From: Balneolaceae bacterium
Lineage (GTDB): Bacteria > Bacteroidota > Rhodothermia > Balneolales > Balneolaceae
DNA: 64,000 bases
Direction of reading: 5' to 3'
Assembly (NCBI GenBank): GCA_034521445.1
Contig: JAXHMM010000005.1
Span: 186,001-250,000, forward strand
The position numbers were made by a program, and so were the translations under genes. Each line of letters opens with the position of its first letter. The first letter of the stretch is position 1. Below are positions 1 to 64,000 of this stretch, one piece after another. The notes under the pieces were generated by a model. That model had not been told where the DNA came from. It saw only the letters and a program-made list of their open reading frames with translations, and searched no databases.

Positions 1-299
1 TTTTCGCGGCGGTAGCGAAAGGAGAGCAGAAAGGTGGCCGTGATCAGCAATCCGATCACCACCCCCACCAGCCGGTTTACGTACTCGGTCCACGTCTTCC
101 AGACGTTGAACTCGGTGGCGTCAAAGCCGGCGGGCAGTTCGGCGGCCGAGGTAGGCGGAATCCACACTCCGAAGCATTTGGGCCAGTCGGGGCATCCCAG
201 CCCGGCCCCCGCGGCGCGTACCAGTCCCCCGACAAAAATTAAAAAAATCACCGCCCCCACCGTCGTAAGGGCCGTCTTCTGATAGGTGTTGAGAGGCAT
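1..299 (-). CDS. ctaA: Heme A synthase (CtaA/COX15), N-terminal part, cut by window edge
   Basis: Oxidises heme O to heme A for aa3-type cytochrome oxidases, in the inner membrane. Translating the minus strand from the ATG at 299 gives MPLNTYQKTALTTVGAV, a first membrane helix, then the family signature GGLVRAAGAGLGCPDWPKC and, near residue 80, EYVNRLVGVV followed by a second helix. The RAAGAGLGCPDWP and YxNRL motifs are typical of COX15/CtaA. An AGGAG sits about 8 bases before the ATG. The gene runs off the left edge after about 99 codons. It is divergent from ctaB, which makes its substrate, heme O, and this supports the assignment. Confidence 0.87.
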   Translation of the reverse strand, partial: MPLNTYQKTALTTVGAVIFLIFVGGLVRAAGAGLGCPDWPKCFGVWIPPTSAAELPAGFDATEFNVWKTWTEYVNRLVGVVIGLLITATFLLSFRYRRE

Positions 300-395
300 A
301 AGGGGACTCCTGCTGCTCGGTTGCCAGGGTGTTTAAGGGTAACAATTCTCCCGATTAATCACTACCTTATTTCCTCGAAAAATTCCTTCCCGCAC

Positions 396-1310
396 ATGAA
401 ATCAAGCACCGAATACGCCCAGTCGAGGCTGCTGGACACCGATACCCTGGCGGCCTACTTCGAACTGACCAAGCCCGGCATCACCATGACGGTCCTGGCC
501 AGCATGCTTATCGGTTTCGTGCTGGGTTCGGGCGCGGAGATCGATTTCTTTCTGATGATCCACGCCCTTGTGGGCACCTGGCTGATCGCCTCCGGAACGG
601 CCGCCCACAACCAGTTCATGGAGTGGCGCTACGACGGGCGGATGAAACGCACCCGGGAGCGGCCTGTCCCCTCCAGCAAGATCTCTCCCACCCGCAGCGC
701 CATCTTCTCCTTCACGCTGATGGCCGCCGGGCTGCTCTACCTCGTGCTGCTCGTCAACCAGGTGGCCGCCGCCGTCTCCCTGCTGACTACCCTCATCTAC
801 CTGGGCGCCTATACGCCTCTCAAACGCGTTTCGGCCGTCAACGTACTGGTGGGTTCGGTCCCCGGCGCTCTGCCCGTTGTGGGCGGCTGGGCCGCAGCCA
901 CGGGACACCTGGGCAGCATCGGCATGTGGCTTCTTTTCGGCATCGTATTTCTATGGCAGATTCCCCACGTGATGGCCATCGCCTGGGTGTGCAAGGATGA
1001 CTACAGCACGGCGGGTTTCCGCATGCTGCCACGCAACGACGAGCGAGGCAGGAAGGCGGCCGGTTACATGCTGGCCTGCCTGGTTGCCCTGCTGCCTGTA
1101 ACCTGGGCAGTCTGGTCCATCGGACTGTTAGGCTGGATCTTCCTGGTGGGGAGCTTGATCTGCGGGGTGGTCTTCCTGGCCTTCGGGCTGTTATTTGCAC
1201 GGGACCGTGACAAGGCCTCCGCCAAAAAGCTGATGTTCGCCTCCTTCGGCTACCTGCCGCTGGTGTGGCTCTTCGTGTTTATCGACCAGCTGGTGCTGCG
1301 CTGGTTCTAG
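396..1310 (+). CDS. ctaB: Protoheme IX farnesyltransferase (heme O synthase)
   Basis: Transfers a farnesyl group to heme b to give heme O, the precursor used by the divergent ctaA. This is a UbiA-superfamily integral membrane prenyltransferase of about 304 residues, the usual family length, with some eight or nine hydrophobic segments. The prenyl-diphosphate/Mg site is visible as HNQFMEWRYDGRMKRT followed by RPVPSSKIS, matching the N-x3-D/E-x3-D-x2-M-x-RT-x2-RP pattern of CtaB. I chose the ATG at 396 (MKSSTEYAQ). The open frame extends to a TTG at 321, but those codons are not family-like and would crowd the divergent promoter. No clear Shine-Dalgarno site is seen. Confidence 0.93.
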   Translation: MKSSTEYAQSRLLDTDTLAAYFELTKPGITMTVLASMLIGFVLGSGAEIDFFLMIHALVGTWLIASGTAAHNQFMEWRYDGRMKRTRERPVPSSKISPTRSAIFSFTLMAAGLLYLVLLVNQVAAAVSLLTTLIYLGAYTPLKRVSAVNVLVGSVPGALPVVGGWAAATGHLGSIGMWLLFGIVFLWQIPHVMAIAWVCKDDYSTAGFRMLPRNDERGRKAAGYMLACLVALLPVTWAVWSIGLLGWIFLVGSLICGVVFLAFGLLFARDRDKASAKKLMFASFGYLPLVWLFVFIDQLVLRWF

Positions 1311-1346
1311 GCAAAGACGGCCAGCCTCCCCGGCCGGGCGCTCACC

Positions 1347-2120
1347 TCAGTTACCGGGGTACCACTCCTTGAGCCTTACCTCCACCGCGGTGCCTCCCGC
1401 ATCGACCAGCTCCTTGAAACGCGCGATATTCTGGCCCCTGTAGTGGTAGGGATAGACGATGGCAGGCTGGAATTCCAGCACCGCGTCGGCCGCCTGGTTC
1501 ACGTCCATGGTATAGGGCATATTCATGCAGACGAAGGCTACATCCACCCCCTCCAGGCTGCGCATCTCGGGAATATCCTCCGTGTCCCCCGACACGTAGA
1601 ACACCTTTCCACCCAGCTCCACCAGGTAGCCGTTGCCCCAGCCCTTGGGATGGCGCGCGTCGGGCCCGTCAGGCAGATTGTACATGGGAACCGACCTAAC
1701 GTTCACCGGAATATCGGGCATGTCCCCGGCCGCGGAACGGTTGGTGTCGGACCCGTTGGGCAGTACAACCACCTGCCCTTCGAAGTCAGAGGGCAGCTCC
1801 TGTCCGACAACCTTGGGCGCTATGATGACCGGGTTCTTGTCGTTGAGCGCCCGCAGGGTAGCGAGATCCATGTGGTCACCGTGCGGGTGGGTGATCAGCA
1901 CCAAGTCGGGCCGGGGGAGTCCCTCATAGAGCGCCGCCCCTCCCACCGGGTCCACGTACACCGCATGGCCGTTCCACTGGAGCACCAGCGAGCCGTGGCG
2001 CACGGGATGGACGGTCACCTCGCCCGCTTCGGCGGGAATGGTATCGGGGGAGGTGCGCTGGGCCTCAGCTCCCAGGGTGAGCATGAGCAATAAAACGCAG
2101 GTCGAAGTGAGGGTCTTCAT
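1347..2120 (-). CDS. Secreted metallo-beta-lactamase-fold hydrolase
   Basis: Predicted exported metallo-hydrolase of the UlaG-like/beta-lactamase_2 type. The substrate cannot be told from the sequence. From the ATG at 2120 the protein starts MKTLTSTCVLLLMLTLGAEA, a classic signal peptide with Ala-x-Ala-like cleavage. The zinc motif THPHGDHMD lies near residue 80, with later metal-site candidates SGDTED and PYHYRG. An in-frame ATG at 2150 would add ten polar residues before the signal peptide, so the shorter start is preferred. The stop lies 37 bases from the convergent ctaB stop. Confidence 0.78.
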   Translation of the reverse strand: MKTLTSTCVLLLMLTLGAEAQRTSPDTIPAEAGEVTVHPVRHGSLVLQWNGHAVYVDPVGGAALYEGLPRPDLVLITHPHGDHMDLATLRALNDKNPVIIAPKVVGQELPSDFEGQVVVLPNGSDTNRSAAGDMPDIPVNVRSVPMYNLPDGPDARHPKGWGNGYLVELGGKVFYVSGDTEDIPEMRSLEGVDVAFVCMNMPYTMDVNQAADAVLEFQPAIVYPYHYRGQNIARFKELVDAGGTAVEVRLKEWYPGN

Positions 2121-2253
2121 GACAGGGAATTGGGTTGAAGTCTCCTTCATGATAACAGCGGAGGGTCAATAATGCCACCTCCGTACTATTGCCGTATTTT
2201 TTGTCCTATGGGACTGGACACCAAAGCCAAAAAACGTTCGAAAACCGCAGATG

Positions 2254-4713
2254 CTAGATGGCGGGATACCGTGCGGGGTCGGCCTCGTGCATGAGGGCGT
2301 AGGCCGCCTCGAAGATGTCTTCCTCGTTGGGCTTGGAGAAGTAGTCGCCGTCTGAGCCAAAGGCGCCGCGGTGCTCCTTGGCGGTGAGGCACTGCGGTTC
2401 GGAGTCGAGATAATAGTAGCCCTTCTGCTCCTGGAGTACCTTGTTCAGCATGAAGGCGCTGGCACCCCCCGGAACGTCCTCGTCCACGAACAGGATGCGG
2501 TTGGTCTTCTGAAGTGATTTCACAATGTCGTGGTTGCGGTCGAAGGGCAACAGAGTGCGCACGTCGATGAGCTCGGCGGAGATGCCCGCATCGGCTAGCT
2601 GAGGCACCACGTCCTCGCAGATATTGCAGGTGGAGCCGTAGGAGACGATGGTAATATCGGTGCCCTCGGCAACCACCTTGGGGATGCCCAGCGGTACGGT
2701 AAACTCGCCCAGGTTCTCGGGCATGGGCTCTTTGAGGCGGTAGGCGTTCAGGGGCTCCACGACAAGCGCAGGGTCATCGCCCCGCAGCAGGGTGTTATAC
2801 ATGCCGGCGGCTTCGGTGAGGTTGCGCGGCACACATACGTGCACCCCGCGCACCCCGTTCAGGATCATACCCATGGGCGAGCCGGTGTGCCAGATGCCTT
2901 CCAGACGGTGTCCCCGTGTCCTTACAATGGCCGGCGCCTTCTGACCGCCCATGCTGCGGTAACGCACCGTAGCCAGGTCGTCGCTGAGACCCTGGAAGCA
3001 GAAAAGCAGGTAGTCCAGGTACTGAATCTCGGCGATGGGACGCAGCCCGCGCAGGGCCATGCCGATGCCCTGCCCCAGGATGGTGGCCTCGCGGATGCCG
3101 GTGTCGCGCACCCGCAACTCGCCGAACTTCTCCTGCATGCCTTCCAGTCCCTTATTTACATCGCCCAGCTTGCCGGTGTCCTCCCCGAAGACCAGCGTCT
3201 CTGGATATTGCTCAAAAATCTTCTCAAAGTTGTCGCGCAGCACCACGCGCCCGTCCACCTTTTCGGGATCGTCGCCATATACAGGCGCCACCTCCTCCAC
3301 GTTGAGGGGCGACTGCCCGCCCTCGCTGTAGAGATGCGAGTCGTAGCGCCGGCGGTTCAGTTCCATGTGCTTTTCAAGCCAGCGATCCATGTTTCTGCGC
3401 ACGGGATGGTCCTCGCCGCGGGTTACCCGCAGGGCCTTGCGTACTGCCCCGATGATGTCCTTGCGCAGGGGCACCATGGGACGATTCATCGCTTTCTTGA
3501 TTTCCTTCAGCTTTTCACCCTGCGCGCTGCTTGAAGCCAGCTCGTCAATCAGGGCCCCCGCCTGGTTCAGCTCTTCCTTGATCTCACCCTTGAAGGCGCT
3601 CCATGCAGCCTTCTGGGCCTCCTTCACGTCCTGCTCCGCCTGCTTCTCGATGGCGTCCAGCTCCTCCTCGCCGGCAATGCCCTCCTCCACCATCCAGACG
3701 CGCATCCTGCGTATGCAGCAGTACTCCTCCTCGAACTTCAGGCGCTCCTCGTCCTTGTAGCGTTCGTGGGAACCGGAGGTGGAGTGGCCCTGCGGCTGGG
3801 TGACCTCCTGCACGTGCACCAGCACAGGCACATGCTCCTCGCGGGCAATGCGCGCCGCCTTTTCGTAGGTCTCCAGCAGCGCGGGATAGTCCCACGCCTT
3901 CACACGCAGGATTTCGAGTCCCTCCTGCTCCTCGTTGCGCTGGAAGCCTTCCAGCGCGTCGGAGATGCTCTCCTTGGTGGTCTGGTACTTGCGCGGCACC
4001 GAAATGCCGTAGCCGTCATCCCACACCGAGAGCACCATGGGCACCTGCAGCACGCCCGCGGCGTTGACCGTCTCCCAGAAGGGTCCCTCGGAGGTACTGG
4101 CATCCCCGATGGTGCCCCAGGCTACCTCGTTGCCGTTGTCAGAAAATTTCCGGAATTCCTCACGCTCCTTCAGCTCCTCGTGGTTGCGGTAGATGGTCGA
4201 AGCCTGGGCCAGTCCCAGCAACCGGGTCATCTGCCCGCTGGTGGGCGAGATGTCGGGGGAGGTATTTTTCATCTTTGTCAGGTCCTTCCAGTTGCCCTCC
4301 TCGTCCAGGCTGCGGGTGCTGAAGTGGGCGTTCATCTGGCGACCCCCGCTGTTGGGCTCCTGCTCCACATCGGCGTGGGCGTAGAGCTGGGCGAAGAACT
4401 GCTGGAGGGTGACCTGCCCGATGGCCATCATAAAAGTCTGGTCGCGGTAGTAGCCCGAGCGGAAGTCCCCGTCTTTAAAATAGCGCGCCATGGCAATCTG
4501 CGGCATTTCCTTGCCGTCGCCGAAGATCCCGAACTTGGCCTTGCCGGTGAGTGTCTCCTTGCGTCCCAGGTAGGAGGCCTCCCGGCTCTCGACCGCCAGG
4601 CGGTAGTCCTCCAGCAGCTGTTCGTTCTCTTTCTTGGTCCGCTTCGACGTGGAGGCTGCCTGGGATGCGCTCTTCTTCTTGGTCTTGGTACTTGCCATGT
4701 TATCAGAATCCAT
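2254..4713 (-). CDS. Fused alpha-beta E1 component of a 2-oxoacid dehydrogenase
   Basis: Thiamine-diphosphate-dependent E1 of a pyruvate/branched-chain 2-oxoacid dehydrogenase complex, with both subunits on one 819-residue chain as is common in Bacteroidota. The alpha half (about residues 60-400) carries the ThDP motif starting GDASTSEGPFWETVN and ending WDDGYGIS. The beta half (about 480-815) carries FGEDTGKLGDVNKGL, EIQYLDYLLFCFQ and a C-terminal transketolase domain with DVRTLLPFD. A basic, lysine-rich N-terminus precedes the catalytic domain. An alternative ATG at 4698 would drop five residues. No E2 or E3 gene is in the window, so the exact substrate is open. The nearest upstream gene, fumC, also belongs to central carbon metabolism. 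Confidence 0.9.
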   Translation of the reverse strand: MDSDNMASTKTKKKSASQAASTSKRTKKENEQLLEDYRLAVESREASYLGRKETLTGKAKFGIFGDGKEMPQIAMARYFKDGDFRSGYYRDQTFMMAIGQVTLQQFFAQLYAHADVEQEPNSGGRQMNAHFSTRSLDEEGNWKDLTKMKNTSPDISPTSGQMTRLLGLAQASTIYRNHEELKEREEFRKFSDNGNEVAWGTIGDASTSEGPFWETVNAAGVLQVPMVLSVWDDGYGISVPRKYQTTKESISDALEGFQRNEEQEGLEILRVKAWDYPALLETYEKAARIAREEHVPVLVHVQEVTQPQGHSTSGSHERYKDEERLKFEEEYCCIRRMRVWMVEEGIAGEEELDAIEKQAEQDVKEAQKAAWSAFKGEIKEELNQAGALIDELASSSAQGEKLKEIKKAMNRPMVPLRKDIIGAVRKALRVTRGEDHPVRRNMDRWLEKHMELNRRRYDSHLYSEGGQSPLNVEEVAPVYGDDPEKVDGRVVLRDNFEKIFEQYPETLVFGEDTGKLGDVNKGLEGMQEKFGELRVRDTGIREATILGQGIGMALRGLRPIAEIQYLDYLLFCFQGLSDDLATVRYRSMGGQKAPAIVRTRGHRLEGIWHTGSPMGMILNGVRGVHVCVPRNLTEAAGMYNTLLRGDDPALVVEPLNAYRLKEPMPENLGEFTVPLGIPKVVAEGTDITIVSYGSTCNICEDVVPQLADAGISAELIDVRTLLPFDRNHDIVKSLQKTNRILFVDEDVPGGASAFMLNKVLQEQKGYYYLDSEPQCLTAKEHRGAFGSDGDYFSKPNEEDIFEAAYALMHEADPARYPAI

Positions 4714-4780
4714 TCGTTAGATGCGGCCGCCGCCGGTATGATGCGGCTGTCCGCGTGCATAGGCCGAGAAATGCCGGGTC

Positions 4781-4812
4781 GGAAAATAAGGCGATCCGGC
4801 TTGTTTTACAAA
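4781..4812 (-). promoter_or_regulatory. Predicted Bacteroidota-type promoter for the E1 gene
   Basis: On the minus strand TTTTTG (its TTTG at 4812-4809) is followed by exactly 20 bases and TATTTTCC (4788-4781). This fits the -33 TTTG / -7 TAnnTTTG promoter of Bacteroidota. It lies about 70 bases upstream of the E1 start, in the gap after fumC, so E1 probably has its own transcript. Confidence 0.5.
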
Positions 4813-4887
4813 AAGGACCATCCCGCCAGAGCGTGTCCAAATGCCGGTTCAGGCCCCGATTACGGGATCTTCGGAGCCTTCCGGGTC

Positions 4888-6282
4888 TTATTCCATAAAA
4901 CCGCCCCGGGTCATGCGGATAGGATCCAGGGCCTCGTCCAGCTGCTCGTCGGAGAGGTCCGTCATCTCGCGGGCCACCTCCTTGACGGGACGACCCTCGG
5001 CAAAGGCTTTTTTGGCGATTTTGGCGGCCTGGTCGTAGCCGATCAGCGGGTTGAGGGCGGTCACCAGCACCGGGTTGCGCCCCACCATGTCGGCGATGCG
5101 CTTGCGGTTCACCTCCAGCTTCTCCACGCTCTTTTCGGCCAGATTGCGGACGGCGTTGCCCATGATCTCGATGGACTCCAGCAGGTTGTGAGCCACCAGC
5201 GGAAGCATCACGTTCAGCTCAAAGTTGCCCGCCTGTCCGGCGACGGTAATGGCGGAGTCGTTGCCGATAACCTGCGCGCAAACCATGGTGAGGGACTCCT
5301 CGATGACGGGATTCACCTTGCCGGGCATGATGGAGGAGCCCGGCTGAAGGGTGGGCAGCTGCAGCTCGCCGATACCGCTGTTCGGTCCGGAGTTCATCCA
5401 GCGCAGGTCGTTGCCGATCTTCATCAGTCCCACCGCGATAGTCTTGAGCTGGCCGCTCAGCTCCACGGGTGCGTCTACGGTGGACTGCGCCTCGAAGTGG
5501 TCTTCCGCCTCACGGAAATCGATGCCTGTCTCTTTCGAGAGCGCCTTGGCCATGCGCTTTCCAAACTTGTTATGGGTGTTCAGCCCCGTTCCCACGGCGG
5601 TGCCGCCCTGCGGCAGTTCCGTCATCCGGCTGGTGGCAGATTCCAGGCGGTCGACGCCCAGCTTCATTTGCCGGGCGTAGCCTTCGAACTCCTGCTGGAT
5701 GGTCACCGGCATGGCGTCCATCAGGTGGGTGCGTCCGGTCTTGACTACTTCTTTGAACTCCTTCCCCTTCTCTTTAAAAGCCTTCTGCAGTTGCTCCAGG
5801 GCCGGCACCAGGTTGCGGTCTACCGCCAGCACGGCTGCCAGGCGTATGGACGTCGGGATCACGTCGTTGGAACTCTGCCCGAAGTTGACATGGTCGTTGG
5901 GATGTATGGAGACCTCCACGTCGTCGCCCTTGAGCTCATTGGCCCTTTTGGCGATGATCTCGTTGGCGTTCATATTGGTGGAGGTGCCCGAACCGGTCTG
6001 AAAAATGTCGACGGCGAAGTCGTCGTCGAACTTGCCCTCCGCCACTTCGGCGGCGGCCTTCCGGATGGCTTCCGCCACGCCTGCATCTATCATTTCCAGC
6101 TCCGCATTGACCATGGCCGCATTCTTTTTCACCAGTCCCAGCGCCTCGATAAAGCCCCTGCTGAAGCGGATGCCGCTTACCGGGAAATTGTCGACGGCCC
6201 GCTGGGTCTGCGCGCCGTAATAGGCATCTTTGGGGACTTTCACTTCGCCCATGGAGTCTTTTTCAATACGGAAGTCACTCAT
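4888..6282 (-). CDS. fumC: Class II fumarate hydratase
   Basis: Interconverts fumarate and malate in the TCA cycle; cytosolic homotetramer. The 464-residue length and overall sequence match FumC: N-terminal FRIEKDSMGEVKVP, GAQTQRAVDNFPVSG, the substrate-site loop SGTSTNMNANEI, and the superfamily signature GSSIMPGKVNP near residue 318. The C-terminus ends LDPIRMTRGGF. Aspartase is the main alternative. The N-terminus and the GRTHLMDAMPVT region read as fumarase. The start ATG at 6282 is followed by a typical MSDFRIEKDS opening. Confidence 0.94.
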   Translation of the reverse strand: MSDFRIEKDSMGEVKVPKDAYYGAQTQRAVDNFPVSGIRFSRGFIEALGLVKKNAAMVNAELEMIDAGVAEAIRKAAAEVAEGKFDDDFAVDIFQTGSGTSTNMNANEIIAKRANELKGDDVEVSIHPNDHVNFGQSSNDVIPTSIRLAAVLAVDRNLVPALEQLQKAFKEKGKEFKEVVKTGRTHLMDAMPVTIQQEFEGYARQMKLGVDRLESATSRMTELPQGGTAVGTGLNTHNKFGKRMAKALSKETGIDFREAEDHFEAQSTVDAPVELSGQLKTIAVGLMKIGNDLRWMNSGPNSGIGELQLPTLQPGSSIMPGKVNPVIEESLTMVCAQVIGNDSAITVAGQAGNFELNVMLPLVAHNLLESIEIMGNAVRNLAEKSVEKLEVNRKRIADMVGRNPVLVTALNPLIGYDQAAKIAKKAFAEGRPVKEVAREMTDLSDEQLDEALDPIRMTRGGFME

Positions 6283-6470
6283 AATATGCGAATACCTTTA
6301 ATTGAATACTGCAGCGCCTCTCAAGGTAGCAAAAAAAGCAAAGGGATGGAATCGTGCCGGCCTCATCCATGCTCTAAATGGAGCGATTTTACGGGTTTAT
6401 AATCGTGCGATTTGAGCTTAAGCCGAATTATTACTAAATACGTATTATTACATCAACCAAATAGATCGTT

Positions 6471-7679
6471 ATGAAACGCCTTCCCGCGCTGCTCTTAGCC
6501 ATACTCTTTATCGGGTGCTCCACCGACTCATCGGACACCCTTAGCCAGTCCGCCCTTATGGATTCCCTGGACGTACCGCAGCACGTCCGCCAGCTGGACA
6601 ACCTCACCGTCCACGATCCCGGGGTTCCCCCGCAGTACGAAATTACCTTCGAGGAGACCTCCTCCATCGACAACGTGAACAGCGGACGAGGTGGCGCCTT
6701 CAATATTGCCAAGGATCCCCAGGGCCGTATTTACGTCAGCGATCCCGCCCAGACCCACATACGGGCCTACGACGCCGATTTTCAACAGCGCGGCACGCTG
6801 GGCCGGGAGGGCAAGGGACCCGGTGAATTTGCACGCATGGGTCCCTTATTCGTTCACGGGGACCTGCTTATGGTCTACGACTTCAGCCTGAGACGCATCC
6901 AGACCTTCAACACCGAAACGATGGAGGACCGCCGGGTCATCAACATCGACCCGCAGGAATTTGAAAGCTTTGAGGAGATCCGGTTTCCCCTGATCGCGGA
7001 TTTCTACAGCCTGGGAGACCAGGGCATACTGGTTAAGATTCCCATCCAGGAAAAAAACGACAGGAACTACGACGGTTACTACCTGATGAACAGGGAGGGA
7101 GAGATAACCTCCGAAAAAATCTTCGAAACGGTACAGCAGGTTAATCACCAGTTCACCGTGCCCAACATGGGCGGAATGGTGGGCGGCGTGCGCCTCCCTT
7201 TCACCGACCAGGGACTAGTCGCCCAATCCCCACGGAGCACGGTCTACAAGGCAAACACCTCAGAATTCCTGCTTACCGAAATCAACCCGGCCGACAGCAG
7301 CCGTCGGCATATCTGGTACCCTTATGACAACGATCCCCTCACCCAGCAGGAAGGGCTGGACGAATTTGCCACCAGTATGCACGATATCGTTCGGGAGGCC
7401 GATTTTCCCAGCCATTGGCCCGCCCTCAAGGCCATGATGGTCGACGATCAGGACCGCATCTGGGTGGCCACCGTCACCGACGACCGGGAGAACGACGTCT
7501 GGTGGGTGCTCGACCGCGACGGCATGCTGCTGGGACGTTTTACGTGGACCAAGGAGGAGACCCTGCAGCTGGTGCATGACGGTCATCTCTATGTCAGCCG
7601 GTTCAACCAGGACGACCGGGTTTACAGCGTGGACCGCTACATAGTAGCTATGGAACCTAATAATTCCAGTGGATCATAA
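6471..7679 (+). CDS. 6-bladed beta-propeller lipoprotein (copy 1)
   Basis: Predicted surface or periplasmic lipoprotein with a 6-bladed, NHL-like beta-propeller; the ligand is unknown. The 402-residue protein begins with a lipoprotein signal (MKRLPALLLAILFIGC, lipid-modified Cys16). A family-specific pre-propeller segment, DVPQHVRQLDNL, follows, then repeated blades with the hallmark GREGKGPGEF near residue 115. The end of the propeller has WWVLDRDGMLLGRF, which recurs in its neighbours. It is the first of four same-strand paralogues separated by 1-16 bases. A possible weak promoter lies at 6411-6442 (TTTG-N20-TAAATACG). Confidence 0.85.
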   Translation: MKRLPALLLAILFIGCSTDSSDTLSQSALMDSLDVPQHVRQLDNLTVHDPGVPPQYEITFEETSSIDNVNSGRGGAFNIAKDPQGRIYVSDPAQTHIRAYDADFQQRGTLGREGKGPGEFARMGPLFVHGDLLMVYDFSLRRIQTFNTETMEDRRVINIDPQEFESFEEIRFPLIADFYSLGDQGILVKIPIQEKNDRNYDGYYLMNREGEITSEKIFETVQQVNHQFTVPNMGGMVGGVRLPFTDQGLVAQSPRSTVYKANTSEFLLTEINPADSSRRHIWYPYDNDPLTQQEGLDEFATSMHDIVREADFPSHWPALKAMMVDDQDRIWVATVTDDRENDVWWVLDRDGMLLGRFTWTKEETLQLVHDGHLYVSRFNQDDRVYSVDRYIVAMEPNNSSGS

Positions 7680-7680
7680 T

Positions 7681-8907
7681 ATGCGTACAAAACTTCTCCC
7701 TTTCCTGCTTCTTGGATTTCTAATGGCTTGCTCCGGACCGGAAAATTCCGGTAGTGGCATGAGCCAGGCCGCCCTCATGGATTCTCTCGACGTACCCGAT
7801 CACGTCCGGCAGCTCGACAGCCTGGCGGTCTTCGACGCCGCGGCCCCGCCCCGCTACGAGATCAGCTTCCAGGAGGAAGTCACCTACGGCAGCATTTCCC
7901 GGAACTTCGCCCCCGCCATGGGGGGCTTTGGACCCGAAACGGCCGTGGACGACAGCGGCATGGTCTATCGCACCGACCGCCAGCGCAAAAACATCCGGAT
8001 CTATAACCCTGACGGCTCCCAGCAGGGCACCATTGGACGCAACGGCCGCGGTCCGGGCGAGTTCGTGGACATTACCTCCATCATGCTGCATGACAACCGC
8101 CTCTACGCCTACGACCCCAACCAGATGCGCATACAGGTATTTTCACTGCACCCTGCTGAATTGGACCGGGTCATCAACATCGAACCGGAGCAGTTCGGCA
8201 GCGGTGAAGATTTGGAGTTCGGCCGGCCCATCGCCGACTTCCATCCTTTCGGGGAAGAACAATTCCTGGCCGGCATCTCCCAGGTTGAACGCGACGGTCA
8301 GGGGTTTACGGGTTACTACGTGCTGGACGGGGAGGGCGAACGGGTCTCCGACAGGGTCGTTGAAGTGATGCAGCATCGCCGCTTCGAATTCACCTCCAAT
8401 CGCGGTATGGCCGCAAGCATGCGCCTCCCCGGCGGACGCACCGGCGTGCTGGACGTGACCTCTGACGGCATGGTCTATCACGCCAACACCGGGGAGATGC
8501 TGATCAGGGTGCTCCATTCCACGGGAGATTATCAACGGTCCATCTGGTATTCCTACGAAAACGATCCCATGGACACCCAGGAACTGGTCGAACGCTACGG
8601 GGAGAACATGTACGCCAATATGCCTTCCGGCGAACTCCCCGACGTCTGGCCGGCCATCCATACCTTTTTCGTAGACGATGAGGAGCGGATCTGGATTTCG
8701 ACTATTACGGACGACAAGGAAAACTACAGCTGGTGGATCCTGTCCAACCATGGAGAACTGCTGTCCCGCTTTTCCTGGACCGTAGAGGAGGAGCTGCACG
8801 CGGTAAGGGACGGCCATCTCTACGTGGCAGTCGACCAGGGCGAGGCCATGGACATTGACCGCAGGTTGGTCCGTTATGAATTTTCGCTGGAATCGCCTAA
8901 TCCATAA
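7681..8907 (+). CDS. 6-bladed beta-propeller lipoprotein (copy 2)
   Basis: Closest paralogue of the preceding gene. It has a lipoprotein signal ending LMAC (Cys17) and an almost identical linker (QAALMDSLDVPDHVRQLDSL). The blade hallmark is GRNGRGPGEF and the C-terminal blade is WWILSNHGELLSRFSW. The ATG at 7681 lies one base after the previous stop and is preferred over an in-frame GTG at 7669 that would overlap it. The near-identical N-terminal linker shows recent duplication. The role is unknown; the genomic context suggests co-expression and perhaps related ligands. Confidence 0.84.
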   Translation: MRTKLLPFLLLGFLMACSGPENSGSGMSQAALMDSLDVPDHVRQLDSLAVFDAAAPPRYEISFQEEVTYGSISRNFAPAMGGFGPETAVDDSGMVYRTDRQRKNIRIYNPDGSQQGTIGRNGRGPGEFVDITSIMLHDNRLYAYDPNQMRIQVFSLHPAELDRVINIEPEQFGSGEDLEFGRPIADFHPFGEEQFLAGISQVERDGQGFTGYYVLDGEGERVSDRVVEVMQHRRFEFTSNRGMAASMRLPGGRTGVLDVTSDGMVYHANTGEMLIRVLHSTGDYQRSIWYSYENDPMDTQELVERYGENMYANMPSGELPDVWPAIHTFFVDDEERIWISTITDDKENYSWWILSNHGELLSRFSWTVEEELHAVRDGHLYVAVDQGEAMDIDRRLVRYEFSLESPNP

Positions 8908-8916
8908 CCCCCTGTC

Positions 8917-10116
8917 ATGAACAAGCTGGTTCCTATCCTGGCACTGCTGCTCATTACCGCATGTACTACACAGCCGGACGTCCAGGTACCTGAGCAATAC
9001 GAAAACCTGGAAAACCTGAAGGCCTTTTCGGGTGACCCGCAGCCCGAGGGCGAGATCACCCTCACCCGGGAGGTCACCTACCGCGACACCGAGCGGGCGG
9101 TGCTGGGGCAGATGCTGACCGGCCTGGAGGTGGATGGCGAAGGCAGGGTCTACGTTGGCGACCGCCAGGCCTTCAGGGTGCACGTATTCAACCCCGACGG
9201 CTCTTATCTCCAGGGCGTGGGACGGAAAGGCAGGGGACCGGGAGAGTTTACTTCCGTTGCCAATCTCGAGGTGGCAGACGGAAGGCTGGCGGTGCTTAAC
9301 GACCGGATCGGCCGCCTCTCCGAATTCGAGCTGGGCACCTTCGAGCACCTTGGCGACTACGAATTGGCCATAGAAGCCAACGACCACAAGCCCCCCTGGC
9401 TGCAGCGGACGCGCGACAACCGCACGGCCTACCGTCCCCGGGAAGTCTACCGCAGGCCCGACGGCAACTACCTCGTTTTCTTCTATGACCCCGGGGTGGC
9501 GGTGGAGGACAACCTCTACAACCGATCCTACGAGCTCTCCGCCTACAGCACCGGCGAACAGGATTACACCGCCCACGACCTGCTCTCATTCGACTGGTCA
9601 GGCAGGGTGCTGTTTCACAAAAGAGACAACGGTGTTGGCGTCATGCACAACGTCCCCTACATACGAGGTTCGGCCTACACCTACCACGACGGCACGCTGG
9701 TGCAGGGCTGGACCGAGGACCTGCTGCTGAAGTTCTACGACGCCGACGGCACCTACCAACAAGCCTGGTACTACCCTGTGCCCGAAAGTCCGCTCACCCT
9801 GGAGCAGGCCCTGGCCCTCTACCCCTCCGAACGCATCGAGGAGATGATTCGCGGGGACGATCTGCCCGACACCTGGCCCTCCTTCCATTCGGTGCTCCTG
9901 GACGACGAAGGGCGCCTCTGGGTCTCCCGCATCACGGGATCGCCCAACATGCTTGACTGGTGGGTGCTGGACTCCTCCGGTGAGCTGCTGGCGGAGTTCA
10001 GCTGGTCGAGACACGACACCTTCGAGGAGGTGCAGAACGGCAAGCTCTACGTAACCTCCATGGACACCAGCTCCTATGCCATGAGCGCCGTCCGCTACGA
10101 CATAGCCCTCGAGTAA
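8917..10116 (+). CDS. 6-bladed beta-propeller lipoprotein (copy 3)
   Basis: 399-residue lipoprotein (MNKLVPILALLLITAC, Cys16). It shares the blade hallmark GRKGRGPGEF and a final WWVLDSSGELLAEFSW blade with the two upstream genes, but its linker (VPEQYENLENLKAF) is diverged. Charged, aromatic-rich blades in the middle (around residues 150-260) do not align by eye with the other copies, so ligand specificity may differ. It starts 9 bases after the previous stop, consistent with one operon. Confidence 0.84.
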   Translation: MNKLVPILALLLITACTTQPDVQVPEQYENLENLKAFSGDPQPEGEITLTREVTYRDTERAVLGQMLTGLEVDGEGRVYVGDRQAFRVHVFNPDGSYLQGVGRKGRGPGEFTSVANLEVADGRLAVLNDRIGRLSEFELGTFEHLGDYELAIEANDHKPPWLQRTRDNRTAYRPREVYRRPDGNYLVFFYDPGVAVEDNLYNRSYELSAYSTGEQDYTAHDLLSFDWSGRVLFHKRDNGVGVMHNVPYIRGSAYTYHDGTLVQGWTEDLLLKFYDADGTYQQAWYYPVPESPLTLEQALALYPSERIEEMIRGDDLPDTWPSFHSVLLDDEGRLWVSRITGSPNMLDWWVLDSSGELLAEFSWSRHDTFEEVQNGKLYVTSMDTSSYAMSAVRYDIALE

Positions 10117-10132
10117 TTCAAAACCCGCCTCC

Positions 10133-11290
10133 ATGCAAAATACACGCCGTCTCACACTCCTGCTGCTCTCCATCGTCTTCGTATCGTGCGGCACACCCGA
10201 CCGGGACGAGCTGCCTGAAGACGTCCGCAACCTGGAAAACCTGACAGTACTGTCCACGGATGATATTCCACCGCTGGAACTTCAGCCGGAGGCTACCTTT
10301 GGGAGCACCGACACGGTCATCATCGGCCAACTGGGCGATGTGGTAGCCGACGACCGGGGACGCGTCTACCTTACGGACCGTAGCCAGAAGTACATCCACG
10401 TATTTGCTTCCGACGGCAGCTACCTGGCCCGGCTGGGCGGTGAGGGCCGGGGACCGGGAGAATTTATGTTCCCCGGAAATGCTGCAGTAATCTCTGACCG
10501 GCTATTCATGCAGGACGTCATGCTGAGTCGGATGAACGTATACGACCTGAATGCCATGGAGAACGCCCGATCCTTCGTTTTGAATCCCAAGAATACGGGC
10601 CAGTACCCCGAATTGGAGGGATATTCCGCCCGGCAATTCCTGGTAGCCAACGACTCCACTATGGTGGTCCGATTCAGCAGGGGTGGAGCAGTCCCTACTG
10701 CGGAAGAACCCGCCGATGTTTTATTTTACCGGATGGATCCTGATGGACAAATCGAGGGGGAGCAAATTCTTCGTCTTCCGGATATGCAGTATCTGACCAC
10801 CACCATTGACGGGCAATTCCGCGCCTCTTTTTTCTCCTTCAACCCCAATTCCCTCATCGCCCTGTCCGGCGAAAGCACCATCTATACGGCAGACAACAGG
10901 GAGTTTTTGATACGCGTCTACGACCTTAATGGGACCTACCGAAAGGCCATCTATGCACCCTACGAGGCGCCTTTGCTGGATCAAGACGATCTGGTGGAGG
11001 AATATGACAACGAAATGCACAAAAAGATGATCCGGGAATCGGCCCTTCCTGAGCGCTGGCCGGTACTGCGATCCATGAGGGTGGACGAGGAAAACCGTCT
11101 TTGGATCTCACTTCTGAACGCCAATTCCGACTCTTCGGAATGGTGGGTCATCAGCGATTCGGGAGAAATTCTTGGAAGATTCACCCTGCCAGCCGAAGAG
11201 TCGCTGCAGGCCATCCGAGATGGCAACATCTATGTCCGCTCGAGCCGTAAAAACGAAGCTGACATCGTCATTAGATATGGTGTTCTCTAA
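10133..11290 (+). CDS. 6-bladed beta-propeller lipoprotein (copy 4)
   Basis: 385-residue lipoprotein with a signal ending VFVSC (Cys19), linker LPEDVRNLENLTVL, hallmark GGEGRGPGEF and a terminal WWVISDSGEILGRFTL blade. It starts 16 bases after copy 3 and closes the four-gene run. Its stop is 32 bases from the stop of the convergent fifth paralogue. No enzyme signature is visible. As with the others, the propeller is more likely a binding scaffold than a catalyst, but this is inference. Confidence 0.84.
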   Translation: MQNTRRLTLLLLSIVFVSCGTPDRDELPEDVRNLENLTVLSTDDIPPLELQPEATFGSTDTVIIGQLGDVVADDRGRVYLTDRSQKYIHVFASDGSYLARLGGEGRGPGEFMFPGNAAVISDRLFMQDVMLSRMNVYDLNAMENARSFVLNPKNTGQYPELEGYSARQFLVANDSTMVVRFSRGGAVPTAEEPADVLFYRMDPDGQIEGEQILRLPDMQYLTTTIDGQFRASFFSFNPNSLIALSGESTIYTADNREFLIRVYDLNGTYRKAIYAPYEAPLLDQDDLVEEYDNEMHKKMIRESALPERWPVLRSMRVDEENRLWISLLNANSDSSEWWVISDSGEILGRFTLPAEESLQAIRDGNIYVRSSRKNEADIVIRYGVL

Positions 11291-11322
11291 TCACGCTGAG
11301 CAGCGGACTCCCGTACAGCCTG

Positions 11323-12444
11323 CTAAAGATCCACCTCGTAAATCCGGATCACCGAGCCCCGGTCCGAGTCGTTGTCCACTACGTAGAGGCGGTTGCCGAC
11401 CACGGCATGCACCCGCTCGCTTTCGGCCAGTATGAACCGTCCCAGCGGCTCGCCCTGGTGCGTGAGCACCACCATCTCGCGGCCTTCCCCGCTGTTGTCG
11501 GTATGCATCCAGATATACTCTTCCGAGGCCCAGAGGCCCAGGAAGGCGGGCTTCGTTTCCGCCAGGCGGGGCAGCATCTTCTCCTGCACCTCGCGGTCCA
11601 TGTTGCGGAAGGCGTAGGCGCGGTCCGCTTCAGTCAGCGGCCGTTCGACCAGGTTCAGTTCCACCATCTGCTGCATCTCGTGGTCCGGGCTGTAGTATTC
11701 CAGCGTCGCGCTGTCGGCGCGGGCGATGAGGTAGCTACTGTCATCGAATACCTGCAGCACATCCTGGTAATCGTAAGGGACGCCAGCATATACCGTAAAG
11801 CCACCTCCCGCCATCTCGATAATGGGATTCGGAAGAATCATCTCGTGCAGGGAGTCCCGGATGATGGCGTGGGTGCGGTCCACCAGGTCCACGTGTTGGC
11901 GCGAATAGGCGGGACCTTCGGGACCGAGCCGTGTAATATCTAAACTGGTGGTGGTAAGAAAATGACGGTCCGTCGACTGGCTGCCCTGTACGTTCATGGA
12001 ACCGCTGTGCGGGTTTTCATGGTTTGTCGCTTCCAGGAAGGCATAGACGCCGTCGTCGCCCGGTGCGAAGAGGGAATACTGATTGGCCTGCACGAAATTC
12101 AGTACCAGCGTGTCGCCGGGCACACCGACCAGGCGTGTGTTCTGGACGACCTCACCGGGCCCGTTTCCCTCGGTGGCCACGGTGGCAAGGTGGTTGCCTT
12201 CGTGATCGAACTGCTCAATGGTGACCTTGGGACGGTCCCATGCCAGGATGTGGCCGCGTGAATCTATCGCCAGCGCAGAGATCTGTCCGGGAAGGTAGTC
12301 CTCGCTCTCCCCTATCTCTGTCACCAGGCTGTACTCCAGTTCATCCAGCGCCGCATAGTCCAGCTTTCCTCCCTCTTCTCCCGATCCGGCGCAGCCCGCC
12401 AGGAGCAGCACCGCCATTCCAAAAACCCATAATCTTCCAGTCAT
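11323..12444 (-). CDS. 6-bladed beta-propeller lipoprotein (copy 5, convergent)
   Basis: 373-residue lipoprotein (signal ending LLLAGC, Cys18). It is more distant from the other four: the hallmark appears as TEGNGPGEV, and the C-terminal blade as MVVLTHQGEPLGRFIL. It faces the four-gene run. Its own promoter region (12445-12658) is shared with the divergent small lipoprotein gene. The opposite orientation and divergence suggest an older duplicate or an inverted member of the cluster. Confidence 0.82.
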   Translation of the reverse strand: MTGRLWVFGMAVLLLAGCAGSGEEGGKLDYAALDELEYSLVTEIGESEDYLPGQISALAIDSRGHILAWDRPKVTIEQFDHEGNHLATVATEGNGPGEVVQNTRLVGVPGDTLVLNFVQANQYSLFAPGDDGVYAFLEATNHENPHSGSMNVQGSQSTDRHFLTTTSLDITRLGPEGPAYSRQHVDLVDRTHAIIRDSLHEMILPNPIIEMAGGGFTVYAGVPYDYQDVLQVFDDSSYLIARADSATLEYYSPDHEMQQMVELNLVERPLTEADRAYAFRNMDREVQEKMLPRLAETKPAFLGLWASEEYIWMHTDNSGEGREMVVLTHQGEPLGRFILAESERVHAVVGNRLYVVDNDSDRGSVIRIYEVDL

Positions 12445-12617
12445 CCCTGTTCCATCTAAAAGTTGTTGTTGTCCAGGTGCGGCCCAATGTGCGCCTTTCC
12501 CGGCTGTCTAGCAACCTAAACGTGATAGGGACAGCTATAGTACCTGTTGGTTAATATGGAATAGCCTCCCCCATATAATTATTGACTGTCAGCACGCTGG
12601 CCCTGATATTCCGGCAG

Positions 12618-12637
12618 GCGGGCCGCTTCCGGCCCGC
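12618..12637 (+). other. Perfect GC-rich hairpin in the leader of the 188-residue lipoprotein
   Basis: GCGGGCCG, a four-base loop and CGGCCCGC form a perfect 8-bp inverted repeat ending about 20 bases before the ATG at 12659. No T-run follows, so it is not a typical terminator. It could affect translation or be a binding site. Its function is not shown by the sequence. Confidence 0.45.
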
Positions 12638-12658
12638 TCCTGGCAAGCTATATCGACC

Positions 12659-13225
12659 ATGCTCCACCGGACGTTCCACATCACAGGCCTGTTCATCTTC
12701 CTTGCGGTGCTGCTCGCCCTGCCGGGCTGCGAGGACCCGGACAAATCGCGGGGTTCCTTTTCCATGTATATTACCGGTGACATCAACCATAAGATCAACG
12801 GCAATGCCGTATTCGGCGGCGCCACCGATCCCGAATCCCGCGAGCAGGGATTTGCACTCATCCTGACCACCGGCAAGACCAATCCCGGCAAACGCCTTGA
12901 CGGGGAGGCCCTATACCTGGCCATACTACAGCCCGGGGGGCCGCAGCCCGGATCCTATGATATCGTGAATCCTGACGCATCTGCCAACCGGCTGGATTCG
13001 GCTTTCTGGGGCTACGCCCGCTTCGACGCCGAGCCTTTCATAACCTTTGTGACCCAGACGGGTGCGGTCACCATCGAGACCAGCGAGGAAGACCAGCTCA
13101 GCGGCACCTTTCAGCTGCGGGCGGTGGGATACGACTTCTCGGTTCAGCCCGCAGAACGTAACGAGGTCATCCTGTCAGGGGAGTTCAGCTCGAAAGGCGG
13201 CTACGCCTATATCCCCGATCTCTGA
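12659..13225 (+). CDS. Small predicted lipoprotein, family not recognised
   Basis: 188 residues with a lipoprotein signal ending LALPGC (Cys24), then a soluble domain rich in beta-strand-like sequence (SFSMYITGDINHKINGNAVFGG, split here: SFSMYITGD near residue 33, NAVFGG near 48). The pattern of glycine, alternating hydrophobics and a closing AVGYDFSV/NEVILSGEF resembles small envelope beta-sandwich proteins that carry a 'gets polymer or surface' role, but I recognise no family. It follows a perfect hairpin in the leader and is convergent with the acyltransferase gene. Confidence 0.68.
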   Translation: MLHRTFHITGLFIFLAVLLALPGCEDPDKSRGSFSMYITGDINHKINGNAVFGGATDPESREQGFALILTTGKTNPGKRLDGEALYLAILQPGGPQPGSYDIVNPDASANRLDSAFWGYARFDAEPFITFVTQTGAVTIETSEEDQLSGTFQLRAVGYDFSVQPAERNEVILSGEFSSKGGYAYIPDL

Positions 13226-13252
13226 CACCTCCCGGAGAGCTGAATACCTCCC

Positions 13253-14392
13253 CTAGAGCTCCATGGCGTACATGCGGTAGGTCTTTTCGATATGCGCACC
13301 GAGGCGTTCGGCCACCCGCATCATGTTGGTATTGGTCTCCAGCACCCAGCTGAGTTCAGATGAATAGAATCCTCTCTTCTGGCCGTTCTCAATGGCCTCC
13401 TTGTGCAGCAGTGCATCGATGCCCTTGCCCTGGTATTCCGGCACAACGCCCATCAGGGCCGTGCGGATGCGATTGACCTTGCGCTTGTTCCAGAGCAGCT
13501 TGAAGATGCCCGTGGGAAAGAGTGTGCCGTCCATCTTCTTGAAGACCTGGTTCAGGTCGGGAAGGGCGATGGAAAAGGCCACCGGCTCACCGTCCACCTC
13601 TGCGATATGCGCGAAATCGGTGTCCAGAATCATTTTCAAGTCCTTGGCGGTGTGGGCAAGCTCCTCCTCGGTGAGGGGGATGAAGCCCCAGTTCTCCGAC
13701 CAGGAACTGTTGAAGATACGGCGGACGATCTGCACCTCCTTGTCCAGCTTACGCAGGTTCATTTTTCTGATCTGCAGTCCCGGCAGGCGCTTGCGGATGA
13801 TGGTCTCGGCCCGCTCGATGCGATCCAAGGATACGGTGTCCTGCGTCACCCGGTAGGCGTACATGTCCATCTCCTTCTGCAGGCCCGCCCCCTTGATAAG
13901 GCTGTCGTAGTAGGGTTTGTGGTAAGGCATCAGGATGCTGGGGTCGTGCCCGAAGCCGTCCACCAGGATGCCGATCTCGTCCATCATGCTGGGATTGGCC
14001 GGTCCCATAAGCCCGGTCATGCCGCGTTCGCCCAGCCAGTCTCCGGCCACCTTGAAAAGCAGGTTGGCCAGCGCCTGATCGTCAATACACTCGAAAAAGC
14101 CGAAAAAACCGGTTTGGGCGTCGTGGTGGTCGTTATAGCGGTGGTCGACGATGGCGGCAATGCGTCCGCAGATCTTCCCGTTCTGCTCGGCCAGGAAGAG
14201 GGCGATATCCGCGTTGTTATAGAAGGGATTGGAATCGGGATCGATGAGCTTTTTCTGCTCCGTCTTGAGGGGCGGAATCCAGTGCTCGTCCCCCTTGTAG
14301 TGGCGGTAGGGGAAATCGATAAAGACCTTACGCTCCTGTTTGGTGGTGACCAAGGTAACGCCGTTGGTATTGGGATGAGAATCGCCTTCCAA
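13253..14392 (-). CDS. GNAT-like acyltransferase (YghO-type), candidate sphingoid-base N-acyltransferase
   Basis: 379-residue protein of the acyl-CoA N-acyltransferase superfamily resembling the YghO-type group. Residues 20-110 read VFIDFPYRHYKGDEHWIPPL and GFFGFFECID. The middle has GPANPSMMDEIGILVDGF. The GNAT acyl-CoA loop appears near residue 315 as VVPEYQGKGIDALL. It lies directly after spt in the same frame: the spt TAG is followed by two codons and then TTG at 14392, and no in-frame ATG occurs for over 100 codons. Known bacterial ceramide synthases are acyl-CoA N-acyltransferase-fold proteins encoded near spt, so N-acylation of the SPT product is the suggested role. This is inference. 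A general acetyltransferase remains possible. Confidence 0.72.
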   Translation of the reverse strand: MEGDSHPNTNGVTLVTTKQERKVFIDFPYRHYKGDEHWIPPLKTEQKKLIDPDSNPFYNNADIALFLAEQNGKICGRIAAIVDHRYNDHHDAQTGFFGFFECIDDQALANLLFKVAGDWLGERGMTGLMGPANPSMMDEIGILVDGFGHDPSILMPYHKPYYDSLIKGAGLQKEMDMYAYRVTQDTVSLDRIERAETIIRKRLPGLQIRKMNLRKLDKEVQIVRRIFNSSWSENWGFIPLTEEELAHTAKDLKMILDTDFAHIAEVDGEPVAFSIALPDLNQVFKKMDGTLFPTGIFKLLWNKRKVNRIRTALMGVVPEYQGKGIDALLHKEAIENGQKRGFYSSELSWVLETNTNMMRVAERLGAHIEKTYRMYAMEL

Positions 14393-14398
14393 CCTTCG

Positions 14399-15643
14399 CT
14401 ACCCTTGTTCGATAAGTGAGTGGCCGTTGCGGTCAATAATGCCACGCTTGATGCCCACCTTGCGGAAGGCCTCCAGGATGCGGTCGAGGTGCTCGTCGGT
14501 ATGCGTGGCCATGTAACTGGTACGCACCAGAGATTGTCCCTTGGGCACCGCGGGCGGGATTACGGCGTTCACATAGACGCCGGCCTCAAAGAGGTCCTTC
14601 CAGAAGCGGAAACACTCTTCCATCTCGCCGATGACCACGGGGATGATGGGGGTCTGGCTGCTCCAGATGTTGAAGCCCATGTCGCGGAGCTCCTTGCGCA
14701 TGTAGTTGGAGATCTCCTGGAGGCGGTCCAGGCGCCAGGTTTCCTCCTGCAGGATTTCGAGGGCCTTCAGGACGGTGGCCACATTGGCCGGCGGCATGGA
14801 GGCGCTGAAAATGTGCGCGGGGGAGTGGTGGCGAATGTACTCGATGACGGCCTGGTCGCCCACCAGGAATCCGCCGAGGGAGGCGAAGGACTTGGAGAAG
14901 GTGCCGCTTATCAGGTCCACCTCGTCGGTCAGGCCGTAGACGGAGGCCGAACCGCGTCCCCCGTCGCCGATCACGCCGATGGCGTGGGCGTCGTCCAGGT
15001 AGAGGCGGGCGCCGAACTTGTTCTTGAGGCGCACCATGTCCTCCACTTCGGCAATGGTGCCTGACATGGAAAAGACCCCATCGCTGACGATGATCTTGCC
15101 GGCGTCTTCGTCGGCGCGCTCCAGCAGCATCTCGAGCTGCTCCATGTCGTTGTGCTGGTAACGCATGGTCTTGGCGTTGGAGACCAGTGTGCCGGTGACA
15201 ATGCAGGCGTGATTGTCCTTGTCCGAAAAAATAATATCCTGACGGCCTGCGATGGTCTGGATAGCGCCTTCGTTGGTCTGGTAGCCCGTGCTGAACAGCA
15301 CGCAGGCGTCCTTGCCCATGAAGTTGGCCAGTTTCTCCTCCAGCTCCAGGTGCAGGTCCAGGGTGCCGTTGAGGTAACGGGAGCCGGTGCAACCGGTTCC
15401 ATAGGTGGTGATGACATCGCGGGCGGCCTCGATAACCCGGGAGTCGTTGGTGAGTCCCAGGTAGTTGTTCGAGCCGGCCATGATCACCTCGCGGCCCTCG
15501 ATTTTAACCGTCGTCCCGTCGGTCGCCTGAAGGGGTTTGAAATAGGGATAGAGACCCTCCGCCTTGATCTCCTCGGCCTTCGTAAAATCGTAGGCCTTGG
15601 AGAATATATCGTTTTTTTTCAGCTCGGGTCTGGAATCGCCCAT
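14399..15643 (-). CDS. spt: Serine palmitoyltransferase (alpha-oxoamine synthase family)
   Basis: PLP enzyme condensing serine with a fatty acyl-CoA to give 3-ketosphinganine, the first step of sphingolipid synthesis. 414 residues. The N-terminus (AEGLYPYFKPL, VIMAGSNNYLGLT) is the form seen in Bacteroidota SPTs rather than in KBL or BioF. YGTGCTGSRYLNGTLDLH, the PLP-phosphate and cofactor region DDAHAIGVIGDGGRG, and the Schiff-base lysine in SGTFSKSFASLGGF are all present. It has its own promoter (15682-15713). The stop TAG is followed in frame by the acyltransferase gene. The two upstream glycosyltransferases and the divergent epimerase suggest a glycosphingolipid locus. Confidence 0.86.
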   Translation of the reverse strand: MGDSRPELKKNDIFSKAYDFTKAEEIKAEGLYPYFKPLQATDGTTVKIEGREVIMAGSNNYLGLTNDSRVIEAARDVITTYGTGCTGSRYLNGTLDLHLELEEKLANFMGKDACVLFSTGYQTNEGAIQTIAGRQDIIFSDKDNHACIVTGTLVSNAKTMRYQHNDMEQLEMLLERADEDAGKIIVSDGVFSMSGTIAEVEDMVRLKNKFGARLYLDDAHAIGVIGDGGRGSASVYGLTDEVDLISGTFSKSFASLGGFLVGDQAVIEYIRHHSPAHIFSASMPPANVATVLKALEILQEETWRLDRLQEISNYMRKELRDMGFNIWSSQTPIIPVVIGEMEECFRFWKDLFEAGVYVNAVIPPAVPKGQSLVRTSYMATHTDEHLDRILEAFRKVGIKRGIIDRNGHSLIEQG

Positions 15644-15681
15644 TCGTCCTGCTGTCGACTTTTAATGAGAGCTTATCGTTG

Positions 15682-15713
15682 CAAATATACTTCCATATTA
15701 AGCATCAATCAAA
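15682..15713 (-). promoter_or_regulatory. Predicted promoter of spt
   Basis: Minus-strand TTTG (15713-15710), 20 bases, then TATATTTG (15689-15682). This is a full match to the Bacteroidota -33/-7 pattern, 39 bases upstream of the spt ATG. The -33 element lies inside the last codons of the upstream glycosyltransferase gene, so spt can be transcribed separately from it. Confidence 0.6.
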
Positions 15714-16853
15714 TGATGCATTCCTGCGATTTTCAATCACTTTTTTCAGAAAATCGAGGTACTCTCCGGCCACCTTTTCCCAGCTGAACTTCTCCAGCAC
15801 CCAGGCCCTGGCCCGCTCCCCGAAATCAGTCAGGTCGGCCGCCAGAAGTTCGTTGATTTTCCCTGCGAAGGCCCCGGCCTGCCGGGTGGGGATTTTCCAG
15901 CCGTTCTGCCCGTCCGTGATGACATCCCTGATGCCCTCCAGGTCGGCCGCCACCACGGGAGTGCGCGCCATGTTCGCCTCCAGCATCACAATGCCGAAGC
16001 CTTCCATATCGCCCTCCACCGGGATGTTGGGCATCACAAAGAGATCGGCCGCCGAATAGGCCATCTTCAGCACCTCATCGGATCTGCGCCCCAGCAGGAA
16101 AATGCGGTCGGAGGCGGGCGAATCCTCCACCGCCCGACGCACGTTCTCTTCTTCTGGCCCGTCGCCTACCGTAAGATAAACCGCCCGATCGTCCACCGAC
16201 GGCAACACCTGCCTGATAAACCACTCGTGTCCCTTACGGCGTACCATGCGTCCCACGGAAAGCAGCAGGGGCCGCCCCTCCAGGGAGAGGCCGGTGAGCT
16301 GCTCCATCCGGCGACGGGACTCTCCGCGGCCCGGAAAACGGTCCAGTTTCTGCAGGTCCACCCCATTGGCCAGGGCTGCGCCCTTGCCGGGGTCCATGCC
16401 GCGGGCTATACAGGCCTGCCGAGTAGCCCGGGAGACCGATATCACGCCATCCAGGTTTCGGAAGACGCGGGGGACGAACTTCTGGTAGAAAAAATTGGGC
16501 ATGGTGACGTCCTGCCCATGGTTGATGGTGACCATGGGGATCTCCACGCGTCTCCGCAGCAGCACCGCAAGGCTGGCGGTCACCATGGAGGAGAAAAGAA
16601 TCACATCGGCCCCGCGCTCGCGGGCCAGGCGCGGCAGGCGGACCGCCTCCTCCAGCAGGAAGCCGACGGTCCGGAAACCAATGCCCTCCCACGACGATTT
16701 CATGATCTCGGCATGCACGGTCACGTCGCCGCTGCGCCTGAGCTGGCGCACCAGCTGCATGCTCACGCGCTGCATGCCGCCGATGTTCTCCAGGGGCGCA
16801 TTCTCAGGAGGGTGGAGGTGGGAGACGTAGAGTATGTTAAGGCGTGAGCTCAA
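15705..16853 (-). CDS. GT4-family glycosyltransferase (1)
   Basis: 382-residue GT-B glycosyltransferase. The N-terminal domain has LNILYVSHLHPPENAPLEN and GGMQRVSMQL. The C-terminal donor domain has LLSVGRMVRRKGHEWFI and the GT4 signature EGFGIVMLEANMARTPVV, then DGQNGW. It probably transfers a sugar from a nucleotide-sugar donor to a lipid or glycan; neither donor nor acceptor can be read from the sequence. The start is a TTG at 16853 that overlaps the stop of the upstream glycosyltransferase (TTGA), implying translational coupling. Its position before spt suggests a ceramide or other lipid acceptor, by inference. Confidence 0.85.
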   Translation of the reverse strand: MSSRLNILYVSHLHPPENAPLENIGGMQRVSMQLVRQLRRSGDVTVHAEIMKSSWEGIGFRTVGFLLEEAVRLPRLARERGADVILFSSMVTASLAVLLRRRVEIPMVTINHGQDVTMPNFFYQKFVPRVFRNLDGVISVSRATRQACIARGMDPGKGAALANGVDLQKLDRFPGRGESRRRMEQLTGLSLEGRPLLLSVGRMVRRKGHEWFIRQVLPSVDDRAVYLTVGDGPEEENVRRAVEDSPASDRIFLLGRRSDEVLKMAYSAADLFVMPNIPVEGDMEGFGIVMLEANMARTPVVAADLEGIRDVITDGQNGWKIPTRQAGAFAGKINELLAADLTDFGERARAWVLEKFSWEKVAGEYLDFLKKVIENRRNASFD

Positions 16854-18004
16854 AACTTAAGCTGGGGACGCGGTTCCTGCAAAGCTTCGCGGTAGTTTTC
16901 CAGCAAGCGGGCGTTGACGCGCTCCCATGCATAGGGAAGCGCCTTCTGGCGCGCGGTCCTTCCCATGCGTTCGCGCAGCTCGTCATCCTTCACCAGGCGG
17001 GAGACATGCTCGGAAAAGGTTCTGGTATCACGGGGCGGGGCCAGGAAGCCGTTCACGCCGGCCTCCACGAGGGACTTGCTGCCGGTGGCGTCGGCCACGA
17101 CGCAGGGGAGCCCGCACGACATGGCCTCCAGCGTGACATTGCCGAAGGTCTCGGTGTCCGACGGGAAAAGAAATATGTCGCTGCTGGCGTAGGCCCGGGA
17201 AAGATCTTCACCGGTAAGATACCCTGGAAACCGCGCTTCGGGCAACATATCCTCCAGCTCCTTGCGGGCCGGCCCGTCGCCCACCACCATGGCGGTGACG
17301 TCGCCGTTCTCACTGATGACCCTCTCGACGACGTCCACAAAGGTCTGCAGGTCCTTTTCCCAGACCAGGCGGGAGACGAAGGTGACTACCTTCTGGTCGT
17401 CCCCGATGTCAAGGGAGCGCCGCCACGCCATGTCACGCTTCTCCGGGCTGAAGTATTCGGTATTTACGCCCCGGGCCCAGATGCGGATACCCTCTTCGAT
17501 ATCCTGCACATTCAGCTCCTCGGCCATGCTGGGGGAGGGCACGTAAATGTGTTTGCACTGACTGTAGAACCAGTTCAGGTACTTCCAGCCCAGCATCTCC
17601 AGCATCTCCATATTGTAGTACTTCAGGTAGCTGGTAAAGTGGGTATGGTAGGAAGCCACGATCTGGATGTCGTTGGACTGCGCCCAGCGCATGGCACGGA
17701 AACCAAGAAGATCGGGCGTTGCCAGGTGCACCAGGGTGGGACCAAATTTGCGCAGCCTCTTCTGGGCGCGTTCGGGGAAGCCCACCGTTACACGGTATTC
17801 CGGGCGGCCGGGCATGGGCAGCGAGGGCACCGGAACGAATTCGCCCTCGTGGTCGATGGCGGGCTCGTCGACCGTGGGACCGAATACGAGGACCGGCACG
17901 CCTTCCTCCTCCAGGAACCTGACCAGCCGGTTCAGGGTGAGTGACACCCCGTCCCGTATATGGTTGTAGTTCCCGGTGAATAAGGCTACGCGCAAATCAC
18001 TCAT
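16850..18004 (-). CDS. GT4-family glycosyltransferase (2)
   Basis: 384-residue GT-B enzyme. The ATG at 18004 gives MSDLRVALFTGNYNHIRDGV, the expected first strand and glycine loop; the 27 extra codons upstream do not look coding. The N-domain has VASYHTHFTSYLKYY (lipid-sugar GT4 enzymes of the SQD2/PimB/MgtA kind have a similar YHTHF). The donor domain has VTFVSRLVWEKDLQTFV and ETFGNVTLEAMSCGLPCVV. By resemblance it may glycosylate a membrane lipid. The following glycosyltransferase gene overlaps it by four bases. Confidence 0.86.
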   Translation of the reverse strand: MSDLRVALFTGNYNHIRDGVSLTLNRLVRFLEEEGVPVLVFGPTVDEPAIDHEGEFVPVPSLPMPGRPEYRVTVGFPERAQKRLRKFGPTLVHLATPDLLGFRAMRWAQSNDIQIVASYHTHFTSYLKYYNMEMLEMLGWKYLNWFYSQCKHIYVPSPSMAEELNVQDIEEGIRIWARGVNTEYFSPEKRDMAWRRSLDIGDDQKVVTFVSRLVWEKDLQTFVDVVERVISENGDVTAMVVGDGPARKELEDMLPEARFPGYLTGEDLSRAYASSDIFLFPSDTETFGNVTLEAMSCGLPCVVADATGSKSLVEAGVNGFLAPPRDTRTFSEHVSRLVKDDELRERMGRTARQKALPYAWERVNARLLENYREALQEPRPQLKF

Positions 18005-18082
18005 AAATTTTCCAATGCAACGGTCAGATTTGTATCTTCCGAAGAATCGCGGCCCGGACCCGATTCCGGATTTCAAAGACCC

Positions 18083-18090
18083 CAAATATA
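18083..18090 (-). promoter_or_regulatory. Possible -7 element (TATATTTG) for the glycosyltransferase operon
   Basis: TATATTTG on the minus strand in the 95-base divergent gap, about 80 bases before the ATG at 18004. No good TTTG at -33 spacing, so this is a weak call. It lies next to the epimerase start on the other strand. Confidence 0.3.
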
Positions 18091-18099
18091 CAAAATTTG

Positions 18100-19074
18100 A
18101 TGAAAGCCTTTGTCACCGGCGGTACCGGTTTTATAGGAAGCCACCTGGTCGACAAGCTTGTGGCGCGGGAGGGAGTCGAGGAGGTCCGCTGCCTGGTCCG
18201 GAGCAGTGACAAGTGGCTTTCCGGCAAGCCTTTCAAGCGTATAAAAGGCGATCTACACGATCTGACCGTGCTTCGCGAAGGGGTGCGGGGCGTCGACGCA
18301 ATCTACCATCTGGCAGGCCTGGTCAAAGCGCCGGACTACGGGGCCTTCCACCGCGCCAATGTGGATGCCACCGAAAATTTAATGCGCGTAGCCCACAAGG
18401 AGGGCGTCCGAAAGATCGTGATACTCTCCTCCCTGGCCGCCGCCGGCCCCAGCCGCAACGGCCCCTTAAGCGAAGCCGATCCGATGCAGCCCGTAAGCAA
18501 CTACGGTCGCTCCAAGAAACAGATGGAGGAGATGGTCCGCGGCATGGACTGGGAGGAGGAGTCTGTCACCATCCTGCGTCCCCCGGCCGTTTACGGCCCG
18601 CGCGAGGACCAGATTTACACCTTTTTCAAAATGGCCGACAAACGCATATGTCCCATCGTGGGCGACGGAGAACGTCCCCGCATCTCCATGGTCTATGTGG
18701 GCGATGTGGTAGAGGGCATCATGGCCGCCACCCGGCAGGACGATCCCGGCGTGCACACCTATTTCGTTTCGGGGCCGGAGATCTACACCTGGAACCTCAT
18801 CCGCAGCGTGACCTCCACCGTGCTGGGCAAAAAGACCATGCCACTTTATGTGCGGCCGGGCATGGTGAAAAAAATCGCCGGGGTAGTGGAAAAATCCGCA
18901 TCATTCTTCGGCGTTTATCCCGTTCTAAACAGGGAGAAGGCCAGGGAGATGATCCTGGAGTGGACCTGCTCGAACGACAAGGCGCGTCTGGAGCTGGACT
19001 ACCAGCCCCGTTACTCCCTGGAGGAGGGAATCTCGCGCACCATCCACTGGTACAAGAAACATCACTGGTTATGA
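18100..19074 (+). CDS. NAD-dependent epimerase/dehydratase (extended SDR)
   Basis: 324-residue extended short-chain dehydrogenase. The Rossmann motif is VTGGTGFIGSHLV at residues 5-17. VILSSLAAAG gives the catalytic serine region and NYGRSKKQMEE the YxxxK pair. It is closer to 3-beta-HSD/CerR-like members than to UDP-sugar 4-epimerases, judging by GPREDQIYTFFKM and the later VYVGDVVEGI. In Caulobacter a protein of this broad family (CerR) reduces the 3-keto group of ceramide precursors. Here it is divergent from the glycosyltransferase-spt cluster, so a 3-keto reductase is a reasonable guess, not a demonstration. The ATG at 18100 is preferred over a TTG three bases earlier. Confidence 0.82.
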   Translation: MKAFVTGGTGFIGSHLVDKLVAREGVEEVRCLVRSSDKWLSGKPFKRIKGDLHDLTVLREGVRGVDAIYHLAGLVKAPDYGAFHRANVDATENLMRVAHKEGVRKIVILSSLAAAGPSRNGPLSEADPMQPVSNYGRSKKQMEEMVRGMDWEEESVTILRPPAVYGPREDQIYTFFKMADKRICPIVGDGERPRISMVYVGDVVEGIMAATRQDDPGVHTYFVSGPEIYTWNLIRSVTSTVLGKKTMPLYVRPGMVKKIAGVVEKSASFFGVYPVLNREKAREMILEWTCSNDKARLELDYQPRYSLEEGISRTIHWYKKHHWL

Positions 19075-20729
19075 ACCAAGGCGAATACGCGTCAACGGCT
19101 TTAAACACCCCCCATTCTATGTACGCATACCAGGCAGAATATACGAAACGTGCTCTGCTGCGACTTCCGCTGCTGGCCGGTCTCATGGGCTGCCTGCTTG
19201 CCCTTCACGGCGCCATGCAGCCCCTGTACGCCCAGCCCGATTTGCAGAAGGACTACTCCTTCGTGATGGAGATCCCCTCGGTACTTGCCATGGCGAGCTC
19301 CCCGGCGCACGTCTACATTCTTTCTGAGACCGAGGGGCTGGTGGCGTTCCGAACACGACCCGACTCCCTGCAGTGGCTCTACACCTCAAACGGCATGGCG
19401 CGCAGGGGCAATACCATGTCAGCGGACATCCGCTTCGCCTATCTCTGGGGCGACAGCCCCCGGCTTACGGTGCTCGAACCTACCTCCGTTCTGGGAGTCT
19501 ACTCCTCCACCCGGCTCCCCGAAAGGCCGCGCGACGCCGAGCGCATCGACCGGCGCCTGTACGCAGCCTTGGGAGATGGGGGAGTCGGATGGGTTTCCCT
19601 GCAGTCGGCTTCTGCAGTCGACTCGGCCTTTACCCGTGTGGAGGCCGGGGGACTCGCCTCGGCCGAGGTGCTCGACCTGGAGAGTTCAGGCGACCGCCTC
19701 TACGCCCTCTCCTCCGGGGCCACCCTTTACCGGCTGAACGCTGGAGGGGAGAACCCGCAGGTGGAGCAGGAGTTCGCCCTTTCCGAGGAACTGCAGCGTA
19801 TTTTTCTATCCGGGCAGACCCTGATGGGCACCGACGCCGGAGGCAACATCTACGAGATAAGTGGCTCGGGCAACCTCTCCCGGCTGGGTTCCATAGGCGA
19901 GCCGGTCGTAAAGCTGGAAACCTGGGGAGACTGGTACCTGATCCAGGGCGCTACTGGACGTATCTGGACCTCCTACCGCAGCCGCTCGCCCTCCCCCTGG
20001 AAAGAGGACCGCGATGCAGGCTACGCTTTTACGGTGACCGGCGGACAGCTATGGCTCAGCGAATACAGCCAGGTGAGCCGCGTGGTGGAGGGAGGCGTAA
20101 TCGCTTCCGGCGCACCCGAGGGAGAGGCTGCGGACGCGGATTCCTCCGGGCCCCTTCCCGGTCAGCTCAGCCTTGATTCCATCCCCGACCAGATTGTGCC
20201 CTACTCCAAGCCCGTGCTGCTGAACTTCAGCCTGGGCCAGGATTTTCCGTCCAGCCAGGTACAGTTTGCCTATCAGTCTTCCGTTGACGATGCCGAGGTA
20301 CGGGGAAGCTCCTTCTACTGGCAGCCGGGATCGGGCGATGTGGGCACTCACCGCTTTAAAATCGTGGCTACCGCCAGCAACGGGGCCGCCGACAGCACCA
20401 GCTTCAGTGTGGAGGTAAACTCGTTCAACGCACCGCCGCGCTTTTCGCCCCTGCGCACCCTCGCCATCCCTGTCGGCGAGTCCTTCACTCTCCCCGTACG
20501 CGCCATCGACCCCGACGGCATGCACCGCGACCTGATCCGCTACCTGGGCGTAGACCTGCCCGACGGAGCCTCCCTGGGCGAGACCTCCGGGGATTTTATG
20601 TGGACCCCCTCGCAGCGGCAGACCGGTGAACACAACTTCCGCATCATCGCCACCGACCAGTATGGGGCCGCCTCCTCCACCGAGGTGACCATCCGCGTGT
20701 TGGAGGCCGGCGACAGCGACGGCAACTAA
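19071..20729 (+). CDS. Secreted protein with propeller-like and Ig/cadherin-like domains
   Basis: 552 residues. The start ATG overlaps the epimerase stop (ATGA at 19071). A signal-like segment (LLRLPLLAGLMGCLLALHG, residues about 30-48) ends at an AQP. Residues 60-330 hold repeated short WD/PQQ-like strands (for example VYILSETEGLVAF, GVGWVSLQSASAV, RLYALSSGATLYRL), consistent with a beta-propeller. Residues 370-550 hold two Ig/cadherin-like modules with FKIVATASNGAADSTSF and FRIIATDQYGAASSTEVTI. An alternative start at the second Met would shorten the pre-signal region. Translational coupling suggests shared regulation with the epimerase; the role is unknown. Confidence 0.75.
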   Translation: MNQGEYASTALNTPHSMYAYQAEYTKRALLRLPLLAGLMGCLLALHGAMQPLYAQPDLQKDYSFVMEIPSVLAMASSPAHVYILSETEGLVAFRTRPDSLQWLYTSNGMARRGNTMSADIRFAYLWGDSPRLTVLEPTSVLGVYSSTRLPERPRDAERIDRRLYAALGDGGVGWVSLQSASAVDSAFTRVEAGGLASAEVLDLESSGDRLYALSSGATLYRLNAGGENPQVEQEFALSEELQRIFLSGQTLMGTDAGGNIYEISGSGNLSRLGSIGEPVVKLETWGDWYLIQGATGRIWTSYRSRSPSPWKEDRDAGYAFTVTGGQLWLSEYSQVSRVVEGGVIASGAPEGEAADADSSGPLPGQLSLDSIPDQIVPYSKPVLLNFSLGQDFPSSQVQFAYQSSVDDAEVRGSSFYWQPGSGDVGTHRFKIVATASNGAADSTSFSVEVNSFNAPPRFSPLRTLAIPVGESFTLPVRAIDPDGMHRDLIRYLGVDLPDGASLGETSGDFMWTPSQRQTGEHNFRIIATDQYGAASSTEVTIRVLEAGDSDGN

Positions 20730-20760
20730 CTCTCTCGCACCTCCAAGCGCGCACGACCCT

Positions 20761-21855
20761 GTGAACAACGATTCCATCCGCTCCTCCCTGCTGGACTGGT
20801 ACGACGTCCACAAAAGGGAGATGCCGTGGCGCGGCATCAACGATCCCTACCGCACCTGGGTTTCCGAAGTCATGCTGCAGCAGACGCGCGTTGACCAGGC
20901 CGCGCCCTATTACAAGCGTTTCATCGAGCGGTTCCCGACGGTGGAGATATTGGCCGAGGCCGGGCAGCAGGAGGTGCTCCGGGTATGGGAGGGCCTGGGC
21001 TACTACCGCCGGGCCCGCCACCTGCACGAGGCCGCCCGCACGGTGGTGGAGGAGTTCGGCGGCGAGCTGCCGGATTCCTGGGAGGAGATCACCCGACTGA
21101 AGGGCATCGGACCCTATACGGCTGCGGCGGTGCTGAGCATCGCCTTCGGGCGTCCCCATGCCGTGGTGGACGGCAACGTGCTGCGCGTGCTCACGCGCTA
21201 CTTCGGCCTGGACGGTGACATCCGCAAAAGCGCCGTCAAGAACGAAGTGCAGGAGCTGGCCGACGGGCTTCTCGATCCGGAGCGGCCGGGCGATTTCAAC
21301 CAGGCTGTGATGGAGCTGGGCGCCATGGTGTGTACGCCAGGCAGCCCCGATTGCGGGAAGTGTCCACTGCAGGACGGCTGCGAGGCCGCACGCACGGCGC
21401 GCCAGGATGAGATCCCTTACAAATCGCCGCCCAAAAAACGTCCCCACCACCAGATCGGCGTGGGGGTGGTCCGCGATGGCGAGGGATCGGTGCTCATCGC
21501 CCTGCGTCCGGAAGGCGCCATGCTCGGGGGACTCTGGGAGTTTCCCGGCGGCAAGCAGGAGTCCGGCGAGGAGCTGGAAGAAACCGTCCGGCGCGAGCTG
21601 CGCGAGGAGCTGGGCGTAGAGGTGGTTGTGGAAAAACCCCTTATGAAGGTGGATCACGCCTACTCGCACCTGACGGTCTCCCTCAACGTCTTCCTCTGCA
21701 GCCTGGCCAGTGGCACGCCTGAGGCCCGCGACAGCCAGGAGGTGCGCTGGGTGGCGCTGGAGGAACTGGACGACTACCCCTTCCCCAAGGCCAACCGCGC
21801 CATCACCGAAAAACTGCAAAACCTTGGCCGGGGACAGCAGGAACTGAAAATCTGA
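20761..21855 (+). CDS. mutY: A/G-specific adenine glycosylase
   Basis: Removes adenine mispaired with 8-oxoguanine. 364 residues, starting with GTG. The HhH-GPD domain has MPWRGINDPYRTWVSEVMLQQTRV (helical start, read in parts: PWRGINDPYR, VMLQQTRV) with the catalytic glutamate in SEVML. The helix-hairpin-helix is LKGIGPYTAAAV and the catalytic Asp region is FNQAVMELGA. The 4Fe-4S ligands read C-x6-C-x2-C-x5-C in CTPGSPDCGKCPLQDGC. The C-terminal 120 residues form a Nudix domain that reads 8-oxoG (GGLWEFPGGKQESGE). The protein is complete and normal for the family. Confidence 0.94.
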   Translation: MNNDSIRSSLLDWYDVHKREMPWRGINDPYRTWVSEVMLQQTRVDQAAPYYKRFIERFPTVEILAEAGQQEVLRVWEGLGYYRRARHLHEAARTVVEEFGGELPDSWEEITRLKGIGPYTAAAVLSIAFGRPHAVVDGNVLRVLTRYFGLDGDIRKSAVKNEVQELADGLLDPERPGDFNQAVMELGAMVCTPGSPDCGKCPLQDGCEAARTARQDEIPYKSPPKKRPHHQIGVGVVRDGEGSVLIALRPEGAMLGGLWEFPGGKQESGEELEETVRRELREELGVEVVVEKPLMKVDHAYSHLTVSLNVFLCSLASGTPEARDSQEVRWVALEELDDYPFPKANRAITEKLQNLGRGQQELKI

Positions 21856-21859
21856 ACCC

Positions 21860-22705
21860 ATGCCCAGGGACCTGCCGAAAAAGCTCGACGCCTGCCCGCC
21901 CGAGACCCTCCGCGCCATGAAACCCTGGCTGGAGATGTGGAACCGCCGCATGGAAACTCCGGACTATATCGAGAAAGACCCCGTGCTCTTCATGCACAGC
22001 TTCGAGGAGCGGGAAGACCGGCTGCTGGCCGGCTTTTTCGCGGCCCTGATGGCCTGGGGGCGACGCGACGTGGTGATCGCCAAGGTGGACGACCTGATGA
22101 AGCGCATGGACTACCGGCCAAACCGTTTCATCCGCGACTTCGGCGAGCGCGAGCGCGACCGACTGGACGGCTTCAAACACCGCACCTTCAAGCCGGTGGA
22201 CATCTACTGGCTGGTCAACATCCTGCAGAGCGCCCTGGAGCGCCACGGTGGCATGGAGGCCTTCTGGCGGCACTGCCACGAGGAGGCGCAGCGGCAGGAG
22301 CGTCCTCTCATCGCCCTCTTCCACGATGAGTTCTTCGCCCTCCATCCGGAAGCGGCGCAGCGCACCCGCAAGCACATCTCCAATCCCGAAAAGAACAGCT
22401 CCTGCAAGCGTCTCTACCTCTACCTGCGCTGGTGCGTGCGGGAGGGACCGGTGGACACCGGGCTGATGGATTTTATCTCACCGTCTGAGCTTATGGTTCC
22501 GCTGGACGTGCACGTGGCGCGGCAGGCGCGGGCGCTGGGATTGCTGACGCGCCGCTACAACGATTGGAAGGCGGTGCGCGAACTTACCGGCGTGCTTCGC
22601 AAGCTTGACCCGGGAGATCCTGCCCGCTACGACTTCGGGCTATTCGGCCTCGGGGTTTCCGGGAAACCTATTCCGGATAGATTCCTTGTCAATCCAAAAG
22701 TCTGA
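21860..22705 (+). CDS. TIGR02757 (DUF2400) family protein
   Basis: 281-residue conserved protein of unknown function common in Bacteroidota. The family pattern is visible: DPVLFMHSFEEREDRLLAGF, WGRRDVVIAKVDDLM and LYLYLRWCVREGPVDTGL, ending in VPLDVHVARQARALG. The domain is mostly helical with an HhH-like end, and a DNA-related role has been suggested for the family because it resembles HhH-GPD ends. It starts four bases after mutY, hinting at a repair link. The last codons and stop overlap the first AAGTC repeat unit. Confidence 0.82.
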   Translation: MPRDLPKKLDACPPETLRAMKPWLEMWNRRMETPDYIEKDPVLFMHSFEEREDRLLAGFFAALMAWGRRDVVIAKVDDLMKRMDYRPNRFIRDFGERERDRLDGFKHRTFKPVDIYWLVNILQSALERHGGMEAFWRHCHEEAQRQERPLIALFHDEFFALHPEAAQRTRKHISNPEKNSSCKRLYLYLRWCVREGPVDTGLMDFISPSELMVPLDVHVARQARALGLLTRRYNDWKAVRELTGVLRKLDPGDPARYDFGLFGLGVSGKPIPDRFLVNPKV

Positions 22706-22797
22706 CTAAGTCTTACTAAGTCTAATAAGTCGGGAAGTCCAGAAGTCTTAAAGTCCAGAAGTCTTAAAGTCTAGAAGTCGGGGAGTCAGAAAGTCGG
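22697..22797 (+). repeat. AAGTC tandem array downstream of the TIGR02757 gene
   Basis: About 12 imperfect units of AAGTC plus three to five variable bases (AAGTCTTA, AAGTCCAG, AAGTCGGG and similar), in the sense orientation of the upstream gene. The first unit overlaps its stop codon. No open reading frame is apparent. It ends just before the rpsU promoter region. Similar arrays occur near 32.6 kb and 55.5 kb. Confidence 0.8.
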
Positions 22798-22826
22798 TGG
22801 GTACTTACATTTTTCCGAAAAATTCT

Positions 22827-22834
22827 TATATTAG
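22827..22834 (+). promoter_or_regulatory. Possible -7 element for rpsU
   Basis: TATATTAG in TTCTTATATTAG, 37 bases upstream of the rpsU ATG. The same TTCTTATATT core occurs before dusB. No good TTTG lies at -33, so support is weak. Confidence 0.3.
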
Positions 22835-22870
22835 GGGTCTGAAAACGAAGCAACAACATCTTATACGCAC

Positions 22871-23068
22871 ATGGTTGGAGTAGAAGTTCGAGATAACGAA
22901 AGCATAGACCGCGCCATCAACCGCTTCAAGAAGCTGGTAACGCGCTCCCGCATTCTGAACGAGTATAAGGACCGGCAGCAGTACACCAAGCCGTCCGAAG
23001 AGCGCCGTGAAGCGCTGAAGAAGAGCATCCGCGACCAGCGCCGGCGCGAGCGCAACCAGTACAAGTAA
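22871..23068 (+). CDS. rpsU: 30S ribosomal protein S21
   Basis: Small basic subunit protein, 65 residues: MVGVEVRDNESIDRAINRFK, then KLVTRSRILNEYKDR and an Arg/Lys-rich tail ending RRRERNQYK. Length and charge pattern match bS21. It is followed 27 bases later by a perfect 15-bp hairpin with a T-run, a strong single-gene transcription unit. Confidence 0.95.
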   Translation: MVGVEVRDNESIDRAINRFKKLVTRSRILNEYKDRQQYTKPSEERREALKKSIRDQRRRERNQYK

Positions 23069-23095
23069 TTTAAAAGGGTTTACGCCTCCTCCTCC

Positions 23096-23131
23096 AAAAT
23101 GCCCTGTGACTTCGGTCACAGGGCATTTTTT
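23096..23131 (+). terminator. Intrinsic terminator of rpsU, overlapping the end of radA
   Basis: A 15-bp perfect inverted repeat (AAAATGCCCTGTGAC, TTCG loop, GTCACAGGGCATTTT) with six Ts ending at 23131. The UUCG tetraloop and U-run are textbook. The convergent radA stop codon (23118-23116) lies inside the right arm, and its last codons make up the rest. On the minus strand only four Ts would follow, so termination there is weaker. Confidence 0.9.
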
Positions 23132-24492
23132 ATGGCCTCAGGGAACACCCGGCAGGGATATACTTTGAGCCCGTCGGGCACCTTCGGATCCTGTCCGTCC
23201 GGCACGTAGGCGCGCTTGAAACCCATCTTGCGGATCTCGGCCAGCCGCTGGTCCAGCTTGCTCACCGAGCGGATCTCCGATCCCAGCCCCACCTCCCCTA
23301 TGAAAGCCGTTTCGGCCGGCAGGGACTTATCCAGCAAACTGGAGACCAGCGCGCAGACCACGCCCAGGTCCCCGGCCGTGTCGGTCAGCCGGATCCCGCC
23401 CGCCACGTTCAGGTAGACGTCCTGCCCGCTGAACTGGTAACCTCCCCTCTTCTCCAGCACGGCCAGCAGCAGCGACAGCCTCCGCTGGTCAAACCCGTTG
23501 GCCGTGCGCTGCGGCACCCCGTAGTTGCTGGGTGTGACCAGCGCCTGCACCTCGATGAGCAGGGAGCGCGAGCCCTCGATGGTGCAGACCACCGCATTGC
23601 CGCTCACGCTGGCGTCGTAGTCCGACAGGAACAGCTGTGAGGGATTGAGCACATCCACCAGCCCCTTCTCCTTCATCTCGAAGACCCCCACCTCCTGCGC
23701 GGGTCCGAACCGGTTTTTCACGCTGCGCAGCAGACGGTAGGCGTAGTTGCTGTCGCCCTCGAACTGCAGCACGGTGTCCACCATATGCTCCAGCACGCGC
23801 GGACCGGCGATGTCCCCCTCCTTGGTCACGTGTCCGATGAGCAGCGTGGTGATGTTCCTTCGCTTGGCGAGCTGCTGCAGCAGGGCGGCGCACTCCTTGA
23901 CCTGCTGCACGCTTCCCGCCATGCTGGAGAGCTCCGTGCGGTAGACCGTCTGTATGGAGTCCACCACCAGCAGGTCAGGCTTCATCTTGCGGGCCTCCTC
24001 CAGCACCTTGCTCACATCGGTATCGGTGTAGACAAGCAGCTTCCTGGAATCCACCTCCAGGCGCGCCGCCCGCTGCTTGATCTGGGCAGCCGACTCCTCT
24101 CCCGCGCAGTATAAAATTCGCAAGTCCGGGTTGGCGCGGGCGATCTGCAGGGTGAGGGTGCTCTTGCCGATGCCGGGATCGCCCCCGATAAGCACCAGGG
24201 AGCCGGGCACGAAGCCCCCGCCCACCACGCGGTCCAGTTCGGGGATGTTGGAAGGGAAACGTTCCTCGTCGCTCGATTCGATGTCGGCCAGGAGGCGCGG
24301 GGGCGGGACCTCCTCCAAACCCTCCACCTTGCCCTTGTGGCTGTCGGAGCCCGAACCGGAGCTGCCGCTGTCGCGATCCACCTTGTACTCGCGAAAGGTG
24401 TGCCAGCTGCCGCAATTCGGACAGTTGCCCAGCCACTTGGTGGAGGTGTGCCCGCACTCGTCGCAGAGGTATGTGATGCGCGACTTGGCCAC
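23116..24492 (-). CDS. radA: DNA repair protein RadA (Sms)
   Basis: RecA-related helicase that helps branch migration in recombinational repair. I chose the GTG at 24492 (MAKSRITYLCDECG when initiated), the usual RadA opening; the frame continues 21 codons upstream into the next gene without family similarity. From that start the protein has 458 residues, like E. coli RadA. The N-terminal C4 zinc finger is CDEC/CPNC, Walker A is GGDPGIGKST, the RadA-specific motif is KNRFG, and a Lon-like C-terminal domain includes ETAFIGEVGLGSEIR. The start is two bases after the preceding stop. Confidence 0.93.
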   Translation of the reverse strand: MAKSRITYLCDECGHTSTKWLGNCPNCGSWHTFREYKVDRDSGSSGSGSDSHKGKVEGLEEVPPPRLLADIESSDEERFPSNIPELDRVVGGGFVPGSLVLIGGDPGIGKSTLTLQIARANPDLRILYCAGEESAAQIKQRAARLEVDSRKLLVYTDTDVSKVLEEARKMKPDLLVVDSIQTVYRTELSSMAGSVQQVKECAALLQQLAKRRNITTLLIGHVTKEGDIAGPRVLEHMVDTVLQFEGDSNYAYRLLRSVKNRFGPAQEVGVFEMKEKGLVDVLNPSQLFLSDYDASVSGNAVVCTIEGSRSLLIEVQALVTPSNYGVPQRTANGFDQRRLSLLLAVLEKRGGYQFSGQDVYLNVAGGIRLTDTAGDLGVVCALVSSLLDKSLPAETAFIGEVGLGSEIRSVSKLDQRLAEIRKMGFKRAYVPDGQDPKVPDGLKVYPCRVFPEAIKNAL

Positions 24493-24493
24493 G

Positions 24494-25504
24494 TCAGACT
24501 GATTCGCCGGCGTTGAGGCCATCGGCCATGCCGTCGCCCTCCTCCCCGTCTGCATGGTTATCCACCACGGAACGGTTGATGTACCAGGTGGTGGCCATCA
24601 TGCCCAGACCGATGCTGATGTAGTAGCTGATAATGCGCCAGAGAAACACGGCCAGCCCGATGAAGGCCTTACGGTCGATTAGCGGCCCCTGGAAAAGCGC
24701 GAAGAGGCCCTCCACCCCGCCGCTGCCGCCGGGCGTGGGCATGATGAGGAAGGCCAGGTTCATGGCCAGGCTGCGCAGCACCGAGAGGATCTCGTTTGCG
24801 GGCAGCAGGCTAAGCACCACAATGGTGGGCAGGGCCACGCGGCAAAGCCATGACATGGTGGAGAGGGAAAAAGCTTTCAGCAGAAAGCTGGCGGGCTTCT
24901 CCCGCAGCTCGTCGGAGTACTTCACCAGGTGCTCGGCCTCCTCCACCACCTTGTCGCGCCAGCGGCGCAGCAGCGGCAGCCGGAAAACCGTGCACACCAC
25001 CTTCTTGATGGCGCTGGGATTGCGCAGCACCCCGTAGGCCATCAGTCCGGCATAGGAGAGCAGTCCGGCATAAAGCAGCAGCATGGATACTTCGCCCACC
25101 ATTCCGATGTTGGAGGGAATGACCTCGTAGTAGAGGCCGGCCACCAGCAGGATGGGTACGGCAAGGGCGAACCAGAGCTGGTCCAGCAGCACGCTGTAGA
25201 GGATAATGGCGGTGGACTGTCCCAGCTTGTAACCCTCCTTGGTGAGGGCGTAGGTGGCCATGGGCGCCCCGCCGATGATGGAAGGCGTCACCGAAGAGGT
25301 GAATTCCCAGCTCAGCATCACCCGCAGGGACGCCATCCAGCCCAGCATCTTCTCGGAGAGATAGCGGATCTTGGCCGCTGAAAAAGCCAGCCGCAATATG
25401 GAGACCGCCAGCGCGATGAACAGGCCGGGCAGCCGTTTGGGTTTCAGGTGCTCAAGGACCCCGGGCGTGTAGGTGAGGTAGATGACAAGGCCCATGCCCG
25501 CCAC
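24494..25504 (-). CDS. LPG-synthase-like (UPF0104) integral membrane protein
   Basis: Multi-spanning membrane protein of the lysylphosphatidylglycerol synthase transmembrane (flippase-like) family, about 336 residues from a GTG at 25504. Family marks are SSVTPSIIGGAPMATYAL, LDQLWFALAVP and the end motif MPTPGGSGGVEG. The GTG falls in the middle of the first predicted helix: in-frame codons upstream (back to about 25588) read SKKYLLLSIGLSVAGMG, so the real start lies between 25504 and 25599 and may be a non-ATG codon. A minus-strand AGGAGG around 25560 is near. The substrate (perhaps a lipid) is unknown. Confidence 0.8.
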   Translation of the reverse strand: MAGMGLVIYLTYTPGVLEHLKPKRLPGLFIALAVSILRLAFSAAKIRYLSEKMLGWMASLRVMLSWEFTSSVTPSIIGGAPMATYALTKEGYKLGQSTAIILYSVLLDQLWFALAVPILLVAGLYYEVIPSNIGMVGEVSMLLLYAGLLSYAGLMAYGVLRNPSAIKKVVCTVFRLPLLRRWRDKVVEEAEHLVKYSDELREKPASFLLKAFSLSTMSWLCRVALPTIVVLSLLPANEILSVLRSLAMNLAFLIMPTPGGSGGVEGLFALFQGPLIDRKAFIGLAVFLWRIISYYISIGLGMMATTWYINRSVVDNHADGEEGDGMADGLNAGESV

Positions 25505-25599
25505 ACTGAGTCCGATGGAGAGAAGCAGGTATTTCTTGGAGAAATACCTTTTGGGGTCCTCCTGAATATGTTGCTGGTCTTTGCTCAGGGGTGTGCGGT

Positions 25600-26676
25600 T
25601 TACGCAACGGTAATATTCTCGTCCAGGTAGACGTCCTGTATAAAGTTGAGCAGCTTGACGCCTTCTTCCATGGGACGCTGGAAGGCCTTGCGGCCGCTGA
25701 TCATGCCCATGCCGCCGGCGCGCTTGTTGACAACGGCCGTACGCACCGCCTGCTGGAAGTCGTTCTTTCCGCTGGCTCCGCCGGAGTTGATCAGCCCGGC
25801 GCGTCCCATATAGCAGTTGGCCACCTGGTAGCGGGTCAGGTCGATGGGATGGTCGGTGGTCAGCTCGCTGTACATGCGCTCGTCGTATTTCCCGTAGGAG
25901 CCGTTATTGTTGTTGAGGGCCTTGTAACCGCCGTTGTTGGTGGCCTGCTTCTGCTTGATGATGTCGGCCTGGATGGTCGCCCCCAGGTGGTTGGCCTGCC
26001 CGGTCAGGTCGGCCGAAGCGTGGTAGTCGGTGCCGTCCACCTTGAATCCGGAGTTACGGGTATAGCACCAGAGGATGGTGGCCATGCCCAGCTCATGGGC
26101 ACGCTCGAAGGCCTCGGCCACCTCCTGGATCTGCCGGCTCGACTCCTCCGAGCCGTAGTAGATGGTCGCGCCTACAGCGACCGCGCCCATGTCAAAGGCG
26201 CGCTCCACCGAACCGAACATGATCTGGTCGTAGTGGTTGGGGAGGGTCATCAGCTCGTTGTGGTTGAGCTTGACGATGAAGGGAATCCTGTGGGCATAGC
26301 GGCGCGCGATGGATCCCAGCACGCCGAAGGTGGAGGCAATGGCGTTGCATCCCCCTTCAATGGCCAATTTTACCAGGTGCTCGGGATCAAAACCCCCGGG
26401 GTTGGGTGCGAAAGAGGCGCCGCCGGAGTGCTCAATGCCCTGGTCCACCGGCAGGATGGAGAGGTAGCCGGTGCCCGCGAGCCGCCCGTGGCCGAAGAGG
26501 GTCTGCAGGCTGCGAAGCACCCGGGCGTTGCGGTCGGAGTGATAGCAGACCCGGTCGACGTAGTCGGGGCCGGGCAGGTGAAGATTCTCGCTGGGGATGG
26601 TCTCGCACTCGTGGCCGAGCAGGTCATCCGCTTCCTTGCCCAGTAACTCTTCAATGCTTTTCGCAGCTAGTGCCAT
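25600..26676 (-). CDS. fbaB: Class I fructose-bisphosphate aldolase (FbaB type)
   Basis: Cleaves fructose-1,6-bisphosphate in glycolysis/gluconeogenesis by a Schiff-base mechanism. The 358-residue protein resembles E. coli FbaB closely along its length: [71 protein letters not shown], the lysine region ADIIKQK and [13 protein letters not shown]. It shares no operon with other glycolytic genes here. A TATATTTG element sits 53 bases upstream. Confidence 0.95.
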
Positions 26677-26728
26677 GGCAACTCCTCATCTGGTTTCTTG
26701 ATCGTTTTCTACTACGCTCGGTGGTGAT

Positions 26729-26736
26729 CAAATATA
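26729..26736 (-). promoter_or_regulatory. Possible -7 element (TATATTTG) for fbaB
   Basis: TATATTTG on the minus strand about 53 bases before the fbaB ATG. It matches the -7 consensus; the -33 region is not convincing. Confidence 0.4.
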
Positions 26737-26865
26737 AGTGATCTGTCTGGAATTATGAATTTTCTGCACGGCGGAACCGAGCTCAACGGGGAGGCCAGCA
26801 GATGACGGGCGGGACCTTCCCGACCCCGCACCGGAAGCACCTGCATATGATCTGCCCAGAATTCT

Positions 26866-26873
26866 TATATTTG
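26866..26873 (+). promoter_or_regulatory. Possible -7 element (TATATTTG) for dusB
   Basis: TATATTTG in TTCTTATATTTGTTCC, 54 bases before the dusB ATG. The -33 region shows no clear TTTG. Confidence 0.4.
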
Positions 26874-26926
26874 TTCCTTGCGGCAGCCGCTCATTACATC
26901 CTTGACTGCACATACCCGTAAACACC

Positions 26927-27919
26927 ATGAACATCGGTCCCATCGACCTGGGCGAAAAGCCCCTGCTGCTGGCTCCCATGGAGGACGTCACCGACTCCCC
27001 CTTCCGGCAGATTTGCCGGAGCCGGGGTGCCAGTATCGTTTACACCGAATTTATCAGTTCCGAGGCCCTGGTAAGGGACTCCGACATCGCCATGAAGAAA
27101 ATGGACTTTTCGGAGGAGGAGCGTCCTTTCGGCGTGCAGATTTTCGGGAGCCGCGGGGAGGCCATGGAGGGCGCGGCGCAGCTGGCTGAGAGCAACAACC
27201 CCGACCTGGTGGATATCAACTTCGGGTGTCCGGTCCACAAAATCGTCAAGAAGGGGGCGGGCGCCGGCTGCCTGAAAGACCTGGAGCTGATGGAGCGCAT
27301 GGCCGGCTCGGTGGTGGACGCCGTGGCATCGAAGCCCGTCACCGTAAAAACACGCCTGGGCTGGGATGACGACACCATCCGCATCCGGGAGGTGGCTCTC
27401 ATGCTGCAGAAGCTGGGAATCAAGGCGCTGGCCGTGCACGCGCGCACCCGCTGCCAGAAGTACAAGGGCGACGCCCGGTGGGATTGGCTCAAAAAACTCA
27501 AGGACACTCCCGGTCTGGAGATTCCAATCATCGGCAACGGCGACGTGACCTCGCCCGAGGACGCCAAACGGATGTTCGACGAAACAGGCGTGGACGGGGT
27601 GATGATCGGCCGCGGCGCTATCGGCAATCCGTGGATCTTCGACCGCACCCGTCACTACCTGGAGACGGGCGAGCTGCTGCCCGAACCCACCATCGACGAG
27701 CGCATCGAGCTCTGCGCCGAGCAGCTGCGGCGATCCGTGAAACACCACGGGGAATACTACGGCGTGGTGATCATGAAAAAACACTACGGGCAATATCTGA
27801 AGGGCGTGCGCAACAGCCGGCAGCTCCGCGCCGCCATCATGGAGGAGAGCGACATGGAGCCCATACTTGACCTGCTCTACACCTTCCGGGACGAGGAGAT
27901 GTATGCGGAGGCCTCCTGA
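26927..27919 (+). CDS. dusB: tRNA-dihydrouridine synthase B
   Basis: FMN enzyme reducing uridine to dihydrouridine in tRNA D-loops. 330 residues. N-terminal APMEDVTDSPFRQICRS, the substrate motif DINFGCPVHKIVKKGAG with the catalytic cysteine region (AGCL), VKTRLGWDD, AVHARTRCQKY and IIGNGDVTSPEDA, GVMIGRGAIGNPW. Length and order match DusB/Nifr3. It stands alone, with a gap either side. Confidence 0.93.
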   Translation: MNIGPIDLGEKPLLLAPMEDVTDSPFRQICRSRGASIVYTEFISSEALVRDSDIAMKKMDFSEEERPFGVQIFGSRGEAMEGAAQLAESNNPDLVDINFGCPVHKIVKKGAGAGCLKDLELMERMAGSVVDAVASKPVTVKTRLGWDDDTIRIREVALMLQKLGIKALAVHARTRCQKYKGDARWDWLKKLKDTPGLEIPIIGNGDVTSPEDAKRMFDETGVDGVMIGRGAIGNPWIFDRTRHYLETGELLPEPTIDERIELCAEQLRRSVKHHGEYYGVVIMKKHYGQYLKGVRNSRQLRAAIMEESDMEPILDLLYTFRDEEMYAEAS

Positions 27920-27986
27920 ATGCCGGTGAATCCTTGCCGCGTAATCTGCGTACAGCCTACGGTAAACCCGGCAAAACCACGACACC

Positions 27987-28203
27987 ATGATGCAACGACT
28001 GCTTCGACTCCTGGCTACCGGGCTCAACGCCTGGACCTTCTACTCCAATCCCGGTGAAGGCTGTCATCGCCATCCTGACGGTAGTCATCATCCCCTACCT
28101 GGCCTATATCTTCTTTGGGGTCTTCCTGCTGATCCTGCTCATCGCAGCGGGCATCTGGTTCATCTGGTATCTGGCCACGCGCAGCAGCGGCTCGCGGGCC
28201 TGA
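27987..28203 (+). pseudogene. Small one-helix membrane protein, apparently frameshifted
   Basis: The first frame from the ATG at 27987 reads MMQRLLRLLATGLNAWTFYSNP and then loses sense. From about 28050 another frame reads VKAVIAILTVVIIPYLAYI and FFGVFLLILLIAAGIWFIW, ending in a TGA at 28203. Removing one C from the CCC at about 28050 joins them into one protein of about 70 residues with one long or two short membrane helices. Alternatively the second part is a separate 49-residue GTG-started (28054) membrane protein. The family is not recognised. Confidence 0.45.
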
Positions 28204-28283
28204 ATACTCTTTCTGCGCAGACCGCCCGTTCACGGCGCAGCTCCCATGCACCTCGCCCGCGTCTAGCCTAGTTCACAATACTT

Positions 28284-28315
28284 CTTGTCAACTTGTCAAG
28301 TTAAGCGTATATTTT
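28284..28315 (+). promoter_or_regulatory. Promoter and operator of the Phd/PIN toxin-antitoxin operon
   Basis: TTG (28285-28287), 20 bases, TATATTTT (28308-28315) match the Bacteroidota promoter. The 20-base spacer holds the perfect 13-bp palindrome AACTTGTCAAGTT (28290-28302), and CTTGTCAA is tandemly repeated. This is what autoregulation by the antitoxin would look like. Confidence 0.55.
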
Positions 28316-28344
28316 AGTTAAACGGTCACCAGATCCATTGAGCC

Positions 28345-28581
28345 ATGAAAACGATGAGCGTCGGCGAATTCAAGACCCGCTTCTCAGAAGTAATAGAATG
28401 GGTCAAATCGGGCAAGAAAGTAGCCGTAACCTACGGCAGGAAAAAAGAAATTGTCGGATACTTTGTTTCGGAACCTTCGGCTGGCCCGACCAGGCGAAAG
28501 CTGGGACTTCTGGAAGGCAAGGCCAAAGCCACCTTCACCGAAAACTTCAAGATGACCGAAGAGGAGTTTCTCGGTCAATGA
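28345..28581 (+). CDS. Type II antitoxin, Phd/YefM family
   Basis: 78-residue antitoxin. The N-terminal DNA-binding half reads MKTMSVGEFKTRFSEVIEW with KSGKKVAVTYGRKKEIVGYF, typical Phd/YefM. The C-terminal half (FTENFKMTEEEFLGQ) is the toxin-neutralising tail. It overlaps the PIN toxin by ATGA. It probably represses its own operon through the palindrome at 28290-28302. Confidence 0.85.
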   Translation: MKTMSVGEFKTRFSEVIEWVKSGKKVAVTYGRKKEIVGYFVSEPSAGPTRRKLGLLEGKAKATFTENFKMTEEEFLGQ

Positions 28582-28976
28582 CCTGCCTGCTCGACACCCA
28601 CACCTTGATCTGCTCACTCCTGTGGCCGGACAAATTGCCTGGCAAGGTGGTTTCTTCCCTGGAGGATCAAGGCAATGCAATACTGGTCAGTGCAATCAGC
28701 TTTTGGGAGATATCCCTGAAATACTCGCTCGGCAAACTGGATCTGCAGGGAATCTATCCGCATGAAATTCCCCATCACGCAGGTGAAGCCGGTTTCGGGT
28801 TATTGCATCTCTCACCGGAGGAGGCATCAACATACCATGAGTTGCCTGGAACCTGGCACGGAGATCCCTTCGACCGGATGCTTATCTGGCAAGCCATGCG
28901 ACAGGACATGGTGCTTGTAACAGGTGACGCAGATATTTGGAAATACCGGCAGGAAGGCCTGAAACTTCTTTGGTAG
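28578..28976 (+). CDS. PIN-domain toxin (VapC-like)
   Basis: 132-residue predicted RNase of the PIN superfamily. ATG at 28578 overlaps the antitoxin stop. Acidic active-site candidates are D6 (CLLDTHTLI), Glu of SAISFWEISLKY, D97-D101 region (GDPFDRMLIWQAM) and D117 (LVTGDADIW). Such toxins usually cleave tRNA or mRNA when free of antitoxin; the target here is unknown. All acidic residues needed look intact. Confidence 0.86.
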   Translation: MTCLLDTHTLICSLLWPDKLPGKVVSSLEDQGNAILVSAISFWEISLKYSLGKLDLQGIYPHEIPHHAGEAGFGLLHLSPEEASTYHELPGTWHGDPFDRMLIWQAMRQDMVLVTGDADIWKYRQEGLKLLW

Positions 28977-29024
28977 CTGCATCTGCCCCGTGCGGGTGGT
29001 CGAAACAGGGATGGGAATGCCGTC

Positions 29025-30296
29025 TTACAGCGTGGCTTTCCCGTAGTAGGGAATGAGCGCGTCGGGCAGCTTCACGCTGCCATCCTCCTGCTGGCCCGCC
29101 TCCAGCAGCGCCGCCACCACCCGCGGCAGGGCCAGTCCCGAGCCGTTGAGTGTGTGCAGGATGCGGATCTCCCCGTCGCCGGTCCGCCGGTAGCGCAGCT
29201 GCATGCGCCGAGCCTGGAAGCCCCCGAAATTGGAGCAGGAACTCACCTCCAGCCAGCGCTGCTGGCCCGGGCTCCACACCTCCAGGTCGTATTTCTTGGA
29301 CTGCGTGAAGCCCATATCGCCGGTGCACATCAGCAGGGTGCGGTAGGACAGCCCCAGATCCTCCAGCAGCGACTCGGCATACTCGCGCAGGCTCTCCAGC
29401 TCGTCGAAGGCCGCGTCGGGGTGCACCATCTTGACCAGCTCCACCTTGTCGAACTGGTGGAGGCGGTTGAGTCCCCGCACATCCTTCCCGTAGGAGCCCG
29501 CCTCGCGCCGCCAGCAGGGCGTGTATGCCACATAGCGCAGCGGCAGATCCTCCTCGTCCACGATCTCGTCGCGATGGAAATTGGTCACCGGCACCTCGGC
29601 CGTCGGGATCAGGTAAAGCTCGTCCCTGGGCACCTCGTACATCATGTCCTCCTTGTCGGGGATCTGTCCCGTGCCACGGGCCGAATCCTCGTTGACCACG
29701 TAGGGGGCCTGCAGCTCACGGTAGCCCTCCTCCACCGCCTTGTTGACAAAGTAGTTGACAAGGGCGCGCTGGAGGCGGGCCAGTGGACCCACATAAAAGG
29801 GGAATCCGGCACCGGTCACCTTGGCGCCCCGCTCGAAATCGATCCAGCCCTCCTCCTCGGCCATCTCCCAGTGGGGTCGGCGCCACTCTTCGCGCGCCGG
29901 TTCGCCCCAGCTCTTGAACACCTTATTGTCCTCCTCCGAATCGCCCACAGGCACCGACTCGTGCGGCACGTTGGGGATGCGCAGCAGCATCCCGTCGCGA
30001 GCGGATTTAAGCTCCTTGAGCTCCTCCTCACCCTCCTTGATCGCCTCCTTGAGGCGGGAGGTCTCGGCAATGATCTCCTGGGCCTTCTCCTTCTCGCCGC
30101 TGCCCATGAGCTCGCCGATCTTTTTCGACTTAACGTTGCTCTCGTTGCGCAGCTCGTCCACGCGCTGCACCAGGTCGCGCCAGTTGCGGTCGGCCTCCAG
30201 CACCTGGTCTACCAGGTCCAGGGGTCCCTCCCCCTTCTTCTTCATGCCCTCCCTGACGAGATCGGGCTGTTCGCGGATGAGGTTGATGTCGAGCAT
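29025..30296 (-). CDS. serS: Seryl-tRNA synthetase
   Basis: Class II synthetase charging tRNA-Ser. 423 residues. The N-terminal coiled-coil arm (about residues 30-105) starts MLDINLIREQPDLVREGMKK. Class II motif 2 is FRAPCWR-like here as YTPCWRREAGSYG, followed by GLNRLHQFDKVE; motif 3 is NGSGLALPRVVAALLE. Complete and family-normal in length. It lies head-to-head with the Lrp gene. Confidence 0.95.
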   Translation of the reverse strand: MLDINLIREQPDLVREGMKKKGEGPLDLVDQVLEADRNWRDLVQRVDELRNESNVKSKKIGELMGSGEKEKAQEIIAETSRLKEAIKEGEEELKELKSARDGMLLRIPNVPHESVPVGDSEEDNKVFKSWGEPAREEWRRPHWEMAEEEGWIDFERGAKVTGAGFPFYVGPLARLQRALVNYFVNKAVEEGYRELQAPYVVNEDSARGTGQIPDKEDMMYEVPRDELYLIPTAEVPVTNFHRDEIVDEEDLPLRYVAYTPCWRREAGSYGKDVRGLNRLHQFDKVELVKMVHPDAAFDELESLREYAESLLEDLGLSYRTLLMCTGDMGFTQSKKYDLEVWSPGQQRWLEVSSCSNFGGFQARRMQLRYRRTGDGEIRILHTLNGSGLALPRVVAALLEAGQQEDGSVKLPDALIPYYGKATL

Positions 30297-30440
30297 AGGG
30301 GCGTGCTGATTCTGGGTTGGCGTTTCGCTCCAAGATAATGGAGTCAGGCCAGACGGGAAACCGCGAACTTCCTATCCGGCAGCGGATCGAGACGTTGTCA
30401 TGGGAAGGCCGAACCTTCGAATTATTGTATGGCATGCTGC

Positions 30441-30471
30441 TTGACCTCCTAATTTATTAAGTCTACTTTTC
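30441..30471 (+). promoter_or_regulatory. Possible promoter of the Lrp gene
   Basis: TTG (30441-30443), 20 bases, TACTTTTC (30464-30471) resembles the Bacteroidota promoter, 38 bases before the ATG at 30510. Confidence 0.3.
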
Positions 30472-30509
30472 CATTCACATAGAAAATTTAGGCATTAACA
30501 TACCGAGAT

Positions 30510-30986
30510 ATGAGCCAGGGACTCGACGAAATTGACGTAATGATTCTGAACCACCTCCAGGAGCACGGGCGTGCCCAGCGCAACAAGTTGTCCGAGATCG
30601 TGCACCTCTCCGTGCCCTCCGTATCGGAGCGCATGCGCAAGCTGGAGGACAACGAGCTGATCTCCGGCTACCACGCGGTGCTGGACGCCCGCAAGTTCAA
30701 TTTCGACATCACCGCCTTCGTATTCGTGGAGGTGGACGGTTCGGACAACTACCCCAAATTCGTGGAGCAGGTGACCGGCGAGCCTGAGGTCCTGGAGTGC
30801 CACTCCATTACCGGGGACGGCTCCCACGTCCTGAAGATCCGGACCAAGAACACCGCCTCCTTTGAGAAACTCCTCTCGCGCATTCAGTCCTGGAGCGGGG
30901 TCACACGGAGCCGTTCCAACGTGGTGCTGAGCAGCTTCAAGGAGACCCGGAAACTTCCCATCGAAAATACCATTGAAGCCAAGTAG
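30510..30986 (+). CDS. Lrp/AsnC-family transcriptional regulator
   Basis: 158 residues. Helix-turn-helix: DEIDVMILNHLQEHGRAQRN, then LSEIVHLSVPSVSERMRKLE; RAM/effector domain: VDGSDNYPKFVEQV, EVLECHSITGDGSHVLKI and EKLLSRIQSWSGV. Lrp proteins bind amino acids or related ligands and DNA as octamers. The ligand is not readable here. The next gene starts 29 bases downstream, so the two may be cotranscribed. Confidence 0.85.
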   Translation: MSQGLDEIDVMILNHLQEHGRAQRNKLSEIVHLSVPSVSERMRKLEDNELISGYHAVLDARKFNFDITAFVFVEVDGSDNYPKFVEQVTGEPEVLECHSITGDGSHVLKIRTKNTASFEKLLSRIQSWSGVTRSRSNVVLSSFKETRKLPIENTIEAK

Positions 30987-31015
30987 CACCCGCACACCCG
31001 ATCCAGAAGATCTTT

Positions 31016-32596
31016 ATGCACCTGCGCCTGCTGTTCCTTTGCCTGCTCTTTCCCCTGCTGACGGCCGAGCCGGTATCGGCGCAGCGCCAGCTGGGCGTGC
31101 AGTGGGAGGTGCCGGGGGACCGCGGGGAGCTGATGTCCCAGCTCCGGACCTTCCGCCAGCTGGAGCTGAGTCACCTGGAAGTGGACCGTCCCCTGCCGGA
31201 GGCGGCGTGGGACTCCATCCGTGCTTCGGGCATGCAGGTATGGGCCGCCGTCCCGCTCTCCTATCCCACCCGGTGCGCCTTTGCCGCGCCCGACAGCGCC
31301 ACCGTCGGCCACGCTGGAAAACTTTCTTCCGGCCTTCATCGGCACGCTCCGTCGGTCACCGCCGTCCGCCTCTTCCGCCACGGGGCCATGCACGATGCGC
31401 GCTTCCGTGAGGCCCTCGCCCCATTCCTGCAGCAGATCCGCAGCTCCTACGGCGGCGACCTCTACCACCTGCGCAGCCTGGGAGCGGCCGGGCGGCCGAT
31501 GTCCGGCGGAACCGGTACGCAGCAGGGGAGCGGCAGGCTCGACTTTTTCATGCAGCATGTGCCGGTACGTGCGGGCTATACGCAGAACAGCCCGCTGCTT
31601 CCAGCAGCGGCGGCAGACCATGACGCTGCCGCAAGCATGGCAGGCGATGGCATGCCCGGCGCCTGGCTCTACCAGCCAGACGAGGAGATGGCGCCCTACC
31701 TGGGTCCCTTCAAGCGTCTGCTGGAGGAAACCGCCGATCGTCCCGACGCGCCCCTTTTCATTCCTTCGGGGTGGCTGATCGACAACCTGGAGAGGCACCC
31801 CACGCTGGGCGAGACCCTTCAGCTCTTTGCCACCGAGGGCGGTACCGTGTTTCCCCTTCCCGAAGAGTCCTATCCCACCGAGGACCGCGTGGGGATGGGC
31901 GTGCTGCTACTTTTTCTGCTCTGGGGGAGCGTGGCCCTCCACTACAGCCTCAGTCCCATCTACCGGCGTTCCATCAGGCGCTTCTTCGTCAGCCACCGCT
32001 TCTACGTCAACGACGTACTGCACCGCCACGTGCGGGTCCCCGCCCAGGGGGTAATCATGATGCTGCAGCATGCCGTGCTCACCGGCCTCCTCCTCTACAG
32101 CCTGGGCAGCTACCTGCTCACCCCGGCAGGGACGCAGGCCCTGGTGCACCACCTGCCCGGGCTGACCCTTTTTGGAGGGGTGCATTTCTCCTTTTTCTGC
32201 TGGGGAGCACTGGGCACACTGCTCGTGGAGAGCATCTCCATCCTTTGGCTGCTTGGACTGAACAAGCGCATCCGCTTCTTCAGCCAGGTCACAAACCTCT
32301 ACAACTGGCCCCTGCAGGCCAACCTGGTGACCGTCACCGTGCTCTTCGCCCTCATGGTCGCCCGTCCGGGCGGGGGCGGCATCGCGGTCGGCCTCCTGTT
32401 GATCGTCTTCCTGCTGTTTTTCCTGGGCTCTTTCGTGCTGACGGCTTTCGACACCTCGCGTCTTCTCACCAATAAAAGGGCCTGGTTCCTGCTGAGTACG
32501 GTGGGGCTCTACCTGCTTCTGTTAACGGGGGGGACAGGCTGGATGCTGGGCAAAACCGACTTGTGGGCCATCCTTTCGCTTGCACTCCAAGTCTAA
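31016..32596 (+). CDS. Large membrane protein with an exported N-terminal domain, family not recognised
   Basis: 526 residues. Signal peptide ends ...LLTAEPVSAQ. Residues 30-290 (QLGVQWEVPGD, LSHLEVDRPLPEAAW) look like a secreted TIM-barrel-type glycan or carbohydrate-binding domain. At least five membrane helices follow from residue 300. Around 31304-31355 the middle frame looks wrong: a neighbouring frame reads ATLENFLPAFIGTLRR, and two compensating single-base errors would restore a better sequence. The translated product carries the 3' AAGTC array after its stop. The function is unknown, perhaps envelope-associated. Confidence 0.6.
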   Translation: MHLRLLFLCLLFPLLTAEPVSAQRQLGVQWEVPGDRGELMSQLRTFRQLELSHLEVDRPLPEAAWDSIRASGMQVWAAVPLSYPTRCAFAAPDSATVGHAGKLSSGLHRHAPSVTAVRLFRHGAMHDARFREALAPFLQQIRSSYGGDLYHLRSLGAAGRPMSGGTGTQQGSGRLDFFMQHVPVRAGYTQNSPLLPAAAADHDAAASMAGDGMPGAWLYQPDEEMAPYLGPFKRLLEETADRPDAPLFIPSGWLIDNLERHPTLGETLQLFATEGGTVFPLPEESYPTEDRVGMGVLLLFLLWGSVALHYSLSPIYRRSIRRFFVSHRFYVNDVLHRHVRVPAQGVIMMLQHAVLTGLLLYSLGSYLLTPAGTQALVHHLPGLTLFGGVHFSFFCWGALGTLLVESISILWLLGLNKRIRFFSQVTNLYNWPLQANLVTVTVLFALMVARPGGGGIAVGLLLIVFLLFFLGSFVLTAFDTSRLLTNKRAWFLLSTVGLYLLLLTGGTGWMLGKTDLWAILSLALQV

Positions 32597-32705
32597 CTAA
32601 GCCTACAAGTCTGAAAGTCAGAAAGTCCGAAAGTCGGGAAGTCTGGAAGTCCGCCGACTTTAAGACTTTTGAGACTTTATGACTTATTAGACTTTATGAG
32701 ACTTA
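32589..32705. repeat. AAGTC array shared by two convergent genes
   Basis: The left half (32589 to about 32653) has AAGTC units in plus orientation that begin inside the stop of the 526-residue gene (CAAGTCTAA). The right half has GACTT units, meaning AAGTC on the minus strand, adjoining the rpoN stop. The two halves could fold into an imperfect hairpin between the two convergent genes. No coding potential seen. Confidence 0.8.
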
Positions 32706-34224
32706 TTAAGAGATTTGCTTGCGGAGGCGGGCGACGGGGATGTTGAGCTGCTCGCGGTATTTGCTGACGGTGCGCCGGGCCACCTTGTAGCCCTGCTCTT
32801 TCAGCATGTCAGCGATGGCCTGGTCGCTGAGGGGTTTCTGCTTGTCCTCGCCGTCGACGATCTCCTGCACGGAGTTCTTTACCTCGCGGCTTGATACCTC
32901 CTCGCCGCTCTCGGTCTCAAGTCCCTCGCTGAAAAAATACTTCAGCTCGAAGACCCCGAAGTTGGTCTGTACGTACTTGCCGTTGACCACGCGCGAGATG
33001 GTGGAAATGTCCAGGTTCACCCGCTCGGCGATATCCTTGAGAATCATGGGCTTTAGGCCCTCGCCGTGCTTGAAGAAGGATTCCTGAAGCGCCACGATAG
33101 TCTTCATCGTGTTCATCAGGGTATTTTGGCGCTGGCGGATGGAGTCGATAAACCACTGGGCCGACTCGATTTTGTTTTTTATGAAGTTCTTGGTCTCCCT
33201 GGTCTGCGGGTCCTGCTTCTTTTTCTTTTTCAGGTCGTCCCACATCTTCTTGTAGCGCGGGGAGATGGTCAGCGGTGGGACGTTGCTGTTGTTGAGGGTA
33301 ATCACGAAATCGCCTTCCCCCTCCTCTTCCTCGGAGGCAGGCTCATGGTAGACCTCGAAATCGGGCTCGATGTAGTTGGAGGTGTCGTCCACCGCCGTGC
33401 CGCCCCCGCCCGGCTTGGGATCAAGCCCCTTGATGCAGTCGAAGGCTTCCTGCAGGCCATCGCCGTCCACATCCAGCTTTTTCTTAAGTTTCTTGAAATG
33501 CTTCTTCTCGAAAGCGTCCCAGTGGTCGCGCAGCATGGCGATGGCGGTGTCGCGAGCCTCCGATGCCGTCCTCGCTGAGCTCCAGCTGCACGAGGAGGCA
33601 GTCGCGCAGGTCGCGCGAAGCGATGCCCGGGGGATCGAGCCGCTGGATGTGCCGCCGTACCTCCTCCACGTCTTCCACGGAGGTGAGCACCCCCTGGTTG
33701 AAGGCGATATTGTCGACCACCGCCTCGGGCTCGCGCCGGAAGTAGCCGTCCTGGTCCAGCGAACCGAGGATCTGGTCGGCGATTCTGCGCTGGTCCTCGT
33801 CCAGGTCCAGCAGCCCCACCTGCTGCTCCAGCTCCTCCAGCAGGCTTTCGTGGTAGGGATTGGGCAGGTCTCGCCAGCTCTGGTCGCCCGAGGAGCCCCC
33901 GCTCCAGGAGTCGCCGTAATCGTGCCCGTCGTACTCGGTGTTGTGCATGAACTCCTCCCAGTCGATCTCCTCGTTCTGATCCACCGGATCCACGTCATCC
34001 TCCCCGTCGCGGCGTTTCTCCTCCCACTCATCCAGGCTTTCGGTCTGCTCATCTATCTCGCCGGTGTCCTCTTCCAGCACGGGATTGAGCTCGATCTCCT
34101 CCTTGATGCGCTGCTCCAGGGCTATGGTGGGAAGCTGCAGCAGCTTGATGTACTGGATCTGCTGGGGTGACAGCCGCTGTTGCTGCGACTGCTTCTGGCT
34201 CATCTGTTGGCCGGTCTTGATCAT
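32706..34224 (-). CDS. rpoN: RNA polymerase sigma-54 factor, with a frameshift
   Basis: Alternative sigma factor that needs an AAA+ activator. The N-terminal activator-binding region is QRLSPQQIQYIKLLQLPTIAL, and acidic linker, core-binding and HTH regions follow. The RpoN box is present near the end as ARRTVSKYREQLNIP. The frame changes near 33557-33562: upstream coding ends reading LELSEDGI, and the continuing frame reads EARDTAIAMLRDHWD. Dropping one G of the GGAGG there would restore one protein of about 505 residues. No activator gene is in the window. The frameshift is more likely an assembly error than loss. Confidence 0.82.
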
Positions 34225-34271
34225 GGCGCCAAATTGGCCAGAGTATCGGAGTCGCGGCGTTTCATGGCCGC

Positions 34272-36555
<2,284 letters not shown>

Positions 36556-36569
36556 TCAGGATACGGGAC

Positions 36570-37424
36570 TCAGGCCTCCTCGAAGCGGTGAAGCACCACC
36601 TTGAGGAGCTTGGTCAGCCTGGCTTTCATCTGGGGACGCTGGACGATAAAGTCGAGAAATCCGTGTTCAAGCAGGTACTCCGCCGTCTGGAAGCCGTCGG
36701 GCAGGTCGCGGCCGATGGTCTGGCGGATGACGCGTGGACCGGCGAAGCCGATGAGCGAGCCCGGCTCGGCGATGTTGAAATCGCCCAGCATGGCGAAGCT
36801 GGCGGTAACGCCCCCCGTGGTGGGATTGGTCATCAGCGAAATGTAGGGCACGCCTGCCTCCTCCAGCTGCGCCAGCTTGGCGGAAGTCTTGGCCATCTGC
36901 ATCAGGCTCAGCACGCTCTCCATCATGCGGGCGCCGCCCGACTGGGAGATGATGATCAGGGGAATCTCATCCTCGCGGGCGCGGTCGATGGCCATGCCGA
37001 TACGCTCGCCCACCACCGAGCCCATGCTGCCTCCTATAAAGCCAAAGTCCATGCAGGCGATGACCACCTTGAGCTCGTTCATGGCGCCCACGCCCACCCG
37101 CACGGCGTCGCTGTGCCCGGTCTTTTTCTGATACTCCTTCAGCCGGTCGGTGTACTTCTTGCGGTCCTCGAAATCCAGGGGATCGGTGGGCTGGATCTCC
37201 TGGCCGATCTCCTCGAACTCCCCCTCGTCAAAAAGGAAGGAGAAATACTCATCGCTGCCGATGCGGAAATGATAGCCGCTCATGGGATCCACCCAGAGAT
37301 TGTCCTCCAGCTCCCTGCGATGCACGGTCTCGCCGGTGGTGGGCACCTTGATCCAGACCCCTTCCGGCATCTCCTTCCGCTGTTCGGTTTGTATATTTTT
37401 GTCTTTGCGTTTGAACCAGGACAT
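36570..37424 (-). CDS. accD: Acetyl-CoA carboxylase carboxyltransferase beta subunit, without zinc-ribbon cysteines
   Basis: Transfers carboxyl from carboxybiotin to acetyl-CoA with AccA, first step of fatty acid synthesis. The crotonase-like core reads MDFGFIGGSMGSVVGERIG, IIISQSGGARMMESVLSLMQM, TNPTTGGVTASFAMLGD and GFAGPRVIRQTIG. The zinc ribbon normally has C-x2-C ... C-x2-C; here the equivalent segment reads VPTTGETVHRREL and WVDPMSGYHF, with no cysteines. Since the ribbon binds RNA or DNA in E. coli AccD, its loss may be a lineage trait. No frameshift is visible. Confidence 0.9.
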   Translation of the reverse strand: MSWFKRKDKNIQTEQRKEMPEGVWIKVPTTGETVHRRELEDNLWVDPMSGYHFRIGSDEYFSFLFDEGEFEEIGQEIQPTDPLDFEDRKKYTDRLKEYQKKTGHSDAVRVGVGAMNELKVVIACMDFGFIGGSMGSVVGERIGMAIDRAREDEIPLIIISQSGGARMMESVLSLMQMAKTSAKLAQLEEAGVPYISLMTNPTTGGVTASFAMLGDFNIAEPGSLIGFAGPRVIRQTIGRDLPDGFQTAEYLLEHGFLDFIVQRPQMKARLTKLLKVVLHRFEEA

Positions 37425-38191
37425 CGGCTGTCATTTTTGTTCAGGTAAATGCCAAAATAACGATTCTGGCAGGAAGCTAAAATCTTTATATGGGGCGGAG
37501 CGCCTTCAGGGCTACACCTGCGCGGCGACGTGTAGTAGCGCGGGTCGAACTCCTCCGGCGTAACACGCCGTGCGAAGGCCTCCCTCCCGGGCAGCTCCCA
37601 GAGCGCCAGCAGGGAGCGTGCCGAAACGGGCCTAGTTCCACGCGATTCGGTCTGCTCCACCACCGCCGGGTCAATACGCTCCAGGCCGGTGCCCGCCAGC
37701 AGGTGTCCGGGACGAATCATCTGCTCCACCTTTTCAATGGGCAGCACCTCCACCTGGTCGCGCGCCTTCATCCCCGAGGAATGCAGGTCGAAGGACCGGT
37801 GGTAGAGATGCACCCGCCGCGCGTCGATCACACAGTGCACGGTACGGGGCTGCAGGTCTCCGTCCCCCAAATCCAGACCGGCGCGCACGCCGGCGGCGAA
37901 GGAGGCCAGGGTGTGCACCCCGTAAAGGGGCGCCGCGCTGGCAAAAAGAAGACCCTTGGCCGCGCTGGCTGCAATGCGCAGGCCGGTATAGGAACCGGGT
38001 CCCTCGCTCACCAGGACGGCCTGGAGATCGTCCACGCCAAAACTCAGCTCGTCCATGAGCTCCCGCGTATAGGTAAAGAGCCGTTCGGAGTGCGATCCTT
38101 TCGCTTCTATTTTCTTTTCGTGCACGCCGCCCTCCATATCGCGGCAGGCGACCGAGCAGATATCGGTGGCGGTTTCAATGGCGAGAATCAT
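37280..38191 (-). CDS. tsaB: tRNA threonylcarbamoyladenosine modification protein TsaB, C-terminal tail uncertain
   Basis: Partner of TsaD in t6A synthesis. From the ATG at 38191: MILAIETATDICSVACRDM, then SERLFTYTRELMDELSFG, VLVSEGPGSYTGLRIAASAAKG and YGVHTLASFAAGV. The conserved part ends about 37525, near the usual 230 residues. The open frame runs on to 37280, entering accD in another frame, which is unlikely. Just after EFDPRYYTSPRR other frames end soon (one at 37486). A frameshift near 37527-37545 is likely, so the exact end is open. The ATG at 38191 is preferred to the upstream frame. Confidence 0.75.
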   Translation of the reverse strand: MILAIETATDICSVACRDMEGGVHEKKIEAKGSHSERLFTYTRELMDELSFGVDDLQAVLVSEGPGSYTGLRIAASAAKGLLFASAAPLYGVHTLASFAAGVRAGLDLGDGDLQPRTVHCVIDARRVHLYHRSFDLHSSGMKARDQVEVLPIEKVEQMIRPGHLLAGTGLERIDPAVVEQTESRGTRPVSARSLLALWELPGREAFARRVTPEEFDPRYYTSPRRCSPEGAPPHIKILASCQNRYFGIYLNKNDSRCPGSNAKTKIYKPNSGRRCRKGSGSRCPPPARPCIAGSWRTISGWIP

Positions 38192-38253
38192 CCGTAATCG
38201 CTTGTCTGGAGCCGTTGGCATGGATTCGGGCGTGCTGCACTCGGCACAGCGGC

Positions 38254-40326
38254 CTAGTTTCGGTGTATCTGCCAGGCGCTGTTGCTCAGCTCCACCCATC
38301 GCTCATAAAGACGAATTAGTTGCGGAAATTGTTCCTTGCGGAATTTGATGCGCGAGATATCGATGTCGTATCCGTAGCGGAGGGTGTTCCCCTCCAACCT
38401 GTACTCCTCCTGCAGCCAGGCCCCGTCCAGCTCCAGGGAGCGTCCGCCCTCTTCCCGGCCCGCTGCGCGCCAGCCATCGGGCAGGTGGATCTCGTAGGCC
38501 AGGTTGAGCCGCTCGGGAGCGTCGAGCGTGACGGGCAGGTCGCGGGAGGAAGACTCGAAAGGATTGCTCATCAGGTAGCCCACCACCATGGGCGGGTACT
38601 CCAGGGCGTCGGTAAAGCTGCGCGCGTAACCCGGGATGCGAAACTCCGACCGCATGCGCACCTGCCGGTCGTAGTCGTCCGCCCCTTCCAGGGTGCTTCC
38701 CGACAGCGAGATCTCCCCGTAACCTTCAAAGAGGGCCTGCCGGATCACCTCTTCCGGGAGAGCGCCCTCGGAAAGCCGGCGGCGGATGGTCTGCTTGGGA
38801 TATCCCGCACTGGAAGCCTCCACCCGCCCCCGCAGATCCCCGTTGGGAAGCAGCTCCCCTTCCAACTGTATGTCAATGGCGAAAACGCTGCCTGAGGGAT
38901 TCGTAGACACCCATTGGTAGTCCTCCCCGCGCAGCAGAAGGCCTGTCTGGTTGTACATGGGCACGGGAATGAGTCCGGGCTGGGCATGGGGAAAGCTGGC
39001 ATCCATGATCACGGAGGAGTCGCCGTCCGCCGCCCAGGTAAGCTGGGCGTTAAACTGGTAAAAGGAGGGAAAGGATCGGTTCAACTGGCCCGAGGTACGC
39101 GTGGAGATAAGCAGCGGCCACGCCTCGATGCCTGCCCCGCGCAGCATGGCCGTAAGGGTCTGGTTGATGGCGGCCTGGTCGGCCGACACGCCTTCCAGCA
39201 CCAGGGAGTCGCCCTGGGCGCTGGAGGCGCGGCTGGAGCCGCTGTAGTTGACCCGACCGTTGAGATAGCGGTAGATGCTGTCACGCGCCGCCTCTCCGCC
39301 GCCGGCGGCCAGGGCAATCTCCGCCCCCAGTTTTCGCGCCCTGTCGTAGGAGGCGATGCGCCCCAGAATATCTTGTTTGCGGCGGAGTTCAGCGACCACG
39401 AATTCCCAGCTGTTTTCCAGGGGTTGGCGCGGAAGTCCGAATTCGCTGATTTGAAAATGGACCTGTGCCCGATAATCGTCCACGGAGGTTATGTAGCTCT
39501 CCTCGCGCACGGCGGAGAGATTGCGCGCCGTCCAGTGCTCCAGGGTGACCGGCTCGGGCCGCTCAAAGGTAAATACACGCGGTACGGAGCTGGTGTCCAC
39601 CCTCTCCACCCGGTGCTCCGGGCTTCCTCCCCCGGGAAAGTTCTCCACGCTGGCCGCGTAGCGCAGATAGGCGGGGTATTCGACGCTCACCTGCGCAAGC
39701 AGGGTGGGCACGGGGTGGGAAAAGTAGAACTCGGGAAGCTCCTGAATGTAGCGGCGGCGCACCTTGTAACTGTACTCCAGCACCGAGCCGTCGGTGACAT
39801 CGGGCATGGTGAACTCCATGATGTTGTAGCGCGCATTCACGTTTATGACCCGGCGGCCGCTGTCGGCCAGGGCCACCCGCGAGCCGTCGGGGTGCCAGGT
39901 CGCCGCCCGAAGTTCCTGTATCTGCTCCATCTCCTGGTCAAAGTACCAGGGGATGGAAACCACGGAGGCCTCCCGCGCGGAGGCGTCAAAGACCTTGATA
40001 CGCACGATGTGGTGAAGGACGGCCACCACGCTTCCCGACTCATCATCAAAGGTCACGTAGAGCTCTTTGTGGGCATAAAGCCAGGGGGCCCCGCGGGCGA
40101 AAGACGGCAGGTCGGAGGGCCGGAGATTCAGCAGGGAGTCGGGCACCTCCCCGTAGGCGGTACGTGGACCCAGTTCGTCGGGACCGGCCAGTCGGATCGG
40201 CACCCGTGCGGAGTCAGCCTGGCCGCCGTCCTGCGCATGCGCTGGAGCCGGCCGGAGGGTGACGGCCAGAACCAGCACCAACAGGAAGGTGAATGCGGAA
40301 AGGCGGTTTCTCATGGGCGTGGTCAT
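38254..40326 (-). CDS. Exported DUF3857/transglutaminase-like protein
   Basis: 690 residues. The ATG at 40326 (or 40314) opens a signal peptide (FTFLLVLVLAVTLRPAPAHA). A DUF3857-type N-terminal region (HHIVRIKVFDASARE..., DGSVLEYSYKVRRRY) is followed by a transglutaminase-like domain whose catalytic cysteine is not evident: the expected GxCxxxA motif reads AAINQTLTAMLRGAGIEAWPLLI, with Q-T where Cys would sit. So it may be a structural relative. A third, beta-rich domain ends the protein. It precedes pyrC on the strand with a 38-base gap and may be cotranscribed. Common in Bacteroidota envelopes. Confidence 0.75.
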   Translation of the reverse strand: MTTPMRNRLSAFTFLLVLVLAVTLRPAPAHAQDGGQADSARVPIRLAGPDELGPRTAYGEVPDSLLNLRPSDLPSFARGAPWLYAHKELYVTFDDESGSVVAVLHHIVRIKVFDASAREASVVSIPWYFDQEMEQIQELRAATWHPDGSRVALADSGRRVINVNARYNIMEFTMPDVTDGSVLEYSYKVRRRYIQELPEFYFSHPVPTLLAQVSVEYPAYLRYAASVENFPGGGSPEHRVERVDTSSVPRVFTFERPEPVTLEHWTARNLSAVREESYITSVDDYRAQVHFQISEFGLPRQPLENSWEFVVAELRRKQDILGRIASYDRARKLGAEIALAAGGGEAARDSIYRYLNGRVNYSGSSRASSAQGDSLVLEGVSADQAAINQTLTAMLRGAGIEAWPLLISTRTSGQLNRSFPSFYQFNAQLTWAADGDSSVIMDASFPHAQPGLIPVPMYNQTGLLLRGEDYQWVSTNPSGSVFAIDIQLEGELLPNGDLRGRVEASSAGYPKQTIRRRLSEGALPEEVIRQALFEGYGEISLSGSTLEGADDYDRQVRMRSEFRIPGYARSFTDALEYPPMVVGYLMSNPFESSSRDLPVTLDAPERLNLAYEIHLPDGWRAAGREEGGRSLELDGAWLQEEYRLEGNTLRYGYDIDISRIKFRKEQFPQLIRLYERWVELSNSAWQIHRN

Positions 40327-40364
40327 CTCAAAGCCGGAACGGACAGAAGAAGACGGAATTGTTC

Positions 40365-41660
40365 CTAGAGACGGTTCTCCACCAGGCGACCCTTGTTGTA
40401 GACGGCCACAGCGCGTCCGGTCAGCTCCTGTCCCAGGTAGGGAGAGTTGGCCGACTTTGAGTGCACGCGATCCCGCGTGAAGGTCCACCTTTCGTCGGTG
40501 TTGAATAAGGTAAGATTGGCCTTGCCGCCCTCCTCCAGGCCGGGGATCTCCAGGTTGAGGATCTCGCGGGGGCGATAGACCAGCTTTTCCATGAGAGCAG
40601 CCAGGTCGAGATGCCCCGGTTCCAGAAGCCGGCTCACCGACACCGGCCAGGCCGTTTCCAGTCCAATAATCCCGTTGGAAGCGTAGATGAACTCCACATC
40701 CTTCTCCTCGATGGCGTGGGGGGCGTGGTCGGTGCAAATAGCGTCGATGGTGCCGTCGGCCAGTCCCCCGATGATCGCCTCCACATCTTCGGCGGTGCGC
40801 AGCGGGGGATGCATCTTGCAGTTGGTGTCGAAGTCGCGCCGTTCGATCTCCTCGTCGGTGAGGTCGAAGTGATGCGGGCAGACTTCCGTGGTAACCCTGA
40901 TGCCCTCCTCCTTGGCGCGGCGCACCAGCTCCACCGCGCGGGCGGTGCTGATGTGGGCCACATGGAGGTGTCCCCCGGTGAACTGCGCCAGCAGAAGGTC
41001 ACGCGCAATCATCACCTCCTCGGCGATGCCCGGGGTGCCGTCGAGTCCCAGCCTGGTCGACACCCTTCCCTCGTGCATGTGGCCGGGACGCGAAAGCCTG
41101 AGGTCCTCCTCGTGGTTGATGACGGGCACGTCCAGCATGGAGGCATACTCCAGGGCGATGCGCATAAGGCCGGAGTCGAACACCGGGTCGCCGTCGTCGC
41201 TGAAGGCCACCGCGCCGCCCTCCTTCATGTCGGACATCTCCGCCAGCTCCCTGCCTTCCCGCTCCTGGGAGACGCAGCCTATGGGATGCACCTCCACGGG
41301 GAGGCCGGCCGATTTCTTTTTGATGAACTCCACCACGTCGCGGGTGTGGATGGGCGGGGTGGTGTTGGGCATGCAGGCCACCTCGGTGAAGCCCCCGAAG
41401 ACAGCGGCCCGGCAGCCCGTCTCAATGGTCTCCTTATGCTCATGGCCCGGCTCGCGCAGATGCACGTGCATATCCATCCAGCCCGGGGAGACATAGGCGC
41501 CCTCCCCGTCAAGGACCTTCTCGCCGTCGCCCGCCTCCAGGCCCTGGCCCGTTTCGGCGATTTTACCGCCGCGGATGCGAATGTCGGACTTCCGCTTGCC
41601 GTCATGGCCGCGGCCGACCGGCCGTACGTTCTGAATGAGGAGATCAGGAGTATGACTCAT
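40365..41660 (-). CDS. pyrC: Dihydroorotase
   Basis: Zinc amidohydrolase converting carbamoyl aspartate to dihydroorotate in pyrimidine synthesis. 431 residues. N-terminal HxH as DMHVHLREPGHEHKETI, GGFTEVACMPNTTPP, HEED and LHVAHIST for the other metal ligands, and CTDHAPHAIEEKDVEF with the catalytic Asp. Type I (PyrC2/AllB-like) rather than the short E. coli type. Sits alone after the direct repeat region. Confidence 0.93.
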   Translation of the reverse strand: MSHTPDLLIQNVRPVGRGHDGKRKSDIRIRGGKIAETGQGLEAGDGEKVLDGEGAYVSPGWMDMHVHLREPGHEHKETIETGCRAAVFGGFTEVACMPNTTPPIHTRDVVEFIKKKSAGLPVEVHPIGCVSQEREGRELAEMSDMKEGGAVAFSDDGDPVFDSGLMRIALEYASMLDVPVINHEEDLRLSRPGHMHEGRVSTRLGLDGTPGIAEEVMIARDLLLAQFTGGHLHVAHISTARAVELVRRAKEEGIRVTTEVCPHHFDLTDEEIERRDFDTNCKMHPPLRTAEDVEAIIGGLADGTIDAICTDHAPHAIEEKDVEFIYASNGIIGLETAWPVSVSRLLEPGHLDLAALMEKLVYRPREILNLEIPGLEEGGKANLTLFNTDERWTFTRDRVHSKSANSPYLGQELTGRAVAVYNKGRLVENRL

Positions 41661-41723
41661 GGCGGGAATCTGTTATTTTGGGCAAAATATAGCTGTTTTC
41701 CTTTGAATTTAATAACCGCCCGA

Positions 41724-41774
41724 CATGCCGCAGTCCGAGCTGTTCACGCCTTCCACGCTGAGCGTTTCCGATCT
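41724..41774 (+). repeat. 51-bp direct repeat, copy A of the xseA start
   Basis: Identical over 51 bases to 42160-42210, the first 17 codons of xseA (MPQSELFTPSTLSVSDL). After it the sequence diverges: reading continues about 25 residues to a stop, so it is not an xseA gene. Together the repeats flank a 385-base segment with the DUF433 gene. Confidence 0.85.
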
Positions 41775-41871
41775 AAAAGGGCGTATCGGAGGTACCGGGG
41801 CGATATCCCTCCGACTGATTGTCTGTAGTTGCGGGATTGATTACCTTGGTATGTAGTAAAGCCGGAAAATC

Positions 41872-42108
41872 ATGAGCGAACAACTCCTGCATAGAATTAC
41901 CAAGAACCCCGAAATTTGCCACGGGAAGCCTACCATTCGCGGCCTGCGATATCCCGTTGACTCGATGTTGGAGCTTATGGCGTCGGGCATGAGCCATGAG
42001 GAGATCTTAGAGGATTATCCCGATCTGGAGAAAGAGGACCTGCTGGCCTGTCTGGAATATGCCGCACGGGTAACCCAAACCAAGAAAGCGCAAAAAATTG
42101 CCCCGTGA
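41872..42108 (+). CDS. DUF433 protein, antitoxin-like
   Basis: 78 residues of the DUF433 family (HRITKNPEICHGKPTIRGLR, then PVDSMLELMASGMSHEEIL). DUF433 proteins are often paired with PIN-like DUF5615 toxins and viewed as VapB-like antitoxins. Here no toxin follows: after the stop only about 14 codons (VRVVNEEEIQVHY) precede the xseA repeat. It may be a solitary remnant. It lies between the two copies of the xseA start. Confidence 0.75.
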   Translation: MSEQLLHRITKNPEICHGKPTIRGLRYPVDSMLELMASGMSHEEILEDYPDLEKEDLLACLEYAARVTQTKKAQKIAP

Positions 42109-42159
42109 GAGTCGTAAATGAGGAAGAAATCCAGGTCCACTATTAACGGACGTATTTAC

Positions 42160-42210
42160 CATGCCGCAGTCCGAGCTGTTCACGCCTTCCACGCTGAGCG
42201 TTTCCGATCT
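42160..42210 (+). repeat. 51-bp direct repeat, copy B, the true xseA start
   Basis: Identical to 41724-41774. This copy continues directly into the xseA coding sequence. Confidence 0.85.
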
Positions 42211-43422
42211 TACAGGGGAGATCAAGGAGATTCTGGAGGGACACTTCCCGGACGTACGGGTGGAGGGGGAGGTAAGCAACGCCAGCCGCAGCCGCAGCGG
42301 ACATGTATACTTCACACTGAAGGACGAGGACGCCCAGCTCTCCTGCGTGATCTGGCGCAGCACGCGCAGCCGAAGGGAAATCGAGCTGGAGGACGGACAG
42401 CAGATCGTGGCCGGCGGAGAAATCCAGGTCTATCCCCTCACGGCAAGTACCAGCTCATCGTGCGCTCGGTGGAACAGGCCGGAAAGGGCGCCCTGCAGGA
42501 GGCCTTCGAAAAACTGAAGGCCCGGCTGAAAGACGAAGGGCTCTTTGAGGAAAAGCACAAACAGGCCCTGCCGAAATACCCCCGGCGCATCGGCGTGATC
42601 ACCTCCGCCACCGGGGCCGCCTTTCACGACATCAGGGATACCGTGGCCAAACGCTGGCCGCTGGCCACCCTGGTACTGCACCACGCCAGCGTGCAGGGCG
42701 TGAAGGCCGCCCCCGAACTGGTGCGCGCCATTGAATACTTCACGCGCGAGAAGAACGTGGACGTACTTGTGGTAGGACGCGGGGGCGGCTCGCTGGAAGA
42801 TCTCTGGCCATTCAACGAGGAGGCGGTGGCACGGGCTTTATTTGCCTGCCCGCTTCCCGTGATCAGCGCGGTGGGACACGAAACGGATTTCAGCATTTCT
42901 GATTTTGTGGCCGACGTCCGCGCCGCTACGCCCACCCAGGCGGCCATCCTGGCTACGCCCGACATCAACGAGCAGCGGATGTACGTGGACGACCTGGCCA
43001 CGCGGGTGGCCGAAGGAGTGCCCGAACGTATACTGCGGCAAAAGGAGCGGGTAAGCCAGCTCCTGAAATCCCATGCGCTGGGGGCCATCCGCCAGAAAGT
43101 GATCAACACCCGGGAGCGTATTCACAGCTATGCAGGCCGGCTGAAGCATGTTGGAGAGCGAACGCTCACCGGACGGAGGGACCGCCTGAAACGCCTGGCC
43201 GAGCAGCTGCGCCACCGCGGGGAGCTCCAGCTCTCCGGCCGCCGGGAACGGCTGACGGAGCTTCGTCACCGCCTGGAGATGCTTGACATGAACGCCCCGC
43301 TGGAACGGGGCTTCGTGCGTGTGCACCAGGAGGGGAGGTGGGTGCGCAAGGCGGAGGCCTTTGACAATGACGCGGCTTTCGAGCTGGAATGGAAGGACCG
43401 GCGGGTGGACGTGCACCCCTGA
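42161..43422 (+). CDS. xseA: Exodeoxyribonuclease VII large subunit, with a frameshift
   Basis: Nuclease subunit degrading single-stranded DNA. The first part reads MPQSELFTPSTLSVSDLTGE and VEGEVSNASRSRSGHVYFTLK (OB fold). The second part reads KYQLIVRSVEQAGKGAL, RIGVITSATGAAFHDI, VVGRGGGSLEDLWPFNEE and AVGHETDFSISDFVAD. The change of frame occurs at the CCCC run at 42434-42437: adding one C gives YPPHGKYQLIV. Restored, the protein has about 420 residues. No xseB follows. The cause is probably an assembly error. Confidence 0.85.
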
Positions 43423-43446
43423 TGCCGCCGGCACCCGGAGCGCCGC

Positions 43447-44589
43447 CTACTGCACTTTTTTCCTGTAACGCATCACCGCGGCCGGCAGGATGAGGGCCGC
43501 CATTCCCCCCAGCACGCCCACCAGAAGGGCGATGTCCGCCAGCCCCGCCCCCTTCAGCATGACCCTGCGCATGATCTCAATGAAATGTGCCACGGGGTTG
43601 CCCCAGGTGAGCTGCCGCGCCCACTCCGGCATGCTCTCAACAGGCGTGAAGAGCCCGCCCATGAGAATAAACACCACCATGATGAACCAGGCGATGAACA
43701 TGGCCTGCTGCTGGGTGTGGGTAACGGTGGAGATGAACAGCCCCAGTCCCTGCACCACCAGCAGGTAGAGGGCGGCCACGCCCATAAGAAGCAGCACGCT
43801 GCCGGTAAAAGGAATGTGAAAGCCCCAGCGCGCGATGGCCAGTCCCAGCGCCAGCTCAAACATGGCGATGATCCAGAAGGGCAGCAGCTTGGCGATAATG
43901 AACTGGTACCTGCGCACCGGGCTGACGTTGAGCTGCTCGATGGTGCCCAGCTCCCGTTCGCGCACGATATTCATGCCCGACAGAAACATGCCTATCATGG
44001 AGACCAGAACCACCAGGATGCCCGGCACCATGTAGTGCAGGTAGTCCAGCTGCGGGTTGTACCAGTTGGAGGGATGAACGGCGATGGTCCCGGCCCGGGT
44101 GACCTGGGCGCCGGCTTCCCCGCTGGCGCCGGCCGCTTCGAATCGGGGAGTCACCTCCCGGTTGAAATCCGCCACGATAGCCTGTCCGTAGGCCTGGATA
44201 AGGCCCGCCTTGGTGCCGTCCACCGCGTCGATGAGAAACTGCACCGGCGCGCTTCCTCCCCCGGCCAGCCTCTCCCCGAATCCGTCGGGTATTTCCAGGA
44301 CCACGTCGGCTTCGCCCGATTGCAGCAGGCGAATGCCCTCGCCGGAGTTGCCGGAAGCGGAGGCGACCCGGAAGTAGCCGGAGGCCTGCAGTTTGGCCGT
44401 CAACCTCTGAGAGAGCTGCGAGCGGTCGCGGTCCACCAGGTGCAAATTGGCCCGGTTCAGCTCGAAGGTGGCGGCGAATGAGAGCACCACCAGCTGGATT
44501 ACCGGCATCACGAAGATGATGGGCAGCATCCCCTTGTTGCGGAAGATCTGCAGGAACTCCTTCTGCAGGAGAAATCGTATGGTTCTCAT
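43447..44589 (-). CDS. ABC-2 type permease (YbhR-like), efflux system
   Basis: 380 residues from the ATG at 44589. One N-terminal helix (LPIIFVMPVIQLVVLSFAA), a large periplasmic loop, and five C-terminal helices with ERELGTIEQLNVSPVRRYQF. The start overlaps the stop of the previous permease (ATGA); a longer frame upstream is not coding. Pairs with the preceding gene, as YbhR with YbhS in E. coli. Substrate not known. Confidence 0.87.
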   Translation of the reverse strand: MRTIRFLLQKEFLQIFRNKGMLPIIFVMPVIQLVVLSFAATFELNRANLHLVDRDRSQLSQRLTAKLQASGYFRVASASGNSGEGIRLLQSGEADVVLEIPDGFGERLAGGGSAPVQFLIDAVDGTKAGLIQAYGQAIVADFNREVTPRFEAAGASGEAGAQVTRAGTIAVHPSNWYNPQLDYLHYMVPGILVVLVSMIGMFLSGMNIVRERELGTIEQLNVSPVRRYQFIIAKLLPFWIIAMFELALGLAIARWGFHIPFTGSVLLLMGVAALYLLVVQGLGLFISTVTHTQQQAMFIAWFIMVVFILMGGLFTPVESMPEWARQLTWGNPVAHFIEIMRRVMLKGAGLADIALLVGVLGGMAALILPAAVMRYRKKVQ

Positions 44590-45695
44590 TCCAGCCTCGA
44601 TTTGAAGTTGGCGATACTGAGTCCCACGAAGCCGGCCATCATGACGACCAGTATGAGGGTTTCCTTCCAGAGCATGGGCAGTCCCGCGTCCTTGAGCATG
44701 ACGCCGCGCACAATGACCAGAAACCAGCGCGCAGGTATGAGATTGCTGAGCCACTGCAGTACCCCGGGCATGCTGGAGATGGGAAAGATGAAACCAGACA
44801 GCAGCACGGTAGGCAGCAGGAGCCCGGCCAGGGAAACCATCATGGCCGTCTGCTGGTCGTCGGTGCGCGTAGATATGAACACGCCCAGCGAAAGAGCCAC
44901 AAAAATAAAGAGCAGTGACTCGCCCAGCAGCAGGATGTAGGAGCCTCGCACGGGTACGTCGAATACCAGCCTGGCCAGCAGCAGGATGGCGAGCACGTCG
45001 AGGAAGGCGAGGGCCAGGTAGGGCAGTGTTTTGCCCACCACGATGTGAAGGGGTCGTAGGGGCGAGACGAGCAGCACCTCCATGTTGCCCATCTCCTTTT
45101 CCCGGGTTATAGAGATGGAGGTCATCAGCGTGCAGATGAGCATGAGGATGACCGCGATCAGTCCCGGTACGAAAAGATTCACGCTCTCCAGGGTGGGATT
45201 AAACATCATTACGGGCTGCAAGGCGGCCCCCGGCACCAAATTTTGATTCTGAGGGCCTATCTCATTCTGGTAATCGTTTACTATGGCCGTTGCATACTCC
45301 TGGACAAGCTTTGAGAGATTGGGGTTGGAGGCGTCTGTGATGAGCTGAATGTCCGCCTGACGTCCGCTGAGTAGGGTTTTGGCAAAATCAGGTGCGATGA
45401 CCACCACCTGGCCTATTTCTCCTTCGCGAAATGTGGATTCAATTTGAGACACATCGTCAAGATGCCGGTTGACCGAAAAAGTTCCGGAGGCGTCCAGCTT
45501 GGCAACGAGATTCCTGGAGTGGACGTCTCTGGAATGGTCCAGCACAGCCAATGAAGCACTATTTATCTCATTGCGTATCGCGAATCCAAATATCAACATC
45601 ATGATCACCGGCATGCCGAAGAGCACCGCCAGGGTTCGTTTGTCCCGGTAGATCTGCTTGAATTCCTTGACCACAAAGCCCTTGAAACTGCTCAT
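44586..45695 (-). CDS. ABC-2 type permease (YbhS-like), efflux system
   Basis: 369 residues. Helix at residues 22-40 (TLAVLFGMPVIMMLIFGFA), extracytoplasmic loop (NSASLAVLDHSRDVHSRNL), and five more helices including VNLFVPGLIAVILMLICTLM. The EKEMGNMEVLLVSPLRP segment between helices is typical of ABC-2. It overlaps its neighbours by four bases at each end (ATGA), so expression is coupled. Confidence 0.87.
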   Translation of the reverse strand: MSSFKGFVVKEFKQIYRDKRTLAVLFGMPVIMMLIFGFAIRNEINSASLAVLDHSRDVHSRNLVAKLDASGTFSVNRHLDDVSQIESTFREGEIGQVVVIAPDFAKTLLSGRQADIQLITDASNPNLSKLVQEYATAIVNDYQNEIGPQNQNLVPGAALQPVMMFNPTLESVNLFVPGLIAVILMLICTLMTSISITREKEMGNMEVLLVSPLRPLHIVVGKTLPYLALAFLDVLAILLLARLVFDVPVRGSYILLLGESLLFIFVALSLGVFISTRTDDQQTAMMVSLAGLLLPTVLLSGFIFPISSMPGVLQWLSNLIPARWFLVIVRGVMLKDAGLPMLWKETLILVVMMAGFVGLSIANFKSRLE

Positions 45696-46438
45696 GACCC
45701 CTCCCCCCTGATGGCTGTACGCGCCAGCCTGATAAAGATCTCCTCGATGGAGGCCGCGTTCCGGCTCTCTTTCAGTCCTTCCGGACTTCCCAGGGCCTCA
45801 ATGCGCCCGTCCACCATGATGGAGAGGCGATCGCAGTACTCGGCTTCGTCCATATAGTGCGTGGTGACGAATACGGTGGTACCATGGGAGGCCACGCGAT
45901 AGATCTCCTCCCAGAACTGCCTCCGTGTCACGGGATCAACGCCGCTGGTCGGCTCGTCCAGGAAGACAATCTCGGGATCGTGCAACAGGGCTACCGAAAA
46001 GGCCAGTTTCTGCCGCCATCCCAGGGGCAGGGAGCGAATGCGCTCGTCCCTGCTGCCCGATAGGCCCGTAGCCTGCAACAGGCCGCTGGCCTTGGCTTCA
46101 ATTTCACGGTCCGTCAGCCCGTAAATCCCCCCGTACAGGCGAATATTCTCCCAGACGGTGAGATCTTCGTAGAGAGAGAATTTCTGGCTCATATAGCCGA
46201 TGCGCCTCTTGATATCCTCCGCCCGTCGGTAGATGTCCAGTCCGGCCACTTCGGCATGGCCGGACGTGGGGCCAAGCAGTCCCGTCAACATACGCATGGA
46301 GGTGGTTTTTCCCGCCCCGTTGGCTCCCAGAAATCCAAAAATCTCCCCTCGCTCCACACGAAAGGTTATGCCGTCTACAGCGGTAAAATCGCCAAAATCA
46401 CGCCTGAGATCCTGGACATCAATAGCTGCTTTACTCAT
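45692..46438 (-). CDS. ABC transporter ATP-binding protein (second half of YbhF-like pair)
   Basis: 248 residues. Walker A FLGANGAGKTTSM, Q-loop SQKFSLY, signature RSLPLGWRQKLAFSVAL, Walker B VFLDEPTSGVD, H-loop VTTHYMDEA. The signature is LPLGW rather than the usual LSGGQ, which may be less active or typical for the partner subunit. E. coli YbhF carries two fused ATPase domains; here they are two genes. Confidence 0.88.
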   Translation of the reverse strand: MSKAAIDVQDLRRDFGDFTAVDGITFRVERGEIFGFLGANGAGKTTSMRMLTGLLGPTSGHAEVAGLDIYRRAEDIKRRIGYMSQKFSLYEDLTVWENIRLYGGIYGLTDREIEAKASGLLQATGLSGSRDERIRSLPLGWRQKLAFSVALLHDPEIVFLDEPTSGVDPVTRRQFWEEIYRVASHGTTVFVTTHYMDEAEYCDRLSIMVDGRIEALGSPEGLKESRNAASIEEIFIRLARTAIRGEGS

Positions 46439-47367
46439 TCCGGGCTTTCCCCCCTTCGGTCCATGAGCTCCATGAATACGTCCTCCACGCCCGGTTTGAT
46501 CTCCCGTACATCCACGTTCTGCGGCAGGTGATCACGCAGCAGTTTTTCCAGGCGGGCCGTATCCAACCCGCTCGAGACAGCGGTCACATGTACGGAGGCC
46601 CCGAATGGATGAACCGAATGGAGCTCTTCAAGAGACCTCAGCTGTCCAATCAATGCATACCTGTTTTCCCCTTTAACGGCCCATACGCGCCTTTGCATCC
46701 CGGAAGCCAGCTCGTCGGGCGGTGCCACCCGAAGCAGGCGCCCCTGCTGCATAAGCGCCACCCGGTCGCACCGGCGGGCCTCGTCCATGTACGGGGTCGA
46801 CACTACTACGGTGATGCCGCTGCCTGTTATCTGACCGAGCATCTGCCAGAATTCCTGTCGCGAGACGGCATCCACTCCAGTGGTAGGCTCGTCTAGCAAA
46901 AGCAGGTGGGGCCGGTGCACCAGGGCGCAGCTCAAGGCCAGCTTCTGTTTCATGCCGCCCGACAGGTCGCCCGCCAGGCGGTTCTTGAAGGGTTCAAGAT
47001 GACGGTATATGGGCTCAATGAGCTCATAGCCCTCCTGCACCGAGGTGCCAAATACAGAAGCGAAGAACGCAAGATTCTCAACTACGGAGAGGTCGCGGTA
47101 GAGTCCGAATTTGCCCGGCATGTATCCCAGCAGGGGACGCAGGCTTCGGTAGTCCCGTACGGTATCCATGCCGAGCACGCTTGCCCTGCCGGCGTCGGGA
47201 CGTATTAGAGAGGCCAGGATACGGAAGAGGGTGCTCTTGCCCGCTCCGTCCGGGCCTATTATTCCAAATAATTCTTTATTTGCGATTCGCAAACTTAAGT
47301 CTTTCAATGCCTGGACATTCTTATACGACTTTGCCAGGCCTTCCGCTATGACGGCAGGGGCGCTCAC
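46435..47367 (-). CDS. ABC transporter ATP-binding protein (first half of YbhF-like pair)
   Basis: 310 residues. Walker A IGPDGAGKSTLFR, Q-loop PGKFGLYRD, signature LSGGMKQKLALSCAL, Walker B LLLLDEPTTGVD, H-loop VVSTPYMDEA, plus a C-terminal extension with SVHPFGASVHVTAVS. Overlaps the following ATPase gene by four bases. The canonical LSGGM signature contrasts with the partner's divergent one. Confidence 0.88.
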   Translation of the reverse strand: MSAPAVIAEGLAKSYKNVQALKDLSLRIANKELFGIIGPDGAGKSTLFRILASLIRPDAGRASVLGMDTVRDYRSLRPLLGYMPGKFGLYRDLSVVENLAFFASVFGTSVQEGYELIEPIYRHLEPFKNRLAGDLSGGMKQKLALSCALVHRPHLLLLDEPTTGVDAVSRQEFWQMLGQITGSGITVVVSTPYMDEARRCDRVALMQQGRLLRVAPPDELASGMQRRVWAVKGENRYALIGQLRSLEELHSVHPFGASVHVTAVSSGLDTARLEKLLRDHLPQNVDVREIKPGVEDVFMELMDRRGESPE

Positions 47368-48329
47368 GGACTTCCCTCCACCCCTTCGAAGCGCACCTCG
47401 CCCGGCATGCCGATCTTCAGGCGTCCCCCGGGGTTGGGCACCCTCACCTTGACGGCGTAGACCTGGCTGACACGCTCCTCGCGCGTCTGGATCATTCGCG
47501 GAGTGAACTCCGCCTGCGAGGCGATCCAGCTTACAGTCCCCCGCATGCTGCGCAGCCCGGCGGCGCTGCTGTCCACCAGCACCTCCACCGACTGGCCAAG
47601 GCGCACGGCGGTAAGCTGGCCCCCGCTCACATAGACCCTCAGCATCAGCGTATCGAGAGCTGCAATTTCATAGAGAGGCTGTCCCGCGCCCACCAGCTCA
47701 AACTGTTCGACCATGGTGGTGAGCACACGTCCCCGTATGGGATTGACGACCGATGTCCTGCGCAGCCGGTCACGCACCTGCCGGATACGCACCTCCAGTG
47801 GACCCGCTTCGGAGGAGACGGTGTGCTGCTGTGCCTCCAGGGCCTGCACCCTTTTCTCCAGCGTGCTTACCCGCCCACGGGCGTCGTCCAATTGCTGCCG
47901 GGTGACTGCCTCCTCCTCCGCAAGAGCCTCCACACGGCGCAGGTCACCCCGCGCCACGGCCAGCTCCTGTCGCGCCACCTCGGTCTCGGCCTCCACACCC
48001 GCCCGTCTTGCACGCAGGGAGCGGCGCTGTGCCTGCAATTCCTCAAGCTGCATGGCCAGCTGGGTGGTGTCCACCCGTCCCACCCGGCGTCCCGGCGCGA
48101 GGGTGTCCCCTTCCCGTACCTCAAAGTGAAGAAGCGCCCCCCCCACCTCGGCGGAGACCGTCACCGGCTGCGCCTCAAACTGTCCCCAGGCGTCCGATGC
48201 GCGCTCTTGGGTACACCCTGCGACCATCGTCAACAGGAACAGAAGCGTGGCGATTGTGCCTGCGCTTGTTTCCAGTCTGCCCTCACCGTGCGTTGCGGCT
48301 TCCTCTACCTTATCGTCAGTCGTTTTCAT
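47364..48329 (-). CDS. HlyD-type periplasmic adaptor lipoprotein of the efflux system
   Basis: 321 residues. A polar stretch of about 25 residues precedes a hydrophobic segment ending TMVAGC (lipobox). Barrel-sandwich hybrid (EVGGALLHFEVREGDTLAPG), a long coiled-coil hairpin of about 110 residues (LEELQAQRRSLRARRAGVE...) and the second half of the sandwich (NPIRGRVLTTMVEQFELVG). It bridges the ABC permease and TolC. Its end overlaps the ATPase gene. Confidence 0.86.
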   Translation of the reverse strand: MKTTDDKVEEAATHGEGRLETSAGTIATLLFLLTMVAGCTQERASDAWGQFEAQPVTVSAEVGGALLHFEVREGDTLAPGRRVGRVDTTQLAMQLEELQAQRRSLRARRAGVEAETEVARQELAVARGDLRRVEALAEEEAVTRQQLDDARGRVSTLEKRVQALEAQQHTVSSEAGPLEVRIRQVRDRLRRTSVVNPIRGRVLTTMVEQFELVGAGQPLYEIAALDTLMLRVYVSGGQLTAVRLGQSVEVLVDSSAAGLRSMRGTVSWIASQAEFTPRMIQTREERVSQVYAVKVRVPNPGGRLKIGMPGEVRFEGVEGSP

Positions 48330-49603
48330 GGCTTTGCTCCCAATTTGGTGTTGTAGTCGCTTACGGCCCTGGCCAGCTCCACGCGATGCACCTGGCGGTT
48401 CAGCTCGGCGCGGTTAAGACGGTTCAGAGCCGAGAGGTATTCCGTGGCGGTAATGGCGCCCTGCTCCAGCCGGCTGGCATGCTCCTCGACGATCTGCCGG
48501 CTGAGACGGATCAGTTTTTCATCACTTGCAACGACCTCCTCCAGGGAGAGGATCTCCCGGCGCAGGGTGGCCAGCTCCCCGCCGAGCCGACGTTCGAACG
48601 CCCGCTCGTCAGCCTCTGCCTGCTGCCGCTGCAGGTTCAATACCTGCCGCTCCCGGCCGGCGTTCACGGCCTGCCACAGGTTCCAGCGCAGGCGCACGCC
48701 CACCACATACCAGGCCTGCAGGTCGTCGTCAAAAGCATCCAAACCGGGCCGTCCCCATGCGGTGGTGGCGAAGGCCGACAGGCTGGGCGTCCTGCGGGAG
48801 CCCGCCAGCTCCGCTCGCCGGTCTAGAAGCGCCATAGAGGCATCATAGAGACCGAATTCGGGTCTTAGCTCGTCCTGCAGACCGGCCCGGGACATCTCTG
48901 TAGGGGGCACCGACAGGGCGGTGCCGGTACCCAGCTCGCGTCCCAGCAGCTCGCCCAGCATCTCCCGGGCGCCGTGCAGGCGCGACGCGGCGCGAATGGA
49001 GTCCTGCCGGGCCCGCACCAGCTCCGCCTCCAGGATGTACTGCTGGCTGGCGAGTAGCACGCCCTGACGCACTCTGGCGCGAACCGTGCGGAGCTGCTGA
49101 CGAAGGTCCCCGGCCAGCAGGCGCACCGATTCGGCCTCCTTCTGCAGCATCAAGGCATTGAAGTATACGCGGCTCACTTGCTCGCGCACCTGCTGCAGTT
49201 CCACCCGCACCGAGGCCGCGCCCCGTCGCCCGGAGGCCTCCTCCACGGCCTGCAGGGCCGAAATGCGGCCGCCGGCATAGATGGGCTGAGCCAGCTCCAG
49301 GGAGAGCCGGTAGTGATCCCTGCTGAAGGTGGGCGGTTCGGCGCCCGGTGGAGTGAAGGTAACTTCGGTAACATCGGACTGATAGCTGGCCATAGCGCCC
49401 GCCTGCACCTGCGGGAAGGCGCCGCTGGCCGCCATGCGGCGGTTGATCTCGGTCATACGGCGCTGCAGCTCCTCTTTGTCGGCGGTCGGGAAACGCTCCT
49501 CTACCAGGAGGTGGCTCTCGGCCAGGGTGAGGGTGTCCGGGGCGGCGCCGGATGGGCCGGCGGCCACCTGCATTCCAAACAGCAGTGCGAAAAGCCAGAT
49601 CAT
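48326..49603 (-). CDS. TolC-family outer membrane efflux protein
   Basis: 425 residues with signal peptide (MIWLFALLFGMQVAAG). Long alternating helices typical of OEP proteins: EERFPTADKEELQRRMTE, then RLSLELAQPIYAGGRISAL, EEVVASDEKLIRLSRQIVEE and GAITATEYLSALNRLNRAE. It overlaps the hlyD gene by four bases and follows tetR by 12 bases. Completes the tripartite pump. Confidence 0.88.
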   Translation of the reverse strand: MIWLFALLFGMQVAAGPSGAAPDTLTLAESHLLVEERFPTADKEELQRRMTEINRRMAASGAFPQVQAGAMASYQSDVTEVTFTPPGAEPPTFSRDHYRLSLELAQPIYAGGRISALQAVEEASGRRGAASVRVELQQVREQVSRVYFNALMLQKEAESVRLLAGDLRQQLRTVRARVRQGVLLASQQYILEAELVRARQDSIRAASRLHGAREMLGELLGRELGTGTALSVPPTEMSRAGLQDELRPEFGLYDASMALLDRRAELAGSRRTPSLSAFATTAWGRPGLDAFDDDLQAWYVVGVRLRWNLWQAVNAGRERQVLNLQRQQAEADERAFERRLGGELATLRREILSLEEVVASDEKLIRLSRQIVEEHASRLEQGAITATEYLSALNRLNRAELNRQVHRVELARAVSDYNTKLGAKP

Positions 49604-49615
49604 AGTCGACCTCCC

Positions 49616-50230
49616 TTATTTGCTTACGGAGTTGAGTATGTAGCCTGGGAGCGACCTGCGACGCTCCTCCATGAATCGCTCGTATTCCCGCGGATCCATT
49701 TCGAAAACCGTCTCCACCATGCTCCGGGCGATAAAGGGAAATACACAGAGGGCGATGATGTTGACCAGAAATTCGTGCGGCTTGACCTGCTTCATGCTTC
49801 CCGCCCGAATCTCCTCCTCCACCTGCCGCAGGAAGGGGGCCGGAATGCCCCCCACCTGGCCTTTCATAAACTGCTTGAATCGCTGGGGGTTCTGATTCAT
49901 CTCATAGATCACGAAGGAGGGCAGGTGCGGATGCTCTCGGAAAATGCCGTAGTAGGTGTCGACCAGCTCCTTCACTTTGGGCACAATGCCCTGATCGCCG
50001 GCCAGCACCTTCTGGATCACGGGAAAGAAGTGGCGGACTGCGTCCTGGAATACGGCCTGAAAGAGCTTGTCCTTGCTGCGGTAGTAGTAGTGCAGCATGG
50101 CCTTGTTAATACCGGCCTCGTCGGCGATGGCCTGCATGCGCGCGCCTTCGTAACCTTCGCGGTGGAATACCATTTTAGCTGCCTCGAATATCTGCTCTTC
50201 GGTCTCTTCGCTTTCGGACATGTGTGGCAT
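49616..50230 (-). CDS. TetR/AcrR-type regulator of the efflux operon
   Basis: 204 residues from the ATG at 50230 (MPHMSESEETEEQ); an ATG nine bases later is also possible. The HTH reads MQAIADEAGINKAMLHYYYRSKDKLFQAVF. The C-terminal ligand domain is helical. The frame continues upstream to 50302, but that would lie inside the operator, so the shorter start is preferred. In E. coli the CecR (YbiH) regulator precedes ybhGFSR; the arrangement here is the same. Confidence 0.85.
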   Translation of the reverse strand: MPHMSESEETEEQIFEAAKMVFHREGYEGARMQAIADEAGINKAMLHYYYRSKDKLFQAVFQDAVRHFFPVIQKVLAGDQGIVPKVKELVDTYYGIFREHPHLPSFVIYEMNQNPQRFKQFMKGQVGGIPAPFLRQVEEEIRAGSMKQVKPHEFLVNIIALCVFPFIARSMVETVFEMDPREYERFMEERRRSLPGYILNSVSK

Positions 50231-50288
50231 CTTGCATTGTACGATTTCGCGTATATAGGCCCACAGGGGAGTATGCGCGCCTTCTGCA

Positions 50289-50319
50289 CCAGTATAGGCC
50301 ATTTAACTGAATGGTTCAA
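50289..50319 (-). promoter_or_regulatory. Promoter of the tetR efflux operon
   Basis: Minus-strand TTG (50319-50317), 20 bases, TATACTGG (50296-50289). The spacer and -33 element lie inside the palindrome at 50301-50333, so bound TetR would block it. About 60 bases precede the ATG at 50230. Confidence 0.5.
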
Positions 50320-50333
50320 CCATATAGTTAAAT
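50301..50333. promoter_or_regulatory. 33-bp palindromic operator for the TetR regulator
   Basis: Arms ATTTAACTGAATGGTT and AACCATATAGTTAAAT around a single central C at 50317, with 14 of 16 base pairs matching. It overlaps the predicted -33 of the tetR promoter. The inner core is ATGGTT-C-AACCAT. It lies upstream of both the efflux operon and two small plus-strand open frames. Confidence 0.7.
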
Positions 50334-50336
50334 CTT

Positions 50337-50462
50337 GTGGTTGAAATACTTCGGGAAACAGGGCCTCGTCTTTTGAACTATCTGCCGGACATGCAGGCCA
50401 AGGGAATCCGAAGAGGACAGATCGTGCAGAGAAAACTGGAATTTACGGCCGGTCACCTGTAA
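50337..50462 (+). CDS. Possible 41-residue small protein, weak
   Basis: A GTG (50337), four bases after the operator palindrome, opens VVEILRETGPRLLNYLPDM and then GIRRGQIVQRKLEFTAGHL before TAA. It is short, of unknown family, and could be noncoding. It is listed because it lies under the same operator and precedes the 59-residue membrane protein. Confidence 0.2.
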   Translation: MVEILRETGPRLLNYLPDMQAKGIRRGQIVQRKLEFTAGHL

Positions 50463-50479
50463 ACCAACACGGTGGGTTA

Positions 50480-50659
50480 ATGTCACTCTACTATCTCTTT
50501 GGCAACCTGGCACTGCTCATCCTGGGCATGGTCCTCATTTACCGCAGCTCCCTTTCCCCCAAAGCTAAATCGCGCGGCTACCTGGTCTTTTTCGCCGTGA
50601 TGGTCCTGGCCAACTGGGGCTTTCTCTGGTTCTTCGGCCGTGTATTGGAAAGGATGTAA
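50480..50659 (+). CDS. 59-residue membrane protein with two helices
   Basis: MSLYYLFGNLALLILGMVLI, then YRSSLSPKAKSRGY and a second helix VFFAVMVLANWGFLWFFG. Two helices joined by a basic loop fit a small hairpin inner-membrane protein. ATG at 50480, no recognised family. Divergent from the efflux operon and near its operator, so perhaps TetR-controlled. The strongly hydrophobic frame supports coding. Confidence 0.55.
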   Translation: MSLYYLFGNLALLILGMVLIYRSSLSPKAKSRGYLVFFAVMVLANWGFLWFFGRVLERM

Positions 50660-50674
50660 ACCTCCACCGAGACC

Positions 50675-52387
50675 CTAGCCGATGCGGTACTTCAGGTCCT
50701 CAATCATTTCCAGAATCTCTCCGCGGTCCATCTTCCGGTAGCGCTCGGGAAGCAGCTCCTTCGAGGTACACTCGATCACCGCGCTTAATGTCTGAAGCTC
50801 AATCTCCTCCGGGTAGGTGGGCGGGAGGAAATCAGCCAGGGCGGCGTCGAGCATCTGCGGGGTGACCTTACGCTGCCCCTCGGCGGCCGCACGGAACTTG
50901 GCGCGTGTGAGGGCGGCCTCCATGTCGGCTCCCGAAAAGGTTTTCAGTCCGTCCTCGATGATGCCCGGCACATACTCCTCGGTCATCTCCAGGCCCGTTT
51001 TTTTGGCCATGGCCTCGTAGAGCTCCAGGCGCTCCTCCCTGGTGTGGGGCGGAAAGAGGGCCAGGTGCTCCTCGGCGCGGCCCTGCCGCTTGAGATCCAC
51101 CGGCATCAGGTCGGGGCGAGCCGTCATCAGAAACCAGATGATGCGTCCCCGGTTCCTCGTATCGCTCATAAAGGTCGCAATCTGCGAGAAAACGCGGCTG
51201 GAGACCCCGCTGTCGCCGCTGGCGTCGCGGTCGCCCAGGTAGGCATCCGCCTCGTCGATCATCACCGCCACCGGCGCCATGGCTTTAAGCAGTCCCAGGA
51301 TCTTCTCCAGGTTCCCTTCGGTGACGCCCTGCCACTGGCTTCGAAAGTTTTTGAGTTTAACCATGGGGATGCCTACCTCGCTGGCAAAGCAGGTCACCAG
51401 AAAAGTCTTGCCGGTGCCCACGGGACCGCATACCAGGTAACCCATGGGGAGCACGTCCTCGCGCCCCGCCTTCAGGGCCTGCACCGCCTGGCGCAGGTGC
51501 CTCTTCACCCCGCCGTGACCCGCAACGTTGTCGAGGTTGTACTCGGTCTCCACGAACTCCAGGAGCCCGTAGGCCTCCGCCTCGATCATCTCCTTCTTGA
51601 TCTCCTTGAGCTGGGCGAAGGTGACCGGTTCGTTGTTCTCGCGGGCATTGGAGAGGATGGCTCGCAGGTTGATGTAGTTGAGGCCGGCCGTCTGCCGTGC
51701 GAGGTTCTCCGCCTGCACCTCAGAAAGTTTCCTGAACTCCTCCTCCCCGCAGTCGAAGCGGATGTAATCCAGGCGGTCCGACTCCCCGGGGATGTTGATT
51801 CTGATCTCGGTGGTGTAGGGATTCTGGATCAGGGTCTTGCTTAGATCAGCAAGGTTTTCGGAGACAAGCACCGTAGTGAAATCGGCCGCCAGGAACATGG
51901 GGTCGTGGGCCCAGCGGGAGAGGTAGACCAGGGCGTTGCGGTCTTCCGAGCCTGTGGAGCCCGCCTCGTTCATAGGCACCACTGTTTCGGCGTAGTCGAT
52001 GATGAAGGCGATGCTCTTGCCGTCGTCTATACGGATGCGGAAGTACTGCTCCAACAAGGCGAAAACACGGACCGGGTCCTTCGGCAGCTTTTCGGCATAC
52101 TCGGTGCCCACCAGGGAGTCGCGTCCTGCCACCGCCCGGTTGAAATCCTTCTGGGTCTCCTTGTCCCTGAAATAGATGCCTGAGGAGCGGTCGTAAAATA
52201 TCACGTAGTCGCGGGCCCCGAAGAACTCCTCCGACAGAAAGGATTTGAGCCGCACAAAGCTCGTCTGTTCCTCCCGGCGCAAGGCAACCAGGTCGTGCAC
52301 GTTGCCGTGGATGATGAACTGGTTGATGGTCCGGCTGAGGTATTTCTGGGCGAACTCCTGCGCCCAGCGCGGGTAGTGGTCAAACAT
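50675..52387 (-). CDS. AAA+ ATPase with an apparently degenerate first ATPase domain
   Basis: 570 residues. The second AAA+ domain (about residues 280-500) is intact: Walker A CGPVGTGKTFLV, Walker B VAVMIDEADAYL, sensor MTARPDLMP and a likely arginine finger in KRQGRAEEH. Residues 1-270 look like a degenerate AAA+ unit: IAFIIDYAETVVP resembles a Walker B, IPGESDRLDYIRF and QTAGLNYINLRAIL resemble the sensor-2/lid, but no Walker A is present. A Cdc48/Vps4-like remodelling role is inferred. It is the last gene of the PspA operon, 18 bases after the CBS gene. No peptidase domain is visible. Confidence 0.8.
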   Translation of the reverse strand: MFDHYPRWAQEFAQKYLSRTINQFIIHGNVHDLVALRREEQTSFVRLKSFLSEEFFGARDYVIFYDRSSGIYFRDKETQKDFNRAVAGRDSLVGTEYAEKLPKDPVRVFALLEQYFRIRIDDGKSIAFIIDYAETVVPMNEAGSTGSEDRNALVYLSRWAHDPMFLAADFTTVLVSENLADLSKTLIQNPYTTEIRINIPGESDRLDYIRFDCGEEEFRKLSEVQAENLARQTAGLNYINLRAILSNARENNEPVTFAQLKEIKKEMIEAEAYGLLEFVETEYNLDNVAGHGGVKRHLRQAVQALKAGREDVLPMGYLVCGPVGTGKTFLVTCFASEVGIPMVKLKNFRSQWQGVTEGNLEKILGLLKAMAPVAVMIDEADAYLGDRDASGDSGVSSRVFSQIATFMSDTRNRGRIIWFLMTARPDLMPVDLKRQGRAEEHLALFPPHTREERLELYEAMAKKTGLEMTEEYVPGIIEDGLKTFSGADMEAALTRAKFRAAAEGQRKVTPQMLDAALADFLPPTYPEEIELQTLSAVIECTSKELLPERYRKMDRGEILEMIEDLKYRIG

Positions 52388-52405
52388 GGCTCGGGGGTTG
52401 GTTGG

Positions 52406-53683
52406 TTACTCCACGTTCAGGATCAGCCGTATGGTCTCGATACGGCTGGGCGTGGCCTTGCTGATGATAAACTTGTGTCCGCCGAGCAGCAGCTCCTCGT
52501 TCACCTTCGGGATGCGTCCCAGCTCATGGATGATGTAGCCCGCCACGGTCTCGAACTCGGCCGACTCCTCCGGGAGGGCGATCTCCGGGAAAGCCTCCCC
52601 CAGGTCTTCCAGCTCCACGCCTCCGCTGATCACGAAGGAATTGGCGGAAAGTTTTTTGGCGAAATGCTCCTCGGTATCATACTCATCCTGTATGTCCCCG
52701 ACCACCTCCTCCAGCAGATCCTCGATGGTCACCATCCCCGCCGTGCCGCCGTACTCGTCAATGACAATGGCCACGGATATGTTCGATTTGCGAAACTCGG
52801 AAAGCAGGTCTTTGGACTTCTGGGAAGAGGGGACCAGCTTGATCGGACGCATGATCTGCGTCAGGTTTTCAGGATTGCCAAACAGGTCGTAGGCAAAAAT
52901 AACCCCGATAATGTCGTCGATGCTCTCCTGGTAGACCGGCAGCTTCGAGAAGCCCGAACCGATAAAAACCTTGAGGGTCTCTTCGATGCTGGTGTTCTTC
53001 TCCACGGCCACGATGTCGGTGCGAGGGATCATAGACTCGCGTACCCGTTTGCTGGAGAGCTCCAGCACGTTGTGCAGAAGCTCCGAGTCATCTTTGTCCA
53101 GGTCACTTCCTCCGGTGTCGCGCAACTCCTTGAAGATCAGCTCCACGTCCTGGCGGCGAAGGAGATGTTCGGAAGGCTCGGAGCCTGGAGCCAGGGCGCG
53201 GATAAGTATGTTGGAGGCGGCGTTGGCCACCATAATGAGCGGCTTGAATAACCAGTGGAACAGCTGCTGCGGGATGGCGATAATCTTGAACCACCAGTCA
53301 GCGTGGATGCGGAAGAGCGCCTTGGGAAGGATCTCCCCAAAGATCATGATTATCACCGAGGCGATGAAGGTCTGCACGGCCAGTACCAGTCCGGTGGAGG
53401 GAGGGACGCCGGTCCATCCCAGGTAGACCTGCGTGATGGGACCCACCAGGAAGATGGTCATCAGCGTGGCGTAGAGCACGTTGACGATGTTGTTGCCCAC
53501 CAGGGTGGTAGTCAGAAAGGTTTCCGGGTTGCGGGTAAAATAGTTGATGGTGCGCCCGGTAAAGGAGCTCTTGCGTGACTCGATCTCCAGTTTGAGGCGG
53601 TTGGCGGAAACAAAGGCGATCTCCGATCCCGAGAAAAAACCGCTGAGCAGGACGGTGAGAACGATGAGGGCGAGTTCGAACAT
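52406..53683 (-). CDS. CNNM/CorC-type membrane protein (DUF21-CBS-CorC_HlyC)
   Basis: 425 residues. DUF21 with four membrane segments (ALIVLTVLLSGFFSGSEIAF, TTLVGNNIVNVLYATLMT), then two CBS modules from about residue 210 (MIPRTDIVAVEKNTSIEETL, FGNPENLTQIMRPIKLVPSS) and a C-terminal CorC_HlyC domain (VAGYIIHELGRIPKVNEEL). Relatives act in Mg2+ or Co2+ efflux. The ATG adjoins the TAG of the enoyl-CoA hydratase gene, so they are cotranscribed. Confidence 0.9.
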   Translation of the reverse strand: MFELALIVLTVLLSGFFSGSEIAFVSANRLKLEIESRKSSFTGRTINYFTRNPETFLTTTLVGNNIVNVLYATLMTIFLVGPITQVYLGWTGVPPSTGLVLAVQTFIASVIIMIFGEILPKALFRIHADWWFKIIAIPQQLFHWLFKPLIMVANAASNILIRALAPGSEPSEHLLRRQDVELIFKELRDTGGSDLDKDDSELLHNVLELSSKRVRESMIPRTDIVAVEKNTSIEETLKVFIGSGFSKLPVYQESIDDIIGVIFAYDLFGNPENLTQIMRPIKLVPSSQKSKDLLSEFRKSNISVAIVIDEYGGTAGMVTIEDLLEEVVGDIQDEYDTEEHFAKKLSANSFVISGGVELEDLGEAFPEIALPEESAEFETVAGYIIHELGRIPKVNEELLLGGHKFIISKATPSRIETIRLILNVE

Positions 53684-54463
53684 CTACCTGCCCTTAAAAT
53701 CCGCCTTTCGCTTCTCCAGGAAGGCAGAGGTTCCCTCGGCGAAATCCTCGGTATCGCAGAGATTGCCGAAGAGCGAGGCCTCCGCCACATAGCCTTTTTC
53801 GCCGCCTGCCCGGTTGACGGCGCGGATGGCGTTGCGTACCGCGAGGGGGCCGTTCTTGAGGATGGCTCCCAGCAGCTCCCGCGCCTCCTCGACGGGATCA
53901 TCGTCAGCGAGGCGGTTTACAAGCCCCATCTCCAGGGCCTTCCCTGCCTTCACCTGGCGTCCGCTGGCGATCATCTCCACGGCGCGTGCGTTGCCTACCA
54001 GACGCGGCAGACGCTGAGTGCCCCCATACCCGGGGATGATGCCCAGTCCCACCTCGGGCAGCCCGAAGACCGCCGAGGGTCCGGCCACACGCAGGTGACA
54101 GGCCATGGCCAGCTCGCACCCGCCGCCCAGGGCATAGCCGTTTACGGCGGCCACCACGGGCTGGGGATTGTCCTCTATCTGCTGCATGATCTGCTGTCCG
54201 CGGCGCGAAAACTCCTCCCCGGAGGCACGGTCAAGTTCGCTCAGCTCGCCGATGTCGGCGCCGGCCACAAAGGCCTTGTCGCCTGCGCCGGTCACGATGA
54301 CCCCCGCGATCTCTCCGTCGCCGGCAATAGACTGGAAGGCTTCCGAGAGCTCGTCCAGCACTTCGGCGTTGAGGGCGTTCATCTTCCGGGGACGGTTGAC
54401 CGTCAGTTGGGCGATGCCGTCGGCACCGGTTTCCAGGGAAAGGGTGCTGTAGGATTGGCTCAT
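53684..54463 (-). CDS. Enoyl-CoA hydratase/isomerase family protein
   Basis: 259-residue crotonase. The oxyanion and CoA site is visible as KAFVAGADIGEL; the two catalytic glutamates are in GGGCELAMA and GLPEVGLGI. So both are conserved and hydratase activity is likely. Its place in a PspA operon is unusual; it may modify acyl chains in the membrane, but this is a guess. Both neighbours are 0 and 13 bases away. Confidence 0.9.
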   Translation of the reverse strand: MSQSYSTLSLETGADGIAQLTVNRPRKMNALNAEVLDELSEAFQSIAGDGEIAGVIVTGAGDKAFVAGADIGELSELDRASGEEFSRRGQQIMQQIEDNPQPVVAAVNGYALGGGCELAMACHLRVAGPSAVFGLPEVGLGIIPGYGGTQRLPRLVGNARAVEMIASGRQVKAGKALEMGLVNRLADDDPVEEARELLGAILKNGPLAVRNAIRAVNRAGGEKGYVAEASLFGNLCDTEDFAEGTSAFLEKRKADFKGR

Positions 54464-54476
54464 AAATGAAGGTGTG

Positions 54477-55436
54477 CTATTCTTTGACGCGATTGGGGGA
54501 ATTGGCCTGGGACTCCCGCGATTCCTGTCCTGTTTCGCCGGAATCCGCCTCGGAGTCCAGTTCGGCGTCTATCTCGGCTTTTCTGCCTGCGCCCGCCTCC
54601 GATTCGGCTTTCCTAAGTTCGGCATCCAGCTCCATTTCATCAAGTTCGGAGTGCACCGGCAGGATGTCGCGGTCAAGGTCGTCGATAAGTTGCGAGGTCT
54701 CCTCCACCTCCTCCAGCAGATTATCAAGCTGGAAACCGATCTCCTCGGGGTTGCTCATGGTCATCGACTGCTCATAAATGTAACGGATCGCATCCTCTAT
54801 GGTCTCCAGGTGCGTCTCGCAGATGAGGTACTTTTCCTTGGCGATCTCAAATTTTTTGAGCCTCTTTTTCAGAATGGCGATACGGCGTTTCTTGGTCTTC
54901 TTCAGCCGTTCCGAATGCAGCTTCTCCACGTTCTGCTCCTCGGCTTCGACCTCACGCTTCAGGCTCTCCTCCACGGAGGTGTTCATGTAGAGCTGATAGC
55001 GTTTGTGCAGATCCAGCAGGGTAAGGTAGTTGGAGGTGAGCTCCTCAATCTTGTTGCGAATGTTGTCCAGCAGCCCCTGGGAACTGTAGGGCAGTTTATC
55101 GAAATTTTCCCGGATCAGCTTGGCCAGGTGTTTCAGCACCAGGAAGCGCTTCTTGCTCTTCTGGTCCAGCTCCTGGAAAGTGTTCTTGTCATCATGGGCC
55201 GCATTGCGGTCGCGCAGCTTCTTCAGCTTGATGTTTTTGCGGAAGCGTGGCAGGCGCGGCACAATGCCCAGGTACATCAGCTCCACGCCGAAGGTCATGG
55301 TAAGCACCAGGTTGGAGATGAGTCCCATGTCGCTCAGCACGAAAGCCGATACGGTGGCCACCAGCAGCCCGCCCAGGTTCAGGGGGTGCAGGAAGGCCTC
55401 GCGCGCATAGTTTATGGAATCTTGTTCCTCTTCCAT
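54477..55436 (-). CDS. Membrane coiled-coil protein of the PspA operon
   Basis: 319 residues, family not recognised. Two membrane helices lie near the N-terminus: LGGLLVATVSAFVLSDMGLI (about 21-40) and NLVLTMTFGVELMYLGIV (about 42-59). From 65 to 290 almost all sequence is charged heptad-like coiled coil (KSKKRFLVLKHLAKLIRENF, KKTKKRRIAILKKRLKKFEI). The C-terminus is very acidic (ELDEMELDAELRKAESEAG). Long helix plus membrane hairpin would suit a membrane partner of PspA/ESCRT-III polymers. It starts five bases after the previous stop. Confidence 0.72.
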   Translation of the reverse strand: MEEEQDSINYAREAFLHPLNLGGLLVATVSAFVLSDMGLISNLVLTMTFGVELMYLGIVPRLPRFRKNIKLKKLRDRNAAHDDKNTFQELDQKSKKRFLVLKHLAKLIRENFDKLPYSSQGLLDNIRNKIEELTSNYLTLLDLHKRYQLYMNTSVEESLKREVEAEEQNVEKLHSERLKKTKKRRIAILKKRLKKFEIAKEKYLICETHLETIEDAIRYIYEQSMTMSNPEEIGFQLDNLLEEVEETSQLIDDLDRDILPVHSELDEMELDAELRKAESEAGAGRKAEIDAELDSEADSGETGQESRESQANSPNRVKE

Positions 55437-55441
55437 GCTTT

Positions 55442-55957
55442 TCAGGACTGGCTGTTTTGTGATTCGGAATCCGGCCCAACAGACTTTTCGACTTTTGGAC
55501 TTCCCGACTTCCCGACTTTATGACTTTCTGACTTCCCGACTTTATGACTTTGTTTACCGATAGTCTTATCCACGTCCAGGGCGGAGGCCTGCTTCTCGAT
55601 CTCGCTGTAGAGCAGCCCCATCTCCACCTTCACCTGCTTGAGGGTCTCCTTGGCACGGACGCGGTTAAGCTCCTCGTCACGCTCCATCTCGCCCACGGGC
55701 GAATCCGGATCCTCGTCCAGGCTGTCCATGGCCACCTCGAGGCGGGCCTCCACGGTGGCGATTTTCGTCTTTACGCCGGTCAGGAAATCGTCAAAGGAGT
55801 CCATCACCTGGGAGGTGTCCATGTCGCGCAGAGCCTGGGCAATGTTGCGCGTTTTGCGGGTGCGATTAAGCCGCTCCTTGGTCTCCCGCATCTTGCGGTA
55901 GTGCTCCTTGTACTCCTCCTTGAGGCGTTCGCGTTCCTCGCGGCTGTTGCGGCTCAT
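55442..55957 (-). CDS. Coiled-coil protein paralogous to the C-terminal half of PspA
   Basis: 171 residues, from the ATG at 55957. Residues 1-35 are a charged helix (SREERERLKEEYKEHYRKMR). Residues 40-130 align with the C-terminal helices of the upstream PspA: EARLEVAMDSLDED here against EARMEIALDSVDTE there, and LKQVKVEMGLL here against VKQFKSEMGLE there. It lacks the N-terminal membrane-binding and hairpin helices. The last 35 residues (SHKVGKSES, SHKVGKSGSPKVEKS) are translated from the AAGTC array and look unrelated. It may cap or tune PspA polymers; this is inference. Confidence 0.72.
   Translation of the reverse strand: MSRNSREERERLKEEYKEHYRKMRETKERLNRTRKTRNIAQALRDMDTSQVMDSFDDFLTGVKTKIATVEARLEVAMDSLDEDPDSPVGEMERDEELNRVRAKETLKQVKVEMGLLYSEIEKQASALDVDKTIGKQSHKVGKSESHKVGKSGSPKVEKSVGPDSESQNSQS
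55482..55553 (-). repeat. AAGTC array inside the 3' end of the PspA-paralogue gene
   Basis: Ten or so AAGTC units on the minus strand with three or four variable bases between (GACTT on plus). They are in frame and encode a Ser/Lys/Gly/Val-rich tail. Same unit as the arrays at 22.7 and 32.6 kb. Confidence 0.8.
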
Positions 55958-55985
55958 GGCGTGGGTGCGTTGGCGTTGTGTGGGG

Positions 55986-56774
55986 TCAGGACTTCGAGCG
56001 CTCCTTGTTGCCGATAGTCTTGCCGGACTCCTCCTGCTTTTCGCCGGAAGCGTCCACGTCAATGCGACCATCGGACTGGGAGGCTTCCTTCCCGGCGAAT
56101 TCTCCGCCGGCCTCGAGTCCCATTTCGGACTTGAACTGCTTGACCAGCTCGCTGGCGCGCAGCTTCTCGGCGTTGGCCTCGATTTCCATAGCTTCGGTGT
56201 CCACGCTGTCGAGGGCAATCTCCATGCGCGCCTCGTTTTTGGCGGTCCGCTCGTTGAGGCGGTTGATCATCTCGTCGTGGGTCTGGTCGAGTCCGCCCAC
56301 TTCGAACTGCTCCAGGGTGTCGGCCACCTTGGCCTGCCACTCGGCGCGTTCGCTGGCCCGAAGGGCCTCCTTGGCCTCCTGGATTTTGTGATCCTTCTCA
56401 CGAATAAAGGCCTTCTTAACCTTGAGGGCTTTCTCGTAGGCCTGCTCGGCAAACTTGAGCTGTTCCCTGGAGGTCTGCAGATTTTCCTTCGCTTTCTCCA
56501 GCTGCAGGGCGTAGCCCTCGGCGATGTCGTCGCGGTCGGCCTGGATGGCAGACTTGATTTTGGCGGTGAGGTCCTCGATGCGCTTCTCGTACTTCTTGAC
56601 CTCCTTCTGAAGCATCATCAGGTTGGCCTTCACCGTGGCGATGTTCTCGTTCATCTGCGGAATCTGGTCGTTCAGGTCCCGGATGTTCTGCTCCAGGATC
56701 AGCTTGGGATCCTCCATGGAGCTGATAAAACCGCCAAATATCGATTTGAGAGCCCTAATAAATCGTTTAAACAT
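55986..56774 (-). CDS. pspA: PspA/IM30 (ESCRT-III fold) protein
   Basis: 262 residues from the ATG at 56774 (MFKRFIRALKSIFGGFISSM, an amphipathic N-terminal helix). DPKLILEQNIRDLNDQIPQM starts the helical hairpin, followed by long coiled coil (EVKKYEKRIEDLTAKIKSA, KVKKAFIREKDHKIQE) and the C-terminal helices (DEMINRLNERTAKNEARMEI). This pattern is PspA/Vipp1, which forms membrane-binding helical polymers and protects the membrane. No PspF or PspB/C partner is present. A promoter lies just upstream, and downstream genes are tightly spaced. Confidence 0.86.
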   Translation of the reverse strand: MFKRFIRALKSIFGGFISSMEDPKLILEQNIRDLNDQIPQMNENIATVKANLMMLQKEVKKYEKRIEDLTAKIKSAIQADRDDIAEGYALQLEKAKENLQTSREQLKFAEQAYEKALKVKKAFIREKDHKIQEAKEALRASERAEWQAKVADTLEQFEVGGLDQTHDEMINRLNERTAKNEARMEIALDSVDTEAMEIEANAEKLRASELVKQFKSEMGLEAGGEFAGKEASQSDGRIDVDASGEKQEESGKTIGNKERSKS

Positions 56775-56834
56775 GATACGTTCCCTTAGATTGAAATTGC
56801 CCATGCCCGCTGGCCTGAAACCGCACAGGGGCTA

Positions 56835-56865
56835 CAATGTTAGGTTTAATTGATTTTATTGCAAT
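56835..56865 (-). promoter_or_regulatory. Predicted promoter of the PspA operon
   Basis: Minus-strand TTG (56864-56862), 19 bases, TAACATTG (56842-56835), a good fit to the Bacteroidota promoter, in the gap between deoA and pspA. About 60 bases before the pspA ATG. Spacing suggests the operon is transcribed independently of deoA. Confidence 0.45.
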
Positions 56866-58220
56866 TATTTATCGCTTTTTCCTGCCGATTCCAAAATGCC
56901 CCGTTCGTCCACCTTGCCGGAGATCAGTCGAGGGGGGTCCGGCGGCGTTTGACCTACCGAGAAAGCATCCCGTAACATGGCGTTAACTTCCTCAATGGCA
57001 TGGTTATTGTTCGTAAAGGCCCTTAGTATTGTTTCATCCTTTTTGACAGTATCCCCAATTTTCTTTTCAAGCACAATGCCGGCGACAGGGTCCACCCCGT
57101 CCTCTTTCCTCCGGCGGCCGGCCCCCAACTCCAGGGAGGCCATACCCAGCGCGTAGGCGTCCAGGCGCTCCAGCCATCCCTCCTCTTCGGCCTCCACGCT
57201 GAAGGCGTGCTCCGCCGGCGGGTAGCGGTCGGGGTGGCGCAGCAGTCCGACATCCCCGCCCTGGGCCTCGACGAGCCGCAGAAAGGTCTCCCAGGCCTCC
57301 CCGGATACCACCGCCTCCCGGCTCATGGCCCGGCCCTCCTCCTCCGAGCCGGCCGCCCCGCCCAGGTGCAGCATGCTCCCGGCCAGGGTGTGGGTCACCT
57401 CCATGACGTCATCGGGTCCCCCGCCCTGCAGGCAGGCGATACTCTCCTCCACTTCCAGCCAGTTACCGATACGGCGTCCCAGGGGCTGCTCCATGGAGGT
57501 CATCCAGGCCACGGTCTCCACCCCGAAGCGCCGGCCGATGGACACCATGGTGCGGGCCAGCTCTTCGGCCTGTCCAGGGTCGGGAAGAAAGGCCCCGCTG
57601 CCCGTCTTTACATCCAGCACCAGCGCGTCGATGCCCTCGGCCAGCTTCTTGCTCATGATGCTGCCGGCGATCAGGGGGATGCTCTCCACGGTGGCCGTCA
57701 CGTCACGCAGGGCATAGAGGCGCTTGTCGGCGGGGGCGATCTCCTCGGTCTGTCCGCACATGACCATACGGTGCTCCCGCAGGAGCTCGCGGAAGCGGTC
57801 GGGCGGCACGTTCACGTCGAAGCCTGTAATCGACTCCAGTTTGTCGAGGGTGCCGCCTGTGTGGCCGAGTCCACGTCCCGAAATCATGGGCACATTCACG
57901 CCCCGGCTGGCCACGATGGGCGCCAGGACCAGGGAGACCTTGTCGCCCACCCCGCCGGTGGAGTGCTTGTCCACCTTGCTGCCGGGGATGTCGTCCAGGT
58001 CGAGCACCGTGCCCGAACGCAGCATGGCCTCGGTGAGCACGGCCGACTCCTCCGGGTTGAGTCCCCTGATAAAGGCGGCCATGAGGAAGGCGCTCATCTG
58101 GTAGTCGGGGATCTCGTCGGCGGTATAAGCCTGGATAAGGCGGCGGATCTCCTCCCCGGAGAGCGTGCCGCCGTTCCTCTTCTTGCGGATGATCGATACG
58201 GGGTTGAACTTGATTCCCAT
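56865..58220 (-). CDS. deoA: Pyrimidine-nucleoside/thymidine phosphorylase
   Basis: Cleaves thymidine or uridine with phosphate. 451 residues. N-terminal alpha domain (IIRKKRNGGTLSGEEIRRLI), the phosphate-binding SKVDKHSTGGVGDKVSL, and the family signature SGRGLGHTGGTLDKLESI. The substrate region has KTGSGAFLPD. The C-terminus carries a beta/alpha domain with biotinyl-like fold (EKKIGDTVKKDETILRAF). It is intact; whether it prefers thymidine or uridine cannot be told. Confidence 0.9.
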   Translation of the reverse strand: MGIKFNPVSIIRKKRNGGTLSGEEIRRLIQAYTADEIPDYQMSAFLMAAFIRGLNPEESAVLTEAMLRSGTVLDLDDIPGSKVDKHSTGGVGDKVSLVLAPIVASRGVNVPMISGRGLGHTGGTLDKLESITGFDVNVPPDRFRELLREHRMVMCGQTEEIAPADKRLYALRDVTATVESIPLIAGSIMSKKLAEGIDALVLDVKTGSGAFLPDPGQAEELARTMVSIGRRFGVETVAWMTSMEQPLGRRIGNWLEVEESIACLQGGGPDDVMEVTHTLAGSMLHLGGAAGSEEEGRAMSREAVVSGEAWETFLRLVEAQGGDVGLLRHPDRYPPAEHAFSVEAEEEGWLERLDAYALGMASLELGAGRRRKEDGVDPVAGIVLEKKIGDTVKKDETILRAFTNNNHAIEEVNAMLRDAFSVGQTPPDPPRLISGKVDERGILESAGKSDK

Positions 58221-58288
58221 AAAAGGGATTGTAGGTTAGCGATGACACATGGAACCAGAGCCTCCAATATACAGCACAGAAGGTATTC

Positions 58289-59422
58289 ATGATAAACGTA
58301 CTGGCCGACCGATACCTGGTGGAACTGGAGTCCCTGCTCCCCGAAGGGGCAGAGCTCCGTACCTTCGACCCGGCCGACGGATGGCCCGGGGGACAGCTGG
58401 ATGTGGACGCCCTGCTGACGCGCACCGTACTGCAGGTGGACCGCCCCGCACTTCAGCGTTTCACCTCACGGCTCGCCTTCGTGGGTACGGCCTCGGCCGG
58501 CACGGACCATGTGGACCTTCCCGCCCTTCGCGAGCGCGGGGTGGCCTTCGCCGACGCCGGCGGCAGCAACGCCCGTTCAGTGGCCGAATTCGTGGCCGCC
58601 TCCCTGATCTGGTGGACCGAAGCGCACCATCGTCCCCTGGCGGGCCTCACGGTGGGCGTGGTGGGCGCGGGTCACACCGGAGGGGCTACCGCAGAGCTGC
58701 TGGCCACCTGCGGCGCGGGGGAGGTGCGGTGCTACGACCCGCCGCGCGCCGCGCGCGATTCAAACTTCGAAAGCTGCGTCCTGGAGGAGGTGCTCGGCTG
58801 CGAGGCGCTCACCTTTCACGTGCCCCTGACCGAAGGCGGCACCTGGCCCACCCGCGGGTGGCTGGATGCGGAAACTCTCGGGCGCTTCAGCGGCTCGCTG
58901 GTCATCAACGCCTCGCGCGGAGGAGTGGTGGACGAGGAGGCCCTGCTGCGATGGGGACGCGGGGGACCCTCCCGACGGTTCGTCATCGACACCTGGGAGG
59001 GGGAGCCCGCCTTCTCCGAGCGCACTGCACGCACGGCTTTCCTGGCCACCCCCCACATCGCGGGTTACGCGCGGCAGGCCAAGCTGAAGGCCAGCCTCAT
59101 GGTGGTGCAGGATCTCTGCGAACATTTCGGGCTCACGCCCCCGGAAGTGCCGGCCCGGGGCAGCAAGGTCCGCGCCGCCGAAGTGGAGGGCCATCCCTCC
59201 TCTGCCGGACAGGTGCTGCGCCAGGTCCATCCCGCCCGTCGCTACGAGGAGAAACTGCTGGAGCTGGCCGGGCTGCCCGACGGCGAGAAAGGGACCGCCT
59301 TCAACCGCCTGCGCGCCACCTTCCCGCTGCGGGACGAGTTCTCCTTTCTGGCTCTTCCGTACGAACTGCTGCAGGCCCACCACCTGCTGGAGAAACTGGG
59401 ATTTCATTCGGCGGAGGCCTGA
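58289..59422 (+). CDS. pdxB: 4-phosphoerythronate dehydrogenase
   Basis: NAD-dependent 2-hydroxyacid dehydrogenase in pyridoxal phosphate synthesis (DXP-dependent). 377 residues. NAD fold VGVVGAGHTGGATAELL near residue 130. Catalytic Arg in INASRGGVVDEEAL and His in LATPHIAGYARQAK. A C-terminal domain of about 90 residues, found in PdxB but not in other D-2-hydroxyacid dehydrogenases, follows. Other pdx genes are absent here. Confidence 0.88.
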   Translation: MINVLADRYLVELESLLPEGAELRTFDPADGWPGGQLDVDALLTRTVLQVDRPALQRFTSRLAFVGTASAGTDHVDLPALRERGVAFADAGGSNARSVAEFVAASLIWWTEAHHRPLAGLTVGVVGAGHTGGATAELLATCGAGEVRCYDPPRAARDSNFESCVLEEVLGCEALTFHVPLTEGGTWPTRGWLDAETLGRFSGSLVINASRGGVVDEEALLRWGRGGPSRRFVIDTWEGEPAFSERTARTAFLATPHIAGYARQAKLKASLMVVQDLCEHFGLTPPEVPARGSKVRAAEVEGHPSSAGQVLRQVHPARRYEEKLLELAGLPDGEKGTAFNRLRATFPLRDEFSFLALPYELLQAHHLLEKLGFHSAEA

Positions 59423-59446
59423 ACGCCTTCCAGCCCGGGTGGAGCG

Positions 59447-60214
59447 CTAAACCTGCAGCCCGAAGAGTTCCAGAGCGGTGGCCGTGGTGCGGCGGGCCAC
59501 CTCGCCGAGGTCCGTCTCCTTTACCTGCGCCAGCCGTTCGGCCGTGTGGCGCACGAAGGCAGGCTCGTTGCGCTCACCGCGGCACGGCTCCGGGCTCAGG
59601 TAGGGCGCGTCGGTCTCCAGCACCATGCGCTCCAGGGGTAGCTGTGACACGGTGAGGTCCACCCCCGCATTTTTAAAGGTGAACACGCCCCCAATACCCA
59701 GATGAAGTCCCAGGTCCAGCGCCCGGCGCCCCTCCTCTACGCTGCCGTTGAAGCAGTGCCAGATGCCGGTCAGAGATCCGTCCTGCTCCTCTCCAATGAT
59801 GTCCAGCAGATCGTCCGTGCTGTCCCGGTTGTGCAGGACCACGGGCTTGCCGCAGGCACGGGCCACCTCGCAGTGCATGCGCAGGCTGCGCTGCTGCGCC
59901 GCCTTGTGGTCGGTGTCCCAGTGATAGTCCAGGCCCGTCTCCCCCACCGCCACCACGTCCGGCGCCGCGCAGGCCTCGGCCAGCTCATCGGCGCCCGCGC
60001 GCACCCCATCGTTGATCTCCGTGGGATGTACGCCCGCCATGGGATAAAAACGGATGTCCGGGTGCTCGAGGGCGCGCATGCCGGGGAGGGAACCGAGGTT
60101 GAGGGCGGGCAGGAAGATGTGCCCCACCCCCGCCTCCACGGCGCGGTCGAGCACGGCGGGCAGGTCGTCCGAAAAGGCGTCCATGTAGAGATGGCAGTGG
60201 GTATCGGCAAGCAT
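59447..60214 (-). CDS. tatD: TatD-family metal-dependent hydrolase
   Basis: 255 residues, TIM-barrel amidohydrolase/DNase. Metal motif LADTHCHLYM (HxH), GETGLDYHWD with Glu, VVLHNRDS, WHCFNGS, and ETDAPYLSPEPCRGERNEP with the last Asp. Complete. Activity as a 3'-5' DNase is known for some relatives. Convergent with pdxB. Confidence 0.9.
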   Translation of the reverse strand: MLADTHCHLYMDAFSDDLPAVLDRAVEAGVGHIFLPALNLGSLPGMRALEHPDIRFYPMAGVHPTEINDGVRAGADELAEACAAPDVVAVGETGLDYHWDTDHKAAQQRSLRMHCEVARACGKPVVLHNRDSTDDLLDIIGEEQDGSLTGIWHCFNGSVEEGRRALDLGLHLGIGGVFTFKNAGVDLTVSQLPLERMVLETDAPYLSPEPCRGERNEPAFVRHTAERLAQVKETDLGEVARRTTATALELFGLQV

Positions 60215-60249
60215 GGTCAGGCGTTTCGGTTGGGATGGAAAGGCGTCTG

Positions 60250-61101
60250 TCAGCCGGGACGCAGGTGGAATTCCACCAGGCGCTGCATGGGCTTGCGGAT
60301 GAAGAGCCCCGCCTTCATGCCGCGCTCCTCCAGCACCCGGGCAATGAGCTTGCGGTGCGCGTAGGCCACCGAGCCCACGAAGCGCACCTCCAGCTCCCCG
60401 GCCCCGCTGTACTTGGCGAGGATGCGCCCGGCGAGGTTTTGGAAGCCCTCCCGAAGCAGCGACTTTACATAGTCCGATTCAGGGTGCCGTCCCATAAAAG
60501 AGGCGTAGGAGGCCACGAACCGGCTGGGCTGCTGCTCGTCGTAGACCCCCCGGTGGATGGCCTCCAGCTCCATGTCGCACTCCGCGGCCAGGGCCTCCCG
60601 CAGCTCGTCCGGCATCTCGTATCTGAAATAGTCGTTGATGAGGCGCTTGCCGAACCAGCCCGCCGAGGCCTCGTCTCCCAGCACGAACGCCAGCGAGGGG
60701 ATGTGCTCGGTGATGCGGCGCCCGTCGTAACGGCAGGAATTCATGCCCGTACCCAGTATGCAGGCGATGCCCGCCTCGTCAAAGAAGCAGGCGCGGGCGG
60801 CCCCCAGCAGGTCGTGGTGCACGTGGATGCCCGCCCCCGGAAAGTGAGGGCCGATGGCCGTGGCCACTGTCTTCTCGCGGCGTGGACTGTCCACCCCGGC
60901 CCCGTAGAAGTGGATCTCCTCCACCTCGCGCCCCTCCAGGCGGGCGTGCACCCCACGGCCGGTGATGCGGCGGATCCCCTCCAGGGTGTGGTAGTAGGGA
61001 TTGAGTCCCTCGGTCTCGAGCTCCAGCTTCTCCTCGCCGGAACTGCTCACGTAGCTCCACTCGGTCTTGGTGGATCCGCTGTCGGCAATCAACAGGCTCA
61101 T
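60250..61101 (-). CDS. N-acetylglucosamine-kinase-like (BadF/BcrA ATPase family)
   Basis: 283 residues of the ASKHA fold. Phosphate-1 loop LLIADSGSTKTEWSY, phosphate-2 ILGTGMNSCRYDG, and the GDEASAGWFGKRLINDYF region. Found often in Bacteroidota as glucosamine/N-acetylglucosamine kinase-like genes. Substrate not known. It ends near tatD (35 bases). Confidence 0.78.
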   Translation of the reverse strand: MSLLIADSGSTKTEWSYVSSSGEEKLELETEGLNPYYHTLEGIRRITGRGVHARLEGREVEEIHFYGAGVDSPRREKTVATAIGPHFPGAGIHVHHDLLGAARACFFDEAGIACILGTGMNSCRYDGRRITEHIPSLAFVLGDEASAGWFGKRLINDYFRYEMPDELREALAAECDMELEAIHRGVYDEQQPSRFVASYASFMGRHPESDYVKSLLREGFQNLAGRILAKYSGAGELEVRFVGSVAYAHRKLIARVLEERGMKAGLFIRKPMQRLVEFHLRPG

Positions 61102-61231
61102 GGGGAATGCGTCCAGGCTGGTGGTTAGGGGTTCTCATGCGCTTCGTGCCGGGCCAATCTAAACATTTTTGGGGAGAAGATTTAGGGAGGCGTTTGCACG
61201 CTGCGGCCGCGATTGTTACCATTCCCCTGAC

Positions 61232-62014
61232 ATGAAACTCACCTACAACAACTACCTGAAAATCGACGAGCTGCTCGACCTGCAGGAGCTGCGCTCCGAT
61301 CCGCAGGAGCACGACGAGATGCTCTTTATCATCATCCACCAGACCTACGAGCTCTGGTTCAAGCAGATCCTGCACGAGTTCGGCAAGCTGCGCCGGGAGC
61401 TGAAGGAGGGAGAGACGTGGACTTCGGTGAAGACCATGCGCCGCGTACTCTCTATCCTGAAGACCATGGTGGCCCAGATCGACATCCTGGAGACCATGAC
61501 GCCTCTGGAGTTCAACTCCTTCCGCGGTTTCCTGGACGAGGCCAGCGGTTTCCAGTCGGTGCAGTTCCGCGAGGTGGAGGTCCTTTGCGGGCACCGCTCC
61601 CCTCACGTGATGAAGGCCTACGCCGACAAGCCGGAGTACCTCCGCCGCATGGAGGAACGCATGGAGGAGGACACCCTCTGGGAGTGCTTCTGCATCTACC
61701 TGCGACGGAGTGGCTGGGAGGTGGACCTGCCGGAGCGCGCCAACGATAAGGGCCTTCTCTACGACCCCAACCCCGCCACCCAGGAGACGCTCATCGAGAT
61801 CATGAACAGCGATCCCGAGACCGCCATGCTCTGCGAGCTCTTCGTGGACTTCGACGAGGGCATGCAGGAGTGGCGCTACCGCCACGTGAAGATGGTGGAG
61901 CGTACCATCGGCAACAAGATGGGCACGGGCGGCTCCGACGGGGTCTCCTACCTGCGGGGCACCCTCCACCAGCGCATCTTCCCCGATCTCTGGGAGATCC
62001 GCTCCGAACTCTGA
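61232..62014 (+). CDS. kynA: Tryptophan 2,3-dioxygenase
   Basis: Heme enzyme opening the indole ring to N-formylkynurenine. 260 residues from the ATG at 61232 (MKLTYNNYLKIDELLDLQ); the frame goes back to a TTG at 61169 without family similarity. FIIIHQTYELWFKQILHE holds the active-site His, WRYRHVKMVERTIG the axial heme His, and GTGGSDGVSYLRGTL the substrate loop. Thirteen bases later follows kynU. Together they give kynurenine and then anthranilate, if a formamidase exists elsewhere. Confidence 0.93.
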   Translation: MKLTYNNYLKIDELLDLQELRSDPQEHDEMLFIIIHQTYELWFKQILHEFGKLRRELKEGETWTSVKTMRRVLSILKTMVAQIDILETMTPLEFNSFRGFLDEASGFQSVQFREVEVLCGHRSPHVMKAYADKPEYLRRMEERMEEDTLWECFCIYLRRSGWEVDLPERANDKGLLYDPNPATQETLIEIMNSDPETAMLCELFVDFDEGMQEWRYRHVKMVERTIGNKMGTGGSDGVSYLRGTLHQRIFPDLWEIRSEL

Positions 62015-62027
62015 CCCGAACGGTGAC

Positions 62028-63203
62028 ATGGACATCGACGAACTGGCCGGGCGCCTCGCCCCCCACTATTCGCACTTCGACGTGGCCGACCGCCTGCTTT
62101 TTACCGGCCACTCCCACCAGGCCTGGCCCGATGCGGCCCGCGAGGGACTACTGGAGGCCTGGGAGGCCGCCGCGGGGGAGGTGGACGCCAAGTGGGAACG
62201 CGCCTTCGAAAAGGTGGACGTGCTCCGCGGCTACCTGCGCGACTGGTACGACGATCCTGACGGGCTCTGGTGCCGGGGCGAGAACACCCACACGCTGCTG
62301 GTCTCCTGGCTGTCGGCCCTCGACCTGCCCTCCAATCCGCGGGTGGTGACCACCGATGCCGAATTCCACTCCATGGCCCGCCAGCTCAAGCGCCTGGAGG
62401 AGGAGGGCGTGACGGTGGACCGTGCGAAGGCCGACCCCGACAGCCTGGTGCGCCAGCTCGGGAAGCTGCTCGAGCGCCCCGCGGCCGCCCTCATGCTCTC
62501 GCGGGTCTGGTTCGAAAGCGCGGTGGTAAACCGGCGCCTCCCCGAAATCGCCGCCCTCGCCCGGGAGCGCGGAGTGCCCCTGCTGGTGGACGACTACCAC
62601 GGCACCAACGTGGTGCCCCTCTCACTGCGGGAGGCGGGCATGGAAGACTGCTATCTGCTGGTGGGCGGCTACAAATACCTGCAGTGGGGAGAGGGCAACT
62701 GTTTCCTGCGCTACCCGACCGGCTGTGGGCTGCGTCCCGTAGTCACCGGCTGGTTCGCCGACTTCGGCTCCCTGGACCGCCCGCAGGAGGGTCCGGTGGC
62801 CTACGGGGAAGAGCACATGCGTTTCGCCAGCGGCACCTTCGACCCCGCCCCGGTCTTCCGCGCGGCGGCGGTGGTGGAATTCTTCCGGGCGCAGGGACTC
62901 ACCCCGCAGGTGCTGCGGCGGCAGTACCGGGCGCAGGTGGGCCTGCTGCGGGAGTGTTTCAGGGAGACCGGCCTCAACCCGGATAGCATCCGCCTGCTCC
63001 ACGAACGTCCCCTGGACCAGACGGGCGGCTTCCTGGCCCTGCAGGCCCCGCGGGCACGGGAGATTCGCGCGGAGCTGATGCGCCGGGGCGTCTGGACCGA
63101 CGCCCGCGGAGAGGTGCTGCGCATGGGACCCGCACCCTATACCACATCAGATCAGATCCGTGAGGCCGTGGGGCTCCTGGCCGAGGCGGTACGCAGCCTC
63201 TGA
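62028..63203 (+). CDS. kynU: Kynureninase (class V aminotransferase fold)
   Basis: PLP enzyme cleaving kynurenine to anthranilate and alanine. 391 residues. PLP lysine in GGYKYLQWGEGNCFLRYP, aspartate in LLVDDYHGTNVVPLS, phosphate region NTHTLLVSWLSALD and RFASGTFDPAPVF. Position after kynA is the usual pathway order. The family also has other class V lyases, but the SYKY-like motif and neighbour favour kynureninase. Confidence 0.86.
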   Translation: MDIDELAGRLAPHYSHFDVADRLLFTGHSHQAWPDAAREGLLEAWEAAAGEVDAKWERAFEKVDVLRGYLRDWYDDPDGLWCRGENTHTLLVSWLSALDLPSNPRVVTTDAEFHSMARQLKRLEEEGVTVDRAKADPDSLVRQLGKLLERPAAALMLSRVWFESAVVNRRLPEIAALARERGVPLLVDDYHGTNVVPLSLREAGMEDCYLLVGGYKYLQWGEGNCFLRYPTGCGLRPVVTGWFADFGSLDRPQEGPVAYGEEHMRFASGTFDPAPVFRAAAVVEFFRAQGLTPQVLRRQYRAQVGLLRECFRETGLNPDSIRLLHERPLDQTGGFLALQAPRAREIRAELMRRGVWTDARGEVLRMGPAPYTTSDQIREAVGLLAEAVRSL

Positions 63204-63289
63204 AGGCCGCTCGTCGGAGCTGGCGTAAGGCCCCGCCCGCTGGCGGGTCTACCCCGTACGCGGCATGGAGGAAGAGCGCATATTTTACT

Positions 63290-63449
63290 TATATTGTTCC
63301 CCGTCCGTGCAGCGGACACGCCAGCATCGCCGGCTGGCATGCAGCCCGCAGCCTTTTTGAATTACGGGTGACACCGGGCTGTCACCAACGCCCCGTATCT
63401 TGCAGGCGTCACCCCAAACGAGCAACGCAACCGTTCAACCACTTTCGCT
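63290..63449 (+). promoter_or_regulatory. recA upstream region: possible promoter and three hairpins
   Basis: TATATTGT at 63290-63297 could be a -7 element. Downstream: GTCCG-TGCAG-CGGAC (63303-63317), GCCAGC...GCTGGC (63320-63338) and GGTGACA-CCGGGC-TGTCACC (63367-63386, enclosed by ACGG/CCGT). About 60 unstructured bases follow before the recA ATG. A structured leader is possible. Confidence 0.35.
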
Positions 63450-64000
63450 ATGTCAGAGAAAAAGGACCGGGAAAAAGCCCTGGAAATGGCCATCGGCCAG
63501 ATTGAGAAACAGCACGGCAAGGGAACCATCATGCGCCTGGGCGACGAGGCCAGCCGCAACGTGGAGGCCATCTCCACCGGTTCCATCATGATAGACTATG
63601 CCTTGGGCGTGGGCGGCATCCCCCGGGGCCGCGTCACCGAGATTTACGGACCGGAGGCCAGTGGCAAGACCACCCTGGCCATGCACGTGATTGCCGAGGC
63701 CCAGAAAGCCGGGGGCTACGCCGCCTTCATTGATGCCGAGCACGCATTCGATCCCAAATACGCCAAAAATCTGGGCATCAACACCGACGAGCTGCTCGTC
63801 TCCCAGCCCGACAGCGGGGAGCAGGCCCTGGAGATCATGGAGACGCTGATCCGCTCTGCCGCCCTCGATGTGGTGGCCATCGACTCGGTGGCCGCCCTGG
63901 TGCCCCGCGCCGAGCTGGAGGGCGAGATGGGCGACGCGCACGTGGGTCTGCAGGCCCGCCTCATGTCGCAGGCCCTGCGCAAGATCACCGGCATCGTCAG
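63450..64000 (+). CDS. recA: Recombinase RecA, N-terminal part, cut by window edge
   Basis: Strand exchange protein of recombination. ATG at 63450: [20 protein letters not shown], then [35 protein letters not shown], Walker [10 protein letters not shown], and [18 protein letters not shown]. Walker B region [19 protein letters not shown]. The window ends after about 183 codons, in the L1/L2 region. Not in an operon with the preceding kynU. Confidence 0.96.

Follow-up and report, generated by a model that had tools for sequence, protein, structure and literature searches.

PspA and ESCRT-III systems described so far

PspA and Vipp1 of bacteria are ESCRT-III proteins. How PspA polymers are taken apart is less well described: a recent paper on PspA structure could merely suggest chaperones or PspF as disassembly factors, by analogy with Vps4 (PMC11746142). 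The closest described system is that of Ravi et al. (2024, mSystems; PMC11237479), who linked PspA to a double AAA+ protein whose N-terminal copy is inactive, had already proposed an ATP-dependent membrane-remodelling role for the pair, and noted in Bacteroidetes a neighborhood (CBH24266.1) where PspA lies with Snf7 and a coiled-coil protein. The general idea of pairing PspA with such a two-AAA protein is already published (PMC11237479). The ATPase analyzed here matches in having two AAA domains, the N-terminal one inactive, and it is likewise a gene neighbor of PspA in Balneolota, though not in Rhodothermales.

The main text of Ravi et al. mentions neither CNNM nor enoyl-CoA hydratase partners, and it contains no reference to a tail tag, to co-loss or to a shortened paralogue (PMC11237479). 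The tag reported here appears to be new; the literature searched gave no earlier description of it, of the truncated paralogue or of their co-loss with the ATPase, and KTIG was not mentioned there together with PspA. A conserved tail tag whose presence follows that of an unfoldase offers a peptide-level handle on whether some bacteria own a dedicated ESCRT-III disassembly ATPase, and bears on whether such ATPases came to be recruited through tags on several occasions.

A conserved six-gene operon

The window, a stretch of 64,000 nucleotides from a Balneolaceae bacterium, contains six open reading frames on the minus strand, separated by 28, 5, 13, 0 and 18 bases, which bears out the six-gene operon of the preliminary description. 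In order, they encode PspA, a truncated PspA paralogue (PspB'), a coiled-coil protein with two transmembrane (TM) helices (HAIR), an enoyl-CoA hydratase (ECH), a CNNM protein and a double-AAA ATPase. Gene order and strand are kept in 54 Balneolota loci, essentially all of those of sufficient length (median gaps 12, 1.5, 3, 79 and 51 bases), and the clustering is thus beyond chance. The expected conservation of synteny holds in part: the genes stay together in Balneolota, whereas in Rhodothermales the PspA part of the operon is maintained and the ATPase gene lies elsewhere, adjoining an aldolase and other metabolic genes. The layout differs, as had been noted, from the proteobacterial PspF-PspABC system, with which it shares PspA; PspB, PspC and PspF are absent from the operon proteins, and PspB', a fragment of PspA, is not related to the PspB of E. 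coli.

As for the promoter predicted ahead of the operon, a scan for E. coli-type promoters gave no match at the operon head. The gap before PspA holds a candidate Bacteroidota-type promoter, TTG-N19-TAACATTG (56835–56864, minus strand). Of 53 relatives, many of them close, 25 match at least five of its six positions, where shuffled sequences would give 1.5; in most, the spacing is again 19 bases and the distance to pspA is similar. The gene for pyrimidine nucleoside phosphorylase (PYNP) adjoins PspA class-wide; we rejected it as an operon member and take it as a neighbor, because a conserved promoter-like site separates the two. The bacteria carrying the PspA/ATPase system are a salt-loving group.

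Proteins of the operon

PspA (55986–56774, minus strand; 262 aa) belongs to the ESCRT-III superfamily, scoring 64 bits against Pfam PspA_IM30, above the curated cut-off of 33.9. The only change to the original gene calls concerns its start, which we move from 56804 to 56774 (MFKRF) because homologues share no conserved sequence upstream. Its N-terminus, MFKRFIRALKSIFGGF, is amphipathic and its C-terminal tail is disordered. PspB' (55442–55957, minus strand; 171 aa) has no Pfam match, but its earlier label as a PspA-C-terminal paralogue was right: supported by class-wide alignment, hhalign aligns it to PspA residues about 127–255 with 99.2% probability (E 2.5e-19), and it lacks the N-terminal amphipathic helix and the helical hairpin of PspA. 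Outside the class PspA is nearly absent, with one weak match in 80 other Bacteroidota genomes.

HAIR (54477–55436, minus strand; 319 aa) has two TM helices (about 18–37 and 39–61) followed by a helical coiled-coil domain (AlphaFold2 pLDDT 85). It matched no Pfam family, and we rejected the idea of a hidden PspA/Snf7 homologue, hhalign giving just 3.8% to PspA. Fold searches returned weak BAR-like and designed helical proteins (best Foldseek E 0.05, none significant); since these matches are weak and Z scores of about 10, as seen here, are common among helical bundles, we assign HAIR to no family. It is present in 141 of 146 class genomes and PspA in 142 of the same 146, the two genes side by side. 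Its two TM helices and its constant adjacency to PspA make HAIR a plausible membrane anchor for PspA, and its retention in lineages without the ATPase indicates that its tie is with PspA and not with the ATPase.

ECH (53684–54463, minus strand; 259 aa) is a crotonase (Pfam ECH_1, 217.9 bits) in which both catalytic Glu positions appear, as read by eye, to be present (FGLPE, VEM). The protein encoded next (52406–53683, minus strand; 425 aa) is a CNNM/CorC-type CBS membrane protein with Pfam CNNM (137 bits), CBS and CorC_HlyC (62 bits) domains. It is nearest the GldE subfamily, although its 240 bits against NCBIfam GldE fall below the cut-off of 376.

A double-AAA ATPase with a single intact site

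The ATPase (50675–52387, minus strand; 570 aa; Pfam AAA, 83.7 bits) is modeled by AlphaFold2 as two AAA domains with a pLDDT of 84.5. D1 (about 1–270) lacks a P-loop, while D2 (about 275–545) has intact motifs and is predicted to be active: Walker A at 321–328, Walker B at 373–379, a pore loop with W352-x-G354, and R434/R437. Across 79 sequences the D2 Walker A is conserved in 76 and Walker B in all 79, the tryptophan pore loop is also conserved, and none has a D1 P-loop.

By fold the protein matches NVL, p97 and Vps4. D2 superposes on Vps4 with Z 22.4 over 262 residues (rmsd 2.9), and the two-domain chain on NVL with Z 22.8 over 476 residues (rmsd 6.5) and on p97 with Z 22.6 over 465 (rmsd 9.3). 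The predicted structure thus resembles Cdc48/p97/NVL in having two AAA domains per chain and in its whole-chain match to NVL and p97, but differs in lacking the D1 P-loop and the N-terminal Cdc48 domain; against the CDC48 family model TIGR01243 it scores 74.7 bits, far under the cut-off of 802.65. With eukaryotic and archaeal ESCRT-III and Vps4 (CdvB/CdvC) the locus shares polymer proteins of the same superfamily in several paralogues, a short motif in their disordered C-terminal tails, and an AAA ATPase of the D2 type whose pore loop contains a tryptophan. Unlike Vps4, which has a single AAA cassette, the ATPase here is modeled with two; it has no match to an MIT domain, D1 occupying the chain from residue 1 onward, and the tails lack a MIM, their motif being a different one.

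The ATPase occurs in 193 of 218 class genomes and in none of about 185 genomes from the other Bacteroidota classes sampled. Of 172 class genomes searched for both proteins, 143 encode the ATPase, and PspA is present in every one of these. Two distant relatives from Bacillota are encoded on plasmids; they share 23–24% identity in D1, have no PspA nearby and are uninformative here.

A common tag in the tails of PspA and PspB'

A common tag, K[TS][IVLM]G, marks the disordered tail of PspA as well as that of PspB' and is strongly conserved within otherwise variable sequence. In the window it is KTIG at PspA residues 252–255 (56010–56021, minus strand), KTIG at PspB' residues 131–134 (55556–55567, minus strand) and, from the translation, KSVG at PspB' residues 158–161 (55475–55486, minus strand), such a second copy being common in PspB' tails; tag-bearing tail peptides include EESGKTIGNKERSKS and DVDKTIGKQS. 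The tag is found in 80 of 92 PspA tails (1.0 expected from shuffled tails) and in 84 of 84 PspB' tails (0.7 expected), against 4 of 1021 unrelated genes and 0 of 91 HAIR proteins. Shuffles and background counts together rule out an effect of chance or composition. At least one of the two proteins bears the tag in all 86 ATPase-positive loci, including those where the PspA copy is gone.

Co-loss of the ATPase, the tag and PspB'

All 13 genomes that have PspA but neither tag nor PspB' also lack the ATPase. Three losses of the ATPase and three of the tag fall on the same three branches, representing three independent lineages, and PspB' vanishes on the same branches as the tag. By branch length the chance of this coincidence is about 1e-5; a sign test on the three independent losses gives p 0.25, the number of events being too small. 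Close ATPase-positive relatives (G142, G183, G184; G127, G164–166) retain the tag. In one genome (G090) two separate deletions can be recognized, one of which took the PspA tail, PspB' and the coiled-coil protein together, and the other the body of the ATPase gene, of which a relic of 70 codons, interrupted by two stops, is left; the ECH and CNNM genes, which lie between the deletions, are intact. The ATPase-less family f5 (genomes of 2.6–3.8 Mb) has kept PspA and the coiled-coil protein, and CNNM where the locus could be read, with the tag, PspB' and the ATPase gone.

The tag tracks the ATPase in all well-assembled genomes examined. In four fragmented metagenome-assembled genomes (MAGs; G107, G128, G141, G217; 87–92% completeness) the tag is kept and no ATPase was detected, which may be explained by fragmentation or incompleteness. 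That the ATPase works with PspA, as first supposed, is thus supported at the level of comparative sequence data by class-wide co-occurrence, the tag common to PspA and PspB', and three independent co-losses.

A possible recruitment code and its alternatives

Because the tag disappears in lineages without the ATPase, it may be how the ATPase grips PspA polymers. We consider it probable that the operon is a bacterial ESCRT-III/Vps4-like membrane-maintenance module, in which the ATPase acts through the tag as a Vps4-like unfoldase on PspA/PspB' polymers. PspA would polymerize on the membrane, where the two-TM coiled-coil protein would anchor or nucleate it, and PspB' would enter the polymer as a truncated subunit supplying further tags. 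A hexamer of the ATPase would recognize the tags, most likely through D1 in place of the absent MIT domain, thread the tails through D2 and extract subunits, which would allow the PspA coat to be remodeled or recycled. A bolder proposal, whose prospects we put at a little under even, is that the KTIG tag on PspA, with the truncated paralogue as extra carrier, is a bacterial ESCRT-III disassembly system's own recruitment code, read by a Cdc48-type double-AAA unfoldase and a functional counterpart of the MIM-MIT code of Vps4.

The tag could instead be read by another factor, such as a phospho-threonine reader once its T/S is phosphorylated, or a partner lost together with the ATPase; the ATPase would then be just a co-traveling member of the same response. 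The alternation of T and S at the second tag position would suit a phosphosite. PspB' and the coiled-coil protein belong to the same module, in Rhodothermales the ATPase gene lies apart from PspA, and the four fragmented genomes above have the tag with no ATPase detected. Against this, the tag follows the ATPase in every well-assembled genome, and the coiled-coil protein is unlikely to be the reader, as it is kept in the ATPase-less family that has no tag; we regard another reader as unlikely. It is quite improbable that PspA and PspB' are regulators of the ATPase and not its substrates, on the model of E. coli PspA, a known adaptor and inhibitor of the AAA+ activator PspF. The ATPase is indeed always accompanied by PspA, but it groups with Cdc48/Vps4-type unfoldases and not with sigma-54 activators, its Pfam and NCBIfam matches include no DNA-binding domain, and tags in flexible C-terminal tails typically serve to engage substrates. 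A PspF-like activator was itself rejected, no Pfam or NCBIfam domain match supporting it. A loose gene collection, with the ATPase in general Cdc48-like quality control and the co-losses reflecting stress functions that have decayed in a handful of lineages, would suit the metabolic neighbors of the ATPase gene in Rhodothermales, the dispensability of ECH and the small genomes of some losers, but is equally improbable given the strong conservation of the tag in variable tails and the selective losses in f5.

Under the preferred reading, an unfoldase acting on tagged PspA polymers, CNNM and ECH probably serve ion/polyamine balance and lipid supply, outside the polymer cycle. The ECH gene is missing in one family of Rhodothermales.

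The operon and its conservation

The six-gene operon runs on the minus strand from 56774 to 50675 and encodes PspA (262 aa, starting at 56774), PspB' (171 aa, a truncated PspA paralogue whose name is unrelated to E. coli PspB), HAIR (319 aa, with two predicted transmembrane helices and a long helical domain), an enoyl-CoA hydratase (ECH), a CNNM/CorC-type CBS protein (CNNM) and a double-AAA ATPase (570 aa, ending at 50675). The genes and intergenic gaps of the preliminary description were reproduced exactly, but its PspA start was not, the start we assign lying 30 bases inside the coordinate it gave.

The operon is real and strongly conserved. Scanning genome contigs with the ATPase as query returned 80 loci in Balneolota and Rhodothermota. 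Throughout the 54 Balneolota loci long enough to hold all genes, order and strand are constant from the nucleoside phosphorylase through the ATPase, so the genes are kept together in these relatives; in Rhodothermales this does not extend to the ATPase, which is missing from the retained phosphorylase-PspA-PspB'-HAIR-(ECH)-CNNM cluster. Packing in Balneolota is tight from PspA through PspB' and HAIR to ECH (median gaps 12, 1.5 and 3), and wider to CNNM and the ATPase (medians 79 and 51). Two Balneolota MAGs carry an additional gene of ~275 aa in a 1.9-kb ECH-CNNM gap (L028, 6318-7157; L029, 471-1295), the C-terminus of which happens to hold KTLG. Single stops interrupt HAIR in G017 (C1:2082564-2083438) and the ATPase in G040 (C152:262-1989) within otherwise intact operons; these are either assembly errors or fresh pseudogenes.

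In Rhodothermales, the ATPase adjoins genes that read by sequence as a class I aldolase, an EutN/CcmL-like protein and amidohydrolases. In 7 of 22 loci the ATPase is immediately followed by the small gene (92-117 aa), putatively of the EutN/CcmL-like, microcompartment vertex type, and preceded by a class I fructose-bisphosphate aldolase (L067, L073, L076, L078, L079 and others).

Among genomes of the class, PspA is found in 142/146 and HAIR in 141/146. A census of all 218 class genomes of at least 80% completeness places the ATPase in 193, and it was not found at E < 1e-30 in ~185 other Bacteroidota genomes. PspA is nearly missing from other Bacteroidota too (1/80 genomes, a weak match).

A promoter had been predicted ahead of the operon. 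An E. coli promoter scan found no site at the operon head; a candidate of Bacteroidota type, TTG-N19-TAnnTTTG, is present in the 90-base gap before PspA and has counterparts in 25 of 53 relatives, which are not independent, against 1.5 expected. The upstream neighbour, a pyrimidine nucleoside phosphorylase gene (56865-58220), immediately precedes PspA in nearly all Balneolota and many Rhodothermales loci, and the promoter-like site separates the two despite their conserved adjacency.

The double-AAA ATPase

The predicted structure of the ATPase (mean pLDDT 84.5) has two AAA domains, D1 and D2. Among 79 homologues, D1 lacks GxxxxGK[ST] in all, while D2 has its Walker A in 76 and its Walker B, W-x-G pore loop and RQGR arginine motif in all 79. 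Taken whole, the predicted chain matches NVL at Z 22.8 over 476 residues (rmsd 6.5), as well as p97; taken by itself, D2 matches Vps4 at Z 22.4 over 262 residues (rmsd 2.9). With two AAA domains and no MIT domain the protein is not a Vps4, and at 74.7 bits against a cut-off of 802.65 it is not a family-grade Cdc48. The D2 rings of these AAA families thread unfolded polypeptide, and by analogy D2 here may do likewise.

A tail tag and its co-loss with the ATPase

PspB' aligns to PspA residues ~127-255 (99.2% probability), so both the amphipathic helix at the N-terminus and the first hairpin are missing from it. The disordered C-terminal tails of the two proteins differ in length and sequence, yet share a tag, K[TS][IVLM]G (KTIG). 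It occurs in 80/92 PspA and 84/84 PspB' proteins, often twice in PspB', where shuffled tails give ~1 per set; it is found in 4/1021 unrelated genes and 0/91 HAIR proteins. Families f8, f11 and f16 have lost the PspA tag and retain one or two in PspB', families f6 and f18 lack PspB' and retain the tag in PspA, and all 86 ATPase-positive loci of the set have at least one.

Eight of the 25 ATPase-less genomes also lack PspA. Thirteen have PspA with neither tag nor PspB': G090, G203 and, in family f5, G108, G113, G176-G182, G185 and G186. The remaining four, G107, G128, G141 and G217, retain the tag; all are fragmented MAGs, 87-92% complete. Apart from a relic in G090, profile searches of 18 of the 25 gave only weak matches, confined to the D2 region, to other AAA proteins at least 480 residues long. 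Where its relatives have KTVG, genus g67 shows QKTVHV or similar, and ATPase-positive members of the loser groups retain the tag (G142, G183, G184; G127, G164-G166).

A tree of the PspA body and HAIR, tails excluded, places three changes of the ATPase and three of the tag, and the branches concerned coincide. The probability that three random tag losses, weighted by branch length, hit those branches is ~1e-5, a post hoc figure that is indicative only; a sign test gives p 0.25, significance being impossible with three events. Compared with an ATPase-positive congener, G090 has undergone two separate deletions: the first removed the PspA tail, PspB' and HAIR, the second the ATPase body, and ECH and CNNM remain intact between them. 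The relic (L091, 2847-3056) comprises 70 codons with two in-frame stops, beside the intact CNNM and ECH genes.

These sequence patterns are most simply explained if the ATPase, the tag and PspB' make up a sub-module that would act on PspA, the tag being a handle that the ATPase may recognise or engage. HAIR is tied to PspA rather than to the ATPase, as family f5 keeps it without the ATPase, and a role as PspA anchor or nucleator fits; fold searches with its predicted structure gave no significant match. CNNM and ECH look auxiliary; ECH is missing in one family.

Relation to earlier work

The core idea of the preliminary description, that the AAA+ ATPase may remodel PspA polymers, was already known. 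Ravi et al. 2024 (PMC11237479) report that PspA occasionally co-occurs with a two-AAA protein whose N-terminal AAA is inactive, propose ATP-dependent membrane remodelling, and describe a locus in Bacteroidetes where PspA occurs with Snf7 and a coiled-coil protein. Among the papers searched, main texts that were mostly open-access, none described the tag in the tails, a truncated paralogue carrying it, the class-wide distribution or the co-loss. What is new here, and can be tested, is the KTIG tag together with its co-loss with the unfoldase.

Downstream neighbours

Downstream of the operon on the same strand (46435-50302) lie genes for an ABC ATPase (46435-47367), an HlyD-like protein, a TolC-type outer membrane protein and a TetR regulator, which together resemble an efflux cluster. 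The TetR gene is retained next to the double-AAA ATPase mainly in relatives of Fodinibius.
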